The notes under the pieces were generated by a model. That model had not been told where the DNA came from. It did not search any database and saw nothing but the letters and a program-made list of their open reading frames with translations. Of a stretch of DNA of 64,000 nucleotides, positions 1-64,000 are shown piece by piece. The DNA comes from an uncultured bacterium (GTDB lineage: Bacteria; Acidobacteriota; Thermoanaerobaculia; Thermoanaerobaculales; Thermoanaerobaculaceae): positions 124,001 through 188,000 of the forward strand of contig CALEVZ010000013.1 in NCBI GenBank assembly GCA_937924755.1, read 5' to 3'. The stretch's first letter is position 1; each line of letters starts with the position of its first letter. The position numbers were made by a program, and so were the translations under genes.

Positions 1-397
1 CCAGGGCCGGCACCAGCCCCACCGCCCCCAGCACCGCCTCCCCCTCCGGCAACAGGCCGACGTTCGGAGCCGGGTTGTCGGGCCACCCCAGGCTCAGGGC
101 CAGCACCGCCGGAGGGTGGGCGTGCACGATCGCCCCGGCGTCCGGCACCCGCCGATACACCTCCAGGTGCAGGGCGACCTCGCTGGACGCCGCGGGTGGC
201 AGCGGTTCGTGGAGCGACACCCGCAACAGTGCCGAGGGCATCAGGCGCCCCTTGCGAACCCCCCGCGGAGTCAGCACCATCCACCCGCCATCCAGCCGGC
301 AGGAGAGATTCCCCTCCCCTCCCCGCACCAGGCCCTGGCGCTCCAGCGCCGCCCCCACCGCCACCAGTTCGGCGCGTCGCCGGGCTTCACCCCTCAT
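1..397 (-). CDS. Class II aldolase (L-fuculose-phosphate aldolase type), 3' end outside window
   Basis: About 132 N-terminal residues are visible; the rest lies beyond position 1. The family makes zinc-dependent aldol cleavage of sugar phosphates (FucA, RhaD, AraD and the methylthioribulose-phosphate dehydratase MtnB share the fold). The phosphate-loop motif GEGNLSC is at residues 28-34. The catalytic Glu lies in SSE (E73), and the zinc ligands H92 and H94 lie in VHAHP, the same numbering as E. coli FucA. The ATG overlaps the TGA of the upstream gene (ATGA), so the two are probably translationally coupled. The substrate cannot be told from this half. Confidence 0.85.
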   Translation of the reverse strand, partial: MRGEARRRAELVAVGAALERQGLVRGGEGNLSCRLDGGWMVLTPRGVRKGRLMPSALLRVSLHEPLPPAASSEVALHLEVYRRVPDAGAIVHAHPPAVLALSLGWPDNPAPNVGLLPEGEAVLGAVGLVPAL

Positions 398-669
398 GTG
401 CCTGAGGCCGAACCGCTCGCCCGAAAGCCGCCGTCCGCCGCTGGTCGCTCACACCCACCGGCGCACACTAGGCGCCGGGCTGGCCATCGCCCCTCCTCCC
501 GCACCTCCGCCGGGCTGACGTAGCGGCCGCAGCGCTCACAGCGCACCAGCTCCACCACCCCCATCCGCTCCTGGTGCCGCAGGTACTCCCGCCGACGGCG
601 GCGGCCGAACAGCCCCGCGATCCGCCACACCAGGTACAGCAGAATGAGGAGGATGACGGTACGCGTCAC
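394..669 (-). CDS. Small membrane-anchored zinc-finger protein, PP0621-like
   Basis: The protein has 91 residues. An N-terminal membrane segment (about residues 4-21) is followed by an Arg-rich stretch and a cytosolic domain with C44-x2-C47 and C69-x3-C73, which would bind one metal ion. This layout (one helix, basic linker, treble-clef-like Cys motif) is that of the PP0621 family, whose function is unknown. It starts at a GTG that overlaps the TGA of the TPR gene (GTGA) and its own stop overlaps the aldolase start, so all three are in one transcript. Confidence 0.6.
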   Translation of the reverse strand: MTRTVILLILLYLVWRIAGLFGRRRRREYLRHQERMGVVELVRCERCGRYVSPAEVREEGRWPARRLVCAGGCERPAADGGFRASGSASGT

Positions 670-1295
670 CGCTGCCGCCGGGTAATCTCCTGCTCCAGGG
701 GAGCGAGGTCGGGAATGTCCTCGATGGAGCCTCGCAGCGCCTTGAGCTTGGCCAGCTCCTCCAGCGCCCCAGCCGGGTCGTTGAGGTCAAACAGCCTCAC
801 CACCGCGGCGTTGTAGCGCGACTGCCAGTGCTCCGGCTTCATGTCGGCGGCGCGGTCCAGAAGCTCGATGGCCTTGGCCGATTGGCCAGACTCGCGGTAG
901 GCCACGGCCAGGTCGGTGATCACATCGGCGGAGTCGTCGCGGATCGCCCGCGCCCGCTCGTAGAAATCCACCGCCCGGGGCCAATTGCCCAGATCGTACT
1001 GGACGTTCCCCATCTGCACCAGGTGCTGGTAGTTGTTGGGATCCTCAGCGAGCAGCCGTTCCAGTTCGCGCGCCGCCTCCAAAAGCTGCTGGCTGGCAGG
1101 CGAAGCGGCATGACCGCCGTCCAACGCCTGAGGGGCCATCCCCGGCAACGGTGGGGCTCCTGGCACGCCGGCGTGGGGATCCCCCATCCTCCCTCCCACC
1201 TGCGGCGCCATCCAATGCCGCTGACCCACCACGAAACCCATGAGAAACCCCAGCAGCGCTCCCACCACCCAAGTAATGAAAGGGTTCTTTATCAT
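666..1295 (-). CDS. Membrane-anchored TPR protein
   Basis: The protein has 209 residues: a membrane helix near residues 8-24, a Gly/Pro-rich linker, then three or so tetratricopeptide repeats from about residue 70 (NYQHLVQMGNVQYDLG, DVITDLAVAYRESGQ and the next repeat). Such proteins usually serve as assembly scaffolds with the TPR domain facing the periplasm or cytoplasm. The start follows a GGGGGAAT purine stretch. Nothing shows the partner. It lies between a coiled-coil secreted protein and the PP0621-like protein in a co-directional run. Confidence 0.75.
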   Translation of the reverse strand: MIKNPFITWVVGALLGFLMGFVVGQRHWMAPQVGGRMGDPHAGVPGAPPLPGMAPQALDGGHAASPASQQLLEAARELERLLAEDPNNYQHLVQMGNVQYDLGNWPRAVDFYERARAIRDDSADVITDLAVAYRESGQSAKAIELLDRAADMKPEHWQSRYNAAVVRLFDLNDPAGALEELAKLKALRGSIEDIPDLAPLEQEITRRQR

Positions 1296-1378
1296 CTATT
1301 CCATTCCCCCTGGCCGGCACGTGGCCAGACCCGCCCATGGTACACAGCACGAAACCTTCTGTTTTTCTCCCGCATCCC

Positions 1379-2101
1379 TCAGGGTGCCTGCTCCCGCCGA
1401 CCCACCCAGGTTCCGGAGGCGGCCCCGCCGGCAGCCAGATTGGTGGCGTCCCACCGCCCTTCCAGCCGCTTTTCCTCGCCCCGGGTGACCATGCGGGCGG
1501 TGTAGGTGGCGACGAAGCCGAGCTGGGCGTCAATGCGCTCCAGCCGCAGGTTCTGGCCGATGAACGTCCCCCGTAGGGATCCCCGCCACCCCCCCGCCAG
1601 GGAGTACACGCCGGTCACGATGGTGCCGGACAGTTCCAGGTCGAAGGTGCCCTTGAGGGCCCCCGGCTCGATGGCCACGTACCAGCGTCCGGACAGCTCA
1701 TCGCCGGGTTTGCTCCCCGCCTCCAGGCGGGCAATCTCCGCCTGCAGCTGATCCAGGGTACCCCGCCGCGCTGCCAATGTCGCCCGAACCTGCTGGGCGG
1801 TGGCCAGCGCCTGGCTCAGCTCCGCTTCCGCTCGCCGCACGTCCGCCAGCCGGGAGGTGAAGCTGACCAGATCCTCCCCCTCCCGTTCCGCTCGCAACAG
1901 GTCGTCCCCCAGGCGGATCAGCCGGTCACTGGCGGCCCGCAGCTGCTCGTGCGCCCTCTCCAGCTCCAGCAGATTGGCGGCGACGAGTTTTTTCTCCAGC
2001 TCCGCGTGCGCCTTGAAGACCACCACCACCGGGTCGCGGGCCTGCGCCAGGGCCACGGTTGCCGCCAACGTCGCCACTGCCGAAAGAGCGCTCGCTCGCA
2101 T
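1379..2101 (-). CDS. Secreted coiled-coil protein of unknown function
   Basis: The protein has 240 residues. A signal peptide (about 1-21, ending ALAQA) is followed by a long amphipathic helical region (about 30-125, rich in Glu, Arg, Ala and Leu heptads) and then a Gly-rich beta region (about 135-240) with repeated SGxW/SGT and GRW motifs that resembles small lipocalin-like or extracellular beta domains. No family is recognised. It starts 3 nt after the symporter stop with an upstream GGAGAG, so it is probably cotranscribed with it. Confidence 0.6.
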   Translation of the reverse strand: MRASALSAVATLAATVALAQARDPVVVVFKAHAELEKKLVAANLLELERAHEQLRAASDRLIRLGDDLLRAEREGEDLVSFTSRLADVRRAEAELSQALATAQQVRATLAARRGTLDQLQAEIARLEAGSKPGDELSGRWYVAIEPGALKGTFDLELSGTIVTGVYSLAGGWRGSLRGTFIGQNLRLERIDAQLGFVATYTARMVTRGEEKRLEGRWDATNLAAGGAASGTWVGRREQAP

Positions 2102-2104
2102 GGG

Positions 2105-3307
2105 TCACTCTCCTTCGCTGTGTTCCACCACCGCACAGCCCGCCATGTCCCCCCATACGTTTACGGTTGTGCGCGCCATGTCGAGGAGGCGATCCACCCC
2201 GATGATGTAGCCGATGCCCTCCAGCGGCAGGCCGACGCTGCGCAGCACGATGGCCATCATCACTAGGCCGGCCATGGGGATGCCTGCTGACCCGATGCCC
2301 GCCAGCAGGGCGGTCAGCAAGACGATCAGCTGCTGCGTGAAGGTGAGCTCGATGCCGTACACCTGGGCGATGAACAGGGCGGCGATGGCCTCGTAGAGGG
2401 CCGTGCCGTTCATGTTGATGGTGGCCCCCAGGGGCAGCACAAAGGTGGCGGTCCGCGTGGATATCCTAGCGCGCTCGGTGGCGCACTGCATCGACACCGG
2501 CAGGGTGGCGTTGGAGGAGGCCGTCGAGAAGGCCGTCAGCAGCGCCGGGGCGAAGGCCCGGGCGTAGGCGCCGGGGTTGCGGCGGCCCAGCACCTTGATG
2601 AGCAAGGGGAGCACCACCACCGCCTGCAGCGCCAACGCGGCGGCGACGGTGGCCATGTACCAGGCCAAGGGTTCGAGCACGGCGAGTCCCACCTGGGCGA
2701 TGGTGCGGCCCAAGAGGGCGAACACGCCGATGGGGGCCAGCCGGATGATGGCCGAGGTCATCTTCATGAAGAGGTCGAAGCCACCCTCCACGAAGAGCAT
2801 CCACACCCGTCGGCGCTCGCCTTCCAGGAGCGTGAGAAAAGCCCCTACCGCCAAAGCGAAGAAGATCACCTGCAAATAGTTGGAGTTGGCCATGGCGGCC
2901 ACGGGGTTGTCCGGGATGATCCCCATGAGGATCTCCCCCACCGTGGTCTTGCCCTCCAGCACCGATCGGGGGGCCTCCTTCAGCGGCAGCACGACCCCCT
3001 TCCCCGGCTGGATCAGGTTCACCAATACCAGGCCGATGGCCACCGCCGAGGCGGTGGTGAGGAGGTAGAAGAGAAACGTCTTAGCGCCGATCCTGCCCAC
3101 ACCGCGCAAATTGCCGATGGACGCCACCCCCGCCGCCAGGGAGAAGGTAATCAAAGGAATGATGATGAGCTTTAAGAGCTTGAGGAAAATGTCCCCGAAA
3201 AAGCCGAGCGCCAGGGTGGCCTCGGGCCACAGGGCCCCGGTCGTCAGGCCCGCCAGCATGGCGAAGAAGATCTGCCAGTGCAGCTCCTTCCAGGACCCTT
3301 TCGCCAC
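2105..3307 (-). CDS. Dicarboxylate/amino acid:cation symporter (DAACS family)
   Basis: About 400 residues with eight or so membrane helices and the DAACS substrate-binding signature NMNGTALYEA, plus the serine/threonine-rich hairpin (FSTASSNATLP). This is the GltP/DctA type of Na+- or H+-coupled glutamate, aspartate or C4-dicarboxylate uptake system of the inner membrane. The GTG at 3307 (GTG GCG AAA) is preferred because a GGGGGCGAG purine run precedes it; a GTG nine codons further upstream (3334) is possible. The gene is divergent from the thioesterase gene. Confidence 0.9.
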   Translation of the reverse strand: MAKGSWKELHWQIFFAMLAGLTTGALWPEATLALGFFGDIFLKLLKLIIIPLITFSLAAGVASIGNLRGVGRIGAKTFLFYLLTTASAVAIGLVLVNLIQPGKGVVLPLKEAPRSVLEGKTTVGEILMGIIPDNPVAAMANSNYLQVIFFALAVGAFLTLLEGERRRVWMLFVEGGFDLFMKMTSAIIRLAPIGVFALLGRTIAQVGLAVLEPLAWYMATVAAALALQAVVVLPLLIKVLGRRNPGAYARAFAPALLTAFSTASSNATLPVSMQCATERARISTRTATFVLPLGATINMNGTALYEAIAALFIAQVYGIELTFTQQLIVLLTALLAGIGSAGIPMAGLVMMAIVLRSVGLPLEGIGYIIGVDRLLDMARTTVNVWGDMAGCAVVEHSEGE

Positions 3308-3372
3308 CTCGCCCCCTGGCGCACACACTAGCACACGCCCCAGCCTCTCTTCAGCCCGCCGGGATGGCGGAG

Positions 3373-3378
3373 TATCCT
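3373..3378 (+). promoter_or_regulatory. Leaderless-type -10 hexamer (TATCCT)
   Basis: TATCCT ends 6 nt before the ATG at 3385, so transcription would begin at or next to the start codon. No Shine-Dalgarno sequence lies in front of that ATG. This spacing is what argues for the start at 3385 rather than the in-frame ATG at 3364. Confidence 0.5.
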
Positions 3379-3384
3379 CTCCCC

Positions 3385-3768
3385 ATGCCCATCGAGGAAT
3401 CGCGCCAGCCGGCCATCCGCGTCACTCTCCTTCCCCGCGACACCAACCCCCACGGAACGATCTTCGGCGGCATCATCCTGGCGTACATCGACCAGGCGGG
3501 AGCCATCGAGGCGCACGTCCACGGCGCCACGCGGGTGGTGACGGTCGCCATGGACAAGGTGGTCTTTCACCGGCCGGTGTATGTGGGTGACTTGGTATCG
3601 TTCTACGGCGAGCTGATCCGCGTCGGCACCACCTCCATCACCGTCCGCGTCGTGGTCGAGGCCCAGCGCCTCCAGCGCGATCGATCTCCTCGGCAGGTAA
3701 CCGAGGCGGTCATCACCTACGTCAACGTCGACGAGGAGGGATGCCCCACCCCGATTCCCAGGCCATGA
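3385..3768 (+). CDS. Acyl-CoA thioesterase, YciA/hotdog family
   Basis: The protein has 127 residues and a single hotdog domain. It carries the YciA/BACH pattern NPHGTIFGG (about residues 21-29) followed by the helix containing the catalytic Asp (ILAYIDQAGAIEA) and the strand KVVFHRPVYVGD. The family hydrolyses acyl-CoA thioesters in the cytoplasm, usually as a hexamer. The ATG at 3385 is preferred because a TANNNT element lies 6 nt upstream; an alternative ATG 21 nt earlier would only add seven residues. It is followed by the NfeD-like and maf genes on the same strand. Confidence 0.9.
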   Translation: MPIEESRQPAIRVTLLPRDTNPHGTIFGGIILAYIDQAGAIEAHVHGATRVVTVAMDKVVFHRPVYVGDLVSFYGELIRVGTTSITVRVVVEAQRLQRDRSPRQVTEAVITYVNVDEEGCPTPIPRP

Positions 3769-3815
3769 ATATCCCGAAAATCGCCGCCGGTTCACCGGGA
3801 ATCCCGGCATCCAGC

Positions 3816-3821
3816 TACAAT
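3816..3821 (+). promoter_or_regulatory. Leaderless-type -10 hexamer (TACAAT)
   Basis: TACAAT lies 6 nt before the GTG at 3828, and there is no Shine-Dalgarno sequence in between. It sits just downstream of the thioesterase stop, so the NfeD-like and maf genes probably have their own promoter. Confidence 0.5.
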
Positions 3822-3827
3822 CACCTC

Positions 3828-4121
3828 GTGACCTGGGGTTTCGTCCTGCTGGCGGTGATTCTCGTCGCCCTGGTGGTGATGGCCGCCATGCTCCTGGGCA
3901 CCCGACCGCCCCGGCGCCAGCTGACCACGCGTCAGGCGACGGTGGTGCGCGCCATCCCCGCCGGTGGCTTTGGACAGATCCGCCTGGAGCAGGGGGAAGC
4001 GACCGTTCTCCTGGCCGCCCGCACCGCCGGAGGGGAGGAGCTGCCGGTGGGGTCGGTGGTGGAAATCGTCGACGACTCGAGGTCCGTACTGGTCGTCCAA
4101 AGCCTCTCCAAGGCTGGCTGA
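3828..4121 (+). CDS. NfeD-like membrane protein with C-terminal OB domain
   Basis: The protein has 97 residues: one N-terminal membrane helix (about residues 3-25) and a small beta domain with IPAGGFGQIRL and the later strands GEELPVGSVVEIVDD and VLVV, the pattern of the NfeD C-terminal OB fold. NfeD proteins usually pair with stomatin-like proteins in membrane-domain organisation, but no stomatin is adjacent here. The GTG at 3828 is chosen because the helix begins there and a -10 element lies 6 nt upstream; an ATG at 3765 would overlap the thioesterase. Confidence 0.6.
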   Translation: MTWGFVLLAVILVALVVMAAMLLGTRPPRRQLTTRQATVVRAIPAGGFGQIRLEQGEATVLLAARTAGGEELPVGSVVEIVDDSRSVLVVQSLSKAG

Positions 4122-4128
4122 GCGGCCC

Positions 4129-4767
4129 GTGCACCCCGACGAACTCTCCCTCGTTCTCGCCTCCTCATCGCCCCGACGTCACGAGCTCCTCGCCCGGTTC
4201 GGGATCGAATTCACCACCGTGACTCCCGCCGTGGATGAGACCCGGCAGGCAGGCGAGTCACCCATCGTGCACGTACAGCGGGTCGCCCGCGACAAAGCCA
4301 GCGCCGCCGCCACCACCGCCCTACAGCTGCCGGTGCTGGCCGCCGACACCTCGGTGGTCCTCGGGGATGAGGTCCTCGGCAAACCCACCGATCTCGACGA
4401 CGCCGAGCGCATGCTGCGGTTGCTGCGCGGCCGCACCCACAGCGTCCTGACCGCCACCGCGGTGCAGTGGGGTGAGCGCCGCGCCGGCCACCTCGAGGTC
4501 GCACGGGTGAAGTTCTCCTCCTTCTCGGACGAGCTCTTGGGGTGGTATCTGGCCACCGGCGAGTGCCGCGACAAGGCCGGCGCCTACGCCATCCAGGGCA
4601 GGGGAGCGCTGCTGGTCGCCCGGGTCGAGGGCAACGTGCAAGCGGTGGTGGGACTGCCGCTGGCCCACCTGCCCGCCCTCTTCGCTGCCGTCGGGTTGCG
4701 ACTGGCGGCCCACGGTGACCGCCTCGTCATCGTTGCCGCCGACGCTCCCCCGGCCACCGCCAGATGA
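4129..4767 (+). CDS. maf: Maf-type nucleoside triphosphate pyrophosphatase
   Basis: The protein has 212 residues. It carries the Maf signature LASSSPRRHELL (about residues 9-20), the second motif DTSVVLGDEVLGKP with the catalytic acidic residues, and the third region DKAGAYAIQGRG. These enzymes hydrolyse non-canonical or excess NTPs (dTTP/UTP or 7-methyl-GTP, depending on subfamily) to NMP and pyrophosphate in the cytoplasm. The GTG start at 4129 lies 7 nt after the NfeD-like stop; the open frame upstream has no Maf homology. The last 20 residues are Ala-rich and not conserved. Confidence 0.92.
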   Translation: MHPDELSLVLASSSPRRHELLARFGIEFTTVTPAVDETRQAGESPIVHVQRVARDKASAAATTALQLPVLAADTSVVLGDEVLGKPTDLDDAERMLRLLRGRTHSVLTATAVQWGERRAGHLEVARVKFSSFSDELLGWYLATGECRDKAGAYAIQGRGALLVARVEGNVQAVVGLPLAHLPALFAAVGLRLAAHGDRLVIVAADAPPATAR

Positions 4768-4806
4768 GCGAGAGCTCCCCGCTTGGCCACCAGCACTTGG
4801 GCCGAA

Positions 4807-5100
4807 TCAGTCCCCGTACTTGATGGGCTCCCCCAGCTCGGCCAGGCGGAAGTTGGCGAAAATGTGGTGGCCGTTGAAGTCCAGCACCCGCACGTCCTCA
4901 CACCCCACCAGATCGCGGGCGATCACCTCGAACGGCACCCCGTAAAGCTGGCGGGTGCGCTCGACGGACACCTCGTAGGCAATGAACTTCTCGATTCCCT
5001 TGTGCCTGAGCTTCTCCACCAACCGCTCGTCGATGACGCTGTCGTAGGTGGTGAGGATGAGAATCGGCCCGGTCCCCGTGAACACCAGGTATGCCCGCAT
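4807..5100 (-). CDS. Conserved hypothetical small protein
   Basis: A 97-residue soluble protein without signal peptide or membrane helix. The sequence alternates beta strands and helices (LVFTGTGPILILTTYDS, then KLRHKGIEKFIAYEV, then EVIARDLVGCEDVRVLDFNGHHIF). It is compact and globular-looking, and is not obviously a shadow frame because codon-position bias is normal for this genome. I do not recognise a family. It converges with maf and is divergent from the GGDEF gene. Confidence 0.5.
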   Translation of the reverse strand: MRAYLVFTGTGPILILTTYDSVIDERLVEKLRHKGIEKFIAYEVSVERTRQLYGVPFEVIARDLVGCEDVRVLDFNGHHIFANFRLAELGEPIKYGD

Positions 5101-5234
5101 CGCTCCACCCCCTTTTTGCCAGTGTCCGTCTACCCGTGACGGCCTCTCTCAACAAGGTGGGGTACAGCACCCGGGTTGTCAACGGGCCGAAAGCAATGAC
5201 GGCTGGCCCGCCGTAGCCCCCTGCGGATTCTCTA

Positions 5235-5240
5235 TACTAT
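5235..5240 (+). promoter_or_regulatory. -10-like hexamer (TACTAT) close to the start codon
   Basis: In the run TCTATACTATC a TANNNT hexamer ends 8 nt before the ATG at 5249. An overlapping TATACT ends 10 nt before it. There is no Shine-Dalgarno sequence, so the 5' leader would be only a few nucleotides long. Confidence 0.4.
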
Positions 5241-5248
5241 CGAGCGTC

Positions 5249-8086
5249 ATGGAAGCAGTGGTCAAGGACAGGACAGTTCTGGCCGCCGCCGTCCTCAGCA
5301 TGGCGGCTGGGGCGCCGGTGCTCGCCGAACGCTTCAATTTCTCCATCCTGACCAACCGGGACGGCCTGCCCCAGCGCCAGGTGATGGCCATCGCCCAGGA
5401 TGGCGACGGTTACCTCTGGGTGGGGACCTACGGCGGCCTCTCCCGCTTCAACGGGCGGACGTTCAGGCACCTGCGCACCACCGACGGTCTCAGCAACAAC
5501 ACGGTGCAGGACATCGTCCCGGCCGCTGGCGGAGAGCTGTGGGTAGGCACCGCCGGCGGTGGTGTCTGCCGGGTGCGTTTCCCCACCGTGCTGCGCTGCC
5601 ATCGGGCTCCGAAGGAGTTGCTCAGCGACGACGTCATGGATTTGGAAAGCGACGGCGCCGGGGGTGTCTGGGTGGGGACCTTCGCAGGCATCACCCACCT
5701 GGCCGGTGATGGTCATCCCCGGCACTTCCCCCGGGCGGGCACGGAGGAGCTGCGCAACGTCTGGGCAGTGCGCCGCCTGGGGGACAACCTGTACGCCGGT
5801 CATCAGGGCGGCCTGGTGTCGTGGACCGGCGACGACTTTGCCCCCGTCCCCACCAACCTCCCTCGTACCACGGTGCGGGCCTTCGCCCTCCACGACAACG
5901 GGTTGTGGGTGGCCAGCGAGGCCGGGCTGTACCGCTTCCCCCGCGGCGTCCCGGGGTCGGACGGCATCTCCGTGTTGCCAGACACCTTCGTGCAGGATCT
6001 CGTCGCCGCGGGTTCCACCCTGTGGGTCGCCACCCGCAACGGCCTGGTACGTTTTGAGGGCGGCCGGATGAGCCGCCTCGGCCGTGCCCAGGGGCTCGAG
6101 GCGGACACCATCCACCGGGTGGTCGCGGACCGCGAGGGCAACCTCTGGCTGGGCACCGACGAGGGGCTGGTCAAGCTGGTACCGGGCCCCATCACCACCT
6201 TCACCGTCGCCGATGGCCTCCCCCACCCCTTCGTCCGCGCCATCACCGGGGATGCGGCTGGCCGGGTGTTCGTGGGCACCCGCGCCGGTATCGCGGTGGT
6301 CACCGGTTCCCGCGTGGAAGTGATTGCCCCCTCGCAACTGCCGGGACCCCGGGTGTACGCCCTCCTCCCCCTCTGGGACGGCAGCCTCTGGGCGGGCACC
6401 AGCGGCGGGGTGGCGATCCTGCGGGGGACGCGCATTCAAGCCACGCTCACCAGCCGACAGGGCCTACCGTCCGATGCCGTTTACGCCCTCGCTGCCGACG
6501 ACGACGGCACCTCGGTATGGATCGCCACCTGGTCGGGGCTGGCCCTGGTGCGCCGAGGGATCTGCTTGCCACTGCCCCCGGAGGTGGCCTCCCTGCGCGC
6601 ACTCGCCCTGCAACGGGACAGCCGTGGCGATCTGTGGGTGGCCCTGCGCGACGGTGGGCTGGCGCGCTTAGATCGCGGCTGGCGCGTCACCATGCTGCGG
6701 GCCAGGGACGGGCTGACCGACCAGGTGGTGTGGTCCATGGCCCGCCAAGGCGACGGGCTGTGGTTCGCCACCAACGGCGACGGGGCGCTCCACCTCACCC
6801 CCCGGGGGGTGGAGCGCTGGGACACCCGACGCGGCCTGGCGGACAATTTCGTCTGGCAGGCCCTGGCCGACCGCCGGGGGCGGCTGTGGCTGTACACCTC
6901 CCAGGGGCTGGATGTGCTCGAAGAGGGCAGATTCCGTCACTTCGACCAGGGGGACGGCCTGCCCGACCTGGAGGGCAGCGCCAACGCCGCCTTCGAGTCC
7001 GCGGACGGCACCCTGTGGTTTGGCACGGCGGTGGGGTTGGTGCGCTACGACCCCCGGCACGAGTCTTTCAACCCCCCTCCTCCTCCGATCCGCATCGAAG
7101 GCGCCTGGCGAGAGGACGGTGGATCCGTCGCTAGCGGCGCCCGCCTGCCCGCCCGTCCCGGCGCCATTACCATCACTCTGACTTCTTTGAGCTTTCGCAA
7201 CGAAGGGGCGATCCGATTTTCCTACCGCTTGCTGCCAGTCCAGCCCCAGTGGTCCCCGCCCACCCGCGAGGGCGACATTCGCTACGCCTCCCTAGGGGGC
7301 GGCCGATACCGCTTCGAGGCGGTGGCGGTGGGAAGTGACGGCAGCCGGTCCGCCACCCCCGCCATCCTGCATTTCACCGTCGCCCTTCCCTTCTGGCGCA
7401 CCCCCATCGGCTGGGCCCTCACCGCCACCGCCATGTTGCTGGCGGCCTGGGGGTGGGCACGGTGGCGCATCGCCGCCTCGGAGGGCCTCACCCGCCGACT
7501 GGAACAGGAAGTGGCGGCGCGCACCGCCGAGCTGGCAGAAAAGCAGGAGAAACTCGCCTACCTGGCGGCCACCGACGAACTCACCGGGTTGCCCAATCGA
7601 CGCCGCTTCTTCGAGGTGGCCCGCCAGGAGTTGCAGCGCCTGTCCCGCTCCCCGGCCGACAGCCGCCTTGCCCTCATCCTTCTAGACCTGGACGGCTTCA
7701 AGGCCATCAACGACGCCCTCGGCCACACCGCCGGAGATGCGGTGCTGCTGGCGGTGGGGAGTGCACTCGCCCACAGCGTGCGCTCCACCGACACCGCCGC
7801 CCGCTTCGGCGGCGACGAGTTTGCCGTCATCCTGCCCATGACCGACCGCCAGGGCGCCCTGCAGGTGGCCGACAAGCTCATCGCCACCATCGGTGCCCTG
7901 CGCGTGCCCTGGGGGGGGCGCGAGCTGGCGGTGGGGGCCTCGGCGGGGCTGGCGGTGGTGGCTCCTTCCGCCGTCTTCCAGGAGCAGGAAGTGGTCCGCT
8001 TCGTCCAGCGCGCCGACTTGGCCCTCTACGCCGCCAAGCGCCACGGCGGCGGCCGGGTGCTGGACGACAGCGAAACCTGGGCGTGA
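5249..8086 (+). CDS. Two-component-propeller diguanylate cyclase (GGDEF)
   Basis: The protein has 945 residues. A signal peptide (ending about residue 28, PVLAERF) is followed by repeated DGLPQ/DGLSNN + LWVGT blades that form two seven-bladed 'regulator propeller' sensor domains in the periplasm. A Y_Y_Y-type beta sandwich (about 620-705), one membrane helix (about 715-735), a short coiled coil and a cytoplasmic GGDEF domain follow. The active-site GGDEF is intact at residues 854-858, and RSTD at 845-848 is spaced exactly as the RxxD inhibitory site, so c-di-GMP synthesis with product inhibition is expected. The signal sensed is unknown. It is transcribed toward the CHASE2 kinase operon. Confidence 0.9.
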   Translation: MEAVVKDRTVLAAAVLSMAAGAPVLAERFNFSILTNRDGLPQRQVMAIAQDGDGYLWVGTYGGLSRFNGRTFRHLRTTDGLSNNTVQDIVPAAGGELWVGTAGGGVCRVRFPTVLRCHRAPKELLSDDVMDLESDGAGGVWVGTFAGITHLAGDGHPRHFPRAGTEELRNVWAVRRLGDNLYAGHQGGLVSWTGDDFAPVPTNLPRTTVRAFALHDNGLWVASEAGLYRFPRGVPGSDGISVLPDTFVQDLVAAGSTLWVATRNGLVRFEGGRMSRLGRAQGLEADTIHRVVADREGNLWLGTDEGLVKLVPGPITTFTVADGLPHPFVRAITGDAAGRVFVGTRAGIAVVTGSRVEVIAPSQLPGPRVYALLPLWDGSLWAGTSGGVAILRGTRIQATLTSRQGLPSDAVYALAADDDGTSVWIATWSGLALVRRGICLPLPPEVASLRALALQRDSRGDLWVALRDGGLARLDRGWRVTMLRARDGLTDQVVWSMARQGDGLWFATNGDGALHLTPRGVERWDTRRGLADNFVWQALADRRGRLWLYTSQGLDVLEEGRFRHFDQGDGLPDLEGSANAAFESADGTLWFGTAVGLVRYDPRHESFNPPPPPIRIEGAWREDGGSVASGARLPARPGAITITLTSLSFRNEGAIRFSYRLLPVQPQWSPPTREGDIRYASLGGGRYRFEAVAVGSDGSRSATPAILHFTVALPFWRTPIGWALTATAMLLAAWGWARWRIAASEGLTRRLEQEVAARTAELAEKQEKLAYLAATDELTGLPNRRRFFEVARQELQRLSRSPADSRLALILLDLDGFKAINDALGHTAGDAVLLAVGSALAHSVRSTDTAARFGGDEFAVILPMTDRQGALQVADKLIATIGALRVPWGGRELAVGASAGLAVVAPSAVFQEQEVVRFVQRADLALYAAKRHGGGRVLDDSETWA

Positions 8087-8173
8087 CTCTCGCTCCCCTC
8101 CGACCTCTCTGCGTGGCTTTCGGACAACTCCCCAGTCCCCGCCCGCCTTCCCCGCTGGAGTGCTACCCGCTGG

Positions 8174-8179
8174 TATCAT
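8174..8179 (+). promoter_or_regulatory. Leaderless-type -10 hexamer (TATCAT)
   Basis: TATCAT lies 7 nt before the GTG at 8187. The intervening TTCCTTT contains no Shine-Dalgarno sequence. Confidence 0.5.
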
Positions 8180-8186
8180 TTCCTTT

Positions 8187-10055
8187 GTGGGAGCGGATGA
8201 GGACCGGCGCGCCGCCGGTGCGGGGAGTGGGCGCTCAACTCTGATCGTCGCCGCCGCCAGCGCCGCGGCGGCACTGCTGCTGACAAGCGCCGGGGCCCTT
8301 GCACCCCTGGAGCTGGCCCTGCGCGACGCCGCACTCCGCCTCGCCCCCCCTCGCTCCCCTGACCTGGTGGCGGTGGTGGCGATCGACGAATCATCCCTCG
8401 CCCGCTTGGGCCCCTGGCCGTGGCCGCGGGACACCCTGGCAAGACTGGTGCAGGCCACCGCTGACCGGGGAGCCCTGGTGGTGGTGCTGGATCTCCTCCT
8501 GATGGAGGCGAGCCCCACCGATGAGCTGCTGGCGCAGGCCCTGGCCGCCACCCCCAGTGTGCTGGCGGGGGGACTCGGCGATGGGGGGTGGCTGTTGCCC
8601 TCCCCCCGATTGGCCCCCGCCGCCCGCCTGGGCCATGCCACTTTCGAGCCCGACCGCGACGGCGTCGTGCGCCGCCTGCCGGCCGTCAAACAGTTCGGGG
8701 GGGCGTCCTACCCGGCCCTGGCCCTGGCCGCCCTGCAACAGGTCGACCCGAACCTGGCCGTGCCGGTGGGCGCCGTGCTGCGGCCCGACTTCCGCCTGCG
8801 CTGGGCCGAGCTGCCGGTCATCCCCGCCTGGCGGATGCTGGCGCACCCACCCGCCGGCGGCGCCGTGGCCGGGCGCATTGCCCTCCTCGGCGTCACCGCC
8901 GCCGGCCTGCAGGACCGGGCGGTGGTGCCCACCTCGCCGGGGGGACAGCCCATGGCGGGGGTGGAGGTGCATGCCGGGGTGATCCAGTGTTTGGCCCGGG
9001 GAGCGACATTGAGCAAGGCGGCACCGCTGACCGTGGCTCTCTTTACCGCGGCGCTGGGCGCGGCGCTCTGGACCCTGGCCCGGCGCGGCGGCTCCAGCTT
9101 CTGGGTCCTCCTGCCGGCTGCCTCCCTGGTCGCACCTTCGCTCTTCGCCGTCGCGGCTCTGTGGGTGCTGGGTTGGGAGCTGCCGTCCATCCTCCCCACT
9201 GCCCTGGCGGCGGCCGTGACGGTGGCGGCGCAGGGGCGGAGAATAGCCACCACCCGGCGGGCAGCCACGCGGCTCATGGCCACCCTGGAAAAACACCCAG
9301 GCGAGGAAGAGCCGTCACCGGCCTCCGAGGGCGAAATGCTGCACCGCCTGGCCGCTGCCATCGCCGCCCGCCAGGCGGTGGAGCGCGACACCCGTCGAGT
9401 GCTCGCCCACGAGCTCAAAACTCCCCTCACCGCCGTCCGCGGCCTGACGCAAATGCTGGCGGAGTACGAGCTCTCGCCCCAGGAGCGGCGGAAAGTGGCG
9501 AGTGTGGCGGCGGCCGAGGCGCTGCGCCTGCATCAAATGGTGGAGGGCCTCATGGAACTGGAGCGGCTCTCTGCCCGACGCCGGGAGGAGGTGGGCACGC
9601 CGGTGCACCTGTCCCAGGTGGTGGCCCAGAGAGCCGCTCTCTTTCGCACCTCCCGGGCCCGGTCGATCACCTGCCAGGTGGACCAAAGGGTGTGGGTGCC
9701 GGGCGATCGGCTGCTTCTGGAGCGGGTGCTGGATAACCTGCTGGCCAACGCCGGCGAGTACTCGCCCGGCGACAGCGACATCCTAGTCCGGCTGGCCGTC
9801 GAGGGGAGCGCCGCCGTGCTGGCAGTCGCCGACCGCGGCCCCGGCGTCCCCCCGGAGGAAAGAGCGGCCATCTTCGGCCGCTTCGTCCGCGGCGCCGCCG
9901 GAGCCAGCCGGCCCGGCCTCGGACTGGGGCTGGCGGTGGTGGCTGAGGTGGTGAGCTGGCACGGGGGTACAGTGGAAGTGACGGACACGCCGGGGGGCGG
10001 GGCCACCTTCTTGGTGCGCCTGCCCTTGGCGCCGCCGGAGAAGGGGCAGACGTGA
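8187..10055 (+). CDS. CHASE2-domain sensor histidine kinase
   Basis: The protein has 622 residues: a first membrane helix (about 17-38), an extracytoplasmic CHASE2 domain (about 41-280, with the typical VAVVAIDESSLARLGPWPWPR start), three membrane helices (about 281-350), and a cytoplasmic HisKA + HATPase_c kinase. H408 in AHELKTPL is the phospho-acceptor. N521 (N box, LLANAGEYS), DRGPG (549-553) and GLGLGL (577-582) build the ATP site. The GTG at 8187 starts just before the first helix. The gene overlaps the response regulator by 4 bp (GTGA), so the two form a cognate pair. The CHASE2 ligand is unknown. Confidence 0.93.
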   Translation: MGADEDRRAAGAGSGRSTLIVAAASAAAALLLTSAGALAPLELALRDAALRLAPPRSPDLVAVVAIDESSLARLGPWPWPRDTLARLVQATADRGALVVVLDLLLMEASPTDELLAQALAATPSVLAGGLGDGGWLLPSPRLAPAARLGHATFEPDRDGVVRRLPAVKQFGGASYPALALAALQQVDPNLAVPVGAVLRPDFRLRWAELPVIPAWRMLAHPPAGGAVAGRIALLGVTAAGLQDRAVVPTSPGGQPMAGVEVHAGVIQCLARGATLSKAAPLTVALFTAALGAALWTLARRGGSSFWVLLPAASLVAPSLFAVAALWVLGWELPSILPTALAAAVTVAAQGRRIATTRRAATRLMATLEKHPGEEEPSPASEGEMLHRLAAAIAARQAVERDTRRVLAHELKTPLTAVRGLTQMLAEYELSPQERRKVASVAAAEALRLHQMVEGLMELERLSARRREEVGTPVHLSQVVAQRAALFRTSRARSITCQVDQRVWVPGDRLLLERVLDNLLANAGEYSPGDSDILVRLAVEGSAAVLAVADRGPGVPPEERAAIFGRFVRGAAGASRPGLGLGLAVVAEVVSWHGGTVEVTDTPGGGATFLVRLPLAPPEKGQT

Positions 10056-11425
10056 CGCAGATCCTGGTGGTGGAGGACGACTCGGCGATTCGGGAAATGG
10101 TGGCCCTGGCCCTGGAAAAGCACGGCTATCTCGTGCACCGGGCGGCCTCGGTGGCCGAGGCCCGTGCGCTCCTCACCCGCCACCCGGTGGCCATGGTGAT
10201 CAGCGACATCTACATGCCCGGCGAGGACGGCCTGGCCCTGCTGGAGGGGTTCCAGCTCACCCACCCCGACCTTCCGGTGCTCCTCATCACCGCCCGCGGC
10301 AGCGTCGAGACCGCCGCCCTGGCGGCGCGCCTGGGGGCCTTCGATTACCTCGCCAAGCCCTTCGACCTCCGCCTGCTCATGGAGAAGGTGCAGAGTGCCC
10401 TACGGCCCCCACCCGCTCCGTCCCCGCCGCCGGAGGAGGCGCCGGTAAGCATGATCGTGGGCTCTCACCCCCGCATGGTGGAGGTATACACGGCCGTTGC
10501 CCGGGTCGCCCCGTTGTCGGTGCCGGTCCTCATCACCGGCGAGACCGGAACCGGCAAGGAGCTGGTGGCCCGGGCCCTGCACCGTTTCGGGCGGCACCCC
10601 GAGGGCCCTTTCGTGGCGGTCAACTGCGGCGCGCTCCCCGATACCCTGCTGGAGAGCGAGCTGTTCGGCCACGTGCGCGGCGCCTTCACCGACGCCCGCC
10701 GGGACCACCGCGGCGCCATCCCGCGGGCAGAAGGGGGCACCCTCTTTCTGGACGAGATCGGAGACATCTCCCCCGCCTTTCAGGTGAAGCTGCTGCGCTT
10801 TCTCCAGGACGGCAGGGTGCGGCCGTTGGGGGCGGAAACGGAGACCGAGGTGCACGTGCGGGTGGTGGCGGCCACCCACCGCAACCTCAACGAGGCCATC
10901 CGCGCCGGGCAGTTCCGGGAGGACCTCTATTTCCGGCTGGCCGCCTACGAGATTCACCTCCCCCCCCTGCGCGATCGCCTGGAGGACCTGCCACTGCTGG
11001 TAGACCACTTCCGCCGCCAGCTGGCCGCCGAGCTGGGGATACCCCCGCCCTCGCCCGCCTCCCCCGAGGTGCTGGCGGTGCTGGCCCGGCACCGCTGGCC
11101 CGGCAACGTGCGGGAGCTCGCCCTGCTGCTGCGTCGCTGCCTCATCGACTGCAGGAGCCTCGCCGACCCCAGGGCGGTGGAGCGCCTGCTGGCCGAGGGC
11201 GCCAACCCCCCGGCATCCTCCCCGCCGCCCGGGCCCCCGACCCCCTCCCTCTCCTCCCTCGCCGAGGCGGAACGGCAGCACATCCTGGCGGTGCTGGCCG
11301 CCACCGGCGGCAACCGCAGCGCCGCCGCGCGCATCCTCGGCATCGAACGGAAAACCCTTTCCCGCAAGTTGCGCGCCCTTGGCATCGAGCGTGCTTCCGG
11401 TCCAGGAGGGAGGATCGCCCCATGA
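10052..11425 (+). CDS. Sigma-54-dependent response regulator (NtrC family)
   Basis: The protein has 457 residues: a receiver domain (1-115) with acidic pocket D9/D10, phospho-acceptor D52, T80 and K102; an AAA+ domain with Walker A GETGTGKE (163-170) and Walker B LFLDE (231-235); and a C-terminal Fis-type helix-turn-helix (AARILGIERKTLSRKLRALGI). The sigma-54 contact loop reads GAFTDA (210-215), not GAFTGA. Once phosphorylated by the upstream CHASE2 kinase it should oligomerise and open -24/-12 promoters. A near-perfect -24/-12 site lies about 0.9 kb downstream, in front of the Gly-rich protein gene. Confidence 0.95.
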   Translation: MTQILVVEDDSAIREMVALALEKHGYLVHRAASVAEARALLTRHPVAMVISDIYMPGEDGLALLEGFQLTHPDLPVLLITARGSVETAALAARLGAFDYLAKPFDLRLLMEKVQSALRPPPAPSPPPEEAPVSMIVGSHPRMVEVYTAVARVAPLSVPVLITGETGTGKELVARALHRFGRHPEGPFVAVNCGALPDTLLESELFGHVRGAFTDARRDHRGAIPRAEGGTLFLDEIGDISPAFQVKLLRFLQDGRVRPLGAETETEVHVRVVAATHRNLNEAIRAGQFREDLYFRLAAYEIHLPPLRDRLEDLPLLVDHFRRQLAAELGIPPPSPASPEVLAVLARHRWPGNVRELALLLRRCLIDCRSLADPRAVERLLAEGANPPASSPPPGPPTPSLSSLAEAERQHILAVLAATGGNRSAAARILGIERKTLSRKLRALGIERASGPGGRIAP

Positions 11426-12099
11426 GCCTCGTCACGCTGTTCTGCTCTCTCCTTCTCCTGCTCCCCGAAGCCCCCGCCCCCTGGCGCTACGTCCTCGAAA
11501 AGGTGGTCCCCCGGGTGGAGGTGGTCCGCGGCCAGGCGAAGACGGCGGCAGCCGCCGGAGAGGCGCTGCTCCCCGGGGACGAGCTGCGCACCGGCTGGCG
11601 CGGGCGGGCCACGGTGGTGGTAGCGGAGCGGGCGGCCCGCTTCGAGATTGCTCCCTCCACCCACGTGCGGCTGCAGGAGGAGGTGCCCGGCGCCCTCATC
11701 GTCCTGCAAAGGGGCGCCCTGCGCGCTCTGTTTGACGCCCTCCTGGGGCATGAAGAGCGCCTGGTCGCCACCCCCGGGGCCCTCTTGGCGGTGCGGGGCA
11801 CCCGCTTCGCGGTGCGGGTGGATCCCAGCGGAGAAGCCGTCCTGGCGGTGTTTGCCGGCACCGTGGAGGTGCGCCCGCGGGATCAAGCCCTGTCCCCCGT
11901 GGGGGTGGGGCCAGGGGAGCTCTGCCACTTCGGGCCGCGGCGCGCCCCCGCCCGCCGGCCGTTCCCCCCAACCTTCAGCGAGGAGAGATGGGAACGACAC
12001 CGGGAGATGCGCGCCGCCCCGGCGGCGTCGCCTGCCCCCTCCCACCCGGGCAAGACAACCCCCGGCGGCCCCCGCGCCGCCGGGCGGGGGCGGGGCTGA
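11422..12099 (+). CDS. Secreted FecR-domain protein
   Basis: The protein has 225 residues. A signal peptide (about 1-18) leads into a FecR-type beta domain (about 28-170) with the hallmark succession RVEVVRGQA, LLPGDELRTGWRGRA, VRLQEE and TPGALLAVRGTRF. The tail is Pro/Arg-rich and disordered. Classical FecR proteins relay signals to anti-sigma or outer-membrane systems. Stand-alone FecR proteins of this kind occur with two-component or PEP-CTERM loci, and the role here is not known. It overlaps the response regulator by 4 bp (ATGA), making it the third gene of the signalling operon. Confidence 0.8.
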   Translation: MSLVTLFCSLLLLLPEAPAPWRYVLEKVVPRVEVVRGQAKTAAAAGEALLPGDELRTGWRGRATVVVAERAARFEIAPSTHVRLQEEVPGALIVLQRGALRALFDALLGHEERLVATPGALLAVRGTRFAVRVDPSGEAVLAVFAGTVEVRPRDQALSPVGVGPGELCHFGPRRAPARRPFPPTFSEERWERHREMRAAPAASPAPSHPGKTTPGGPRAAGRGRG

Positions 12100-12236
12100 C
12101 CACCCCCTCTTCGACGGGCCGGGTGGCCTCCAACCACTTCGCCCATGGGAGCCCTGCCTGGCCCGGCGATGTCCCCTCGATGGCGCGGCATGCCCGGCGT
12201 GGACGCACCACCCCCGGAGGCACCGCGTCGCAGCCC

Positions 12237-12251
12237 GGGTCGTTTCGACCC
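12237..12251. promoter_or_regulatory. Perfect 15-bp dyad (GGGTCG-TTT-CGACCC), candidate enhancer site
   Basis: A perfect inverted repeat with 6-bp arms and a 3-bp spacer, centred about 87 bp upstream of the predicted sigma-54 transcription start. This is the position and symmetry expected of a dimeric Fis-type activator-binding site. The neighbouring response regulator is the obvious candidate ligand (inference). Confidence 0.4.
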
Positions 12252-12303
12252 ACCCAGGATGACTCTGCTTTCCTTCATTCTTGTCTCAGGAAAGGCCATC
12301 GTG

Positions 12304-12320
12304 TTGGCACGGGTCTTGCT
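12304..12320 (+). promoter_or_regulatory. Sigma-54 (-24/-12) promoter
   Basis: The sequence TTGGCACGGGTCTTGCT matches the RpoN consensus YTGGCACGRNNNTTGCW at every specified position, with the GG and GC dinucleotides in the correct register. The predicted start is near 12331, giving a leader of about 44 nt before the ATG at 12375. Confidence 0.85.
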
Positions 12321-12374
12321 CCCTTTTCGGGCGAGCGGCGAGCCGCAAGCCGCCGCAGAAAGGGGGGTAGAAAA

Positions 12375-12785
12375 ATGAAACACGTCGTCCACACCGCCGC
12401 AGTGCTCCTTGGCGCCGGCTCCCTGGTGCTGGCCGCCAGCTGGGCCGCTGCCCAGTCGCCGGGCGGCAACACGCCCCGGCAGGACCGCGCCCGCACCGAG
12501 CTGCGCCAGCACCAGCCAGGCACCGGTTCGCCGGCCAACCAGCTGAAAAAGCAGCTGCGCAGCCGCAGCAAGGACGGCGGACAGGCGAAAGCAGCCGAGG
12601 TCGGCGCCGGCGCTGCCGGGCAGGGCACCGGCGGCGGCCAGGGGAAGAAGTACGGCCCCGGGGATGGCTCCGGCAACCAAGGGGTGGGCCCCCGGGACGG
12701 CTCCGGCTACGGCCCCGGCGACTGCACCCAGCCGGGCAGCGGCAGCCAGCGGCGAGTTGGTCGGACCCTCAAGGGGCGCGGCTAG
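12375..12785 (+). CDS. Secreted Gly-rich low-complexity protein under sigma-54 control
   Basis: The protein has 136 residues. A signal peptide (about 1-27, cleavage after WAAAQ) is followed by a mature region rich in Gly, Gln, Ser, Arg and Lys with repeated GPGDGSGNQG / GPRDGSGYGPGD units and one Cys (in GDCTQ). There are no membrane helices or recognised domain; it is probably disordered. Purines (AGGGGGG) precede the ATG. It is the only gene directly behind the sigma-54 promoter and is followed by a terminator, so it is the best candidate target of the CHASE2/sigma-54 two-component system just upstream. Function unknown. Confidence 0.75.
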   Translation: MKHVVHTAAVLLGAGSLVLAASWAAAQSPGGNTPRQDRARTELRQHQPGTGSPANQLKKQLRSRSKDGGQAKAAEVGAGAAGQGTGGGQGKKYGPGDGSGNQGVGPRDGSGYGPGDCTQPGSGSQRRVGRTLKGRG

Positions 12786-12810
12786 CTGCGGCACCCTTCC
12801 CGTGCGGTGG

Positions 12811-12844
12811 ACGCTCCGCCCCCCGGCGGGGCGTTCGCTTTTCT
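12811..12844 (+). terminator. Intrinsic terminator after the Gly-rich protein gene
   Basis: ACGCTCCGCC / GGCGGGGCGT form a 10-bp stem (one G-T wobble) with a CCCC loop, followed by a T-rich stretch (TCGCTTTTCT). It lies 26 nt after the stop codon and also between convergent genes. Confidence 0.7.
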
Positions 12845-12869
12845 CCCGCCCACCCCGCGTACCTACCGC

Positions 12870-13463
12870 CTACCCGGGCAACGGCCCCTCCTTGAGAAGG
12901 GCGGAGAACGCTTTGAAGACGGGGTGGTTCTTGTCCCGCGCCCACTCGAACCCCACCGATTCGTGGTTGGTGAGTACCGCCCCCACCTGGGCCATGCGCT
13001 CCAGGGCGTGCCGCCGGTACTCCTCCCCCCGCGCCGAGATGGCGTCCCAGCACAGGTGCACCTGCCACCCCGCCCGCAGCAGCTCGATGACGGTCTGCAT
13101 GACGCACACGTGGGCCTCGATGCCGGCCACCACCGCCTGCCGGGATTGCCCCCCCGCGGGCGGACGGATCGCGTTCAGGGCGGCGAGGAACGTCGGCTCG
13201 CCGCAGCAGCCGAAGGCGTCCTTCTCCACGAAGCGTTTGGGCACGGTGAGAGCGTCGTAGGCGGCCCGCACCCGCGGGTGGGTCACTCCCAGCCCGCGCG
13301 GGTACTGCTCGGTGAGGACCACCGGCACGCCGAACAGCTCCGCCATGCGCAGCAGGCGCACGCTGGCCTCGATGACCATGGCGGAGCGGTAGGCCAGGTC
13401 CAGGACCTTGCCCTGCAGGTCAATGACCACCAGCAGGCTGCGCTTGGTCTCCAGCAGTTCCAT
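12870..13463 (-). CDS. Isochorismatase-family cysteine hydrolase (YcaC-like)
   Basis: The protein has 197 residues with the catalytic triad of the superfamily: D15 (LLVVIDLQ), K81 (VEKDAFGCCG) and C120 (IEAHVCVMQT). Its length and spacing match YcaC-type hydrolases, for which amide or ester substrates are generally unknown. The ATG at 13463 is chosen because GGAGGTGA sits 5 nt upstream. The gene follows rsmD in the same direction with a 24-nt gap, so it is probably the last gene of the CCA-rsmD operon, though functionally unrelated. Confidence 0.85.
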   Translation of the reverse strand: MELLETKRSLLVVIDLQGKVLDLAYRSAMVIEASVRLLRMAELFGVPVVLTEQYPRGLGVTHPRVRAAYDALTVPKRFVEKDAFGCCGEPTFLAALNAIRPPAGGQSRQAVVAGIEAHVCVMQTVIELLRAGWQVHLCWDAISARGEEYRRHALERMAQVGAVLTNHESVGFEWARDKNHPVFKAFSALLKEGPLPG

Positions 13464-13487
13464 TGCCGTCACCTCCAGGCGCAAAGC

Positions 13488-14027
13488 CTAGCAGGCGCGC
13501 AGCAAAACCGCCCCCCGCAGGGGGCGCACCACCGCGAACCCGTCGACGGCCACCGGGGTGTTGGGGGGCACTTCCAGCACGGTGAGCGCCCCTTGCGGCA
13601 GCACCCCCAGTTTTCGGGCCAGCGCCAGGGCGGCTCGGCCCTCCCCCCAGGCGGCGAACGGGGGATCACACCAAGCCACGGGAAACCGCGCCCCCTCCCG
13701 GGCGAGCCGTGCCAGGGCATCCTCCGCCGGGAGGGCCACGATATCCACCAGGGCATGGGCATCCAGCAGCGTCAGGTTGGTCTGGATGAGGTTCACCGCC
13801 CGTCGCTCCCGCTCCACCAGCACAGCTCGCCGCGCCCCCCGGGAGAGCGCCTCCAAAGCGTTGACCCCGGTGCCAGCGTACAGGTCCAGAAAGGTGACCC
13901 TCTCCAGGTGCGGTTCAAGCACCGCGAAGGCCTGTTCGCGCAGCGCGTCCGGACTGGGGCGCAGATCGTCGCCACGACGGGGCCCCTGGACCTTCCGTCG
14001 CACCCACTCGCCGCCGGTAATCCTCAT
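13488..14027 (-). CDS. rsmD: 16S rRNA (guanine(966)-N2)-methyltransferase RsmD
   Basis: The protein has 179 residues. The N terminus RITGGEW is the RsmD start motif, followed by RPSPDALREQAF. The SAM-binding motif is FLDLYAGTGVNALEALSRGA, and the catalytic motif DPPF replaces the more common DPPY; Phe is a tolerated variant in N2/N6-type methyltransferases. It methylates G966 of 16S rRNA in the 30S subunit. The start overlaps the stop of the preceding gene (ATGA). Confidence 0.88.
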   Translation of the reverse strand: MRITGGEWVRRKVQGPRRGDDLRPSPDALREQAFAVLEPHLERVTFLDLYAGTGVNALEALSRGARRAVLVERERRAVNLIQTNLTLLDAHALVDIVALPAEDALARLAREGARFPVAWCDPPFAAWGEGRAALALARKLGVLPQGALTVLEVPPNTPVAVDGFAVVRPLRGAVLLRAC

Positions 14028-14626
14028 GGGTTGATCCTCTTCACCGCCTTGCGCCGCAGCTCGTCCAACGGGAAGTACTCGCTGACCGGACCAATGTCCA
14101 GCTCGACCAAGACGCCGCCGGAGGACGGCAGCAAGGCGGCAACCTTGCCTTCCCTGCCGTCTGCCAGCCGCACTCGCTCCCCCACCCGGGGCTCCCAGTC
14201 GCTCAAATCCTCGGCCCCCGCCGGGGTTTGCTCGATGCGTCGCTGCAGCTCATCCAGCGCCCGCTCCAGCCGTCCAGCCGCCAGCGAACGAGCCAAAGTG
14301 CTGGCGAGCCGCACCATGATGGGCGGCTTTTCCGGCGGGGCCAGGCGCAATTCAGTGGTCGTTCCGCCCAGGACACCTTCTGACGGCTGCCAACGGGCCA
14401 GCTCCCCGTAGCATTCCTCCACCACCTGGGCCACCACCCGGTACTCCAGCTCCTCCAGCCGCACCCGGGTCAGCTGAGGGTCGGCGGACCCGGAGCGGCG
14501 CGCCAGCACCGCCATGCGATCGCGAAAGACGGTGAGGCGAAGCGAACCCCCGTCGTCCGAGGTCACGCGCTCCACCAGGTAGCTCGGCGGAGCCACGGCG
14601 GCGATGGCGAGGAGCAGGGCGATCAT
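14024..14626 (-). CDS. Secreted hypothetical protein with C-terminal KOW-like motif
   Basis: The protein has 200 residues: a short hydrophobic signal (MIALLLAIAAVAPP), a mixed alpha/beta body, a helical stretch near residues 105-130 (LARSLAAGRLERALDELQRRIEQ), and a small C-terminal beta region, VGERVRLADGREGKVAAL, that reads like a KOW/SH3-type barrel. No family is recognised. It overlaps both neighbours by 4 bp (ATGA), so it is tightly coupled to the CCA-fusion gene and rsmD. Confidence 0.55.
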   Translation of the reverse strand: MIALLLAIAAVAPPSYLVERVTSDDGGSLRLTVFRDRMAVLARRSGSADPQLTRVRLEELEYRVVAQVVEECYGELARWQPSEGVLGGTTTELRLAPPEKPPIMVRLASTLARSLAAGRLERALDELQRRIEQTPAGAEDLSDWEPRVGERVRLADGREGKVAALLPSSGGVLVELDIGPVSEYFPLDELRRKAVKRINP

Positions 14627-17241
14627 CGCCCGCCTCCCGCCGGCGCCGCCCCCAGAGCAAAGTTCAGAGCCTCATTCGCCTGGATCTCCCCGTCCACCAC
14701 CGCCGCCCGGGCACGCCGCAGCGCCTCGCCCACCGCCGGACCGGGCCGCATCCCCGCCGCCACCAGATCGGCACCGGTGATGGGCAGGGGATCGCGGTGC
14801 AGGAGGGACAGCGCCCGGTGCAGGCGCGCACGTTCGTTCTCCCCGGCGGTGGCCATGGCCACCAGGGCCAGTACAGCGCGCACCCGCTCCACCGCCGCCA
14901 GCACCTCCGAGATCCGCACCCGGGGGCGGGAGGCCACCGCCAGGAGCCCCTCCACCTCCGCGCGGGCGGTCAGCACCAGACGCTCCACCTCGCCACTGAG
15001 AGAGAGCCGCTGGGCCATGGCCTTGCCCCCTTCCTCGCCGGCCCGGAAGGCCAGCGCCGCCAGGAAGAGATGCCAGCGTGGCCCAGTGTACACCCCTTCC
15101 AGGTTCGCCCAGGTGAGCAGCGCCTCCAGCTCCTGCAGGAGGCGCCTGAGGGAGGCGTTCCAGCGCACCCCTGGAAGCACCTCCCCCAGCACCCCCAGGC
15201 GATCCAGCTCGCCCAGGGCAGCGGTGACGTTGCCCTCCCCGAGGAGGCCCTGCAGCTCGTCCCGCAGTCGGCCGCTGGAGAGGCGGGAAAACACCTTCTC
15301 CTCCACCGCGACGCGCACCAGGTGGCGAGTCTCGGCGGCGATCTCGAACCCCAGGCGAACGGCGAAGCGCACGGCGCGAATGGCGCGGGTGGGATCGTCC
15401 AGGAAGGAGAGCGAGTGCAGCACGCGGATCTGCCGCCGCTGCAGGTCCTTCTGGCCGCCGAAGTAGTCCAGCAGCTCGCCGAACCGGCCGCGGCTCAGGG
15501 CAATGGCCATGGCGTTGATGGTGAAGTCGCGGCGGTAGAGGTCCTGGCGCAGCGCCGAGCTGACCACCTCGGGGAGAGCGGCGGGGGTGCGGTAAAACTC
15601 GGTGCGAGCGGTGGCCACATCGATGCGCACCCCTCCCGGGAGCTGCACCGCGGCGGTGAGGAACGGCTCGTGGGGGTGGTAGCGACCCCCCACCCGCTCC
15701 ACCAGCGCCCCGGCCACCATCAGGCCGTTCCCCTCCACCACCACGTCGCAGTCCTCCAACGGACGGCCCAGCAGTGCATCCCGCACCGCACCCCCGACCA
15801 GGAAGGCACGCATCCCCATCTCGTCGGACACCTCGCCGAGCACCTGCAGGATGTCCTGCAACCTCGCCGGCAGGCCGCGGCGCAGGCGGTGCTCCACGTT
15901 GTGGGTCACCAGGCGCGAGCCGGCCACCCGCCGGTCCACGCGGCCCCCCTCCTCCAGCTGGCGCTGATAGAGCCGGCGAAAGAGATCCATGCGGGTGATG
16001 GCGCCGTACCCCTCGGGCAGCCTGACCACCAGCAGGCGCGCCTGTTCCTCCATGAACACCCGCTCCACCTCCTCCACCGTGGCGCTGGCGGGGACGATGG
16101 GCACGTGGGGGCGCATCACCGTGGTCACCGCCCGCCGGTGCAACCCCTGGGCGAGGGCTTGATCCAGCACTTGTCTCGTCACCACCCCGATCAGCTCCCC
16201 CTCCCTCTCCACCGGGATGGCGTTGATGCGCAGCCGCAGCACCATGTCCTTGACCCGCTCCACCGTGTCGTTGGCGTCGCAGGTGTGCAGGTAGGGGGTG
16301 GCGAGGCTTGCCGCCGTCACCGCCGATGAGACCATCTGGGAGATCGCGGCCAGCAGTTCCTGGGCCACCTCCACGGCGCTGCGATCCCGCACCCGGGCGC
16401 CCGCCGCGGTGGCGTGGCCGCCCCCCCCGAGGGTCGCCAGCAGCCGACCGGCATCCACCGCGCAGGTGGTCGACCGCGCGATCACCGCCAGCTGGGGCGG
16501 CACCTCGAGGATGGCCACCACCACCGGCACATCGAAAATCTCGGCCCAGCGATGGACAACGTATGACGCCTCTTCCACCCCCTCATCCGGACGCACCACC
16601 GCAATGCCCACCCGCACCCCTCCGACGGTGTGCTCCACCGCCCCCTCCACCAGCCGATTGAGCAGGTCCAGCTGCGGCGGCTCCAGCGGCCGCAGGACGT
16701 AGCGCCGCACCCACTCCAGGCGGGCGCCGTGCTCCAAAAGCCACGCAGCCGCCCGGACGTCGGCGGCGGTGGTGTCCTGGTAGGTGAGCCCCCCGGTGTC
16801 CTCGTACACCCCCAGCAGCATGAGGGAGGCAGTGGAGGGGTCGGGGGAGAGATGCCGGCGCTGCAGCTCCTCGACCAGCACCGTACAGGTGGAGGCCACC
16901 GGAGCGGTAAGTCGCTGCGCGGCGGGGAGAAAGTCCTCGGGCAGGGGGTGGTGATCGATGACCGTCACCGGGCACCCCGCGGCGACGAGCAGCTCCCCCA
17001 CCTCGCCCAGGCGGCGAGCCGAGGAGCAGTCCACGACGATGGCCGCCTCGATGCGGGCGCGCCGCAGGTCGCGCACCCGCACCTCGGGCAGGCGAATCCG
17101 CTCGGCGTTCAGGAACCGGCGCACCGCCACCTCCTGGGAGCCGGCGAACACCAGCCGCGCCGCCGGATCCAGCAGGCGCGCCCCAGCCATCGCCCCCAGC
17201 GCATCGAAATCGGCACCCAGGTGGGACGTGATGATGCGCAC
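14623..17241 (-). CDS. DHH-CBS-CBS-polyA polymerase/CCA-adding enzyme fusion
   Basis: The protein has 872 residues. An N-terminal DHH/DHHA1 phosphoesterase domain (1-300; DFD 11-13, DHH 96-98, DTG 148-150, GGGGH 272-276) is followed by a CBS pair (about 310-430) and a class II nucleotidyltransferase head with GGAVRD (483-488) and the metal-binding pair D497/D499. The neck/body domain runs to the end. This architecture occurs in Deltaproteobacteria, Aquificae and Acidobacteria, where the polymerase adds A or CCA to tRNA ends and the DHH domain is thought to degrade small oligonucleotides. The GTG at 17241 starts directly at the DHH domain and lies 7 nt after a TAGACT element. Confidence 0.93.
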   Translation of the reverse strand: MRIITSHLGADFDALGAMAGARLLDPAARLVFAGSQEVAVRRFLNAERIRLPEVRVRDLRRARIEAAIVVDCSSARRLGEVGELLVAAGCPVTVIDHHPLPEDFLPAAQRLTAPVASTCTVLVEELQRRHLSPDPSTASLMLLGVYEDTGGLTYQDTTAADVRAAAWLLEHGARLEWVRRYVLRPLEPPQLDLLNRLVEGAVEHTVGGVRVGIAVVRPDEGVEEASYVVHRWAEIFDVPVVVAILEVPPQLAVIARSTTCAVDAGRLLATLGGGGHATAAGARVRDRSAVEVAQELLAAISQMVSSAVTAASLATPYLHTCDANDTVERVKDMVLRLRINAIPVEREGELIGVVTRQVLDQALAQGLHRRAVTTVMRPHVPIVPASATVEEVERVFMEEQARLLVVRLPEGYGAITRMDLFRRLYQRQLEEGGRVDRRVAGSRLVTHNVEHRLRRGLPARLQDILQVLGEVSDEMGMRAFLVGGAVRDALLGRPLEDCDVVVEGNGLMVAGALVERVGGRYHPHEPFLTAAVQLPGGVRIDVATARTEFYRTPAALPEVVSSALRQDLYRRDFTINAMAIALSRGRFGELLDYFGGQKDLQRRQIRVLHSLSFLDDPTRAIRAVRFAVRLGFEIAAETRHLVRVAVEEKVFSRLSSGRLRDELQGLLGEGNVTAALGELDRLGVLGEVLPGVRWNASLRRLLQELEALLTWANLEGVYTGPRWHLFLAALAFRAGEEGGKAMAQRLSLSGEVERLVLTARAEVEGLLAVASRPRVRISEVLAAVERVRAVLALVAMATAGENERARLHRALSLLHRDPLPITGADLVAAGMRPGPAVGEALRRARAAVVDGEIQANEALNFALGAAPAGGGR

Positions 17242-17248
17242 CGATCCT

Positions 17249-17254
17249 AGTCTA
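17249..17254 (-). promoter_or_regulatory. Leaderless-type -10 hexamer (TAGACT)
   Basis: On the minus strand TAGACT lies 7 nt before the GTG at 17241. The spacer AGGATCG contains a weak AGGA, so a short Shine-Dalgarno interaction cannot be excluded. Confidence 0.45.
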
Positions 17255-17316
17255 GCCCGGCTCCCCTTCCCCTGCAGGAGTGGAGTAAACTGCTCTTCCC
17301 CAGAAAGGACCGAAGC

Positions 17317-17703
17317 ATGCGTATCAGCGCCGTTGCCTCCATCGTTGCCCTTGTCGGCGTCGGTCTGCTCGCTGCCGACGAGCCGCTCTCCTACGCCACC
17401 CACGTTCGCCCCCTTTTCGAGAAGGAATGTGGGGATTGCCACGGCCCCAAGCGACCCAAGAAGGGCCTCGACCTGCTCGGCGCCGGCGCCGTGGCAGCCA
17501 TGGTGGATCGCCCGTCCCAGAACGAACCGCAGGTGATGCTGGTGAAGGCGGGGGATGCCCAGGCATCGTACCTGTGGCGTAAATTGGCCCACACCCACAG
17601 CGAGGGCAAGGGCATGCCCCGCGGCCTGTTCACCGCCACCAGGCTCCCCCAGGAGCAGATCGACGTGGTGGCCCGCTGGATCGAGCAGGGCGCCCGGCCC
17701 TAG
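17317..17703 (+). CDS. Periplasmic c-type cytochrome (PSCyt1-like)
   Basis: The protein has 128 residues. A signal peptide (about 1-20) is followed by the heme-binding motif CGDCH (about residues 38-42, in KECGDCHGPKRPKKGLDL), the pattern of planctomycete-type cytochrome C domains, with Met residues further on as possible distal ligands. It probably shuttles electrons in the periplasm. AGAAAGGA precedes the ATG. The stop codon is shared palindromically (CTAG) with the convergent reductase gene. Confidence 0.8.
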   Translation: MRISAVASIVALVGVGLLAADEPLSYATHVRPLFEKECGDCHGPKRPKKGLDLLGAGAVAAMVDRPSQNEPQVMLVKAGDAQASYLWRKLAHTHSEGKGMPRGLFTATRLPQEQIDVVARWIEQGARP

Positions 17704-18857
17704 CGTCCCAGCAGCAGGCGACCGAGGCCGCGCAGGGAGAGGAGACTGGCCGGCGACAGGGTGGCTGCCAGCACTTCCTTGACCCGCGTTCGGGCTGGGG
17801 GGGAGGCTTCCACCCGGCGCACCAGGGCATCCAAAAGCCACGGCCACCCCAGCAAACGTTCGCCCCAGCGGTAGGCGGCAAACTCGCGGGCAAAACGACG
17901 CCGCAGGAGGCGACGGTAGTGCCCAGCCGTATCGCCGCCAGCCGCCAGCGCCGCCGCCGCCAGCATCCCGCTCTCCAACGCCGGCCCGATCCCCTCGCCG
18001 GAGAACGGCCGGGTGAGGCCTGCCGCCTCCCCCACCGCCAGCACTTTTCCCAGCGCCACCTCCAGGCGGGGGAAGGCCGACTGCAGGGGCGCCCCCCGCG
18101 GCTCCCCCTGCAGCTGGAGGGCGCCCTGCTGGGCGGCGAAGCGACGGGTCTCGTCGATGAGCGAGCAATCGCCCGGCCGACTGGCGAAGACTCCACAGCC
18201 CAGGTTAAAGCTGCCATCCTCCAGCGGAAACGCCCAGTAGTAGCCGCGGGGCAGGCGTTGACGGTGGAAAACGATCAGCAGTTCGCTGGGATTGGCTGCG
18301 GGTAAGGAAGCGTAGCTGCGCACCGCCGCGCCACCGCGGGGCGCCCGCCGCAGTCCGGCAAGCTGCCGCGGTCGCGGCGAGGCCCCGGTGGCGAGCACGA
18401 AGCGTCTTGCCTCCACCTCCAGGCGCCGGGCCGACTCCACCCGCGAAAAGAGCGCCGCTCGCCAGCCTCCCGGCTCGCCGTCGAACCCCTCGAGCACCCA
18501 TCCTTCCAGCACCGTGGCCCCCGCCGACCGCGCCCTGGCCAGCAGCAGGGCATCCAGCACGCGCCTGGGGATGACCAGCCCCTCCACCGGCACGAACCCC
18601 CGCGTCCCGGATGGGGCGTGAAAGCGAATCCCCCGCACCGACCTCGCCTGCCGTCGCACCTCGTCCAGCACCCCCAGCCGGGCCAGGGGCGCGAAGGCGT
18701 CGGGCAGCAAACCATCGCCGCACACCTTGTCGCGGGGGAAGTGGGCGCGGTCGAGGAGGACGACGCGCGCCCCGCCCTCCGCCAGCGCCGTGGCGGCGGC
18801 CGTCCCCGCCGGTCCGGCGCCGATCACCGCCACGTCGGCCGCCAGCCTTTCCCTCAC
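17700..18857 (-). CDS. Geranylgeranyl-reductase-family FAD oxidoreductase
   Basis: The protein has 385 residues. A Rossmann dinucleotide motif VIGAGPAGTAA (11-21), the family signature DRAHFPRDKVCGDGLLP (with the Cys found in geranylgeranyl reductases) and the second FAD motif VLAVGEAAGLTRPFSGEGI place it in the GGR/FixC group. These flavoproteins reduce or dehydrogenate polyprenyl or menaquinone side chains. It overlaps DinB by 4 bp and ends a four-gene run with a second FAD oxidoreductase and a phytoene/squalene synthase, so its substrate is probably an isoprenoid (inference). Confidence 0.85.
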   Translation of the reverse strand: MRERLAADVAVIGAGPAGTAAATALAEGGARVVLLDRAHFPRDKVCGDGLLPDAFAPLARLGVLDEVRRQARSVRGIRFHAPSGTRGFVPVEGLVIPRRVLDALLLARARSAGATVLEGWVLEGFDGEPGGWRAALFSRVESARRLEVEARRFVLATGASPRPRQLAGLRRAPRGGAAVRSYASLPAANPSELLIVFHRQRLPRGYYWAFPLEDGSFNLGCGVFASRPGDCSLIDETRRFAAQQGALQLQGEPRGAPLQSAFPRLEVALGKVLAVGEAAGLTRPFSGEGIGPALESGMLAAAALAAGGDTAGHYRRLLRRRFAREFAAYRWGERLLGWPWLLDALVRRVEASPPARTRVKEVLAATLSPASLLSLRGLGRLLLGR

Positions 18858-19357
18858 CCTGCGGCCCTCCCGCGATCATGCAGGAAGTACAAGAGATCGG
18901 TGTGCACCGTGGCACCACCCAGCTGGCGGATGACCGCCATCAGCTGGCCGCGGTGGTAGGCGGCGTGGGTGAAGAGGTGAATGATCGTCATTGCTAGCGC
19001 TGCCTGACGCGGCCGCCCGGTGGCTGTACGGTAGGCAAGCGGCGCCTCGAGGGCCTGCTTGGGCAGACGGACGAGAAACATCTCCACCGCTGCCGCCACC
19101 TCTCGCCAGCGCGCCTGCACGGCGGCGGCGTCGGCAAAGGCGGCGGCGCGCAGGCCGGTGGCCATGGGGCGCCCCTGCCAGCGGGCCAGCCAGACGATCG
19201 CGGCGCTCACCAGAGGGACCGCGGCGTCCCGCAGGCAGGCAAAGGGACCGGCCAGCGGCCGGGTCCACGCCGCCGGGCCTAGCCGGCCGGCCGCCTCCAG
19301 CGCCCGTGCCGTCGCCCAGGCGTCGTACCTGGCCATGAGAAGGAGGTCCATGGTCAT
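18854..19357 (-). CDS. DinB-family four-helix protein
   Basis: The protein has about 167 residues with the DinB fold: helix 1 contains LLLMARYDAWATARAL, and the last helices carry the metal-site motif THAAYHRGQL. Most DinB proteins are metal-dependent thiol transferases or are uncharacterised. The ATG at 19357 has GGGG 6 nt upstream; an in-frame GTG at 19381 is the alternative. It lies between the phytoene/squalene synthase and the GGR-type reductase, which may indicate a role in that pathway, but nothing in the sequence shows it. Confidence 0.75.
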   Translation of the reverse strand: MTMDLLLMARYDAWATARALEAAGRLGPAAWTRPLAGPFACLRDAAVPLVSAAIVWLARWQGRPMATGLRAAAFADAAAVQARWREVAAAVEMFLVRLPKQALEAPLAYRTATGRPRQAALAMTIIHLFTHAAYHRGQLMAVIRQLGGATVHTDLLYFLHDRGRAAG

Positions 19358-19390
19358 CACTTTCCCCGCCCCCCCCTGCACCTTCGCATG

Positions 19391-20248
19391 TCAGACGAAG
19401 GCACCGCCGCAGGCCCCGTAAGCCACCGCCCAGACCCGCTCCCAGGCTGGTAGCTCCACCCGCCGGTGAAAGGCCGCCACCGGATCGGCCGCCACGCGGT
19501 CCAAAATGCGTCGGTAGACTCCTCCCATCACTCGCACCGCCGCCCGGCAATCCCGCGCCAGACAGCTGGGCAGGGGGTTGGCAGCGGCGAAGTGGGCACG
19601 GGCCCGCCGGCACTGGAAGGCCATGAGTTGCCTGTAGGCGGAGGAGTCCACCTCGCCCACCGCCAGGCGTTCCGCCGCCACGCCAAAGGCAGCCATCTCC
19701 TCAGCGGGCAGGTACACCCGCCCGCGCTGCACGTCCTCCCGCACATCCCGGCAGATGTTAGTCAGTTGCAGCGCCATGGCCAGGTGCCGGCCGAGCGCCC
19801 GGCCCTCCTCCCTGATCAGGCCGAAGATGGCCAGCGAGATGTCAGAGATGGTCACGGCCACCAGCTCGCAGTAGCGTTCCAGCTCGGCAAAGGTCTGGTA
19901 GCGCGACTTCTTGAGATCCATCCGGCAGCCCTCCACCAGCCCTAGCAGCGCTTGGCGCGGAATGGGGAACTCCCGCAGAACCTCGGCCAGAGCCCGGGTG
20001 ATCGGGGTGGCAGGGTTGCCCAAGTAAGTCGCCTCGATCTCCGCCGCCCAACCGTCCAGGCGAGCGGCGATGTCGGCCTTGTCGGCATCGGCCTCGACCT
20101 CGTCGACGATATCGTCGGGGACCCGGCAGGCGGCGTAGGCGGCGTACACCGCCCGCCGTTTGGCCGGCGGCAGCAGGCGAAAACCCAACGAAAAGTTGGC
20201 CCCGCGCCGGTGGGTAAGCCCCCGCACCACCGCCCGCGCCGCTCTCAT
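19391..20248 (-). CDS. Squalene/phytoene synthase family prenyltransferase
   Basis: The protein has 285 residues, a typical length. The two Asp-rich motifs that bind diphosphate through Mg2+ are present: DDIVD at 45-49 and DVRED at 168-172 within QLTNICRDVREDVQRGRVYLP. The motif YCELVAVTISDISLAIFG stands where other members have YCxxVAGxVGxMxxxIFG. The family condenses two prenyl diphosphates head to head (squalene, dehydrosqualene or phytoene). The start at 20248 overlaps the preceding stop (ATGA). No desaturase of the CrtI type is nearby. Confidence 0.9.
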   Translation of the reverse strand: MRAARAVVRGLTHRRGANFSLGFRLLPPAKRRAVYAAYAACRVPDDIVDEVEADADKADIAARLDGWAAEIEATYLGNPATPITRALAEVLREFPIPRQALLGLVEGCRMDLKKSRYQTFAELERYCELVAVTISDISLAIFGLIREEGRALGRHLAMALQLTNICRDVREDVQRGRVYLPAEEMAAFGVAAERLAVGEVDSSAYRQLMAFQCRRARAHFAAANPLPSCLARDCRAAVRVMGGVYRRILDRVAADPVAAFHRRVELPAWERVWAVAYGACGGAFV

Positions 20249-21342
20249 CGCTGCCTCCGACGGCACCAGCTACACACCGGGGCGTGGCGGCAGCCGCGCC
20301 GCTCCCGCCAAATGGCCATGATCACCCGCGACAACCCCCGCAGCGCCGGCCTCGGAGCTTGCAGCCGCACCAGCAGCTGGCGAAAGTCCCCCTGCGCCGC
20401 CCGCCGACACAGCGCCGCAAAGCTGCGCCGGCCCGCCCGTTCGAAGGCGAAGCGCAGGGCCACGCTGGCGATCATCGGCTGCCGCAGGCGTTCGAGGAAG
20501 GCGCGCTGGTCCCAGCGACCCAATAGGCCGTCTGCCGCCAGTCCCGCCGAGCGCAGGGCTAGGCGATTGCCCAACCCAAACAGGTAGTCCTGCACGCCCG
20601 CGGCTTCCCCCACGTACCAGCGCCCGTCTCTCCCCGACAGGTGCGCCGGGATGCAGAAGTTCATGAACTGCCCGCCGTCGTGCAGCCGCTCCACCCGGAA
20701 GGCGCCGAACACCTCGCGAAAGCGCGCCCACGCCGCGTCCCGCGCCCGCGCCAGGCCGGCAATTCCGCGCACCTGCGCCACCCCGAAGGTGGCGTGTCCA
20801 TCCAAGCAGAAGAGATAGGCGTAGCCGGTGGGCGTCAGGAGGGGGTCGAACAGCACCGCCACCGTATCTTTCAGATTGGACGAAAACACCACCTCTTTAG
20901 CCACTCCGTCCGCTTGCCGAGGTCCGGTGGCCACCACGTCCACCCCCTCGGGGGCCTCTCCCGGCGGGGCGAAAACGGCGCCCGCCGCCCGCGCCTGTCG
21001 CCCCAGGGCGTCGTCGAGGCTGCCGGCACCGCCGCCCCGTCGCACGAAGTAGGCAAACGGCTCACGGCTGGCCACCTCGAAGACCCGACCGGTGCCATCC
21101 AGAAATATTGCATGCCGTGCCGGTATCGTGTCGAAGGAGGACTCGACGCCCAGCGCGGCGATTTCCGCCAGGGCATCCTGCCGGCAGGTGCCGTTTTCGA
21201 GCACCTGCCACCCCCCGGCGAATCGACCTCCACCGGTGGCCTTGCGCTCGTGCACCTCTACCGCCACGCCCCGGCGCGCCAGCAGCAGGGCGGTGGCCAG
21301 CCCCGACACTCCCCCGCCGGCGATGTGCACGGTGCGCGTCAT
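20245..21342 (-). CDS. FAD-dependent oxidoreductase in isoprenoid cluster
   Basis: The protein has 365 residues. The N-terminal FAD motif is IAGGGVSGLATALLLARRG (about 7-25), a charged acceptor (EVHERK) ends the second strand, and the second FAD motif reads WYVGEAAGVQDYLFGLG. It is related to the FixC/lycopene-cyclase/geranylgeranyl-reductase superfamily rather than CrtI. A C-terminal CRHAPVCSWCRRR cluster has three Cys residues not typical of the family. It is the first gene of the cluster: TACAAT lies 6 nt before the ATG. Confidence 0.8.
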   Translation of the reverse strand: MTRTVHIAGGGVSGLATALLLARRGVAVEVHERKATGGGRFAGGWQVLENGTCRQDALAEIAALGVESSFDTIPARHAIFLDGTGRVFEVASREPFAYFVRRGGGAGSLDDALGRQARAAGAVFAPPGEAPEGVDVVATGPRQADGVAKEVVFSSNLKDTVAVLFDPLLTPTGYAYLFCLDGHATFGVAQVRGIAGLARARDAAWARFREVFGAFRVERLHDGGQFMNFCIPAHLSGRDGRWYVGEAAGVQDYLFGLGNRLALRSAGLAADGLLGRWDQRAFLERLRQPMIASVALRFAFERAGRRSFAALCRRAAQGDFRQLLVRLQAPRPALRGLSRVIMAIWRERRGCRHAPVCSWCRRRQR

Positions 21343-21348
21343 TCGGTC

Positions 21349-21354
21349 ATTGTA
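21349..21354 (-). promoter_or_regulatory. Leaderless-type -10 hexamer (TACAAT)
   Basis: On the minus strand TACAAT is separated from the ATG at 21342 by GACCGA (6 nt), with no Shine-Dalgarno sequence. It is the likely promoter of the isoprenoid-type cluster. Confidence 0.55.
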
Positions 21355-21369
21355 CGGCCGCGGGCCGGT

Positions 21370-21822
21370 CTAGCGGGGCAGCCTGCCCAGCAGGCGCCAG
21401 ATGGTGCGGTGGAAGCGATGAAAGGAGCGCACCGGTTCGGCAAACATGAGAATACAGTGGCCAGCAACGACCAAGGCGCCCCGGTCCAGGCACTCGGCGA
21501 TGGCCCCCTCGGACTCGGAGCCTTGCTGCAACCAGACGCGGGTGATGCCGGCGTCCAGCGCCTGGCGCACCACCTTGGCCGCCTCGGGCGGTGGCACCAC
21601 CACCACCGCCCCACCCACCGCTCCGGGGATATCCGCGAAGCGGCGCCAGCAGCGCACCCCGTCGATGGTCTCGGCGCTGGGGTGGAGGGGCAGCATCTCG
21701 TAGCCCTTCGCCGTCAGTTCGCGCAGCACCGTGTTGCCGAACTTCTTGCCGCTGCGCGAGGCGCCGGCCAGGGCCAGTCGCTTGCAGGCGACGAACTCCT
21801 GCACGGCGGCCATGCTGGTCAT
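21370..21822 (-). CDS. CoA-binding-domain protein (YccU family)
   Basis: The protein has 150 residues and a single Rossmann-like CoA-binding domain: LALAGASRSGKKFGN near residues 17-31, then YEMLPLHPSAETIDG, VVVVPPPEAAKVV and the WLQQGSES motif. It is a stand-alone homologue of the N-terminal domain of succinyl-CoA synthetase alpha; the physiological role is unknown. The ATG at 21822 has GGGAGG upstream, and TATACT lies just before that. Confidence 0.85.
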   Translation of the reverse strand: MTSMAAVQEFVACKRLALAGASRSGKKFGNTVLRELTAKGYEMLPLHPSAETIDGVRCWRRFADIPGAVGGAVVVVPPPEAAKVVRQALDAGITRVWLQQGSESEGAIAECLDRGALVVAGHCILMFAEPVRSFHRFHRTIWRLLGRLPR

Positions 21823-21898
21823 CGCCACCTCCCGTGGAAAGTATAGGAGAGTGCCCCGTGCTGACAGGGGTGCGGGTCGCACCTGCGCGCCGGGGCGC

Positions 21899-22252
21899 CT
21901 ACCTCTTGAGGAACAGGTACGCGGCCAGGGCCACCAGCACCAGGGCGAAGATGCGCTTGAACGACGCGGTCGAGACCTGTTCCACCAGTCGCGCGCCGAT
22001 CTGTGCCCCGCCGATACCGCCCAGACCCAGCAGGAGGCCCAGGCGATAGTCCACGTTGGCTAGCTTGTTGTGGGCCACCAGAGCCGACAGCGAAATGACC
22101 AGGATGGCCAGAAAGGAGGTGCCCACCGCCTTCTGGGCCGAGTGCCCCAGAAGCAGCAGGAGAGGCACCATCAGAAAACCCCCGCCGAGGCCAGTGAACG
22201 ACGCCGCCAATCCCACCACCAGCCCGAACACCACCAGCCACACGTTCTCCAT
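21899..22252 (-). CDS. Half-length TSUP (TauE/SafE) transporter
   Basis: About 117 residues with four membrane helices and one copy of the TSUP signature GLAASFTGLGGGFLMVPLLLLLG. Canonical TauE/SafE exporters are about 250 residues with two inverted copies of this unit, so this is a single repeat that would have to dimerise. It is not obviously truncated: it has a clean stop and no second-half remnant follows. An ATG nine codons upstream (22279) is an alternative start. The substrate may be sulfite, sulfoacetate or another small anion (family knowledge). Confidence 0.75.
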   Translation of the reverse strand: MENVWLVVFGLVVGLAASFTGLGGGFLMVPLLLLLGHSAQKAVGTSFLAILVISLSALVAHNKLANVDYRLGLLLGLGGIGGAQIGARLVEQVSTASFKRIFALVLVALAAYLFLKR

Positions 22253-22393
22253 ATCCTCGACCGCCTCCCCGGCGGCCATGGTAGCAAGCGAGCCGTCTTT
22301 CGTGGCTGCTTCGGCCCGGGCCCTCCTGGCGCCCTGCCGGTGAAACGGCGCTATCCTGACCGCGCCCGGAAAGGAGCCCTGGGGAGGTACGTC

Positions 22394-22836
22394 ATGGCAC
22401 GGAGAATTCAGTTCGGGGTGTGCTCGCTGGCCCTGGCGGGGGCGTGAACCGCTGCCGGGGAGGACGTGGCGTCCCTCGAGGAGCAGGTGCGGGCGGCGGA
22501 AACGGCGTTCGCCCGCAGCATGGCGGAGCGCGATCTCGCCACCTTCAGCTCTTTTTTCGCCGAGGAGGCCGTGTTCCTGGGCAACCCCCTGCTGCGTGGC
22601 CGCGAGGCCGTGACGGCGGGTTGCAAACGTTTCTTCGAAGGACCCTCGGCGCCCTCCCCGTGGGTTAGGAGCGGGTGGCTGTGGTGGCGACGGGGGCGCT
22701 CGCTCTGAGCACGGGTCCGCTCTTGGACCCCGTTGACCGGTGGATCGGCACCCTCAACCCGACCTGGCGACAGGAGGGCGACGGTCGCTGGAAGACCGTC
22801 CTCGATATCAGCTGTCCCCCCTGCCCGACGCAGTAA
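22394..22836 (+). pseudogene. Decayed DUF4440/SnoaL-like secreted protein
   Basis: The region reads as a signal peptide, then the NTF2-like helix LEEQVRAAETAFARSMAERD and LATFSSFFAEEAVFLGN, and in another frame VAVVATGALALSTGPLLDP with WRQEGDGRWKTVLDISCPPCP, the family's C-terminal end. An in-frame TGA at 22445-22447 cuts the signal peptide from the domain, and a frameshift near 22665-22680 separates the two halves. A GGGGAGG site precedes the ATG. Both lesions point to a pseudogene. Confidence 0.7.
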
Positions 22837-22897
22837 GAGCAAGACGCGGCCAACGCGCCCCGTCGCCGGTATCAACGACGATCACGGCCCCGGCGAA

Positions 22898-23866
22898 TCA
22901 TGCCGCCAGCACCATGCGGTAGCGCGCCAGGTTGCGACGGGTGCGGTCCAGCGCCTCGTTGCACCTCGCCATGGGCAGGATTTCCACCTGTGCGCTGATT
23001 CCGTGATTGGCGGCGAAGCGCAGCATCTCGGCGATGCCGGCCGGCGAGCCGATGGCACTGCCGCTGAGGGTCTTGGAACCCACGATCAGGCCGAAGGGTG
23101 GCACCGCCAGGGGTTCAGCCGAGGCCCCCAGCTGGCAGAATACCCCCTTTGGCCGCAACGCTTGCAGGTACACCTCCATGGACGGCGAAAAGTGAGCGGT
23201 GTTCAGGATTAAATCGAAGGAGTTCGCCGCCGGATCGCCCACCACGAAGTGGTGCGCGCCGAAGGCCTTCGCCTCCCCTTCCTTGTCCCGTCTAGTGCTG
23301 ATCGCCGTCACCTCGCACCCCATGGCGGCGGCAAAGCGCAGGCCCAGGTGGCCCAACCCACCGATGCCCACCACCGCCACCCGGCTCCCGGCCTTGGCGT
23401 AGCGGCGCAGCGGTGTGTACACGGTGATGCCGCCGCATAGCAGGGGTGCCGCCGAGGCGCTATCTAGCCCCGCCGGGATGGGCACGGCAAAGCGGTGGTC
23501 CACCCGGATGCGATCGGCAAAGCCACCGTAGTTGCCCATGCAGGTGGCCTGGCTTGCCATACACAGGCGTTCCTCGCCCTCGGCACACCATTCGCAGCTG
23601 CCGCAGGAACCACACTGCCACCCCACCCCCACCCGCGTGCCCAGGGGGATCCCGTCGCCGGCCACCACCGTCCCGATGATCTCGTGCCCCGGCACCACGG
23701 GAAAGACCCCGCCCCAGTCACCATCCACCAGGTGCACGTCGGAGTGGCAAATACCGCAGTGGCTGATGACGATCTCCACCTGCCCGGGAGCCAACGGCCG
23801 CGGCTCGTACTCAAAGGGCTGCAGCTTGGCCTTCGCCGCCAGTGCTGCATGGGCATGAATTGGCAT
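22898..23866 (-). CDS. Zinc-dependent alcohol dehydrogenase (YahK/CAD-like)
   Basis: The protein has 322 residues. Catalytic zinc ligands are C37 (SHCGICHSDVH) and H61/E62 (PGHEIIG), with the third Cys in LLCGG; the structural zinc site is C88, C91, C94 and C102. The cofactor fold has VVGIGGLGHLGL. This is the NADP-dependent aldehyde reductase/cinnamyl-alcohol-dehydrogenase-like group that acts on many aldehydes. The ATG at 23866 has GGGGAGGT upstream. It stands alone between the pseudogene and the glycosyltransferase. Confidence 0.9.
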   Translation of the reverse strand: MPIHAHAALAAKAKLQPFEYEPRPLAPGQVEIVISHCGICHSDVHLVDGDWGGVFPVVPGHEIIGTVVAGDGIPLGTRVGVGWQCGSCGSCEWCAEGEERLCMASQATCMGNYGGFADRIRVDHRFAVPIPAGLDSASAAPLLCGGITVYTPLRRYAKAGSRVAVVGIGGLGHLGLRFAAAMGCEVTAISTRRDKEGEAKAFGAHHFVVGDPAANSFDLILNTAHFSPSMEVYLQALRPKGVFCQLGASAEPLAVPPFGLIVGSKTLSGSAIGSPAGIAEMLRFAANHGISAQVEILPMARCNEALDRTRRNLARYRMVLAA

Positions 23867-23925
23867 AAGACCTCCCCACGGGGTAGGGTTCAAACTCATG
23901 GGAATAAAAAGGAGTCGAAAACGCT

Positions 23926-25647
23926 CTATTCCCCGCCCGGCCGGCTGGCCGTTTCTGGCGTGCCACCGGCGAAGGTCGTGGAGCGAACCATTCGCGTCAC
24001 TTCCATGTCGGCGGCCGACACCAGCCACCACCGCTGCCGGTGTTGTCGTCCCAGAAACGTTCCCCGTCCCGCGGCGGGTACCACGAACCCCGGGTGGTCC
24101 TCGGCAACCAGCACCCGTCGCCCGGGGGACTGTCCGGCCCACGCCAGCGCCTCCTCCAGCTCCTTCTCCTTGTCAGGGCGCCGGTAACCGAAATCGGTGA
24201 CGGGCATGCCCGCCTGCAGGATGAACTGTTCCTTCCACCCCACCACCCCCAGCTCACCCCCGGCGGGCAGCGCCGCCCGCACCTGCCCCATGAACAGCGC
24301 CGCCGAACGCTCTCCATCCAGACGCGGCGCCACCCACCACCCCAAAATCAGCCACACCCCCAGCATCGCCGCGGCCCACCCCACCGCGACGCGTCCATAT
24401 CCAGTGAACATCCCCGCTGCCAGAAACACCGCCGCGGCGACAAGCAACACCGCCACCACCGGCAACCCTGAGAGCGTCTCGATGCGCTGGACTTCGGCGT
24501 TGGGCCACCAGCCCACCCAGACCGCCGCGGCCAGCAGCACCCCCCCGATGCCCACCAAGGTGAACCGCAGCAGCCGCTGCACGGCTTTGGTGTGCAGCAG
24601 CCCTTCGAGCCACGGCGCTGCCGCCAAAACGAGCGCCGGCAGCGCGGGCAGGATGTACACCCCGCGCTTGCCCGGACTTAGGGAAAAGAACAGCAACACC
24701 AACACCACCCAGGCGAGGGGGAGGACGACCCGTAGATCCCTGCCCCGCCACGACTCCCGCCAACGGGGTAGCAGCCAGGGCAGCAGCAGCACCAGGGGTA
24801 GCCAGAAAACCGGGATGACGTTGACGACGAAGTACCAGGGGGGGCGAAAGTGCCCCCAGGGATCGGCGTAGCGGGTCACCGTCTGCCGCAGCAAGATTTC
24901 ATCCCGATAGGCGGTCAGGGCCGGATCACCGCTTCCTGTGGTGGCAACCCACATTGGCACCAGCCAGGCAGCGATCACCGCTACCAGGGCCAGCGGTCCG
25001 ACCAGCCAGCGCCACCACTCTCCCCGCACCGAGCCCCGCCCCCAGACCAGAAAGGGGATCAACAGAAGCAAGGGCAAGAAACCGACCCCCTTAGTGATGA
25101 CACCCAGTCCGGCCGCCCCCCACCCCACCACCCACCACCCCCACGCCGGGCCGAGCAGCAAGTGGCGCAGCAGCCCGTACAGGCTCAACGTTGTCCACCC
25201 GAGGAGAAAACCATCGATTTGCCCGCTGTGCGCCTCTTCGGCGAACTGCACCGTCAACGTCAGCGCCGCCGCCGCAAACACTCCGAGCCTGGCGGACCAC
25301 AGCCGGCGTGCCAGGTCGTAGACCAGCACCAGTGCGCCCAAAGCCGCCAGCAGGGCAGGCAGGAAGAGGGCAACGCGCAGGGATCCGGTGATCCGGTACA
25401 GCCCGGCCACCACCCAGAAGAACAGCGGTGGCTTGTCGGGGTATAGCTCGCCGGCGATGCGGGGGATGAACCAGTTGCCCGAGGCGGCCATTTCCTTGGC
25501 GATGAGAGCAAAACGCGGCTCGTCCGCCGGCCAGGGGTCTCGGGCACCGAACCCCGCCCCCAGGACCAGAACGGCGTAGAGGAGCACCCAGCCAAAGGCC
25601 CACCGTTGCGGGGGCGTCGCATTCCCTCCAGCAGTTCCTGTTGCCAC
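23926..25647 (-). CDS. ArnT-like glycosyltransferase (GT39/GT83), polytopic
   Basis: About 573 residues, with 11-13 predicted membrane helices in the N-terminal two thirds and a soluble C-terminal region. The first periplasmic loop carries RDPWPADEPRFA with the catalytic acidic pair, and DKPPLFFW follows, as in ArnT/PMT-type enzymes that transfer a sugar from an undecaprenyl or dolichyl phosphate donor to lipid A or protein. The GTG at 25647 is preferred because GGAGGTGA lies 5 nt upstream; a GTG 9 nt earlier is the alternative. The acceptor is unknown. Confidence 0.85.
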   Translation of the reverse strand: MATGTAGGNATPPQRWAFGWVLLYAVLVLGAGFGARDPWPADEPRFALIAKEMAASGNWFIPRIAGELYPDKPPLFFWVVAGLYRITGSLRVALFLPALLAALGALVLVYDLARRLWSARLGVFAAAALTLTVQFAEEAHSGQIDGFLLGWTTLSLYGLLRHLLLGPAWGWWVVGWGAAGLGVITKGVGFLPLLLLIPFLVWGRGSVRGEWWRWLVGPLALVAVIAAWLVPMWVATTGSGDPALTAYRDEILLRQTVTRYADPWGHFRPPWYFVVNVIPVFWLPLVLLLPWLLPRWRESWRGRDLRVVLPLAWVVLVLLFFSLSPGKRGVYILPALPALVLAAAPWLEGLLHTKAVQRLLRFTLVGIGGVLLAAAVWVGWWPNAEVQRIETLSGLPVVAVLLVAAAVFLAAGMFTGYGRVAVGWAAAMLGVWLILGWWVAPRLDGERSAALFMGQVRAALPAGGELGVVGWKEQFILQAGMPVTDFGYRRPDKEKELEEALAWAGQSPGRRVLVAEDHPGFVVPAAGRGTFLGRQHRQRWWLVSAADMEVTRMVRSTTFAGGTPETASRPGGE

Positions 25648-25846
25648 GCCGCTCACCTCCAGGGGTCTGCACGATCATGACCAAAAGACCCCGAAATCGA
25701 CCGCGCACGATACTCCTTCTCTCTTACTCCCGCCAATTGGTGGGAATGCGCGGCCTCGTCATCGCCCTTCATCGTAGGTGATGCCGTTCTCTCTCCGCCT
25801 ACCCACGTTCGCCGGCGGCGGCTCCCAGGCGCCCTCCTGTGGTCGG

Positions 25847-26107
25847 GTGGGGTATGTCAGCGAGGAGGAGATGGCCGTCCTGATCCGCATTCGCTCCTTA
25901 AGTGGGCAGGCGCGCCAGTTGAAGAGCGAGCTGGCCAGCGCCGAGGCGCGCAGCGACACCGGGCTGTGCCGGGAGCTTAGGGTGCGCCTTGAGAATCTGC
26001 GCGAGGAGCGCCGGCGCCTCGAACAGCTGCGGGAGGCGGCGTGGCGTCGCAAGATGATTGCCCTCGGACACCTGGCCGAAGATAGGCCGGCCGAGGCGCA
26101 ACCTTGA
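25847..26107 (+). CDS. Small coiled-coil protein, start uncertain
   Basis: About 86 residues, mostly one long charged helix (LIRIRSLSGQARQLKSELASAEA, then LCRELRVRLENLREERRRLEQLREAAWRRK). There is no membrane segment and no recognised family. The start could be the GTG at 25847, the ATG at 25880 (after GAGGAGGAG), or further upstream at 25778. The upstream part looks non-coding, so 25847 is a compromise. It precedes the zinc-type operon. Confidence 0.45.
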   Translation: MGYVSEEEMAVLIRIRSLSGQARQLKSELASAEARSDTGLCRELRVRLENLREERRRLEQLREAAWRRKMIALGHLAEDRPAEAQP

Positions 26108-26126
26108 TCTTCTGACCTGCCCGCTG

Positions 26127-26132
26127 TACCTT
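26127..26132 (+). promoter_or_regulatory. Leaderless-type -10 hexamer (TACCTT)
   Basis: TACCTT lies 7 nt before the ATG at 26140, with no Shine-Dalgarno sequence. It would drive the metal-uptake operon. No Zur-like AT-rich dyad was seen next to it. Confidence 0.4.
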
Positions 26133-26139
26133 TTCTGCC

Positions 26140-26487
26140 ATGCGACGGGGGCTGCGCCTGGGCTTGCTCGTGCTGCCGCCGCTGGCGATGGTGGCCATGC
26201 TGGCGCCGCCGGCAGCGCACAGCCATGCCGGCCACGAGCACATCCCCATTGCCGACTCCGAGGCTTGCACCGGCGGCGGCGTGCACTTCCACGCCGCCCA
26301 CACCCGCCCTCCGGACCACTGCCCGGCTTGCGCCATCGGGCCTCACCCTCCGGCCACCTTCACCCCCCCGGCGGTTCTTGCCGCGACGGTGGCCTCCCAC
26401 TGGAACCTGGGTGCCGCCGAGGCCTCCCCGCGCTCCTTCCCCACCGCCCCCCGCCGCAGCCGCGCCCCTCCCGAAACGTTCGCCTAA
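26140..26487 (+). CDS. Secreted His-rich protein of metal-uptake operon (DUF2946-like)
   Basis: The protein has 115 residues. After a signal peptide (about 1-28) come HSHAGHEH, VHFHAAH and HCPAC, then a low-complexity Pro/Ala tail. The spacing of His clusters and the single CPAC resembles short periplasmic metal-binding proteins (DUF2946 and similar) found in copper or zinc loci. It starts the operon that continues with a His-rich barrel and a Znu-type ABC transporter, which suggests a periplasmic zinc buffer or chaperone (inference). Confidence 0.6.
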   Translation: MRRGLRLGLLVLPPLAMVAMLAPPAAHSHAGHEHIPIADSEACTGGGVHFHAAHTRPPDHCPACAIGPHPPATFTPPAVLAATVASHWNLGAAEASPRSFPTAPRRSRAPPETFA

Positions 26488-26526
26488 GCTTGTGCTTCAC
26501 ACGCGGTCGAACGACAAGGAGGAATC

Positions 26527-27693
26527 ATGACCAGCAAAGGCTATGCGTTGGGCGCCATTGTCTGCGCCCTCGCCGCGGCTGGCGCCGCGGCGCAAAACCT
26601 GAATCCGGACATCTCGGTGATCGGCGATGTCCGGGCTTTCACGACCAACGACCCCGAGGACCCCAAGGAAGGCAAGCTGCAGCTGGATCTACAGAGTGTC
26701 GAGTTGGCCCTGCAGGGGTACCTCAACCCGTTCGCGCGCGCCGACGTCTATATCGGCTACCACAACGGCTCGCTGGAAATCGAGGAGGCCTACGCCACCA
26801 TCCTGCGGGGATTGCCGGGCGGCCTGCAGCTGCGGGCCGGCAAGTACCGCGTCGACTTCGGCAAGCTGAACCTGCTCCACCCGCACGCCTACTCCTTTCT
26901 GGACACGCCGCTGCTGCACCAAGCGTACCTGGGCGAAGAGGGCCTTTCCGACATCGGCGTCAACCTCAATTGGCAGTTGCCTTTGGGGAAGTCCGCCCTG
27001 ACCCTGTCGGGCAACATCCTCAAGGGCGACTTCGCCCGACCCCATGAACACACCGAGGAGCATCATGCCCACAGCGCCGGGCAGCTGCTGTCCCTGCGCG
27101 CCCTCGACGAGGAGGAGCACGATCACCACCACGTCGAGACGGACCTGGGGTACACCCAGCGCCTGTCGCTGTTCCTCCCCACCGGCACGTACGCCGGCGT
27201 GGAGGTGGGCCTCAACGCCCTGCAGGGTAAGCTGGACACCCTCACCGGACGGGAGGTGCGCCTCACTGGGGCCGACCTCAAGTACCGCTGGGCACCCAAC
27301 AAGTACCGCTCCCTCACCGTGCAGGGGGAGTGGATCCGCTCCCGCCGCGACGTCCTGCACCATCACCACCACGAGGAAGCGCACGCTCTAAACGAGGGCC
27401 ACGAGCACCACTTGGAGCGGCACTCCGCTGATGGATTTCTTGCCTTTTTCGACTGGCGCTTCGCCCAGCGCTGGAATCTGGGCGCCATCGTCGAGCGCTT
27501 CGACCACCCCGAAGAAGAGGGCGTCACGCGCAAGCGCGCCGGGGCGTTCGCCGGCTTCCAGGTGATGGAGGAAAGCACCATGGTGCGCCTGCTGCTGCGC
27601 CGCACCGACGGCCCTGGCATGACCTCCGCGGTGCGCGAGGCCGTACTGCAGCTGGTGTTCTCCCTCGGCCCCCACAAGGCGCACTGGTTCTAA
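26527..27693 (+). CDS. Outer-membrane beta-barrel with His-rich loops (zinc-linked porin)
   Basis: The protein has 388 residues. A signal peptide (1-22, ending AAAQ) is followed by alternating amphipathic strands ending in Phe (HKAHWF), typical of outer-membrane barrels. No TonB box or plug is visible, so it is porin-like. Loops contain HEHTEEHHAHS, EEHDHHHVE, LHHHHHEEAH and HEHHLERH. The sequence AAGGAGG precedes the ATG. Its place directly before a Znu-type SBP, ATPase and permease suggests that it takes zinc or a similar metal across the outer membrane. Confidence 0.75.
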   Translation: MTSKGYALGAIVCALAAAGAAAQNLNPDISVIGDVRAFTTNDPEDPKEGKLQLDLQSVELALQGYLNPFARADVYIGYHNGSLEIEEAYATILRGLPGGLQLRAGKYRVDFGKLNLLHPHAYSFLDTPLLHQAYLGEEGLSDIGVNLNWQLPLGKSALTLSGNILKGDFARPHEHTEEHHAHSAGQLLSLRALDEEEHDHHHVETDLGYTQRLSLFLPTGTYAGVEVGLNALQGKLDTLTGREVRLTGADLKYRWAPNKYRSLTVQGEWIRSRRDVLHHHHHEEAHALNEGHEHHLERHSADGFLAFFDWRFAQRWNLGAIVERFDHPEEEGVTRKRAGAFAGFQVMEESTMVRLLLRRTDGPGMTSAVREAVLQLVFSLGPHKAHWF

Positions 27694-27719
27694 CGGCTGA
27701 CCTGCGAGGAGATGAAAAG

Positions 27720-28646
27720 ATGAAAACGACAAGGGGCATCCTTCTCACAGTTTGCCTTTTGACGCTGGCGGGGTTGAGCCTGCCGGCGTTCGGCGCCACC
27801 CCCATCCGCGTGGTCGCCGCCATTCCCGACTTCGCCGCCATCGCCGAGGCGATCGGTGGGGGCGACGTCAACGCCGAGAGCATCATCGTCGGCAACCGCG
27901 ACGTGCACGCCGTGGAGCTGCTGCCCTCGTTCTTCATGAGGATCCGCAAGGCACAGGTCTACATCAAGGTCGGCATGGACCTGGATTTGTGGTCGCAGCA
28001 GCTGATCGACGGCTCGCGCAACGCTCGCCTGGTGGTGGTGGACGTCTCCAGCCGCATCACCCCGCTGGAGGTACCGACCTTTAAGGTGGATAGGTCCTAC
28101 GGCGACCTGCACCGCTTTGGTAACCCCCACTACTGGCTCGACCCCGCCGCCACCCGCCCCATGGTGGAGGCGATCCTCGCCGGCCTCCTTGCCGTGGCGC
28201 CGGACAAGGCCGGCGCGTTTCGCGCCAACGCCGAGGCATACATCGCCGCCTTTGAGGCGAAGAGCGCCCGCTGGCGCGAGCGCCTGGCTCCCCACAAAGG
28301 GGCGAGACTGGTGTCGTTCCACCGCTCGTGGCCCTATTTCGGGCGCCATTTCGAGCTCGAGTTCGTCGGCGAGCTGGAACCCAAACCCGGCGTCCCCCCC
28401 ACCCCCACCCACATCGCCGCCATGCAGGAGCTGCTGCGCTCCGGTACCGTCGCCGCCATCCTGATGGAGTCCTACTTCGACGACCGCGTGCCGCAGATGC
28501 TGGCCCGCACCACCGGCGTGCCGTTGGTCAAGGTGCCGGTGTTGGTGGGCGCCGAGCCCGCGGCGACGACGCGCGAAGCGATGTTCGAACTCATCGTCGA
28601 AGGATTGGCGAACGCTCTCCAGCGGGGGGGTAGCATGGCTCCATGA
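27720..28646 (+). CDS. Metal ABC transporter substrate-binding protein (ZnuA-like)
   Basis: The protein has 308 residues with a signal peptide (1-25). The three His ligands of the cluster A-I metal site are in place: H63 (NRDVHAVELLPS), H137 (GNPHYWLDP) and H201 (SFHRSWPYF). The His-rich loop of classical ZnuA is absent. It delivers Zn2+ (or Mn2+) to the inner-membrane permease. The stop overlaps the ATPase start (ATGA). Confidence 0.88.
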   Translation: MKTTRGILLTVCLLTLAGLSLPAFGATPIRVVAAIPDFAAIAEAIGGGDVNAESIIVGNRDVHAVELLPSFFMRIRKAQVYIKVGMDLDLWSQQLIDGSRNARLVVVDVSSRITPLEVPTFKVDRSYGDLHRFGNPHYWLDPAATRPMVEAILAGLLAVAPDKAGAFRANAEAYIAAFEAKSARWRERLAPHKGARLVSFHRSWPYFGRHFELEFVGELEPKPGVPPTPTHIAAMQELLRSGTVAAILMESYFDDRVPQMLARTTGVPLVKVPVLVGAEPAATTREAMFELIVEGLANALQRGGSMAP

Positions 28647-29401
28647 ACCACGAGCAGCCGCTCTTTGTCTTCGATGACGTCGCTCTGGGTTACGGGAGGG
28701 TGCCGGTCCTCCGGCACCTCTCCTTTCACATCTGCGCCGGCGAATTCCTCGGCATCGTCGGCCCCAACGGCGCCGGTAAAACCACCGTCTTACGTGCCAT
28801 CCTGGGTCTCCTCACACCCCAGGCGGGACGCATGTTGAGCAGCGGCAGGCCGGTGATCGGCTACGTGCCGCAGCGCGAGACCATCGACACCATTATGCCG
28901 GTGACGGCCAGAGAGGTGGCGTTGATGGGGCGAGCCCCGCGCCTGGGGCCGTTCGGGCGTCCCGGCCGCGCCGACTTCGAGGCTGCCGAGCGGGCGATGG
29001 CCGCCACCGGCGTCGTCGATCTCGCCCATCACCTGCTGCGCGACCTGTCCGGCGGCCAGCAACAAAGGGTTTTGCTGGCGCGTGCCCTGGCCGCCGAGCC
29101 GGAGCTGCTGGTGCTGGATGAGCCCGTCAACGGCATGGATCTCGCCGGCGAGCACGCCATCGTCGAGCTCCTGGTTCGCCTCAACCGCGAGCGGGGCTTG
29201 ACGGTGATCCTGGTCACCCATTTCTTGCCCATGGTCCTCAACGCCGCCACCACCGTCCTGCTGCTGCAGGGCGACCGCAGCCTCTACGGCGGCGCCGAGG
29301 AGATACTGCGGGACGAGACCCTGAGCAAACTGTACGGCCTGCCGGTAAAGGTCATGACGGCGGGAAACCGAAAAACCCTGCTGGTCGGGCCCCTCTCATG
29401 A
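28643..29401 (+). CDS. Metal ABC transporter ATP-binding protein (ZnuC-like)
   Basis: The protein has 252 residues. Walker A is GPNGAGKTT (about residues 42-50), the Q loop is YVPQRE, the ABC signature is LSGGQQQR, Walker B is LLVLDEP, and the switch His lies in VTHFL. It powers the permease encoded next and overlaps both neighbours by 4 bp. Confidence 0.92.
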   Translation: MNHEQPLFVFDDVALGYGRVPVLRHLSFHICAGEFLGIVGPNGAGKTTVLRAILGLLTPQAGRMLSSGRPVIGYVPQRETIDTIMPVTAREVALMGRAPRLGPFGRPGRADFEAAERAMAATGVVDLAHHLLRDLSGGQQQRVLLARALAAEPELLVLDEPVNGMDLAGEHAIVELLVRLNRERGLTVILVTHFLPMVLNAATTVLLLQGDRSLYGGAEEILRDETLSKLYGLPVKVMTAGNRKTLLVGPLS

Positions 29402-30201
29402 AGGCTCTGTGGGAGCTGGAGTTCATGCGGCTGGCGGCGGTGGCCGGCGTGGCGGCGGCGGTGGCGCTGTCCACGTTGGGGGTGTACGTGGTCCTCAAAC
29501 GGGTGGTGTTCGTGGGCCTGGCGCTCGCCAACCTGGCCACCCTGGGCGCCGCCGTGGCCCTGGCCGTGGGTCTGCCCGTGGAAGCCACCGCCATCGTCGC
29601 CACCCTGGGAGGAGCTGCCGCCCTCGCCCTCGCCGCCACTCCCCGCGTGATTCCCAGCGAGGCGATCATCGGCTGGGGATTCGCCGCCGCTTCGGGCCTC
29701 ACCGTGCTGGTGCTGGCCCGCTCCACCACCGCCGACGCCGAGGCCATGCGCCTGCTTTTCGGCAACGTCCTGGCCATTTCCGCCGGCGAGGCGGCGATGA
29801 TGGCGGTAGTCGCCAGCGCCGTGCTGCTGATCCACGGGCTCTTCGCCCGGCGGTTCGTGCTGGTGGTCTTTGACCCCCTCGCGGCCCGGGCGGCCGGCAT
29901 CCACACCGCCCTGTGGACGCTCATCCTCTACCTGACCGTCGGCGGCGCCGCCGCCGCCGCAGTGCACGAAACCGGCGCCTTGCTCGCTTTCGCCCTGCTG
30001 GTGCTGCCGGCCATGGCAGCCCTGCTGATCAGCGGCCGCCTGATGACCGCTTTCCTCATCAGCGCCGCCATCGCCGTGACCTGCGTGGTCGCTGGCCTGG
30101 GGCTGTCGTTCCACTGGGACCTGCCCACCGGTCCGCTCACCGTCGCCCTGTTGGCGGCCGCCGTGCCGCTGGCGGCCCTGGCGCGGCGCGCCCTCCGGTG
30201 A
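29398..30201 (+). CDS. Metal ABC transporter permease (ZnuB-like)
   Basis: The protein has 267 residues with eight or so membrane helices. It carries the ABC-3 family pattern: VYVVLKRVVFVGLALANLATLGAAVAL near the N terminus, and the helix LAARAAGIHTALW before the second half. It forms the inner-membrane channel of the ZnuA/ZnuC-like system. The stop is followed by an AT-rich gap before the SulP gene, so the operon probably ends here. Confidence 0.9.
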   Translation: MKALWELEFMRLAAVAGVAAAVALSTLGVYVVLKRVVFVGLALANLATLGAAVALAVGLPVEATAIVATLGGAAALALAATPRVIPSEAIIGWGFAAASGLTVLVLARSTTADAEAMRLLFGNVLAISAGEAAMMAVVASAVLLIHGLFARRFVLVVFDPLAARAAGIHTALWTLILYLTVGGAAAAAVHETGALLAFALLVLPAMAALLISGRLMTAFLISAAIAVTCVVAGLGLSFHWDLPTGPLTVALLAAAVPLAALARRALR

Positions 30202-30270
30202 TGGCTCGCCATACCATCGCATTTCAAAACCCGAGGTCTCATCTTGTTATTGTTTTATGATGATCGCGGA

Positions 30271-32430
30271 ATGAGGGGCAGCAACTCGGACCGGGGAAGC
30301 ACCTTACCGATGGCTCTCACGCGGGCGGGAACCCTCTTTCTGCGGCCGGCGGCGGTGCTGCAGGGGGTACGGCGGAGGAGACTGCGCCCTGATGTACTGG
30401 CGGGACTCACGGTGGCCATCGTGGCCATCCCCCAGTCCATGGCCTACGCCGCCATCGCCGGTCTGCCCCCCGCCACCGGTCTCTATGCCGCAGCCGTGGC
30501 CTCGGTGGCTGGGGCCCTGTGGGGTTCCTCTAGGCACCTGTCCACCGGCCCCACCAACGCCATCTCGCTGCTGGTGCTCTCGGTCCTCTCCCCCCTGGCG
30601 GCGGTGGGCAGCGCGCAGTTCGTCGCCGCCGCGGGAGCCCTGGCGGTCCTGGTGGGCGTCGTGTGCCTGGCGTTTGCGGTGCTGCGGCTGGGAATGCTCA
30701 TCAACTTCGCCTCCCGCGCCGTCCTGCTCGGCTTTACCGCCGGTGCCGGGGTGCTGATCGCCATCGGCCAGCTCCGATCTTTGCTGGGGATCGATCTTCC
30801 CCGCAGCCCCTACCTATACCGGACGCTGGTGGGCGTGGCGGAGCGCTGGCAGGAGATCAACCCCGCCAGCGTGGCCGTGGGGCTGGGGACCCTGGCGGTG
30901 GTGATTACCCTCCAGCGGCTGGCCTCGCGCACCCCGACGGCGCTGCTGGGCCTGCTCACCGCCGGCGTGGTGGTGGCGGTGGTGGGCGCCGAGCCCCTGC
31001 GCCTCACCGTGGTGGGAGAAATTCCCCGCGCCCTCCCCGCCCTCACCCCCCTTGACTGGACCTGGCTCTTCGACAACCACGTCCTGGCCACCATCGCCAG
31101 CGGCGCGGTGGCGGTGGCAGCGCTGGGGGTGGTGGAGGCGGTGTCCATCTCCCGCGAGATCGCCCGGCAAAGCGGCGACCGCATCGACGTGAACCAGGAG
31201 CTGGTGGGCCAGGGGATGGCCAACATGGCAGCGGGACTGCTGGGAGGGTATCCCGTCTCCGGATCCTTCACCCGCAGCGCCGTGAACTACCAGGCGGGGG
31301 CGCGCACCCACCTGGCGGGGGTGCTGACCGGAACCTTCGTGCTGGCGGGCATCCTGCTCTTCGGTCCCCTGGCGGCGTACCTCCCCCACGCCGCGCTGGC
31401 CGGGCTGATTCTCCTCATCGCCTGGAACATGATCGACTGGCACAGCATCCGCCGGGTGATGCGCGCCTCCCGTGCCGAGACTCTCATCATGGCCACCACC
31501 TTTGCCGCCACCTTGGTCCTCTCCCTGGACGTGGCCATCCTCCTAGGGATCATCCTTTCCCTGGCGTTGTACATCTACCAGTCCAGCATGCCCACCGTCC
31601 ACCCGGTGGTGCCCGACGAAACCTTCCGGCACTTCGTCGAGCGCGAGGGACAGCCCCAGTGCCCCCAGCTCGCCGTGGTCAACATCCGCGGCGCCCTTTA
31701 CTTCGGCGCAGCCGCCTACGTCGAGGACGAGCTGCTCGCCAACATGGAGCGCAACCCTGGACAGCACTATCTCTTGCTGCGCCTGCACGGGGTGAGCCAC
31801 TGCGACCTCTCCGGCCTCGATGCCTTGGAGGGGATCGTCCGCCTGTACCGCGACAACGGCGGCGACGTGTTCATCGTCAAGGCTCGACCACCGGTGCGCG
31901 AGCTCATGCGCCTGGTGGGTTTCGAGGCCTTCCTGGGGGAGGACCACTTCCTCGAGCAGGATTACGCTGTCGACTACCTGTTCGAGCGGGTCTTGGATCC
32001 CGCCGTATGCTGCTACGAGTGCGAGCACCGGGTTTTCGCCGAGTGTCAGCCCCTGCATAAGCACCACTACGACGCCCGTCTGCCCAGTTTGGGTGCCTCC
32101 GTGAGCCATCCCGACCGGCATCTGACCGTCTTGGAGGTGAGGGACCTCCTCGCCAACCAGGAAAGACGACCGCTCATCGTCGATGTGCGGGAACCCGAGG
32201 AGTTCAGTACGGGCCGCATCCCCGGAGCCATGCTGCTGCCCCTGCGCAGCCTGCCGGAGCGGATGCCCGAACTTCCCCGCGACCGACGCATCCTCCTGGT
32301 CTGCCGCTCCGGCCGGCGCTCCGCCCGTGCCCTGCACTGGCTGCTGGAGGAGGGGTTTCCCGACGTCTACAACCTGAAAGGGGGCATTCTCGCCTGGAAG
32401 GCGGCCGGCCGGCCGGTGGAGGTGGAGTGA
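30271..32430 (+). CDS. SulP anion transporter fused to STAS and rhodanese domains
   Basis: The protein has 719 residues: a SulP membrane domain with about 12-14 helices (about 30-440, including IPQSMAYAAIAGLPPATGLYAA), a STAS domain (about 465-570), a Cys/His segment CCYECEHRVFAECQPLHKHH (about 580-600), and a C-terminal rhodanese domain (about 617-715) with active-site loop CRSGRRS (Cys near 677). SulP proteins carry sulfate, bicarbonate or other anions. The catalytic Cys of the rhodanese is intact, so sulfur transfer is possible. A TATGAT element lies 9 nt upstream of the ATG. Confidence 0.9.
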   Translation: MRGSNSDRGSTLPMALTRAGTLFLRPAAVLQGVRRRRLRPDVLAGLTVAIVAIPQSMAYAAIAGLPPATGLYAAAVASVAGALWGSSRHLSTGPTNAISLLVLSVLSPLAAVGSAQFVAAAGALAVLVGVVCLAFAVLRLGMLINFASRAVLLGFTAGAGVLIAIGQLRSLLGIDLPRSPYLYRTLVGVAERWQEINPASVAVGLGTLAVVITLQRLASRTPTALLGLLTAGVVVAVVGAEPLRLTVVGEIPRALPALTPLDWTWLFDNHVLATIASGAVAVAALGVVEAVSISREIARQSGDRIDVNQELVGQGMANMAAGLLGGYPVSGSFTRSAVNYQAGARTHLAGVLTGTFVLAGILLFGPLAAYLPHAALAGLILLIAWNMIDWHSIRRVMRASRAETLIMATTFAATLVLSLDVAILLGIILSLALYIYQSSMPTVHPVVPDETFRHFVEREGQPQCPQLAVVNIRGALYFGAAAYVEDELLANMERNPGQHYLLLRLHGVSHCDLSGLDALEGIVRLYRDNGGDVFIVKARPPVRELMRLVGFEAFLGEDHFLEQDYAVDYLFERVLDPAVCCYECEHRVFAECQPLHKHHYDARLPSLGASVSHPDRHLTVLEVRDLLANQERRPLIVDVREPEEFSTGRIPGAMLLPLRSLPERMPELPRDRRILLVCRSGRRSARALHWLLEEGFPDVYNLKGGILAWKAAGRPVEVE

Positions 32431-32524
32431 TGCCGGCTCCCGCATCGGCTGCCCCGGACGATGCCGACGAGAGGGCTGGCGCGCGTTTTGTCGCAACTTG
32501 AGGCGACACCCGCGGGGAAGCCAC

Positions 32525-32553
32525 TTGACAGATTGTTCAGCCTGTGGCACTCT
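32525..32553 (+). promoter_or_regulatory. Candidate promoter with perfect -35 (TTGACA) upstream of csp
   Basis: TTGACA at 32525-32530 is followed after 17 nt by CACTCT (32548-32553), which is a poor -10 but is preceded by TGTGG. It would start an RNA near 32560 that contains two hairpins before the csp gene. Confidence 0.35.
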
Positions 32554-32559
32554 CCGCCC

Positions 32560-32647
32560 GTGGTTGATGTTCGTTTGCCGTGGTTGCTCCACCCAAAACG
32601 GAGTTTGCAACCCGCCGCGAGTCGGAGTCAGCTCGCGGCTTTTTTTT
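32560..32647 (+). ncRNA. Candidate structured leader or small RNA ending at a terminator
   Basis: Downstream of the TTGACA element are GGTTGCTCC / GGA-GTTT-GCAACC, which can fold with a 4-nt bulge, and then the terminator hairpin at 32614-32647. The whole could be a free small RNA of about 90 nt or an attenuated leader of the cold-shock gene 69 nt downstream. It matches no RNA family I recognise. Confidence 0.3.
32614..32647 (+). terminator. Intrinsic terminator between SulP and csp
   Basis: A perfect 8-bp stem GCCGCGAG / CTCGCGGC with a 10-nt loop is followed by eight consecutive T residues. It is a textbook rho-independent terminator and lies 69 nt upstream of the csp start. Confidence 0.85.
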
Positions 32648-32715
32648 ACGCCGATTGACTGTCGGCAGGAACAACGGCGGCCGAAGGCGCCGCCGAGTAC
32701 AGAGGAGAAGGTAGT

Positions 32716-32916
32716 ATGGCAACTGGTACGGTCAAGTGGTTCAACGACGCAAAGGGGTTCGGCTTCATCACGCAGGAGAGTGGGGAGGATGTCTTCGTCC
32801 ACTACTCCGCCATCCAGGGCGACGGCTTCCGCACCCTGAAAGAGGGTGCGCGCGTGGAGTTCGACATCACCCGCGGACCCAAGGGCCTGCAGGCCTCCAA
32901 CGTGCGGATTTCCTGA
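32716..32916 (+). CDS. Cold-shock protein (CspA family)
   Basis: The protein has 66 residues and a single cold-shock OB domain with RNP1 KGFGFI (about residues 15-20) and RNP2 DVFVHYSAI. It is an RNA chaperone that melts secondary structure in mRNA. GAGGAGAAGG precedes the ATG. Upstream there is a long structured leader region, as is common for csp genes, and a strong terminator follows. Confidence 0.95.
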
Positions 32917-32944
32917 CCCCACAGCGAGATCACAGCACCTACCG

Positions 32945-32979
32945 CAAGGGCGGCGCCACGGCGCCGCCCTTGTTCTTCT
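32945..32979 (+). terminator. Intrinsic terminator after csp
   Basis: A 13-bp perfect stem (CAAGGGCGGCGCC / GGCGCCGCCCTTG) with an AC loop is followed by TTCTTCTT. It begins 29 nt after the csp stop codon. Confidence 0.8.
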
Positions 32980-33377
32980 TGTCACCAAAGTACCCCAGTC
33001 GGGCGCAAGCCCTCAGGCGGGGGGTTCGAGCGCCGCAGTCGCCCAGGTCGAGAAGCGGCACGCCAACCCGGCGTGGCGGCCTCGACGGGCTGCAGTGCGG
33101 GGGCAGCCTGGCACGGCCTTGCCGATCTCTCACCGTCACCGTCGGATCGCCCACTACGACGTCGGCCCGCCGTGACGCCAGCCCTGCCCCTCCTCGGTGG
33201 GCCGGCCGGGGACGAAGACCTGATTCCAGGCCCGTCGGTTGGCCACAGGTTCCGCGACACCGCCCGACCGCTCCCCTCGGGATCCCCCGTTCTTCGGAAC
33301 AGGCCGGCGGCGCGGAATGTCCTGCCGCGCCGCCGCCTTGCGCCTCTCCGTCCCTCGACCCCTGCAAGGGGATCAGC
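32980..33377. other. Intergenic stretch without recognisable gene
   Basis: About 400 bp between csp and the convergent DUF3373 gene. The open frames here look like GC-skew artefacts without motifs. A 10-bp hairpin (GGCGGCGCGG / CCGCGCCGCC, 33306-33334, 9-nt loop) and a short CCCCT/AGGGG dyad next to the DUF3373 stop are the only structures seen. Neither has a T-run. Confidence 0.5.
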
Positions 33378-35018
33378 CTAGAAGCGGGCCGTGAACGAGG
33401 CGGAGATCATGCTGGCACCGTCGTAGGTGGGGAAGCCCAGCACCGGCGGCTGCCCGCCGGAGAGCTTCTTGGGCGCCCCCAGGTGCCACCCCGAGCCCGA
33501 GTAGTTGTAGTCGTAGTTGATGTACCCCAACCGGAAGAGGAAATTCTTGCGAATCTGGTGGAGCAGGTACACCTCGATGACGTCACCCCGGGTGGCGGTC
33601 TTGGGGGCAATGATGTCGTCCTGGGCGGGGGTGAAGTTGAACCAGTATTCGGAGCCGTGGTTGAACTCGGCGCCGATCTGGGTGGCGCCATTGGGCAAGT
33701 TGTAGCGCACCCCCAGGTAGTACATGGTGCCGGAGTGGGACTCGGGGACGGTGAAGGGATCGGCGAACAAGCCGCCGAAGGGGGTGGTGACGTTGTCGGG
33801 GTGGCTTTTGATGTAGTTGAAGTTGACGAACCAGTCCAGGGGCCCGTCGGTGCGCATGAGGAGGGCGCCGGCGATGTCCATGTCCCCCAGGTTGGCCGAG
33901 GGCGAAAAGCGCATCACCAGCGGCGCGCCGATGGCCTCGCCGGTCACCGGGTTGTTGGGCAACACGATGAGGCCGTTGAAGCCATCGGTGAGGTTGAAGG
34001 CCCGGGCCACGGTCACCTGGGCGAGGGTCGTGCCGTCATCCCAGATATCCCAGTTGATACCGGCAAACTGGGCGTCCTTCAGGCGATCGGCGGGCTGGCG
34101 TAGCACTTGGCCGTTGCCGAAGCCGCTCTCGTACCCCAGCCCCCAGCACAGCCGCGCCGTGGAGTGCTCCGACAGGTGATACCCGAGCGTCACGCCATCG
34201 AACTGGAAGTCGATCAGCGAGCCCATCGGGGAGCCGGAGCGCATCTCCCCCTGGCGCAGGTGCATGGGAGGCCCCCCCGAGGACGGCCGGCGGCCCGCCG
34301 ACAGATAGAGACCGGTGCCACCGATGTTGGTCCAGTCGAAGTAGGCGCGCTCCACCCGCAGCTGATCGCCGTTGGGCACTCCCACCGTGTTGCCATCGAT
34401 GTTGAAGCTGTTGGACTGGCCGTTGAACACTTGGACGCCGGTGGAGTCCCCGAACACCTTGTACATGGACAGCCGACCGGAAAACTTGACGTTTTCGGCC
34501 ACTGCGGCGTTGATGGACAGGCGCAGGCGGTTGGTGTAGAGCGCCGAGTTGTCGGCATCGTAGCCACGGACGAAGACGTGAGGCAGCAGGGAGGCCATAA
34601 GCGCCTGCTGCATGGCGGGGGGAAAGGCCCCCATCGCCTGCTGCAACTTGGCGTACGTTAGACTCCCGGTGAAGTACTGGTAGGAGCCGTAGTTGGCCGC
34701 GATGAACTGCTGCACCTGCTGGGGGGAGGCGGGCAGCTGCCCGGTGGCGCCGTAGTAGAAGAGGGTGTCCACGATCCCCTTCTGCAGCCGCATGCCGTCG
34801 AAGTGGTCGGGGATGGACGCCGAGATCGAGTGGGCCTCGAAGCGGAAGTCGCCCGAGAAGTTGAGGCGGTCCTTGGCCGCCTTGACCTCCACCTTGGCCA
34901 AGCGCTCCTCCAGCTCATCCAGGCGTGCCTCGAGGTCCTCATCCCCCGCCGGTTCCTTCTGGGCGCTCGCGAACGTTGTCACGAGCACGAGTGCTGGAAC
35001 GATCATCAACCATCGCAT
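33378..35018 (-). CDS. DUF3373-family outer-membrane barrel
   Basis: The protein has 546 residues: a signal peptide (1-19), a short coiled coil (about 27-48, LEARLDELEERLAKVEVKAA), then a long beta-barrel with aromatic-rich strands ending in SFTARF. The pattern (coiled coil, RLNFSGDFRFEAH, LYTNRLRLSINAAV, ERAYFDW) is that of DUF3373, a porin-like family of anaerobic proteobacteria and relatives. GGAGAGA precedes the ATG. It is the last gene of the respiratory operon, so it may admit the substrate (inference). Confidence 0.85.
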   Translation of the reverse strand: MRWLMIVPALVLVTTFASAQKEPAGDEDLEARLDELEERLAKVEVKAAKDRLNFSGDFRFEAHSISASIPDHFDGMRLQKGIVDTLFYYGATGQLPASPQQVQQFIAANYGSYQYFTGSLTYAKLQQAMGAFPPAMQQALMASLLPHVFVRGYDADNSALYTNRLRLSINAAVAENVKFSGRLSMYKVFGDSTGVQVFNGQSNSFNIDGNTVGVPNGDQLRVERAYFDWTNIGGTGLYLSAGRRPSSGGPPMHLRQGEMRSGSPMGSLIDFQFDGVTLGYHLSEHSTARLCWGLGYESGFGNGQVLRQPADRLKDAQFAGINWDIWDDGTTLAQVTVARAFNLTDGFNGLIVLPNNPVTGEAIGAPLVMRFSPSANLGDMDIAGALLMRTDGPLDWFVNFNYIKSHPDNVTTPFGGLFADPFTVPESHSGTMYYLGVRYNLPNGATQIGAEFNHGSEYWFNFTPAQDDIIAPKTATRGDVIEVYLLHQIRKNFLFRLGYINYDYNYSGSGWHLGAPKKLSGGQPPVLGFPTYDGASMISASFTARF

Positions 35019-35066
35019 GGGTCTCTCCTCCTCACCGCCACGCAGGCGGTCGTATAGTCCAGAAAA

Positions 35067-36029
35067 TCACTGAAAAGCGCTCACCTGACCGGCAAAGACG
35101 AACACGTAGCGCAGCATGAGGCCACCGAAGAGCACCAGCACCGCCGCCGCCGCCGCCATCCCCCGCCCCGGGTGCAGCTCCTGCCGTGCCAGAAGTACCG
35201 GGCGCAACTCCCACAGCTCCAGCCCCAGCGGCAGGAGCAGTCCGAGGGTGAAAAACCACCCCCAGAAGGCCCATGTGAACGGCCCGCCGAGGATCAAGCG
35301 CAGCGCCTCCTGCACCGCCAGGGGGGACAGGGCGCCGTGGATGATGTACGGCAGTACCACAAACAATTCCAACAAGATCCACACGATATCCAGGCTGAAC
35401 AAAAGCCTCGCCTCGCCCGCTTCCAGGCCCGCCCGGCGCAGCGAGAGCACCAGGATGAGCAGGGCGCAGCCGGTGGACAGCGCCGAGAAGAGAAACATCT
35501 GCGCCACCAGGTTGGTGTTCCAGAACGGCCGCGCCTGCACCGCCCCCAGCAGCACGCCGGTGTAAATCCCCACGCCGACGGCGACGGGAAAGCCGACCAT
35601 GGCCAGCGGCCGGCGCAGGCCCTCCCGCCAGGAGCGGTCGATCCAGCGCAGGAACCGCAGCCGCCGCGGCAGTTTGGCCAGGGCGGCGCCCAGTCGGTCT
35701 GCCGGCAACCACGCCCAGAAGGCGAGCAGCGTAATACCAGTGAAAAGCAGCAGCAGCCACGCACCGATGGACATCGGGCTGCGCCACTCGAAGGTGATAA
35801 ACAGCTTGTAAAAGCGGTACCAGTGGCCGAGGTCGAAGACCAGTAGCGCCGACCCCAGCGACACCGGCCAGGGAGCCAGCAGCGCCCCGGCCCGCGCCAG
35901 CCGTGGGAAGGCGGTGCCCTCACCCCGCTGCAGGTAGGTGGCCAGGGCGGAGACGAAAAACAAGCCGGCGGACAGCCCCCCCAGGAACAGGTAGAGCACG
36001 ATCAACCAGCCCCAACGCGGTTCAGGCAT
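35067..36029 (-). CDS. NrfD/PsrC-type membrane subunit
   Basis: The protein has 320 residues with eight or nine membrane helices. The N-terminal helix (LIVLYLFLGGLSAGLFFVSAL) and the overall pattern match NrfD/PsrC quinone-reactive subunits. It carries quinol electrons to the periplasmic 4Fe-4S protein and molybdenum enzyme encoded just upstream. The ATG at 36029 (after GGGGG) is used; a GTG at 36041 is the alternative. Confidence 0.9.
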   Translation of the reverse strand: MPEPRWGWLIVLYLFLGGLSAGLFFVSALATYLQRGEGTAFPRLARAGALLAPWPVSLGSALLVFDLGHWYRFYKLFITFEWRSPMSIGAWLLLLFTGITLLAFWAWLPADRLGAALAKLPRRLRFLRWIDRSWREGLRRPLAMVGFPVAVGVGIYTGVLLGAVQARPFWNTNLVAQMFLFSALSTGCALLILVLSLRRAGLEAGEARLLFSLDIVWILLELFVVLPYIIHGALSPLAVQEALRLILGGPFTWAFWGWFFTLGLLLPLGLELWELRPVLLARQELHPGRGMAAAAAVLVLFGGLMLRYVFVFAGQVSAFQ

Positions 36030-36057
36030 GCGCACCCCCACAAAAATGCGAACATGG

Positions 36058-36621
36058 CTATACCAGGTACCAACCTTGCGGGTCGTTGCCGGTTTGCGGC
36101 TTCTTCACGTAAGCGCGGCGGCTGTCCAGTAGGCGCCGCAGCTCGGAGGCGGGGTCATCGAGGTTGCCGAAGGTGCGCACCCGGCTGGGACAGGTCTCCA
36201 CACAGGCCGGCTCCCGCCCGGCGTCGACCCGGTGGGCACACATGGTGCACTTGTCCACCACCCTGGTTTCCGGGTTGAAGAACCGGGCATCGTAGGGGCA
36301 GGCGATGATGCAGTAGCCACAGCCGATGCAGTCCTCGGTCCTGACCAGCACCAGGCCGTCCTCGCGCTGGTACGAGGCGCCGGTGGGGCATACCCGCACG
36401 CACGACGGGCTCCCGCAGTGGTGACACTGCTCGGGCTCGAAGCTGGCCCGCAGGTGGGGGTAGTGCCCGCCCCGCTCCTCGTTGATACGGTTGCGGAACT
36501 TGCCCATGGGCACGCCGTTCTCGGCCTTGCAGGCGACCACGCAGGCCTTGCAGTTGATGCACTTGCGGGTATCGAAGGCGAGTGCCCAACGGGTGCTATT
36601 CAGGCCCAGGCGCTTACGCAT
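36058..36621 (-). CDS. Four-cluster 4Fe-4S electron-transfer subunit (PsrB/NrfC type)
   Basis: The protein has 187 residues with four Cys motifs: C21-C24-C27-C31 (CINCKACVVAC), CHHCGSPSCVRVC, CIGCGYCIIAC and CTMCAHR...CVETC. This is the standard ferredoxin subunit of CISM-type oxidoreductases, bridging the NrfD subunit and the molybdopterin subunit. It has no signal peptide of its own, so it would be co-exported with the Tat partner. The start overlaps the molybdopterin gene by 8 bp. Confidence 0.93.
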   Translation of the reverse strand: MRKRLGLNSTRWALAFDTRKCINCKACVVACKAENGVPMGKFRNRINEERGGHYPHLRASFEPEQCHHCGSPSCVRVCPTGASYQREDGLVLVRTEDCIGCGYCIIACPYDARFFNPETRVVDKCTMCAHRVDAGREPACVETCPSRVRTFGNLDDPASELRRLLDSRRAYVKKPQTGNDPQGWYLV

Positions 36622-38824
36622 GGGAGGCCTCCTCGACGACCTTGCGCACGGTGACGAAGGTTTCGTGAAAGGCGGCGTTGCCGGACACCCGGTCCCAGGC
36701 GGTGACCAGTACGTCGGCGTCACAGGCGCCGTTGCCGTGGGCGCGGCGCAGCCAGGGTGAGATCTTCCCGAACCCGTGCAGCATGAACACGCAGTCGGGG
36801 CGGATTTCCGGCGTCACCCGGGCCGGCAGGCGCACATGCCCCACCTCGCTGGCCAATTCCACCAGGTCCCCGGAGGCAATTCCCAGCCGGCCGGCGGGCT
36901 CGGGGTGGATCCACAGGTCGTTGGTGGGGGTCTGTTCGATAAGCCAGGGATTGTTGGTGGTCGCAGCGTGGGTGTGGGTGGCCTTGCGCCCCAACACCAT
37001 GCGGAACGCCCCCTGCGGCGGCTGGGTTGGGGGGTGGTACACCGGCAGAGGGTCGTGGCCGGCTTCGGCGAGGCGCGCGGAGACCAGCTCGACCTTGCCC
37101 GAGCGGGTCAGAAAGCGATATCCCGGCGCCAGGGTCTTGCCGTAAAAGGGTGCCCCCTCCAGCGCGAAGACACCGTGCTTCTTTAAGTACTCCAGTGGAT
37201 TTTCTACCGGCAACTCGGCCGCCTGTTCGGCGATCCATTCCTCGATGGTGTAGTCGAAATAATCCCCCAATCCCAAGCGCTTGGCCAGTCCCTGGATAAT
37301 CTCCAAGTTGGGCCGCGTGTCATGCACCGGCGTCACCACCTGCTGGCGCAGCACCACCACCGGCCAGATGCCGGGCAGCATGTGCAGCGGGTCGGTGCGC
37401 TCCAGGTACATGGACTCCGGCAGTACCACGTCGGCGAACCACGCGGTGTCGCTCATCTGGGTGTCGATGACGGCGACGAAGTCCATCGCCTCGAGCATGC
37501 GCCGGGTCTTGCCGCGGTCCGGCAGGGCGTTCATGGGGTCCTGCTTGTAGACCATCCACCCCTTCACCGGGTACGGTGTTCCGCTCAGGACGTTGTCCCG
37601 CGCCTGCAGGAACGCCCCGTCCCCCCGCGCCGCCAGGGGGAAGCGGCTGTCGATCTCGTCCACCCGGGGCGCCGTGGGGTCGTCCCAAGGGAGCACCAGG
37701 AGTTCTCCCAGGGGGATACGGCTATTGGGCACCACCCCCCCTTCCCGATCCCAGCTGCCGACGATGGCGTTCAGGATCGCCTGCCCACGCCGCATCTGAA
37801 AGTCGTTGACGTACCAAGAAGAACGGCGGCCGGCGTAATACACAGCGCGGGGGGCGACGTCGGCGAACTCGCGGGCGATGCGGGTGATGTCCCGCGCCGG
37901 GATCTCCGTCTCCCCCTCCGCCCACTGCGGGGTGCAGCTCTCCACGTGGGCAGCCAGCTCCTCGAACCCGAGGCAACGGGTGGTGACGAATTCTTTGTCG
38001 TATCGCTGCTCCCTAATGATGACGTGAAGCATGGCGAGGATGAAGGCCAGATCAGTACCGGGCCGGATGGGGTACCACTCGTCGGCCTTGGCGGCCGTCA
38101 CCGTGAAGCGCGGGTCGAGGTACACCAGCTTGGCCTTGCGGTTCATGGTCCCATCGATGAGGTCCATGGTGTCGGGAGTGATGATGGACTCGAAGCGGTT
38201 GGCCCCCGACATGATGACGTAGCGGGCGTTGAGCAGGTCGAACGACGGCACCGTGCCGAACGTCATGGAGTAGGCCAGATTCACCGACGCTAGGCAGAGG
38301 GTGGGATGGCGCAGCAGGTTGGGAGAGCCGAAGGCCAGGGCGAAGTTCTTGAAGAACTCCTCCTGGAACCCCTCGGTGGAGGAAAACATGACGCCCTCCG
38401 GACCGTACTTTTCCCGGATCTCCTGCAGCCGCTGCGCGGTGAAATCCAGCGCCTCGTCCCAGGAGACCTCCCGCCACTTTCCCTCCCCCCGTGCCCCGGC
38501 GCGGATCAAGGGTCCTTTCACCCGGTCAGGGTCGTACAGCGCCTGGATGGCCGCGTTGCCCCGGGCGCACAGCATCCCCCGGGACTTGGGCGAGGCCGGG
38601 TTGGGGTTCAGCTTCGTCACCCGCCCGTTCTCCACCACCGCCAGCACCGCGCACTTGTTGGGGCACACCTCGCAGGCGGTAGCCACCTCGCGCACCTCGG
38701 CGGCGACCGCGGCCCGCCGACGGCGGGCCAGCGGCGCGCATCCCAGCTGTGGGCCCAGCGCCGCCGAGGCCGCGACCGCTGCGGCGCCCGCCATCACCTG
38801 CCGCCGCGTCACCCCCCTACGCAT
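36614..38824 (-). CDS. Tat-exported molybdopterin oxidoreductase (PsrA/PhsA-like)
   Basis: The protein has 736 residues. A Tat signal, RRQVMAG (R7-R8), is followed by a 4Fe-4S site C51-x2-C54-x3-C58-x27-C86. C177 (HPTLCLAS) is placed where PsrA-type enzymes have the Mo-ligating Cys. The molybdopterin-binding domains extend to the C-terminal dinucleotide-binding domain (from about 610). With PsrB- and NrfD-type partners it should be a periplasm-facing quinol-linked reductase (or oxidase) of polysulfide, thiosulfate, tetrathionate or an arsenic/selenium oxyanion; the sequence alone does not decide. The ATG at 38824 overlaps the upstream stop. Confidence 0.93.
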   Translation of the reverse strand: MRRGVTRRQVMAGAAAVAASAALGPQLGCAPLARRRRAAVAAEVREVATACEVCPNKCAVLAVVENGRVTKLNPNPASPKSRGMLCARGNAAIQALYDPDRVKGPLIRAGARGEGKWREVSWDEALDFTAQRLQEIREKYGPEGVMFSSTEGFQEEFFKNFALAFGSPNLLRHPTLCLASVNLAYSMTFGTVPSFDLLNARYVIMSGANRFESIITPDTMDLIDGTMNRKAKLVYLDPRFTVTAAKADEWYPIRPGTDLAFILAMLHVIIREQRYDKEFVTTRCLGFEELAAHVESCTPQWAEGETEIPARDITRIAREFADVAPRAVYYAGRRSSWYVNDFQMRRGQAILNAIVGSWDREGGVVPNSRIPLGELLVLPWDDPTAPRVDEIDSRFPLAARGDGAFLQARDNVLSGTPYPVKGWMVYKQDPMNALPDRGKTRRMLEAMDFVAVIDTQMSDTAWFADVVLPESMYLERTDPLHMLPGIWPVVVLRQQVVTPVHDTRPNLEIIQGLAKRLGLGDYFDYTIEEWIAEQAAELPVENPLEYLKKHGVFALEGAPFYGKTLAPGYRFLTRSGKVELVSARLAEAGHDPLPVYHPPTQPPQGAFRMVLGRKATHTHAATTNNPWLIEQTPTNDLWIHPEPAGRLGIASGDLVELASEVGHVRLPARVTPEIRPDCVFMLHGFGKISPWLRRAHGNGACDADVLVTAWDRVSGNAAFHETFVTVRKVVEEASHA

Positions 38825-39782
38825 CGCCGCCCCCCCTCGCCCCGCGGCTACCCGCCTGGCCTGCCGCCACCAGCAATCGCTCCACCAGATGATCGAAGAG
38901 CGCGTGATACTCACGGGCGCCGGGGATCTCGGCGATGGACGAGGGGATAACCACCACCCGCGCCCTGGTACGCGTACGGAACGTCTCGGCGTACTCTTCC
39001 GGGGTGTGCGGGTCCACCACCACGATGGGCACCTGCTGGCCGTTGATCTGCTCCGCCAGCAGCGGCGGCTTGACCAGCACTCCCGGTTCGCTGCGGCAGC
39101 TCATGAAGGCGGGGCCCAAACGCGCCAGGTTGGCCCAGCCGCACTGGGTGATGAAGATCTTGGTGCCAGCGAGGTGGGCCAGTCGGGCTCGCCACCCCTG
39201 AATTCGGCCGGCCAGGTCGGCGGCGAAGGCCTCGGCGTTAGCCTGGAAGGTCGCCACCCGCCCCGGCCGCAGCTGCGCCAGACCGGCGGCGATGGTGCGC
39301 GCGATCACCGCCCCGTTTTCGGGGTTCAACCAGAAGTACGGATCCCCATGCATGAACTGGATAGGTACGAACCCTTCACAGCTAGAGGTGGGCACCTTGA
39401 CCCGCACCGTGCCCTGGGATGCGTCGATCCACAGCGGTTGCCGCAGACGCTCCCGCTGCTCCGGCGTAAGGTTCTCGACGGCATGGAAGATCGCTGCGGA
39501 CTCGTGGAACAGCCCACTCCACACCACCGCCTCGGCCGACACCAGGCCGGCCAGCGCACCCCCCTCCACTTCCAGCCCCGGGCGCAAGACGCAGCCGGTG
39601 AACAACACCGTGATCGCCACATCCCTGCCACCCACGCGCTGGGCGATGGCGGCCAGATCGGCGTTCACCACCGCCACCGGGACGCGCCCTTCCCCCGGAG
39701 GCGCCGCTGCCAGGGCGGCCGCTGCGCCCACTGCGCCCAACCCCAGCCACGCCAGTACGGCACGTATCCGACGCTGTCTCAC
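38817..39782 (-). CDS. ZnuA-like periplasmic protein with Cys in place of metal His
   Basis: The protein has 321 residues with a signal peptide (about 1-27). The fold follows cluster A-I SBPs: VAVVNADLAAIAQRVGG, the long helix, GDPYFWLNP, and VVVDPHTPEEYAETF. At the metal positions, C64 (FTGCVLRPG) stands where ZnuA has its first His, Y149 where NPHxWLDP has His, and C214 (ITQCGWANL) where FHDAYGYF has His. C135, C229 and H145 are nearby. No ATPase or permease is adjacent; instead the gene overlaps the molybdoenzyme gene by 8 bp. It may bind a thiophilic metal or sulfur species for the respiratory complex (inference). Confidence 0.75.
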   Translation of the reverse strand: MRQRRIRAVLAWLGLGAVGAAAALAAAPPGEGRVPVAVVNADLAAIAQRVGGRDVAITVLFTGCVLRPGLEVEGGALAGLVSAEAVVWSGLFHESAAIFHAVENLTPEQRERLRQPLWIDASQGTVRVKVPTSSCEGFVPIQFMHGDPYFWLNPENGAVIARTIAAGLAQLRPGRVATFQANAEAFAADLAGRIQGWRARLAHLAGTKIFITQCGWANLARLGPAFMSCRSEPGVLVKPPLLAEQINGQQVPIVVVDPHTPEEYAETFRTRTRARVVVIPSSIAEIPGAREYHALFDHLVERLLVAAGQAGSRGARGGGDA

Positions 39783-39828
39783 GCTCGCTCCTCCCCCCGG
39801 GTGTACGCTCCCGCCAGCGGCTCCGGCG

Positions 39829-40152
39829 CTACCCGCAGGTTTCAGGCTGCGGGGAATCCGCCGCGTGGTCCACCAGGAACTTCTGCACGTCCTGGAGTTG
39901 CTCCGCCGGCAGCACGTCGGTGAGCTTTTGCGTGCCCTTGTTGTGCACTCCCTTGGCGAAGTAGCGCTTCCACTGCTCCTGGGTCTTACTCAAGGGGGTG
40001 ATCTCGCCCCCCTCGGCTCCCTTGACGTGGCACGACTTGCAGCTCTTCTTGAAGTGGAACCGTCCCTTGTTGGCGCTCCCCTGGGCCAGGGCAAAGCCGC
40101 TGGCGAAGGTCAGCGCCACCACCGCCGCCGCCGCTTTCATCGTCCCTCTCAT
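39829..40152 (-). CDS. Small periplasmic c-type cytochrome
   Basis: The protein has 107 residues. A signal peptide (about 1-24) leads into a monoheme domain with CKSCH near residues 38-42 and a following helix (QEQWKRYFAKGVHNKG). It is the first gene of the respiratory operon; AAGGAGG lies 5 nt before the ATG. It probably exchanges electrons with the molybdenum enzyme or another periplasmic partner. A long leader separates it from the TTGACA promoter. Confidence 0.85.
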   Translation of the reverse strand: MRGTMKAAAAVVALTFASGFALAQGSANKGRFHFKKSCKSCHVKGAEGGEITPLSKTQEQWKRYFAKGVHNKGTQKLTDVLPAEQLQDVQKFLVDHAADSPQPETCG

Positions 40153-40223
40153 CTCGGCCTCCTTGTTCACCTCTTCACAAAGTCTGTCATCAAAGTTGCT
40201 GGCCTTAGGATCGCCAGCAGCTG

Positions 40224-40235
40224 ATATAGGTATAT
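40224..40235. promoter_or_regulatory. AT-rich dyad (ATATA-GG-TATAT) overlapping the -10
   Basis: Five-bp arms ATATA/TATAT flank a GG centre. The dyad covers the predicted -10 element of the respiratory operon, a position typical of a repressor operator. It stands out in a GC-rich genome. Confidence 0.4.
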
Positions 40236-40257
40236 GGTTAAATTTTCGCTTTGTCAA
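40229..40257 (-). promoter_or_regulatory. Sigma-70-type promoter of the respiratory operon
   Basis: On the minus strand TTGACA (40257-40252) is followed after exactly 17 nt by TATACC (40234-40229). The spacer is AT-rich. It drives the cytochrome c, ZnuA-like, molybdoenzyme, 4Fe-4S, NrfD and DUF3373 genes. Confidence 0.7.
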
Positions 40258-40396
40258 GTGGGGATCATTGCTGAGACTCGACGGCGGTCACTTCATGACG
40301 TTGTAGGCGCAACCGCAGCCACCCCTCGCCCTTCCTACCGAGCGGCCATCTTTGCCTCCTCCGCCGCTACCCCACCAGCGGAATGGGGGAGCGAGC

Positions 40397-41425
40397 TCAA
40401 ACCAGGTTGGTAAGGCCAGCCTCCCGGGCCCAGGCGAGGGCCTGGCGCCACTCCTCGGAGGTGAGCCGGCGGGACAGCTCTGGGATATTCACGGCGCGGT
40501 ACTCGGGGCGGTACTGGCTCATGATGTTCACCGCCGTCTGCGGCCCCAGCTCCGCCGCCACCCAGCGCACGAAGCGGTCGGTGCCCGCCAGGTTGTGGGG
40601 CAGCACCAGATGGCGGATCAGAAGGCCCCGCCGCGCCACTCCCCGCTCGTCCACCTCCAGCACCCCCACCTGCCGGTGCATCTCCCGGATGACTGCCGCC
40701 GCCACCTCGGGGTAATCCCGCGCCCCCGCCGAGTACCGCGCGGCCACCTCCCCGTCCTGGTACTTGAAGTCGGGCAGGTAGATATCCACGATGCCGTCGA
40801 GCAGGGCGATGACCTCGGGGTTGTCGTACCCGCCGGTGTTGTACACCAGCGGCAGGCGCAGCCCGCGGGGGATGGCCGCACGCACCCCCTTGATGATGTG
40901 AGGGACCACGTGGCTGGGAGTGACGAAGTTGATGTTGTGGCACCCCCACTGTTGCAGCTCCAGCATCATCTCCGCCAGTCTTTCGATCGCCAGGAAGCTG
41001 CCGTCGCCGCGGTGGTTGATCTCCCAGTTCTGGCAGTAGCAGCACAGCAAGTTGCAGTTGGAGAAAAAGATCGTCCCTGACCCCCGACGCCCCACCAGGG
41101 GCGGCTCCTCGCCGAAATGAGGGGCGGCGGAGTGGACCTTCAACTGTGCCGTCGAGCCGCATACCCCCGTCTCGCCCTTCAACCGGTTGGCCCCGCACCG
41201 CCGGGGACACAGCTCACAGGCGGCCAGCTTTTCCCATAACCGCTCGGCCCGCGCCGCCAGCTCCCCCGAGCGCTCCAGCGCCAGATACCCCGGCTCCCAG
41301 TCCGTCCCCTCCCCCCGCACGGGAGCGGCCATCCGGTGGGCGCGGCTGCAGGCCAGGGGCGCCACCGCCAGCAGCGCTGCCGCCTCCGCCGACAGTTTCA
41401 TGAACGACCGCCGCGAGGAACCCAT
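40397..41425 (-). CDS. Radical SAM protein with Tat-like signal (PflA/PflX-type)
   Basis: The protein has 342 residues. The radical SAM motif is C-x3-C-x2-C (CNLLCCYC), following FFS, and is preceded by a Cys pair motif CELCPRRCGANRLKG and GVCG as in the PflX/AmmeMemoRadiSam-type group (COG1313/1180). The downstream LVYNTGGYDNPEV and DIYLPDFKY are typical. The N terminus reads SSRRSFMKLSAEAAALLAVAPLAC, a twin-arginine signal that also contains a possible lipobox. GGGAGGTGG precedes the ATG at 41425. The substrate is unknown, and export of a radical SAM enzyme is unusual. Confidence 0.88.
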   Translation of the reverse strand: MGSSRRSFMKLSAEAAALLAVAPLACSRAHRMAAPVRGEGTDWEPGYLALERSGELAARAERLWEKLAACELCPRRCGANRLKGETGVCGSTAQLKVHSAAPHFGEEPPLVGRRGSGTIFFSNCNLLCCYCQNWEINHRGDGSFLAIERLAEMMLELQQWGCHNINFVTPSHVVPHIIKGVRAAIPRGLRLPLVYNTGGYDNPEVIALLDGIVDIYLPDFKYQDGEVAARYSAGARDYPEVAAAVIREMHRQVGVLEVDERGVARRGLLIRHLVLPHNLAGTDRFVRWVAAELGPQTAVNIMSQYRPEYRAVNIPELSRRLTSEEWRQALAWAREAGLTNLV

Positions 41426-41627
41426 GGCCACCTCCCAGCGAACACGTCGCTGACATCCAACATCGGTTCTCGGACACGCCTCGGCAACGATGCAGAGGCC
41501 AGACGGCCACCGAAAGACCAACCCGGCGCGGTGAACCTTGCGCACCAGCGCGGCGCCGGTCGACCCCGTGCTTTTGAGGAGGACACTGCAAAGGTGCCCG
41601 GCGTGGGCCGTAAGCGCCTGATGGGAT

Positions 41628-41714
41628 TGGTGCCGGAGGTGGGAGTCGAACCCACACGGGCGCGGGGCCCGGGGGATTTTGAGTCCCCTGCGTCTGCCAT
41701 TCCGCCACTCCGGC
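41628..41714 (-). tRNA. tRNA-Leu (anticodon CAA)
   Basis: Read on the minus strand, the acceptor GCCGGAG pairs with CTCCGGC, followed by A and an encoded CCA. The anticodon stem GGGGA/TCCCC encloses CTCAAAA, giving anticodon CAA. A long variable arm (GGGCCCCGCGCCC region) and the T loop GTTCGACTC complete a class II leucine tRNA of 87 nt including CCA. Confidence 0.95.
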
Positions 41715-41753
41715 GCGGCCGGCATTGTGGGCCAGTCGGCCACAGCGGTCAAG

Positions 41754-41759
41754 TAGAAT
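41754..41759 (+). promoter_or_regulatory. Leaderless-type -10 hexamer (TAGAAT)
   Basis: TAGAAT lies 6 nt before the ATG at 41766. The spacer TCCTCC is pyrimidine-only, so no Shine-Dalgarno pairing is possible. Confidence 0.55.
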
Positions 41760-41765
41760 TCCTCC

Positions 41766-43241
41766 ATGGCTACCGCTGCCGAACAGATCGCCACCTCCCT
41801 CGCCAGCGCCTACCCCCTCACCTTCGTGGTCTCCCCCGAGGAGGACCGCATCGAACGGCTGTTGATGCGCTTCGCCGCCGGCGCCAAGCCGCAGCCACTG
41901 CCGTTGGCCATCTGGAACTGCCTGCAGGGATTTGCTGGACAGCCAGAGACCAGCGAGCCCACCGCCGCCCTCACCTGGTTGGCCACCGAGGCGCCCCGAG
42001 GGCTCTACCTCCTGAAGGACCTGCCCGCCCTCCTGCCGGGCAACCGGCCGCTACTGCGCGCCCTGCGCGACACCGCTGCCGCCGTGCGCAACACCGGCAA
42101 GTTCCTCTTCCTCATCACCTCCGACCTAGACCTGCCGGCCGAGCTCAAGCCCATGAGCTACGTGGTCACCTCCCTGTTCCCCGACGAGAGCGAAATCACC
42201 GCCCTGGTGCAGGGCCTTCTCCAGCAGGCCCGGCGGGCCAGCGACACCACCACCGTGGAGGGTCTCGTCGGAGCGCTGCGGGGCATGAGCCTGTCGGAGG
42301 TGGAGCACCTGCTGCGGCGCCTGCTCGGCCGCCACCAGACCCTGGACGATCGTTTCATGACCGACGTGTTGGCCGAAAAGGAGCAGATCACCCGCAAAGA
42401 GGGCATCCTGGAGTTCGTGCCCCCCTCCACCCGCATGGACGAAGTGGGCGGTCTCGACCAGCTCAAGGCCTGGATGCGGCAGCGCTCCACCCTCTTTACC
42501 CCCGAGGCCCGCGCCCAGGGGCTTCCCAAACCCCGGGGGGTGCTGCTCATGGGCATGTCCGGCTGTGGCAAGTCGTTGGCAGTGAAGGCTGTGGCCAACG
42601 AGTGGAAGCTCCCCCTTTTCCGCCTCGACATGAACCTGGTATTCGCCGGCGTGCAGGGCAACCCCGAGTGGACCTTCCACCGCGCCCTCCAGGCGGTGGA
42701 GGCGGTGGCCCCGGCGGTGCTATGGATCGACGAGGTGGAGATGGGAGTGGCGGGGTACGCCGAGGGGGAGACCGGCCCCCTGCGGCGCATCTTCTCCACC
42801 TTTCTGACGTGGATGCAGGAGCACACCGCCGACGTCTTCGTGGCCGCCACCGCCAACCGCATCCACCTGCTGCCCGCCGAGGTGATCCGTAAGGGGCGCT
42901 TCGATCAGGTGTTTTTCGTCGAGCTGCCCAACGAGGAGGAGCGCAAGGAGATCCTCGCCATTCACATGCGCAAGCAGCGCCTGGACCCCGGAAAGTACGA
43001 CCTGGTGCTGCTGGCCTCCGCCACCAAGGGGTGGAACGGCGCCGAAATCGAGCAGGCGGTCATCTCCGCCCGCATCACCTGCTTCGCCCAAAACCGCCCG
43101 GTGGAGGAGAAGGACCTCCTCTTCGCCGCCGGGCAAATCGTCCCCCTGTCGTACACCATGGCGGAGCAGATTAAGGCCATCCGCGCTTGGGCCCGCACCC
43201 GCGCCCTGCCTGCCACCACCCCATCCAAGCCCGAAATGTAG
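41766..43241 (+). CDS. AAA+ ATPase, Ycf46-like
   Basis: The protein has 491 residues. An N-terminal domain (about 1-225) without a nucleotide site is followed by one AAA+ module with Walker A GMSGCGKS (about 262-269), Walker B VLWIDEVE, sensor region ATANRIHLLP and an Arg-finger-like RKGRFDQVFFVELP. This is the Ycf46 arrangement, found in cyanobacteria, plastids and scattered bacteria; its role is unknown, with a link to carbon metabolism suggested in cyanobacteria. It is monocistronic and convergent with the vWA-FHA gene. Confidence 0.9.
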   Translation: MATAAEQIATSLASAYPLTFVVSPEEDRIERLLMRFAAGAKPQPLPLAIWNCLQGFAGQPETSEPTAALTWLATEAPRGLYLLKDLPALLPGNRPLLRALRDTAAAVRNTGKFLFLITSDLDLPAELKPMSYVVTSLFPDESEITALVQGLLQQARRASDTTTVEGLVGALRGMSLSEVEHLLRRLLGRHQTLDDRFMTDVLAEKEQITRKEGILEFVPPSTRMDEVGGLDQLKAWMRQRSTLFTPEARAQGLPKPRGVLLMGMSGCGKSLAVKAVANEWKLPLFRLDMNLVFAGVQGNPEWTFHRALQAVEAVAPAVLWIDEVEMGVAGYAEGETGPLRRIFSTFLTWMQEHTADVFVAATANRIHLLPAEVIRKGRFDQVFFVELPNEEERKEILAIHMRKQRLDPGKYDLVLLASATKGWNGAEIEQAVISARITCFAQNRPVEEKDLLFAAGQIVPLSYTMAEQIKAIRAWARTRALPATTPSKPEM

Positions 43242-43263
43242 GCGACCGCCCCGACTCCCCGGC

Positions 43264-43298
43264 GCCGTGCCCGTGTCAGCGCCCGTGCCCGTGCCTGG
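43264..43298. repeat. Degenerate hexamer tract (CCCGTG)n
   Basis: A short run of CCCGTG/GCCCGT-type hexamers lies just after the AAA+ stop codon. It resembles the tract after the exbD-like gene at 47.4 kb (same period, complementary strand CACGGG). Confidence 0.4.
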
Positions 43299-43470
43299 AA
43301 GTGAAAGCGGCGGCGCCGTCGCCGTCTCTGTCTGGAAAACCGCCACGAGGCTTGTTGCGCCGGGCGGGGAAACTTCTCGCCCTCGAAAGGCCCCCTGGCG
43401 CAACGACTCGAGAATCAGGACGACGGCGGTGCCGCCGGTCGACGCGAGAAACCCCCGTTTCTGGCGGCGA

Positions 43471-44739
43471 TCACACCCCGCGGGGGCGCAGCTGCAGACG
43501 GAACTCCAGCTCCACCTCGCCGGCGCGGATGACGTCGCCCGGCTTAAGCTGCGCCGAGCGCACCCGCACCCCATTCACCCGCGTGCCGTTGGTGGACCCC
43601 AGATCCACCACGTAGAAGGCGCCATCTTTAGGGACGATCTTGAGGTGCTGCCCCGACACGGTGGGATCGACGATGGCCACGGTGTTAGGCCCTTGCGCCC
43701 GGCCCACGGCGAACGCCTTGTCCAGGGGCAGCACGAAGGTACGCGGCACCTTGCGCGGCTCCCTCACCACCACCACCGCCTGCTCCTCCAGGACGAAGGT
43801 GCGGTCCAGCCGCTCCTCGAGAGGTTGCTTGGCGAAGACCTCTGGGTCCAGAACCGTCTCCGGCGCCTCGGCCGCCGTGGCGGCGCCAACCGTCTCGCCC
43901 AGAGCGTGCGCCTCCGGCAGGGCGCAGCGAGCGCATTCCACCTCCCACTCGGCCAGCGGTGCGCCGCAGCGCTCGCAGCGGCGGCGGCGCTCCTCGGCGC
44001 GGTGGCGCAGCCACAGGGCGACGCCGATGGCAAGCCCCAGCAGCGCCACGACGCCGACCGCCAGCAGGGCGGGGTTGAACGAGGGCGCCGGCGCGGTCAC
44101 CGGCTCCGGCGCAGAAGCCGGGGTCGGTGGCGGAGGGGGAGTAGGAGTGGGCGCCACCTCCGCCGCCACCGCGGCGCGGGCCTCCTCCAGGTGCCGGAGC
44201 ACCGCGGGCACCGATCCCGCCCCGAGAACCCCGGCGTAGCTGCCGCGGGTCAGCAGAGCCAGGCGGCGCAGGGTGCGCTCATCGAGCTGTCGCCCGAGCC
44301 CCACCGCGACGATCCGCACGCGGTTGACCTCGCACAGGCGGGCCACGTCCTCCAGGGTGGTGGCGGAGTTTTCGTCCACCCCGTCGGTGACCAGGACGAT
44401 GACACCCCCGCCGGGAAGGGCGCGGGCGGCGGTGAAGAGGGCGTCGTGCAGTAGCGTGAACTGACCCGCCGGCGTCAACTCCCCGAGTGTCGCCAGCACC
44501 CGGAACCGACTCGAGCCCGGCGGTGCCAACCAGAGCGGCGCGTCATTGAAAGCCACCAACGCTACGTCGCTCCCCTCGGGCAGTCGCTCGGCCACCTCGG
44601 CGACCAGCTTGCGGGCCGCCTCGATCTCCGCCGCCCGCAGCGAACGGCTGGTATCGACGGCGAAGACGACCGGCTGCGCCGCGGCACCGGCGGCGACAGC
44701 AAAACTCGTGAGGATCGGCAAGACGAGCTTGACACGCAT
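43471..44739 (-). CDS. vWA-FHA membrane protein
   Basis: The protein has 422 residues: a signal/membrane segment (about 1-20), a von Willebrand A domain (about 25-190) with MIDAS FAVDTSRSLR and VTDGVDEN, a Pro-rich linker, a membrane helix (about 243-262), a zinc ribbon (CERCGAPLAEWEVECARC), and a C-terminal FHA domain (about 325-420) with VGRA, SGQH and STNGT. The FHA domain would read phosphothreonine in the cytoplasm, so it may relay signals from kinases such as the one at 55.7 kb (inference). The ATG at 44739 is set by the TACGAT element 6 nt upstream. Confidence 0.88.
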   Translation of the reverse strand: MRVKLVLPILTSFAVAAGAAAQPVVFAVDTSRSLRAAEIEAARKLVAEVAERLPEGSDVALVAFNDAPLWLAPPGSSRFRVLATLGELTPAGQFTLLHDALFTAARALPGGGVIVLVTDGVDENSATTLEDVARLCEVNRVRIVAVGLGRQLDERTLRRLALLTRGSYAGVLGAGSVPAVLRHLEEARAAVAAEVAPTPTPPPPPTPASAPEPVTAPAPSFNPALLAVGVVALLGLAIGVALWLRHRAEERRRRCERCGAPLAEWEVECARCALPEAHALGETVGAATAAEAPETVLDPEVFAKQPLEERLDRTFVLEEQAVVVVREPRKVPRTFVLPLDKAFAVGRAQGPNTVAIVDPTVSGQHLKIVPKDGAFYVVDLGSTNGTRVNGVRVRSAQLKPGDVIRAGEVELEFRLQLRPRGV

Positions 44740-44745
44740 GGACGT

Positions 44746-44751
44746 ATCGTA
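44746..44751 (-). promoter_or_regulatory. Leaderless-type -10 hexamer (TACGAT)
   Basis: On the minus strand TACGAT lies 6 nt before the ATG at 44739, with ACGTCC between them and no Shine-Dalgarno sequence. Confidence 0.55.
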
Positions 44752-44832
44752 GCGCAAACCCCGACGACGCGCGTTGCCCGAGCCACTCTCCCTCTCGCCC
44801 GTCACCGATCAGGCCAGGAGAGTAGCAGCCCT

Positions 44833-45255
44833 CTAGCGAAGCGTGACGGTGGCCACGAACTCGCCGCGGTTGTTGCGGGTGTCCCTGTCGTTGGGCCCGA
44901 GGAACAGGCGGCCATCCACCCGCACGACGAAGGAGGTGTCGGCGCCCACCAGAAACGGCGTTCCGTCCTCGCCGATCTTGCCGATCAGCGCCACGTGCTG
45001 AGCGTCAGGCACGACATTGTACTTGGCCCATTCGGGGTGGCCCGGCACCCCGTCGGGGCCGCCGCTCACCGTGGCGTTGGCGAACACCTCGCCGCTAGCC
45101 TTGATGGCCACCTTCTTGCCCAGCACCACATCGATGCCGGTGTCCGTCCATGACTGGTCGCCGGCCACCACCACATCCCGCACCACGGGCTTGGCGCAGG
45201 CAACCGCCGCCAGCACGAGTACGAGCACCATCGAGCGAACCACGACCTTGTTCAT
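44833..45255 (-). CDS. Lipoprotein with LecA/PA-IL-like lectin domain
   Basis: The protein has 140 residues. A lipoprotein signal ends at VLAAVAC (Cys near residue 20). The mature part, VVVAGDQSWTDTGIDVVLGKKVAIKASGEV and then PDGVPGHPEW, ALIGKIGEDG and GRLFLGPNDRDTRNNRGEF, follows the LecA/PA-IL fold (jelly-roll galactose-binding lectin), including the Asn/Asp residues near the Ca2+/sugar site. GGAGGG precedes the ATG. It is probably attached to the outer membrane; the ligand is unproven. Confidence 0.75.
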   Translation of the reverse strand: MNKVVVRSMVLVLVLAAVACAKPVVRDVVVAGDQSWTDTGIDVVLGKKVAIKASGEVFANATVSGGPDGVPGHPEWAKYNVVPDAQHVALIGKIGEDGTPFLVGADTSFVVRVDGRLFLGPNDRDTRNNRGEFVATVTLR

Positions 45256-45428
45256 GCTCCGAACCCTCCCCGCGGGCCTCGCCCGCGTCGGCCGCGGGAT
45301 TGTAGTGGACGCGCCGGGCCGCCCACAAGCTACGCTGCCAACTTGGCATCCCGAGAGGACAGCGAGCCTGGCTGCGCCAGGCAGCAGCGTACCCCAGGCT
45401 GGCACCGCTCTTGTAGGATGGGGCACGA

Positions 45429-46337
45429 ATGGCGTCGCTGCGGGACCGCCGCTTTCGCCTTGCCCTCGAGCTTTCCCTCGTGGTGCACTTGCTGCTGCTC
45501 TGGTTGGCTCCGCAGGGCCACGATTTGATGGCGGCGCTGCTGCACGCCCCAGCCCCCCCCCCCGCCCCCGTCCCCCCGCTCGAGAGGCCGATCCGCTTTG
45601 AACTGGTTGAACTTCCCCACACCGAGCAAGCGCCCCCCCGGCGCCCCGACGCCGCCGCTTCCGATCTTTCCCGCCGCGCCGGCGGTGGCGAGGGCGAACC
45701 CCAGGCTGACCGCCCGGGAGTGCGCGGCACCACCTGGGAGTTGCGTCAGGCCCCCGGCTCGGAGCCCGTTCCTGTGCCAGCGCCAGCGCCCCCGCAGGCG
45801 ACCCAACCGCAGACTGCCGAGGAAAAGACACCCAGAGAACAAGCGGCCGACGCTGGCAGCGCCGCGGTGCTGGAGCCGCCCCGCGAGCCGGTCCGCGAGC
45901 CCGCGCCCCCCCGGCCCGTGCTGCAGGGGCTTTCCCCCATGCGGGCCCCTTCCACCCTGGGTGGCATCACCCCCGATCGGCGGGGCGGGCAGGTGGACCT
46001 GGGACCCCTCTCCTTCGACACCCAGTGGTACGACTGGGGGCCCTACGCCGCCGAGATGCTGCGTCGCATCCGCTACCACTGGCGCATCCCGGAAATCGCC
46101 ATGCTGGGGGTGCAGGGGGTGGTGCGGATCCACTTCAAGATCGAGCGCGACGGCCGCGTCACGGGGCTGGAGATCCAGCGGGAATCGTCCCATCCCCCCA
46201 TGGATTTCGCGGCCCGTGACGCCATCTTGAACGCCTCTCCCCTGCCCCCCCTGCCCAAAGACCTCACCGGGGTAGAGCGGGAAGGGGTTACCATCACCTT
46301 CTTTTACAACGTCCGTCCTCCGGACGACGGGAGGTAG
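45429..46337 (+). CDS. tonB: TonB-family energy transducer
   Basis: The protein has 302 residues: one N-terminal membrane helix (about 13-28, LSLVVHLLLLWLAP) containing the SxxxH-type pattern, a long Pro/Glu-rich periplasmic linker (about 40-200), and a TonB C-terminal domain (about 205-300) ending in the ITFFYNV strand. It passes proton-motive energy from ExbB/ExbD to outer-membrane receptors. A TAGGAT element lies 9 nt before the ATG. The exbB- and exbD-like genes follow at once. Confidence 0.88.
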   Translation: MASLRDRRFRLALELSLVVHLLLLWLAPQGHDLMAALLHAPAPPPAPVPPLERPIRFELVELPHTEQAPPRRPDAAASDLSRRAGGGEGEPQADRPGVRGTTWELRQAPGSEPVPVPAPAPPQATQPQTAEEKTPREQAADAGSAAVLEPPREPVREPAPPRPVLQGLSPMRAPSTLGGITPDRRGGQVDLGPLSFDTQWYDWGPYAAEMLRRIRYHWRIPEIAMLGVQGVVRIHFKIERDGRVTGLEIQRESSHPPMDFAARDAILNASPLPPLPKDLTGVEREGVTITFFYNVRPPDDGR

Positions 46338-46339
46338 TC

Positions 46340-46960
46340 GTGTTCGATTGGCTGGTCAAAGGCGGCCCTGTCATGATCCCCCTGGCGCTGCTGTCCATCG
46401 TCGCTCTGGCGATCATTTTCGAGCGACTGTGGGCGCTGCGCCCGGCGCGCTTTCTCGACCCGGCGCAGGTGGCGGTCCTGTCGGAACTTTTGGCCGCCCG
46501 CGATTTCGGCCGCGCCGCCGCCTACTGCCGCGACCACGAAGGGCCCTTCGCCACCCTGGTGGCCACCCTCATCGAACACCGCAACGCCCCCTACGAAGAG
46601 CTGCGGGAGCTCCTCGAGGACACCGGGCGGCACCAGCTGAGGCAGCTGCAGCGGGGCCTGCCGGCGCTGTCTACGGTGGTCTCGGCCGCCCCCTTGCTGG
46701 GACTGCTGGGCACCGTGCTGGGCATGATCCGGGTCTTCGAGAGCGTCTCCCTCACCGGCGCCGTGCGCGGCGAGCAGCTCTCCGCCGGTATCGCCACCGC
46801 CCTCATCACCACCGCCACTGGCCTCGTGATCGCCATCCCCGCCCTGTTCCTGCACTCCTACCTGGAGAGCCGGGCGGACGAGCTTCTGCACGCCATCGAG
46901 GCTCGCACCATCGAGCTCGTCCACCTGGCGCGGCGGAGCTCGGAAGAGGGCGCGGCATGA
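46340..46960 (+). CDS. exbB: ExbB/TolQ-type proton-channel subunit
   Basis: The protein has 206 residues and three membrane helices (about 9-30, 110-135 and 150-170), with the MotA/TolQ/ExbB signature AAPLLGLLGTVLGMI and the GIATALITTATGLVIAIPA helix. It forms the pentameric stator with the ExbD-type protein. It starts at a GTG after GGGAGGT, and its stop overlaps the next start (ATGA). Confidence 0.9.
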   Translation: MFDWLVKGGPVMIPLALLSIVALAIIFERLWALRPARFLDPAQVAVLSELLAARDFGRAAAYCRDHEGPFATLVATLIEHRNAPYEELRELLEDTGRHQLRQLQRGLPALSTVVSAAPLLGLLGTVLGMIRVFESVSLTGAVRGEQLSAGIATALITTATGLVIAIPALFLHSYLESRADELLHAIEARTIELVHLARRSSEEGAA

Positions 46961-47385
46961 GGTTTTCCCGCTCCGCCCGCCGCCCCCCGCGCATCGACAT
47001 CTCCCCCCTCGTGGACGTGGTATTCCAGCTCCTCCTCTTTTACGCCGTGACCACCCAGTTCGTGGCGGAGGAACGGCTCAAGCTGCTGCTCCCCGAGGCC
47101 CGCACCGCCGAGCCGCAGGCCGGCGACCGGCCCAAGGTGGCGGAGGTCCTGGTTACCGCCGACGGCCGCATCCTGGTGGAGGGACGCGACGTGCCCGAGC
47201 CCCTGCTGGAGCAGGAGATCCGTCGCGTGGTGGGGGCCTCGCCAGAACGCGCCCTGACCATCCGCGGTGACCGCGGTGCCAACTACGGCGCGGTGATCCG
47301 CGTGCTGGACATCGCCCGCCAGGTGGGGGCCCGCTCCATCAATATGTCGGCTATCAAGCCCCCTGGGCGCGCCAACGAGGAGTGA
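46957..47385 (+). CDS. exbD: ExbD/TolR-type protein
   Basis: The protein has 142 residues. The N-terminal helix carries IDISPLVDVVFQLLLFYAVTT, with the conserved Asp (in LVDVVF) that carries protons, followed by the periplasmic ExbD domain (LLLPEARTAEP, EVLVTADGRILVEG, TIRGDRGANYG). It completes the TonB-ExbB-ExbD complex encoded in this operon. Confidence 0.92.
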   Translation: MRFSRSARRPPRIDISPLVDVVFQLLLFYAVTTQFVAEERLKLLLPEARTAEPQAGDRPKVAEVLVTADGRILVEGRDVPEPLLEQEIRRVVGASPERALTIRGDRGANYGAVIRVLDIARQVGARSINMSAIKPPGRANEE

Positions 47386-47422
47386 GGCGCCGCGCCGGCC
47401 CGCCCCACGCCCGGCCCCGAAA

Positions 47423-47493
47423 CACCGCCACCGACACGGACAGCGGCACGGATACGGTCACGGCCACCGGCACCGACACAGAAACGGTCACCG
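47423..47493. repeat. Degenerate 6-bp tandem repeat (CACGGN/CACCGA)
   Basis: About twelve imperfect hexamers with CAC or GAC at period 6 (for example CACCGACACGGACAG, then GGCACGGATACGGTCACGG) occupy the gap after the exbD-like gene. In + frame this would spell Thr-Asp/Thr-Val repeats, but no credible start or stop context exists, so it is taken as intergenic. Confidence 0.55.
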
Positions 47494-47620
47494 TTCCGGC
47501 CGGGGCAAAGCATACCGACGGTGAGGGCAAGCCAGAGGCCCGCGCACCCAGCGGCGCGGACGCGCGCACCGGGCAGCTTGACCGCAACCATGGACTCGAG
47601 ACCGCCGGAGTTGGCTCCGG

Positions 47621-48019
47621 CTAACCCTCGCAGGCTTCCACCACTCGGCGCAGGGCGGCCCCCACCTCCACACCCACTTCGGCCAGCTCGGGTTTGCCCA
47701 CGACGCCCATGGCCCCAGCCGGGTTCATGGCCCGGACCACGGTCTTGCCCTCCTCCACCGAAACGGTAACGTTGCAGGGTAGGAGCACCCCTACCTCGGG
47801 CGCCATGGTCAGCGCCCGGTGGGCGGAGGGGGGATGGCACGCCCCCAGAATGAGATAGGGCCCGCGGTCGACGTCCAGTTTCTTCTTGAGGGTGGCCTGG
47901 ACGTCGATTTCGGTCAACACCCCGAACCCCTCGGCGGCCAGCGCCGCCCGCGCCCGCTCGACGGCCTCGGCGAAGCTCAAAGGTGACATGGTCTCATAGG
48001 CCACGGTGGTTTCGCGCAT
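47621..48019 (-). CDS. DUF302-family protein
   Basis: The protein has 132 residues and a single DUF302 domain: FAEAVERARAALAAEGFGVLTEIDVQATLKKKL, then LILGACHPPSAHRAL (the conserved CHPP/CNP-type motif), then GVLLPCNVTV. The family is widespread in sulfur- and metal-rich loci; its function is unknown. The ATG at 48019 has GGGGGGTG upstream. It is the last gene of the efflux operon. Confidence 0.88.
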   Translation of the reverse strand: MRETTVAYETMSPLSFAEAVERARAALAAEGFGVLTEIDVQATLKKKLDVDRGPYLILGACHPPSAHRALTMAPEVGVLLPCNVTVSVEEGKTVVRAMNPAGAMGVVGKPELAEVGVEVGAALRRVVEACEG

Positions 48020-48132
48020 TTCACCCCCCTTTCTTTTGCCATCGCTCACCTCTGCGGCTCACGATGGCCCTGTGGCAAAAACCGGTCTGTGCCCGTCTCT
48101 GACGCCACCCGGGCGTCGCAGGATCAGGAGGC

Positions 48133-48345
48133 TCAGGTGAAGCCGCCGGTGCCGCAGGCGGCACGGCTGGGTGCCCCGCACGGAGCTGGGGCCGAGCCGA
48201 CGGCCGAGGCGAAGGTGGAGTGCACCCGCTCCACACCGCCGGCCCCGCACGCCGGGCAGTTCAGCCCTTCGGCACCCGCTCCCATGCGCTGCAGGACCTC
48301 GAACCGCTCCCCGCAGCTGACACAGCGATACTCGTACAACGGCAT
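48133..48345 (-). CDS. FmdB-family zinc-ribbon protein
   Basis: The protein has 70 residues. MPLYEYRCVSCGERFEVLQ followed by CPACGAGGVERVHSTFAS is the classic FmdB/CxxC_CxxC regulatory zinc ribbon. An Ala/Cys/Gly-rich tail ends in CGTGGFT. The sequence GGAGGG lies upstream of the ATG. Its role is unknown; such ribbons often accompany metal or sulfur genes. Confidence 0.88.
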   Translation of the reverse strand: MPLYEYRCVSCGERFEVLQRMGAGAEGLNCPACGAGGVERVHSTFASAVGSAPAPCGAPSRAACGTGGFT

Positions 48346-48350
48346 CGACG

Positions 48351-48545
48351 TTACCCTCCACACCGCACCCACAGGGCGTCCCACACATTGGCGGGGATCC
48401 CCTGCGGAAAGGCTTCGTCGGTGGTGACGATGGTGGCGCAGCTCCGGCACCGCCAGAGCAGCGATCCTCACGTGGGCACCGGCTGCAGCCGCCCGCCGCA
48501 GGAGCGGCAGCGGCCCGCCTCTGGTTGTGTTGTCTGTTCGCTCAT
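48351..48545 (-). pseudogene. Double-CxxC zinc-ribbon gene interrupted by in-frame TGA
   Basis: A 65-codon frame starts at ATG 48545 (GGAAGG 6 nt upstream) and ends at TAA 48351. It has CRSC at codons 13-16 and a second CRSC after LLWR at codons 33-36, a coherent two-knuckle zinc ribbon continuing as ATIVTTDEAFPQGIPANVW. Codon 26 is TGA (48470-48468), so only the first half would be made. A single TGG-to-TGA change, a sequencing error or stop readthrough would all explain it. No selenocysteine element was recognised. Confidence 0.55.
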
Positions 48546-48640
48546 TTGCTGCCTTCCCCGGCGCCAGCCGACCCGCTGCCGCACCCGTGGCGACGTTGCC
48601 CGCTCTCCTCAGACCCGCCCCCGGCAGGTCCTGGTATCGC

Positions 48641-48736
48641 TCAGGTGGGCACCCCCAGGCGCGGCAGGATGACCCACTGCAGCAGTGCCCAGGCCAGCAG
48701 CACGCCCACCGCCACCAGGATCTCGCCCCAGTTCAC
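48641..48736 (-). CDS. 31-residue single-helix membrane protein
   Basis: The GTG start at 48736 overlaps the ArsR stop (GTGA), giving a 31-residue protein. It begins VNWGE and is one hydrophobic helix (ILVAVGVLLAWALLQWVIL) followed by PRLGVPT. GGGGGAGG lies upstream. Its position inside the ArsR-RND operon and the coupled start support a real gene, but no family is known to me. Confidence 0.5.
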   Translation of the reverse strand: MNWGEILVAVGVLLAWALLQWVILPRLGVPT

Positions 48737-49080
48737 GCCCCCTCCCCCAGCATGGCGGCGCGCGCCTGGGCGATCTCCTCCCGCTCGGCGTTGATGTGCT
48801 TCTCGAGGGAGTCGCACACCGAGTGACAGATGGAGAACACCGTGGGATCGACAATGCGGTAAAACGCGCTGACCCCCTCGCGCCGGCAATCGACGATGCC
48901 GGCGCGGCGCAACACCGACAGGTGCTTGGAGACGTTGGCCTGACTGCCACCCACCTCGCTTAAGATGGTGCTGACGCACTTCTCCTCGCGCTGCAGGGTG
49001 TGCAGGATCTTCAGCCGCGTGGGATCGGCCATCGCCTTGAGGCGGTCGGCGATACGCTCGAACAACTGCTCTGACGCCAT
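48733..49080 (-). CDS. ArsR-family transcriptional repressor
   Basis: The protein has 115 residues with a winged helix: ADPTRLKILHTLQREEKCVSTI, then the recognition helix SQANVSKHLSVLRRAGIV and the wing CRREGVSAFYRI. Cys residues at 35, 65, 85 and 89 are candidates for metal or thiol/persulfide sensing, as in ArsR, SqrR or BigR proteins, though the positions match none of these exactly. It lies within the efflux operon it probably regulates; the dyad at 55556-55571 is a plausible operator. Confidence 0.9.
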   Translation of the reverse strand: MASEQLFERIADRLKAMADPTRLKILHTLQREEKCVSTILSEVGGSQANVSKHLSVLRRAGIVDCRREGVSAFYRIVDPTVFSICHSVCDSLEKHINAEREEIAQARAAMLGEGA

Positions 49081-49184
49081 GCTTGGGTCACCCCCCGCCG
49101 AGAGACATAACCACGCGGCAATGTACGAGCGTTCCCGCGCCGCGTCAAGGGAATGCGGGGTGAGCGCGAGGCGTCGGCGGGGAC

Positions 49185-49472
49185 TCACATCACCTCCTCG
49201 ACCGCCCAGGCAAACATCTTGAGCTTTTCGCCGCACTCCCGGCAGTGCTCCTTGAGGGCGGCCACCAGCCGCTCGGACGCCTGCGGCGCCACCACCGTGA
49301 AGATCACCGCCGAGGTGGCCGGAAAGGCCCGCGACCCCAGGCGCAGGCCGGTGGTACCTACGCCGATGGCGTTAGGCAGCTCGGTGAACCCCACCACCCC
49401 CTCGGCGTGGGAGAGAAACACCTCCAGCTCCTCCTTGCGTGATTCGTCGACGATGAGCATGATCAGTTTCAT
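49185..49472 (-). CDS. DUF3240-family PII-like protein
   Basis: The protein has 95 residues with a ferredoxin-like beta-alpha-beta pattern (KLIMLIVDESRKEELEVFLSH, then GFTELPNAIGVG, then AVIFTVVAPQASERLVAALKEHCRECGEKLKMFAW). DUF3240 proteins are PII-like subunits commonly encoded beside heavy-metal RND exporters (CzcA/CusA type). The Cys pair CRECG is a possible metal site. GAGGTGA precedes the ATG at 49472. Confidence 0.85.
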   Translation of the reverse strand: MKLIMLIVDESRKEELEVFLSHAEGVVGFTELPNAIGVGTTGLRLGSRAFPATSAVIFTVVAPQASERLVAALKEHCRECGEKLKMFAWAVEEVM

Positions 49473-49479
49473 GGTCACC

Positions 49480-49668
49480 TCACTCGCGCACCTTGAGGGC
49501 CCGCAGGATCGAGATCATCGGACACCACTTGGTGAACGCCGACTGGAGCAGGTTCAGCCCCACGAAAGCGGTGAACAGGAAAAACCCCGGGTGCACCCAG
49601 TGGCCCAGGGCCACGGAGAGCAGTACGAAAAATCCGGCGATCGCCCGCAGGTAGTCGTTGATGGTCAT
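49480..49668 (-). CDS. DUF2892-family membrane protein
   Basis: The protein has 62 residues and two membrane helices. The pattern NDYLRAIAGFFVLLSVALG, FTAFVGLNLLQSAFTKWCPM is the YgaP-type DUF2892 domain with its conserved WCPM (Cys near the membrane surface). The domain often sits next to rhodanese or persulfide/metal genes. GGAAGGAG precedes the ATG. Confidence 0.9.
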   Translation of the reverse strand: MTINDYLRAIAGFFVLLSVALGHWVHPGFFLFTAFVGLNLLQSAFTKWCPMISILRALKVRE

Positions 49669-49698
49669 GTCTCCTTCCCTCCTTCTGTCGGCAAGCCC

Positions 49699-52600
49699 TC
49701 AGGTCCTAAGGTCGCCGTCCACCACGATGACGTTCTCAACACCGGCGGATTTCAGGTACATGTAGTAGAGGAGCGGGATCACCACCAGGGTCAGCGCCGT
49801 GGCCACCACCACCCCCGAGATGAGCGCCACCGCCAACCCCTGGAAGATCGGGTCCAGCAGAATGACCGCCCCACCCACCACCAGCGCCGCCGCCGTCAGG
49901 GCAATAGGCCGGAAGCGCACCGCCCCCGCCTTGATCACCGCCTCCTCCAGCCTCTCTCCCGCCTCCAGCTCCAGGTTGATGAAATCCACCAACAGGATCG
50001 AATTGCGCACGATGATGCCGGCCAGGGCGATGAAGCCGATCATGGAGGTGGCGGTGAAGAACACCCCGCCAAGCCCGTGGGCCGGCAGGATGCCGATCAG
50101 GGTCAGCGGGATGGGGGCCATGATGATGAGCGGCGTCACGAAGGAGCGGAACCACCCCACCACCAGTAGGTAAATGAGCACCAGCACGGCGGCGAAGGCG
50201 ATCCCCATGTCGCGGAAAACCTCGTAGGTGATGTGCCACTCCCCGTCCCACTTGAGGGCGTAGCGGGTCGAGTCGGTGGGCAGGTGGGTGGAGAGCACCT
50301 CGATGGGGGCTCCGTCGGGGCCGCGCAGGGCAGCGATGCGCTCCTGCATGGCCAGGATGCCGTACACCGGGGCCTCCGCCTCCCCCGCCATCTCCGCCAC
50401 CACGTAGGTGACCGGGTGGGTGTTCTTATGATAGATGAAGCGCTCTCGCCTCCCCTCCAGCGGGCGGATCAGCTCCGCCAGCGGCACCAGCCGGCCACTG
50501 CCGCCGTGCAGCGACAGCGACAGCAGCCCCTCCACCGAGGCGCGCTGGGGGCGCTCCAGGCGCAGGACGATGGGCACCCCCTCACGGGCCTCCTCCACGT
50601 GCAGCTGTCCCGCCTCGGCTCCCGCCAGGGCCACCCGCACGGTGCGCACGATGGCCTCGGGGGTGATGCCCAACCGCATGGCCTTTTCCCGATCCACCTC
50701 GAAGTTCACCTGGGGAGCCGCTGCCTCCACGTACCAGTCCACGTCCACCACCCCGGGGGTGGATGCGAAGATCTCCCGCACCTGCTCCGCCAGCCGCAGG
50801 CGTTCCTCGAGGTCGGGGCCGTAAATCTCGGCCACCATGGTGGAAAGCACAGGCGGCCCGGGCGGCACCTCGGTCACCTTGACGTTGGCACCGGTGCGCT
50901 GGGCAATGGGCGCCAGCATCTCGCGCACGGCAATGGCGAAGGGGTGGCTGGCGCGGGTGCGGTCGTGCTTGGGCAGGAGATTCACCTGAAGGTCCGCCAC
51001 GTTTGGCCCCGAGCGCAGGAAGTAGTGGCGCACCAGTCCGTTGAAATTGAAAGGGGCGGACGTGCCGGCGTAGACCTGCACATCGCTGACCTCCGGCAGG
51101 GTGCGTACCGCCGCCGCCAGCTCCCGCGCGATGGCTGCGGTTTCCTCCAGCGTGGTGCCCTCGTCGGTATCCACCACCACCTGGATCTCGCTCTTGTTGT
51201 CATAGGGCAGCATCTTCACCGTGACCACTTCCCAAGCCACCAGCGCCATGGACAGCAGCAGCAGCGCCCCCACCCCCGCCAGCAGCGCCCAGCGTCGCCA
51301 GGCGCGCGCCAGCAGCGGCGTGAAGACCCAGGAGTAAAAGCGATGCAGGCGCTGCTCCGCGGCGGTCTGCTGGTAAGGAGCGTCGGCGGAGGCGCTGGCG
51401 TGCTCCTCGGCGTAGCGCCGGAAGAGCTTGTAGGTCAGCCATGGCGACACCACGAAGGCCACCAGTAGGGAGAACACCATGGCCGCCGAGGCGTTGATGG
51501 GGATGGGTCGCATGTAGGGACCCATCAGCCCGGTGACAAAGGCCAGGGGCAGCAGCGCCGCCACCACCGTGAAGGTGGCCAGAATCGTCGGGTTGCCCAC
51601 CTCGTCCACGGCGTACACCGTGGTCTGGCGCGGTCTCCCCCACCCCAGCTGGTAGTGCCGGTGGATGTTCTCCACCACCACGATGGCGTCGTCCACCAGG
51701 ATGCCGATGGCGAAGATCAAAGCAAAGAGGGTGACGCGGTTCAGGGTATAGCCGAACAGGTAGGAGGACGCCAGGGTCAGCGCCAGGGTCATGGGTACCG
51801 CCACCAGCACCACGATGGCCTCCCGCCGGCCCAGGGCAAAGGCCATGAGGATGACCACCGACAGTGTCGCCAGCGCCATGTGGAAGATGAGCTCGTTGGA
51901 CTTCTCGTTGGCGGTGAAGCCATAATCCCGGGTCTTGGTGATCTCCACGTTGGAGGGCACCACCGGGCCGCGCAGCTTGGCCAGCCGGGCATCCAGGTCG
52001 CGCACCATGTCCACCGCGTTGGTACCCGGTTTCTTGGCCACCGCCACGGTCACCGCAAGGGCGTCCAGCTCGGCCGGCAGGCCCTTGTGCCCCCCGCCGG
52101 GGCCGGAGAGCATCCACACGTACTGCCCCGGCTCCTCGCCGCCATCGAAGACTCTGGCCACCTCCCGCAGGTACACGGGCTTGCCGTTGTAGACGGCGAT
52201 CACCGCGTTGCCCACCTCCTCGGCGGTGCGGAAGAGCGAGCCCACCTCCACCAGGGTTTCCCGGTTGGCGTCGATGAGGGAGCCGGCGGGCAGCCGCCAG
52301 TTGAGCGCCGACAGCGCCTGGTAGGCCTGCAGCAGCGATACCTGGTGCGCCGCCAGCCGCTCGCGATCGAAGTCCACCCGCACTGCCCGCCGCTGGCCGC
52401 CGATCACCCACACCTGGGCCACCCGGGGGTGGCGGGAGAGTTCGGCCCTGAGCTCGTCGGCCACCCGGCGCAGCTCCACCGGCGAGGCCTCCCGCGACCA
52501 CAGGGTGTAAGCCACCACCGGCACGTCGTCGATGGAGCGGGGTGCCACCACCGGCGGCAGCGTCCCCGGGGGCAGCGTCGGGGCGATCTCCGCCACCTTG

Positions 52601-53025
52601 GCGTGAATGCGGGTCACCGCCTCGTCGGGGTCGGAGCCCACCAGGAAGCGGGCGATGATCATTCCCCCCGACGGCTGGGAGGTGGAGTACACGTACTCGA
52701 CGTTGGCGATTTCGGAGATCGCCTTTTCCACCGGACCGATCACCCGCCGCTCCACCTCCTGCGCCGAGGCGCCGGGGTAGGCGAGGAAGACGTCGATCAT
52801 GGGCACCTTGATCTGCGGCTCTTCCTCCCGCGGCGTGACCAGTACCGCGAAGGCACCCAGCAGCAGGGAGAACACCACCAACAGCGGGGTTAGCTTGGAT
52901 TCCAAGAACGCCTGGGCGATGCGACCAGCGACGCCCAGGGGGCGGCGGGTCATCTTCAGGCGCAGCGCCTGCCGCCGCGCCTCCTCCGTCGAGGGGGGTC
53001 CCTTGCGCACGTGTTCGCTGCTCAC
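49699..53025 (-). CDS. RND efflux pump inner-membrane transporter
   Basis: The protein has 1108 residues with the 12-helix RND fold and two large periplasmic loops. The proton-relay helix reads FAIGILVDDAIVVVENIHRHY. The N-terminal extension is about 45 residues longer than AcrB. The sequence YPGASAQEVERRVIGPVEKAISEI is typical of heavy-metal and multidrug RND proteins. It works with the MFP and TolC proteins encoded immediately upstream. The start overlaps the MFP stop (ATGA). Metal-type accessory genes (DUF3240, DUF2892, ArsR) favour a metal or thiol-reactive substrate (inference). Confidence 0.93.
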   Translation of the reverse strand: MSSEHVRKGPPSTEEARRQALRLKMTRRPLGVAGRIAQAFLESKLTPLLVVFSLLLGAFAVLVTPREEEPQIKVPMIDVFLAYPGASAQEVERRVIGPVEKAISEIANVEYVYSTSQPSGGMIIARFLVGSDPDEAVTRIHAKVAEIAPTLPPGTLPPVVAPRSIDDVPVVAYTLWSREASPVELRRVADELRAELSRHPRVAQVWVIGGQRRAVRVDFDRERLAAHQVSLLQAYQALSALNWRLPAGSLIDANRETLVEVGSLFRTAEEVGNAVIAVYNGKPVYLREVARVFDGGEEPGQYVWMLSGPGGGHKGLPAELDALAVTVAVAKKPGTNAVDMVRDLDARLAKLRGPVVPSNVEITKTRDYGFTANEKSNELIFHMALATLSVVILMAFALGRREAIVVLVAVPMTLALTLASSYLFGYTLNRVTLFALIFAIGILVDDAIVVVENIHRHYQLGWGRPRQTTVYAVDEVGNPTILATFTVVAALLPLAFVTGLMGPYMRPIPINASAAMVFSLLVAFVVSPWLTYKLFRRYAEEHASASADAPYQQTAAEQRLHRFYSWVFTPLLARAWRRWALLAGVGALLLLSMALVAWEVVTVKMLPYDNKSEIQVVVDTDEGTTLEETAAIARELAAAVRTLPEVSDVQVYAGTSAPFNFNGLVRHYFLRSGPNVADLQVNLLPKHDRTRASHPFAIAVREMLAPIAQRTGANVKVTEVPPGPPVLSTMVAEIYGPDLEERLRLAEQVREIFASTPGVVDVDWYVEAAAPQVNFEVDREKAMRLGITPEAIVRTVRVALAGAEAGQLHVEEAREGVPIVLRLERPQRASVEGLLSLSLHGGSGRLVPLAELIRPLEGRRERFIYHKNTHPVTYVVAEMAGEAEAPVYGILAMQERIAALRGPDGAPIEVLSTHLPTDSTRYALKWDGEWHITYEVFRDMGIAFAAVLVLIYLLVVGWFRSFVTPLIIMAPIPLTLIGILPAHGLGGVFFTATSMIGFIALAGIIVRNSILLVDFINLELEAGERLEEAVIKAGAVRFRPIALTAAALVVGGAVILLDPIFQGLAVALISGVVVATALTLVVIPLLYYMYLKSAGVENVIVVDGDLRT

Positions 53026-54098
53026 GACCGCACCCCGTCCACCGGCGCCCCGTCGACCGGGGCGCCTGACAGCCCCAGCAACACCTCCTCACCTCCCGAC
53101 AGCCCCGACAGCACCGCCACGGCCTCCCCTTCCAGTCGCTCGCCGAGGGTGACGGCGCGGGAGCGAGCCAGCCCCTGCCCGTCCCGCACCACCACCAGGT
53201 CCAGCCCACCGTGGCGGATCAGCGCCGAGACGGGCACCGCCACCAGCGACCGCGTTCCCACCGCCACGCTGGCGCGGCCGGCGGCGCCCGCCGGCACCTC
53301 CACCCCGGTCAGGGCCACCTTCACCATCACTGTATGGGTCATGGGATCGGCGCCGGGTGCCCGCTCCTCGATCACCCCCTCAATTGACCCCAGCTCCGGC
53401 ATGGCGTCGATTCGCACTTGCACCTTGGCACCGACGGTGAGGGCGGCGCTGGCGCTCTCCGGGACATGGACGGAGAGCCTGCGGCCGGTGGCCGACTCGA
53501 CCATCACCAGCGGCCGGCCGGGCGCTGCCAGGTCGCCCACTTCCACCAGCTTGGCGGCCACCTTGCCGGTGAAGGGAGCCACCACCCGCGACTCCCTGGC
53601 CACCGAGGCCGCCGCCTCCACCGCCCCCTGGGCCTGCTGCACCGCCCCTTTTGCCTGTTCGTATTGCATCCGCGCCAGATCCACCTCCAGCTGCGAGGCT
53701 GCCTGCCGCTCCGCCAACGCCCGGAAACGCTCCCAGTTGCGCTCCGCCAGGGCGAGAGCGGCCTGCGCCTGGGCCAGAGCGCCCCGCGCCTGAGCCTCCT
53801 GTCCGCGCGCCGTGGCGGGATCGATCTCCACCAGCACCTGCCCGGCCCGCACCGCGTCGCCGGCCCTGACCGGCACCGCCGTGACGGTAGCCATCACCCG
53901 ACTGGACACCGCCGCCACCTGGCTGGCCTCCACCACCCCAGAGACCTCCATCGTGGCGGGCATCACCCTCTGTTCCACCCGGGCTACCCTGGCCCGCACC
54001 GGCGGCAGAGGTTCACCCGCAGGGACCGACGTCTTTCCGCCGCACGCCGCCGCCGTCAGAACGCCGCCCAGAACTGTCACCAAACCCAAGACTTTCAT
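53022..54098 (-). CDS. RND periplasmic adaptor (MFP/HlyD family) lipoprotein
   Basis: The protein has 358 residues. A lipoprotein signal ends in VLTAAAC. Next come a barrel-sandwich domain split by a coiled-coil hairpin (about 90-160, GALAQAQAALALAERNWERFRALAERQAASQLEVDLARMQYEQA) and beta-barrel and MP domains. The ATG at 54098 is favoured by GGAGG 5 nt upstream; two further starts lie 15 and 39 nt earlier. It bridges the RND transporter and TolC. Confidence 0.9.
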   Translation of the reverse strand: MKVLGLVTVLGGVLTAAACGGKTSVPAGEPLPPVRARVARVEQRVMPATMEVSGVVEASQVAAVSSRVMATVTAVPVRAGDAVRAGQVLVEIDPATARGQEAQARGALAQAQAALALAERNWERFRALAERQAASQLEVDLARMQYEQAKGAVQQAQGAVEAAASVARESRVVAPFTGKVAAKLVEVGDLAAPGRPLVMVESATGRRLSVHVPESASAALTVGAKVQVRIDAMPELGSIEGVIEERAPGADPMTHTVMVKVALTGVEVPAGAAGRASVAVGTRSLVAVPVSALIRHGGLDLVVVRDGQGLARSRAVTLGERLEGEAVAVLSGLSGGEEVLLGLSGAPVDGAPVDGVRS

Positions 54099-54189
54099 CG
54101 AACCCTCCGTCATCGCAGTCGCCTCTTTTCGATCCACACCTCAGTGTCACAAAAATCTTTCACTCGACGGGAGCCGGTCGAGCCGGCTC

Positions 54190-55539
54190 TCAAAGCACCG
54201 ACTCCGGGGCCCGGCCGGCCGCCACAGCGAGCCGCAGCCGCGCCGCCACCGCCTCGGTGCGCGCCACCAGTTCGCGGGTCTCCGCCTCCCGCCGGGCGGT
54301 GGCCGCATCCAGCAGGTCGATCATCTTGACGATGCCGGCGCGGAAGCGCTCCTCGGTGATGCGTTCGGTCTCGCGCGCCGCCGCCAGCGCCCGCTGCGCC
54401 GTCTGCTGGCGCAGCGTCGCGGTGCGCGCCTCCTCGAAAGCCTGCTTCACCTGCAGCCGCACCCCCTGGCGAAACTTTTCAACCTCCTCCCGCCCGGCCG
54501 CCGCCTCCCAGCGAGCGGCCGCCACCGCCGCCCGGTCACTGCCCCCGGCGAAGAGGTTCAGGCTGGCCATCGCCATCACCGTGGCCGATCGTCCGCGAGT
54601 TCCGAAGGGAACGTCATCCACCAGATCCCCCCGGGCCACCACGCCCACCCTGGGGAGGTAGGCGGCGCGGCGCACCTGGGCTTCCAGTTCGCCGGCGGCC
54701 AGAAGCTTCTCGGCGGCGCGCAGATCGGCGCGGGAGGCTGCCCACTCCAGCCATTGGGGAAGCTCCTCGGTCAGGGGGGGCGGCACCGGGACCGGCGTCA
54801 GCTCCCAGCTAGCCTCCAGCTCCCGCCCCAGACGAAAGGCCAGGTTGGCGGCGGCCACCGCCATATCACCCCGAGCCTTGGCCACCATGTCGTCCACACG
54901 CGCCAGCTCCACCTCGGCGCGCATCACCTCCGAAGCCACCAGCATCCCCTGGTCGGCGTAGGCCCTGGCCAGCTCCACGTGGGCCGCCACGGTGGCCCTA
55001 GCGCGCTCCAGGAGGGCGGCGAAGTCCTGCGCCTGCTTGAGCATCAAATAAGCTTCCGCGGCCGCCAGCGCCGCCTCATCGCCGGCCCGGGAGCGGCTTT
55101 GCCCCGCCGCGTCGGCGGCATGTCCGGCCTGGGCGATCCGCCCCGACAGTTCCCCCCCGGTGTAGACCGGCAGATGGATCTCCAGCCGGGTGATGCCCGT
55201 TTCCAGCCGGTTGGGGTTGTTGGGGTCGGCGACCATGAAATCGGAGAAGGAGAACCGCTCCTGGTTGAGCCTGAAGGCGAACGCCTCGGCCGGCGAGTCG
55301 GTAGAGACGAACATACCCTGCAGGACGACGCTGGGCAGTCGAAAGCCCTTCGCCTGCTCCACTCGCGCCGCCGCCGCCTCCGCCCGCGCGGCGGCGGCCT
55401 TCACCTCGCGGGCGCCGGCGCGGGCCTGGGCCATCGCCTCGGCCAGCGAGAGCGACTGCGCACCCGCCTGACTCGCTGACAGAGCAACCAGCGTCGTCGC
55501 CAGCGTCACACGTCCAATCCATGGGGAGCAGCCCGTCAT
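54190..55539 (-). CDS. TolC-family outer-membrane efflux protein
   Basis: The protein has 449 residues. A signal peptide (about 1-27, ending GAQS) is followed by two OEP repeats of long helices and short strands (for example SLAEAMAQARAGAREVKAAAARAEAAAARVEQAKG; the second repeat starts near LRAAEKLLAAGELEAQVRRAAYLPRVG). It forms the outer-membrane duct of the tripartite pump. It is the first gene of the operon; GGAGGG precedes the ATG. Confidence 0.92.
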   Translation of the reverse strand: MTGCSPWIGRVTLATTLVALSASQAGAQSLSLAEAMAQARAGAREVKAAAARAEAAAARVEQAKGFRLPSVVLQGMFVSTDSPAEAFAFRLNQERFSFSDFMVADPNNPNRLETGITRLEIHLPVYTGGELSGRIAQAGHAADAAGQSRSRAGDEAALAAAEAYLMLKQAQDFAALLERARATVAAHVELARAYADQGMLVASEVMRAEVELARVDDMVAKARGDMAVAAANLAFRLGRELEASWELTPVPVPPPLTEELPQWLEWAASRADLRAAEKLLAAGELEAQVRRAAYLPRVGVVARGDLVDDVPFGTRGRSATVMAMASLNLFAGGSDRAAVAAARWEAAAGREEVEKFRQGVRLQVKQAFEEARTATLRQQTAQRALAAARETERITEERFRAGIVKMIDLLDAATARREAETRELVARTEAVAARLRLAVAAGRAPESVL

Positions 55540-55555
55540 TCTCGTCCCTCCATCG

Positions 55556-55571
55556 CTTCATAGTTATAAAG
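55556..55571. promoter_or_regulatory. Imperfect dyad overlapping the efflux-operon promoter
   Basis: CTTCATAG and TTATAAAG are inverted half-sites (6 of 8 positions match) that cover the -10 element and the predicted start site. This is where an ArsR-type repressor would block RNA polymerase; the ArsR protein of this operon is the likely ligand (inference). Confidence 0.45.
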
Positions 55572-55591
55572 TGGACTTTTCCGATTGTCAA
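55563..55591 (-). promoter_or_regulatory. Sigma-70-type promoter of the efflux operon
   Basis: On the minus strand TTGACA (55591-55586), a 17-nt spacer and TATAAC (55568-55563) form one of the best matches to the sigma-70 consensus in the window. The start is predicted near 55556, 17 nt before the tolC-type ATG. Confidence 0.8.
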
Positions 55592-55687
55592 GCCCTCTTC
55601 CTTTCCCCCTGCTATGTCCATTTCCTTCCGCCTCCCAGCGTTCGCAAGGTCATCCTGCCGGCGGGCTACAATGCCGCGTGCGAACCA

Positions 55688-58600
55688 ATGGAAAGCACCC
55701 TCGACCGCCTCGTCTTGCAACTGGTGCGTGAGCGCAGGCTGGTGGCCCCTGCCGCGCTGGAAAGTGCCACCCGGGCAGTGGCCACCGCGGCCCTCGACGG
55801 TGTCGCAGCCGCCGACGGGGTGCTGGAGTGGCTGGTGGAACATGGCGAGCTGCGACGAGCGCAGCTGGCGGAGCTGATCCTGGAGGTGACCGGGGACCCG
55901 CCCACTCGCGCCGAACCCCCTAGAGAAGCGGCGCTACCCTTGCCACCGCCCGTCGACCGTGGCCAGGTGGCCGGAGCCCCGCCCCCGGCCGGCCAACGGC
56001 CTCCAGAGGTACCGACCGACTGGAGCCGCTACATTCACTTCTCGGTCGTGGGCGAGGGCGGCATGGGCACGGTGTACCGCGCCTTCGACCCGCGCCTGGA
56101 ACGCTGGGTGGCGCTCAAATTCCTGCGCGCCGATGATCGGGTGGTGGCGGAGGCGTGTCTGCGGGAGGCCCGCGCCCAGGCCCGCGTCGACCACGAAAAC
56201 ATTTGCCAGATCTACGAGGTCGGCGAGGTGGCCCGGCGCCTCTACATCTCCATGCAGTTCATCCATGGCCGCACGCTGCGCTCCCTCGCCGGGGAGTTGA
56301 CCAGCCGCGAGGTGGCGGAGATCGGCGCGCAGGTGGCCCGTGCCCTCCACGCCGCCCATCTAGAGGGGCTCATCCACCGCGACATCAAGCCCTCCAACAT
56401 CATGGTGGAGCGCACCGCCGACGGGCGCTGGCGACCGTTCATCCTCGACTTCGGCCTGGCCCGCGACCTCACCCGGGCCAGCGGGCACACCGTCGAGGGG
56501 GCGGTGCTGGGCACCCCCAGCTACATGGCCCCAGAGCAGGTGCGCGGCCAGGTTGCGGCCATCGACCCCCGCACCGATGTATACGCCCTGGGCGCCACCC
56601 TCTTCGAGGTTCTTTCCGGGTCTCCTCCCTTTGAGGGCACGGTCGCCGAAGTGCTGGTCAAGGTACTGCAGGACGACGCCCCGCCGCTGCGCAGTCGCCG
56701 CCCCGAGCTGCCCGCCGACCTGGCCGCCATCGTCGATCGCTGCATGGACAAGGACCCCGCCCGGCGTTACCCCACCGCCCTGGCCCTGGCCGAGGACATG
56801 GAGCGCTTTCTGGCCGACGAACCAGTGACGGCTCGCGCCCGCTCCTCTTGGTACGTGATCCTGCGCCGGCTGAAGAGAAACCGGGTCGCGGCGGGGGCCG
56901 CCACCCTCGCCCTGGTGGCGGTGGCCGGGGCCACATTTCTGGCGGTTAGTTCGGTCGTCGCGGTGCGCCGCCAGGCGGAGCTGTCCCAGACCTTCGCCCG
57001 GGAGCTCACCACTTTGGAGGAGAGCGTCCGGCTGGTGGTTTCCCGTCCCCTCCACGACATCCGGCCGGAGCTGGCCCGCGTTCGCGAGCGTCTAGACTGG
57101 ATCGCCGCCGAGGCCGCCCGAGCGGGCCGGATCGGCGCGGGGCCGGGCAACCATGCGCTGGCCAGCGGTTACATGGCGCTGGGCGAGCACGCCCGCGCCG
57201 AGGAGTTCCTGCGCCGGGCGTGGGCGGCCGGCTATCGCCCGGCCGAGGTGGCCCACGCCCTGGCCCTGGTGCTGATCGCCCGCTACCGGGAGGCGCTGAC
57301 CTCCAGCCAGCGGCTGGGGGACCCCGAGTTGCAGCGGGCGCGGCACCGGCAGCTAGATGAGGCGTTCCGCCGCCCGGCCCTGGCCTTCCTGGAGCAGGCC
57401 AGGGGTGCGGTCCTCATGGCCCCGGAGCTGGCCGAGGCGCAGATCGCCTTCCTGGAGGAGCGCCTGGACGATGCCCTCGCCAAGGCACGCCGGGCCCGCC
57501 AGCGCATCCCCTGGCTCTACCAGGCCCTGCATCTGGAGGGCGAGGTGTATCTCCAGCAAGGGCGAGAACTGCTGGAACGGGGCGCCACGACCGAAGCCTT
57601 GGCCGCCCTCGCCCAGGCGAGGGAGGCGTACCAGCAGGCGGTGGCGCAGGCGCCCAGCCACCCCCTTGGCTACAGCGGGCTGTGTGAGGTCGCCAACACC
57701 GCCTTTTTGGCCCGAGCCGAGCAGGGAGCCACCCCCGAAACCTCGTATCAAGAGGCGCTGGCCGCCTGCGGACAGGCCCTGGTTGCAGACCCTGACCACT
57801 TGCCCGCCCACCGCGCCCTGGCCCTCGCCCACCTGCAGTGGGCGCAGCACCAGGCGCGGCGGGGGCAGGACCCCTCCGCGGCCCTCGCCCAGGCCACCGC
57901 CAGCGCCCAAGGGGTGATCCAGCGCTCGCCCGGCGACGCCCAGGCCTGGACCTACTTGGGAATTGCCGCCCGCTTCCGCGCCGAGCTGACGGCGGCGGGC
58001 GGCGGCGACCCCCGGCCGGACCTGGAACGGGCCCGGGACTTCCTGCGCCGCGCCGTCGAGCTGGAGCCCCCCTCGTACCTGGCCCAAAACAACCTGGGGC
58101 TCGCGCTGCTGGCGGCCGGCCTCGACCGGATGGCCCGCGGTGAGGATCCGCGCCCCCTCATGGGTGAGGCCGAAGCCGAGTTCCAGGCGCTGCTGGCCAG
58201 ACACCCTCACCTAGTGGCGGCCATGGACAACCTGAGCGTGGCCCTGTGGGCCATCGGCCGCTGGGAGTACGCCCACGGCGGGGAGGGGAAGGAGGCCTTC
58301 GACCGGGCGGAGGAGGTGCTGCGGCGAGCCCTCGCGGTGAATCCGGCCGACGGGGTGGCGCTCAACAACCTGGGGCTCATCGCCGTCGAGCGAGGTAGCC
58401 ATCTCCTTTCCCAGGACAGCGACCCCACGGCACCCTTGACCGCTGGGCTAGAAGCACTGGAGCGGGCCATCGCCCTCAACCCCGACGACCCCTTTGCCTA
58501 CACCAACCTGGGTCAACTTTATCGCGTGCAGGCCGCCTGGGAGCACCGGCAGAAACGTTCCCCCGCCCCGGCGTTGGCCCGTGCCCGCCAGGCCCTCGCC

Positions 58601-59074
58601 CGCGCCCAGGCCATCAACCCGGTCGACGCCGAGGCGGTCATGGCCGAGGGTCTGTGCCACCTCCTGGAGGCCCGCACCCTCCTCGCCCAGGGTCGCGACC
58701 CCGACCCCATCTTCGCCCGCGCCCAGGGAGCCCTGCGACGGGCCCTGGCCATCAACCCCGCCTACCTAGAGGCCCGACGCGAGCTGGCCCGGGTGCACCT
58801 GGAGCGGGCTGCTTGGCTGGCCCGCCGCCCGCCCCGCGCCTTCGCTGAGATCGAGGCGGGTTTCGAGGCTCTGGCCGACCTCCCCGCCAGCCCCGACACC
58901 CTGGCCCTGCGTGGCGAGCTCGAGCTGCTGCGGGCCCGCTTGGCCACCGGGGAGGAGCGGCGGGAGACGGCCCGCCGCGCCGCCGCCGCCCTGGCGGGCG
59001 CCATCGCGGGGAACCGCTGGCTGTCCCCGAGCTTGGCCCCGCTGCTCGAGCAGGCGCACGCTTTTGGGACATGA
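55688..59074 (+). CDS. Transmembrane Ser/Thr protein kinase with C-terminal TPR array
   Basis: The protein has 1128 residues: an N-terminal helical region (about 1-70), a Pro-rich linker, and a Hanks-type kinase domain (about 114-375) with glycine loop GEGGMG (122-127), K144, HRDIKPSN (230-237; catalytic D232), DFG (254-256) and APE (281-283), all intact. One membrane helix (about 402-424) and some 700 residues of tetratricopeptide repeats, presumably periplasmic, follow. Repeat units contain recurring 'NNLGL' and 'GRDPDP/GEDPRP' insertions. A TACAAT lies 15 nt before the ATG. The FHA protein at 44 kb could be a reader of its phosphorylation (inference). Confidence 0.93.
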   Translation: MESTLDRLVLQLVRERRLVAPAALESATRAVATAALDGVAAADGVLEWLVEHGELRRAQLAELILEVTGDPPTRAEPPREAALPLPPPVDRGQVAGAPPPAGQRPPEVPTDWSRYIHFSVVGEGGMGTVYRAFDPRLERWVALKFLRADDRVVAEACLREARAQARVDHENICQIYEVGEVARRLYISMQFIHGRTLRSLAGELTSREVAEIGAQVARALHAAHLEGLIHRDIKPSNIMVERTADGRWRPFILDFGLARDLTRASGHTVEGAVLGTPSYMAPEQVRGQVAAIDPRTDVYALGATLFEVLSGSPPFEGTVAEVLVKVLQDDAPPLRSRRPELPADLAAIVDRCMDKDPARRYPTALALAEDMERFLADEPVTARARSSWYVILRRLKRNRVAAGAATLALVAVAGATFLAVSSVVAVRRQAELSQTFARELTTLEESVRLVVSRPLHDIRPELARVRERLDWIAAEAARAGRIGAGPGNHALASGYMALGEHARAEEFLRRAWAAGYRPAEVAHALALVLIARYREALTSSQRLGDPELQRARHRQLDEAFRRPALAFLEQARGAVLMAPELAEAQIAFLEERLDDALAKARRARQRIPWLYQALHLEGEVYLQQGRELLERGATTEALAALAQAREAYQQAVAQAPSHPLGYSGLCEVANTAFLARAEQGATPETSYQEALAACGQALVADPDHLPAHRALALAHLQWAQHQARRGQDPSAALAQATASAQGVIQRSPGDAQAWTYLGIAARFRAELTAAGGGDPRPDLERARDFLRRAVELEPPSYLAQNNLGLALLAAGLDRMARGEDPRPLMGEAEAEFQALLARHPHLVAAMDNLSVALWAIGRWEYAHGGEGKEAFDRAEEVLRRALAVNPADGVALNNLGLIAVERGSHLLSQDSDPTAPLTAGLEALERAIALNPDDPFAYTNLGQLYRVQAAWEHRQKRSPAPALARARQALARAQAINPVDAEAVMAEGLCHLLEARTLLAQGRDPDPIFARAQGALRRALAINPAYLEARRELARVHLERAAWLARRPPRAFAEIEAGFEALADLPASPDTLALRGELELLRARLATGEERRETARRAAAALAGAIAGNRWLSPSLAPLLEQAHAFGT

Positions 59075-59119
59075 GGCGCGAATCAGACGACGCGGGCCGC
59101 GGCCAAGGCGAGCGGAGAA

Positions 59120-59600
59120 GCCGGTCGAGCGGAGGCTCGTGGATCACGAGACCTTGGCGCCGGTGGCTGCTGCGGGACGGACACCGGACCACGCGCAGGA
59201 GGCGGATGAGGCATCGGAAGAAGCCAAACCAGCGGTCTGATGTCGGACTGTCCGCGGGTGGCGAAGGCCTGGTAGTCCTCTCACAGCGCCTCGATCACCG
59301 CGCTGACCGCAGGGCGCGAGAGCAGGCTGCGTCCTTGCTCGTCAGCAAAGATCCCCTGGCTGTCCCGCGTCGAGCCCACGTCCGCGGACATCTCCCTGGC
59401 CAGTTTTTCCCATCACCTCGCCTGGCGTCGCACTCCCGGCCGAGGAGGTCCAGGCCCCTCTCTCCAGCGCCTCCTCGACCATACGCCTGACCGCCAAGCG
59501 CACCAACGGGCTGACCGGCTCGTTCTCTCTCGCCCATTCCCTGCACGTAGGGCCGCAATCTGCTCCCGCGTCACCTGCGACGGTGAACTTTCTTCATCGG
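59120..59600 (-). pseudogene. Decayed IS256-family transposase (middle part)
   Basis: On the minus strand, GLDLLGREC, then STRDSQGIFADEQGRSLLSR and PAVSAVIEAL(stop)EDYQAFATR followed by SDIRPLVW match the IS256 mutator family, where the typical text is RGLSTRDI, SAVS, TEALWEDYxAFAxRDLSDI. The match moves between frames, has an in-frame TGA at 59283-59281, and has lost the first catalytic Asp (expected after SDI in VYLFLDA). It runs against the end of the kinase gene. No intact inverted repeats were found by eye. Confidence 0.7.
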
Positions 59601-60014
59601 TTGAGCCCTCCCCCGTCCACTTCCCTACCCGAGGCTACCCGCCTGGCTTCGGGGGGTTCGACGCCTCCCCCGTTTACAGCACGGTGAGAACGTCACCGAA
59701 ACGACAGGCTCTTCTCTTTTTGGTATCGCCTTCGGGCTCTTGCAACGGTCCTTCCAGATTCGCTCGTGTTGCAAACCGTGTAAACGAGCCAAGTCGATCG
59801 GCACGTCGCTGGCTGTTCCGCAAAATCGCGAACACGGAGCGGCGACGGCGGACGATGGATCCCATGGCCCGAGCTCGTCTGGCAAACCCATCGAGGGCAA
59901 CCCCGCCGCCGTCTGCGACGGCTCCGCAGTGCAGTGCCATGCGCCGAGGGCGCGGGATCCGGCGGGCATCTCTTGACAGCTTTCCTAGCATCCTGCCCAG
60001 GGAGGAAACTCGGC
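59601..60014. other. Intergenic stretch upstream of the FAD oxidoreductase
   Basis: About 410 bp with no recognisable gene. It is somewhat less GC-rich than its surroundings near 59690-59830. A TTGACA (59973-59978) and a TAGCAT (59986-59991) occur, but only 7 nt apart, so they do not form one promoter. The start at 60015 has GGGAGGAAA upstream. Confidence 0.5.
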
Positions 60015-61139
60015 ATGAAACGAGCGGATTACGAGGTCGTCGTGGTCGGGGCTGGGGCGGCGGGGATCGGCTGCGGTGTGGTGCTGAGGGATCTCGGCGT
60101 CCAGCGCTTCGCCATCCTCGAACGGTACGAGGTGGGCGCCTCCTTCCGCCGCTGGCCGGCGGAAACGCGGTTGCTCACTCCGTCTTTCACCACCAACGGC
60201 TTTGGCATGCTGGACCCCAACGCCATCGCCCTTCAAACGTCCCCTGCGTACTCGTTGCGCACGGAACACCCCACCGGCTCCGAATACGCGCGGTACCTGG
60301 AGGGGATCAGCAAGTATTTCCGCTTGCCGGTACGCAGTGGGGTGGAGGTGCTGGATGTCCAGAGCGGTGGCGAAGAGAAAAGGTTCACGCTGCGCACGAA
60401 CCGGGGAACGATCCGCTGCCGTTTTTTGGTCTGGGCCACGGGAGAGTTCCAGTTCCCCGATTTGCGTCCGTTTCCCGGCGCGGTGCTGTGCCGTCACTAC
60501 GCCACTGTGCCGTCATGGTCTGCGCTGCCGGGAGAGGAGTTCGTAGTGATCGGCGGCTACGAGAGCGGTATGGATGCAGCGGTGCATCTGGCGCGCAGCG
60601 GCCGTCGGGTGACTGTCGTCGACCCTGCCGCCCCCTGGGCCAGCCAAGCCCCGGACCCCAGCCTTTCGCTGTCGCCGTTCACGCTCGACCGACTGCGGGA
60701 GATCGGGGGGACAAACCGCATCCAGTTTGTGGCCGCGGCGGCCGAAGAGGTGGTACAGACCGCCGACGGTCGTCACGCCATCCAGCTCACCAACGGCGAA
60801 CGCCTGCTGACCGCGGAGCCGCCAATTCTGGCTACCGGTTTCAGTAGCAGCCTGGGGCCGGTGGCCAACTTGTTCGAGCGACAGGAAAACGGTTCCCCGT
60901 TGGTCACGGAAGCGGCCGACGAATCCACGATCACCCCTGGACTGTTTCTCTCCGGCCCCATGCTCCGGCACGACAAGGTTATCTTTTGTTTCATCTATAA
61001 ATTCCGCCAGCGCTTTGCAGTCATTGGCAACGCTATTGCGCAGCGACTGGGCCTCGATACGGCGGTTCTCGAACAGTACCGGCAGGCGTCGATGTATCTG
61101 GACGACCTGAGTTGCTGCGGCGTCGCCTGTGCGTGCTAG
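60015..61139 (+). CDS. FAD/NAD(P)-dependent oxidoreductase with C-terminal Cys cluster
   Basis: The protein has 374 residues. The FAD motif VVVVGAGAAGIGCG (8-21) and the NAD(P) motif FVVIGGYESGMDAAVHLARSG (about 175-195) show a two-dinucleotide-domain flavoprotein of the thioredoxin-reductase/FMO/ArsO-like group. The region SFTTNGFGM...TSPAYSLRTEHPTG is a family marker. It lacks the CxxC redox pair of thioredoxin reductase but ends in SCCGVACAC, four Cys in the last eight residues. It lies about 100 bp upstream of a FeoB-like gene, and both lie between IS256 relics, so a metal- or thiol-redox role is inferred. Confidence 0.8.
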   Translation: MKRADYEVVVVGAGAAGIGCGVVLRDLGVQRFAILERYEVGASFRRWPAETRLLTPSFTTNGFGMLDPNAIALQTSPAYSLRTEHPTGSEYARYLEGISKYFRLPVRSGVEVLDVQSGGEEKRFTLRTNRGTIRCRFLVWATGEFQFPDLRPFPGAVLCRHYATVPSWSALPGEEFVVIGGYESGMDAAVHLARSGRRVTVVDPAAPWASQAPDPSLSLSPFTLDRLREIGGTNRIQFVAAAAEEVVQTADGRHAIQLTNGERLLTAEPPILATGFSSSLGPVANLFERQENGSPLVTEAADESTITPGLFLSGPMLRHDKVIFCFIYKFRQRFAVIGNAIAQRLGLDTAVLEQYRQASMYLDDLSCCGVACAC

Positions 61140-61238
61140 CTCATGGTTGTTGCGACCGTTGCCGGCGCCGGGCCGCGCGGGTGTCCGAGGCGCCGCCGGA
61201 GGGGTTCGCCGAGGCGGCGCCCTCGTTCAGGAGGCGTC

Positions 61239-62918
61239 ATGACGACGACGGATTCTGCCACGGTGTCGCCACCGGCCATCGTGCTGGTCGGCCTCGAGTC
61301 GGTGGGTAAGTCGGCGCTTTTCCGTGCCTTGACAGGACAGGCGACAGGCGACGAGGTGAACTTTCGGGGTTCGACGGTCGAGGTGCGCGCCGCGCCGCTG
61401 GCTGGAGACACCCGGCAGGTCGTGGATACGCCGGGGCTGCGTTGGGCGGACGACAGCGCCACGACCGCACTGGCCTTGGGCGCCGTTGCGAACGCCGACA
61501 CGGTGCTGCTCGTCGCGCGCGGCACGCACGCCCGCGCCGAGGTGGCAGCGCTGCTGGAGCAGCTGGGGCCCGTCGTGGCCGGCCGCAGGGCCGCGCTGAT
61601 CTTCACCTTCGCAGACCGCAGTCACCCCCGGCTGCGGACGGCCCTCGCAGCGTATGCCACGGCACTGGAGATCCCCGTCGTGCTGGTCAACGCGCGGAAA
61701 ATGACGCGGGCCGAGCGCCTGACACTGCTGGAAGCCGTGCAGACGGCCACGCCGTTCGTGCGGCGGCCGGTGCAGGACCTCGCGTTGCCCGAAATTCCCA
61801 TCGTCCGGCCGCAGCCCACCCTGTTCGAGCGCCGGCGCTGGGGCGTGGTCCTTTCTCTCCTGAGCGTCTTCGCTCTCTTCGCCACCCCGGTGTACCTGGC
61901 GTACCTGCTGGCCAACAACCTGCAGCCGTTGGTAGAGGCCGCCGTCATCGAGCCAGTCGTGGCGGGGTGTGCGCCGCTGGCGACGGCGGTTCCGCTGCTC
62001 CACGAAGCCCTGGTTGGCACGTACGGCATCGTCACCCTGGGCTCGTACTCGTTCCTCTGGGCGTTTCCGGTGGTGTTGTTCATCGGTTTGAGCGTGGCAA
62101 TCAGCGAGGAAACGGGGTTGAAAGACCGAATCACAGGGAGTCTCGACCCTTGGCTGCGACACCTCGGGCTGGACGGCCGCGACCTCATCCCCGTGCTCTC
62201 TGGGTACGGTTGCAACGTCGTGGCTGTGTTTTCGAGCCGGACGTGCAGCCGCCGCACACGGGAGGCGTGTACCTCTCTGATCGCCTACGGGTCGGCGTGC
62301 AGCTACCAGATCGGTGCCACGCTCTCCCTCTTTGCTGCAGCCGGCCACCCCGGCCTGTTCGCGCCTTACCTGGTGCTCGTCTTCCTGGTGGGGGCGATGC
62401 ATACGCGACTTTGGCACCGGCCGCTGGCGCCGGCTGCCGGCCAGCGCTTCATCGATCGCGCCTTCGTGCAGAAACCCACCTGGCGCGCCGTGCACTGGCG
62501 GGTGCGGGCCGTGCTGGGGCAGTTTCTCGGGCAGGCCATGCCGATCTTCCTTCTGATGTGTGCCCTCGGAGCCACCCTTGCCTTTGTGGGTTTGCTCGAT
62601 TGGCTGGCAGCGCAATTGTCGCCGCTGATGGAGGTGTTTGGTTTACCGGGGGCGGTAGCACCGGGCGTTGTCTTGGCCGTCGTGCGCAAGGATGGAATGC
62701 TCATCCTCAATCAGGGACAGGGGGCGCTGCTGGCATCCCTCACAGTGGGGCAACTGTTCGTGCTGGTGTATCTAGCCTCTACCCTCACCGCCTGCCTGGT
62801 GACCCTGTGGACGGTGGGCAAGGAGTTGGGAGCTCGCGTCGCCCTGAAGCTGGCGGCGCGGCAGGCAGCCACCTCGCTCGCGAGTTCCTTTCTGTTGGCG
62901 TTGATGGTCAGGGACTAG
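61239..62918 (+). CDS. FeoB-like GTPase-transporter
   Basis: The protein has 559 residues. An N-terminal G domain carries G1 GLESVGKS (about 18-25), G2 region NFRGSTVEV and G3 DTPGLRW; a clear NKxD is missing (TFADRS stands there). The membrane part has two Gate domains and FeoB_C-like helices, including GYGCNVVAVFSSRTCSRRTREAC and SACSYQIGATLSLFAA, the counterparts of FeoB's GCNVPAIMATR and MSCSAR. It is shorter than FeoB (about 750) and no feoA is nearby. The ATG follows AGGAGGCGTC. The likely substrate is a divalent metal, not proven to be Fe2+. Confidence 0.82.
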   Translation: MTTTDSATVSPPAIVLVGLESVGKSALFRALTGQATGDEVNFRGSTVEVRAAPLAGDTRQVVDTPGLRWADDSATTALALGAVANADTVLLVARGTHARAEVAALLEQLGPVVAGRRAALIFTFADRSHPRLRTALAAYATALEIPVVLVNARKMTRAERLTLLEAVQTATPFVRRPVQDLALPEIPIVRPQPTLFERRRWGVVLSLLSVFALFATPVYLAYLLANNLQPLVEAAVIEPVVAGCAPLATAVPLLHEALVGTYGIVTLGSYSFLWAFPVVLFIGLSVAISEETGLKDRITGSLDPWLRHLGLDGRDLIPVLSGYGCNVVAVFSSRTCSRRTREACTSLIAYGSACSYQIGATLSLFAAAGHPGLFAPYLVLVFLVGAMHTRLWHRPLAPAAGQRFIDRAFVQKPTWRAVHWRVRAVLGQFLGQAMPIFLLMCALGATLAFVGLLDWLAAQLSPLMEVFGLPGAVAPGVVLAVVRKDGMLILNQGQGALLASLTVGQLFVLVYLASTLTACLVTLWTVGKELGARVALKLAARQAATSLASSFLLALMVRD

Positions 62919-62934
62919 CGCGAGTTTACTACGG

Positions 62935-63560
62935 CGTTGCGCGATGTCTCGTTTCGGTTTCAGCCACGCCTCCGACAGGGTCAACTCCGATCCTTGCTGT
63001 ACAAAAGGGAGCCGAGCCGGGGTTTTCGGTGGCGGCCTTCGTGGTCGCCTCACCGTGCTTGTCGATGAGCTGCCCGCGGAGGCGTTCGAGCCGGCCGAGC
63101 TCGAGCTCACCGATCCGGATGTCCCGGAAGCTGTCGGCGGCCCGGAGCATCGCGGCGCACCTCCGCGCGAGCACCGGCCGCTCGCTCAAGAAAAAATCGA
63201 GAGTCGTGGTCTGGCGGCGCTCCTCATTCACACAGCCTCGCCGGGAGGTTGGCGGTGCGGATGACCTTACCGACGCAAGGCGGGCAGGCGGGGTGCGCGA
63301 TGCACGCCCCGCAGTCCTCATGAAACCGGCGCCCAGCGGTGGGGTACGCCCTCTGGCAGCGCTCGACGAGGTCGTCCCGCAAACACCCGCACCGGCGCCT
63401 CCGAGGGCGGCTGGGAGGCGGCCTGTGCCAACTGGGTGAGCTCCGCACGAGAGCAGTTCGGCGGCTTGCCGGCGGTGTTCGGCATATTGTGGGCCAGGCA
63501 GCGCTGCCGCAGGGAGGCCGGCAGGTAGGTCTCGACGGCGCGGATCAGCTTCGCGGCGCG
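62935..63560 (-). pseudogene. Decayed IS256-family transposase (C-terminal part)
   Basis: On the minus strand, AKLIRAVETYLPASLRQRCLAHNMPN, then FHEDCGACIAHPACPP, VIRTANLPARL, NEERRQTTTLDFFLSERPVLARR and AADSFRDIRIGELELGRLERLRGQL match the C-terminal half of IS256-type transposases (LRQRCLAHKMRN, CIAHLRFP, VIRTTNLLERLFEEERRRTK, RAADxWRxIRI). Several frameshifts are needed and the catalytic Glu in NLLERLFEE is lost. It faces the same way as the relic at 59.1-59.6 kb but holds a different part of the gene. Confidence 0.75.
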
Positions 63561-63567
63561 GGGCGGT

Positions 63568-63681
63568 GACCCCCGGCCCGACCTCGGCGGCGCCGCCCTC
63601 GCCGCCACCATCAAGGCAAAGGGCTGGCTGACCCCGCGCCTCGCGCCGCTGGTGGAGCAGGCACGCGCCCGGGCTCCGTGA
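63568..63681 (+). pseudogene. 3' fragment of a second TPR-kinase-type gene
   Basis: Thirty-seven codons plus TGA read DPRPDLGGAALAATIKAK then GWLTPRLAPLVEQARARAP. The last part lines up with the C terminus of the kinase at 59.0 kb (NRWLSPSLAPLLEQAHAFGT), and GGDPRPDL also occurs inside that kinase's TPR region. The two are clearly related but diverged, so this is the tail of a paralogue cut off by the IS256 relic rather than a recent copy. Confidence 0.6.
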
Positions 63682-63718
63682 GACGCGTCGGCGACCCGCC
63701 GGCGCCCGCCGGGCCTCG

Positions 63719-64000
63719 TCAGGCGGGAAGCACCCCGTCCCGCATGGGTAGCACCCGGTGGGCGCGCCCCGCCACCGCGGGATCGTGGGTGACCAGCACG
63801 ATGCTGGGTGTCCCCCCGCCCGCCGGGGCGAAGAGGTGATCCAGCAGTAGCTTCCCCGTGGCTGAGTCGACCGCTCCGGTGGGCTCGTCGGCCAGGATCA
63901 GGCGCGGTCGGTTCACCAGGGCCCGGGCCAGGGCCACCAGCTGCCGCTCCCCCCCGGAAAGCCGGGCCGCCAGGGTGCGGGCGCGATGCTCCAGCCCCAG
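63719..64000 (-). CDS. ABC transporter ATP-binding protein (LolD/MacB type), 5' end outside window
   Basis: About 93 C-terminal residues are visible. The ABC signature LSGGERQ, Walker B LILADEPTGAVDS and the switch-His motif VLVTHDPAVAGRAHRVLPMRDG are typical of LolD/MacB/FtsE-type ATPases that serve lipoprotein release or macrolide/peptide export. The Walker A part lies beyond 64000. The stop is at 63719. Confidence 0.88.
   Translation of the reverse strand: MGLEHRARTLAARLSGGERQLVALARALVNRPRLILADEPTGAVDSATGKLLLDHLFAPAGGGTPSIVLVTHDPAVAGRAHRVLPMRDGVLPA

Follow-up and report, generated by a model that had tools for sequence, protein, structure and literature searches.

A predicted periplasmic protein of the ZnuA fold, encoded inside a molybdoenzyme operon, had lost all canonical metal ligands of its family and carried four invariant cysteines instead. 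Its gene had no ABC transporter partners. The protein may assist the anaerobic respiration of sulfur compounds as an accessory that traps a thiol-reactive ligand for the neighbouring reductase, a reading to which we assign a probability of about 0.42. It is a variant of a known fold family and not a new system.

The gene occupied positions 38817-39782 on the (-) strand of the window, i.e. the whole 64,000-nucleotide stretch that was analysed, and encoded 321 residues from a GTG start. The original prediction had placed this reading frame in the ZnuA family, and both profile and fold bore it out: the product scored 70.6 bits against Pfam PF01297 (ZnuA; cutoff 29 bits), and a Foldseek search with its predicted model returned YfeA and ZnuA as the top matches (E about 1e-13, TM 0.63-0.70). 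The folding input consisted of the window protein, its paralogue and some relatives only. In the model of the window protein (pLDDT 74.6), residues 173-204 formed the long inter-lobe helix, and the cleft loops 65-71 and 131-145 were of low confidence. The Sec-type signal peptide comprised the n-region RQRRIR, a hydrophobic stretch and an AxA-type end without a lipobox, and judged from this sequence the protein is probably exported to the periplasm by the Sec pathway.

The mature protein contained exactly four cysteines. C64 (codon 39591-39593, this and the following codons on the (-) strand) and C135 (39378-39380) were located in loops of the N-lobe, the latter ahead of the GDP[FY]F motif, while C214 (39141-39143) and C229 (39096-39098) belonged to the QCGW and C[RK] motifs of the C-lobe. 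The alignment check proposed earlier found all four invariant in 16 of the 16 full-length Cys-type rows, window included, with no row in which a cysteine was replaced; the partial row L082 stopped before the C214 and C229 columns. None of the four was present in the 26 His-type relatives. Residues H63, H137 and H201 were kept in every His-type row (26/26) and in no Cys-type row (0/16), where these columns held K/P/S/R, F/Y and Q, respectively. A profile-profile alignment (E 2.6e-40), with which the 42-row alignment agreed, set H63, H137 and H201 against P68, Y149 and Q213 of the window protein, so that C64 stood four residues before the H63 column and C214 one residue after the H201 column. 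The original prediction had put C64, Y149 and C214 at the histidine positions, which was right for Y149 in the H137 column but not for the two cysteines. The acidic ligand column (D280 of PsaA) was an invariant serine in the Cys-type proteins, according to a PDB profile alignment. Judged from these alignments, the ligands have been lost more completely than first described, the columns of H63, H137, H201 and D280 all being changed. The residue H145, also counted near the site, was not conserved, as H, E, A, S or P occupied this position among the Cys-type rows. C135 and C229 had been listed as merely nearby; they were indeed present, but proved as invariant as C64 and C214 and hence belong to one four-cysteine set.

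C64 and C135 preceded the inter-lobe helix and C214 and C229 came after it. Because the helix lies between C135 and C214, homology would place two cysteines on each lobe, as with the ligands of ZnuA, and all four around the old metal cleft. A dN/dS of about 0.1-0.2 in four close Cys-type pairs showed that the genes were under purifying selection. The Cys-type rows had a mean identity of 56% and 59 invariant columns out of 265, and by that count alone four invariant cysteines are not extreme. The strength of the signal came from the mature window protein having no cysteine other than these and from the 26 His-type relatives having none of the four. The proteins of loci L038, L069 and L073, which formed a separate sub-clade of the Cys-type tree, contained three or four extra cysteines in the mature region, in the motifs [CW]CEG and PGC[C], and this sub-clade possibly binds another ligand.

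Orthologues were sought in 60 relatives and then, with a three-row profile, in 396 genomes of the phylum. Cys-type matches scored 239-555 bits, the lowest value being that of a fragment, and every other match scored at most 145 bits. Besides the window, 16 further Cys-type orthologues were read, the full-length ones being about 37-52% identical to the window protein. In the tree, rooted at the midpoint and containing long branches for the window row and L016, the Cys-type (n=16) and His-type (n=26) proteins were split by a branch with 100/100 support. The window protein and that of G002 formed a sub-clade nested among the Cys-type proteins associated with the octaheme tetrathionate-reductase-type cytochrome (OTR). 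A contig search with the window protein alone returned only distant His-type relatives, a plasmid collection gave no match, and no Cys-type match at 1e-40 was obtained in 399 genomes from the phylum of G425 (a Gammaproteobacteria MAG), an empty answer that is uninformative by itself. No account of a protein of this kind turned up in the literature searches.

The operon position claimed for the gene was confirmed. All genes of the operon were on the (-) strand, in the order of a small monohaem cytochrome c (CKSCH; 39829-40152), the four-cysteine binding protein, a PsrA/PhsA-type molybdopterin subunit with a Tat signal (36614-38824; match to PDB 2vpw, E 3e-144), a PsrB-type 4Fe-4S subunit (36058-36621), an NrfD/PsrC-type membrane subunit (35067-36041) and a DUF3373 outer-membrane porin-like protein (33378-35018; 358.7 bits). 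The binding-protein and psrA genes shared 8 nt (38817-38824), the overlap noted earlier. The set of molybdenum, FeS and NrfD subunits was thus present, and a cysteine of the window molybdenum subunit aligned with a cysteine of Thermus PsrA (2vpw) that we take to be the Mo ligand. On the same strand, positions 40397-41425 encoded a radical SAM protein with a CxxxCxxC motif, distantly AmmeMemoRadiSam-like, whose N-terminus resembled a lipobox-containing Tat signal (SSRRSFMK...LACS), which is unusual for a SAM-dependent enzyme. The normal paralogue was also as described: a canonical His-type ZnuA, used here for comparison only, was encoded at 27720-28646 (+) and followed 3' by genes for an ABC ATPase (28643-29401) and a permease (29398-30201). 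Downstream of these zinc uptake genes was a SulP-type anion transporter (30310-32430, (+)) with a C-terminal domain that appeared rhodanese-like by eye.

Genes in the fetched loci were taken from a codon-bias caller, which places starts and small genes approximately. No ABC ATPase or permease gene adjoined the Cys-type gene in the window or in any other of the 17 loci read, some of which were cut by contig ends, in agreement with the claim that the protein lacks transporter partners; a permease was present in the His-type loci L083 and L084. The PsrABC operon context was found in the window and in G002, a member of another genus of the same family, in which the order from cytochrome c through binding protein, PsrA, PsrB and NrfD to porin was repeated. 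Identity to the window was 71-77% for PsrABC and the porin and 55% for the binding protein. The contig of G008, a third relative, broke off at PsrA. A second context consisted of genes for a PAS/sigma-54 activator, the binding protein, a TrmO-like protein, in some cases a NifX-like protein, an octaheme cytochrome of the tetrathionate-reductase family (TIGR04315, 557 bits; PDB 1sp3, E 5e-116) and a cytochrome b561, and in eight genomes the Cys-type gene occurred next to OTR, along with a thiosulfate-reductase-like cytochrome b. In a variant of this context (L070, L072 and L076), the order was NifX-like, binding protein, multihaem cytochrome and b561, with a PsrABC-TorD operon divergent from it in L070 and L072. 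G076 and G159 carried the Cys-type gene in a multihaem-cytochrome operon beside a divergent PsrABC. The cytochrome in the position of OTR in L072 (5632-7710) and L070 had 692 residues and seven CxxCH motifs, matched the octaheme family weakly (33 bits) and had no PDB match. TrmO_N-like genes, and often genes with a Nitro_FeMo-Co domain, adjoined those of the four-cysteine protein and multihaem cytochrome in L072, L074, L075 and L077-L081. In the third context (L038, L069 and L073), the neighbouring genes of the three loci included between them CGGC, OYE-like, cysteine-synthase-like and Nitro_FeMo-Co genes, together with a nearby ArsP_2 exporter in L038 and a DsrK-like gene in L069.

Among the 14 Cys-type genomes of the 396-genome sample, 11 had a close PsrA and eight an OTR over the cutoff (Fisher p 1e-10 and 3e-6, respectively, values that ignore kinship, most genomes coming from two families). 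The reverse did not hold, since of the 34 genomes in the sample that had a close PsrA, 23 had no Cys-type protein and 11 had one. The majority of the PsrABC operons examined were free of the binding protein and read cytochrome c, DUF3373 porin, PsrA, PsrB, NrfD and sometimes TorD, and OTR operons of the same kind read cytochrome c, porin, OTR and b561. The binding protein therefore appeared to be an addition to these operons, placed inside the Psr operon in one family, and an accessory rather than a core subunit. The suggestion that it is a constant subunit of the molybdoenzyme was rejected on these counts, while the more general proposal that a binding-protein fold was recruited from ABC transport to stand beside respiratory reductases was supported by the conserved cysteines and by neighbourhoods free of ATPase and permease genes in the loci read. 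A cytochrome c orthologue headed the operon in G002, in most PsrABC operons and in most OTR operons free of the binding protein. The module of small cytochrome c and DUF3373 porin preceded two unrelated reductases of the phylum, PsrABC and the octaheme OTR (window genes at 33378-35018 and 39829-40152; loci L095, L096, L097, L099, L105, L123 and L124), and is an outer-membrane protein and cytochrome that these sulfur-compound reductases share.

In the proposed mechanism, the cleft, without its former metal ligands and ringed by two cysteines from each lobe (C64 and C135; C214 and C229), would close on a thiol-reactive ligand such as polysulfide, tetrathionate or another sulfane compound related to them, and trap it between the lobes. 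The trapped ligand would then be presented or handed to the neighbour, PsrABC in the window and the octaheme tetrathionate-reductase-type cytochrome in the relatives. The ligand class is suggested by gene context, which points to sulfur compounds more than to arsenic or copper because OTR, PsrABC and rhodanese or YeeE genes belong to or adjoin the related operons. Of the OTR loci free of the binding protein, L097 encoded a secreted protein of three rhodanese domains and L103 both rhodanese and Sulf_transp (YeeE/YedE) proteins, neighbours that suggest sulfane or thiosulfate chemistry. The narrower proposal, that a fold for metal import was turned into a thiol cleft which captures tetrathionate or polysulfide and feeds both PsrABC and OTR as a soluble delivery protein outside the rhodanese kind, is rather unlikely as it stands. 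Several observations speak against the main reading. Four invariant cysteines exceed what a simple persulfide carrier would require and suit a metal site or a pair of disulfides equally well, PsrABC and OTR mostly operate without the protein, and the sub-clade of L038, L069 and L073 is encoded near CGGC and cysteine-synthase-like genes, joined in L038 by ArsP_2.

Alternatively, the cysteines might form a 2+2 tetrathiolate between the lobes that binds Zn, Cu, Cd, Hg or As(III), for buffering, detoxification or delivery in the periplasm. This layout copies that of ZnuA, most relatives in the family bind metals, and the L038 gene was close to an exporter of the ArsP_2/arsenic-efflux type and to CGGC and Nitro_FeMo-Co genes; the exporter occurred at that one locus only, however, and the commonest contexts were OTR and PsrABC instead of metal resistance, which leaves soft-metal binding possible but doubtful. 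A preassembled Fe-S cluster was dropped as a candidate, as most signal peptides had no clear Tat motif and looked Sec-type. It is improbable that the metal site is simply dead and the protein a scaffold or thiol-redox protein with disulfides C64-C135 and C214-C229. One invariant pair per lobe and the loss of all canonical ligands would suit such disulfides, but structural disulfides need not adjoin the old ligand columns, and the strong conservation of the cleft motifs GC[VIL]L, GDP[FY]F and QCGW suggests a working cleft.

A sensor role, in which the respiratory substrate would be signalled to a regulator, has a precedent in AioX and ArrX, binding proteins encoded beside molybdoenzyme genes that signal and do not transport (PMC5908839), and a PAS/sigma-54 activator gene preceded the OTR-type operons. 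No membrane sensor kinase adjoined the gene in any locus read, however, the sigma-54 activators looked cytoplasmic and the window operon had no regulator gene, so a sensory role is very improbable. A scan for sigma-54 promoters upstream of the operons found sites only in two near-identical Cys-type loci and in one locus free of the binding protein. An ordinary Zn/Mn uptake receptor served by a remote ABC transporter would explain the Pfam match, but with all four canonical ligand columns changed and a second, His-type receptor encoded in the same genome together with a transporter for it, the chance of this is close to negligible. Ordinary zinc uptake was discarded as contradicted by the ligand loss.

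Proteins of this subfamily score over the ZnuA threshold of Pfam, and annotation would label them zinc-transporter components, though both the zinc site and the transporter have been lost. The four-cysteine signature, LFxGC[VILN]L[RQ]...C[EFSGT]G...G[DN]P[FY]F...QCGW...C[RK], corrects such naming and provides a defined target. If a sulfur species is bound, the protein would be a dedicated periplasmic capture protein for polysulfide or tetrathionate respiration, with a bearing on how sparingly available substrates reach their enzymes. If a soft metal is bound, a family described through His/Asp/Glu sites would gain a thiolate variant.

The ZnuA/TroA/PsaA binding proteins of cluster A-I (PF01297) are homologous to the four-cysteine protein by sequence and have the fold, length and long inter-lobe helix in common with it. 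Unlike them, it has none of the canonical ligands, four new invariant cysteines and no ABC ATPase or permease partners. OTR (TIGR04315, PDB 1sp3) and PsrABC (PDB 2vpw) are its neighbouring enzymes, and most of the sampled genomes with either are without it, its presence being the variation. The Sud protein of Wolinella, a rhodanese, is a polysulfide-sulfur transferase. Proposed as a periplasmic sulfur carrier feeding Psr, Sud is comparable to the four-cysteine protein by proposed role only. The arsenic sensors AioX, ArxX and ArrX are likewise transporter-free periplasmic binding proteins beside a respiratory molybdoenzyme (PMC5908839). They are of a PhnD-like family and their genes flank a sensor kinase and a response regulator, whereas the four-cysteine protein is of the ZnuA family and neither regulator gene stood beside the window operon or the orthologous loci.
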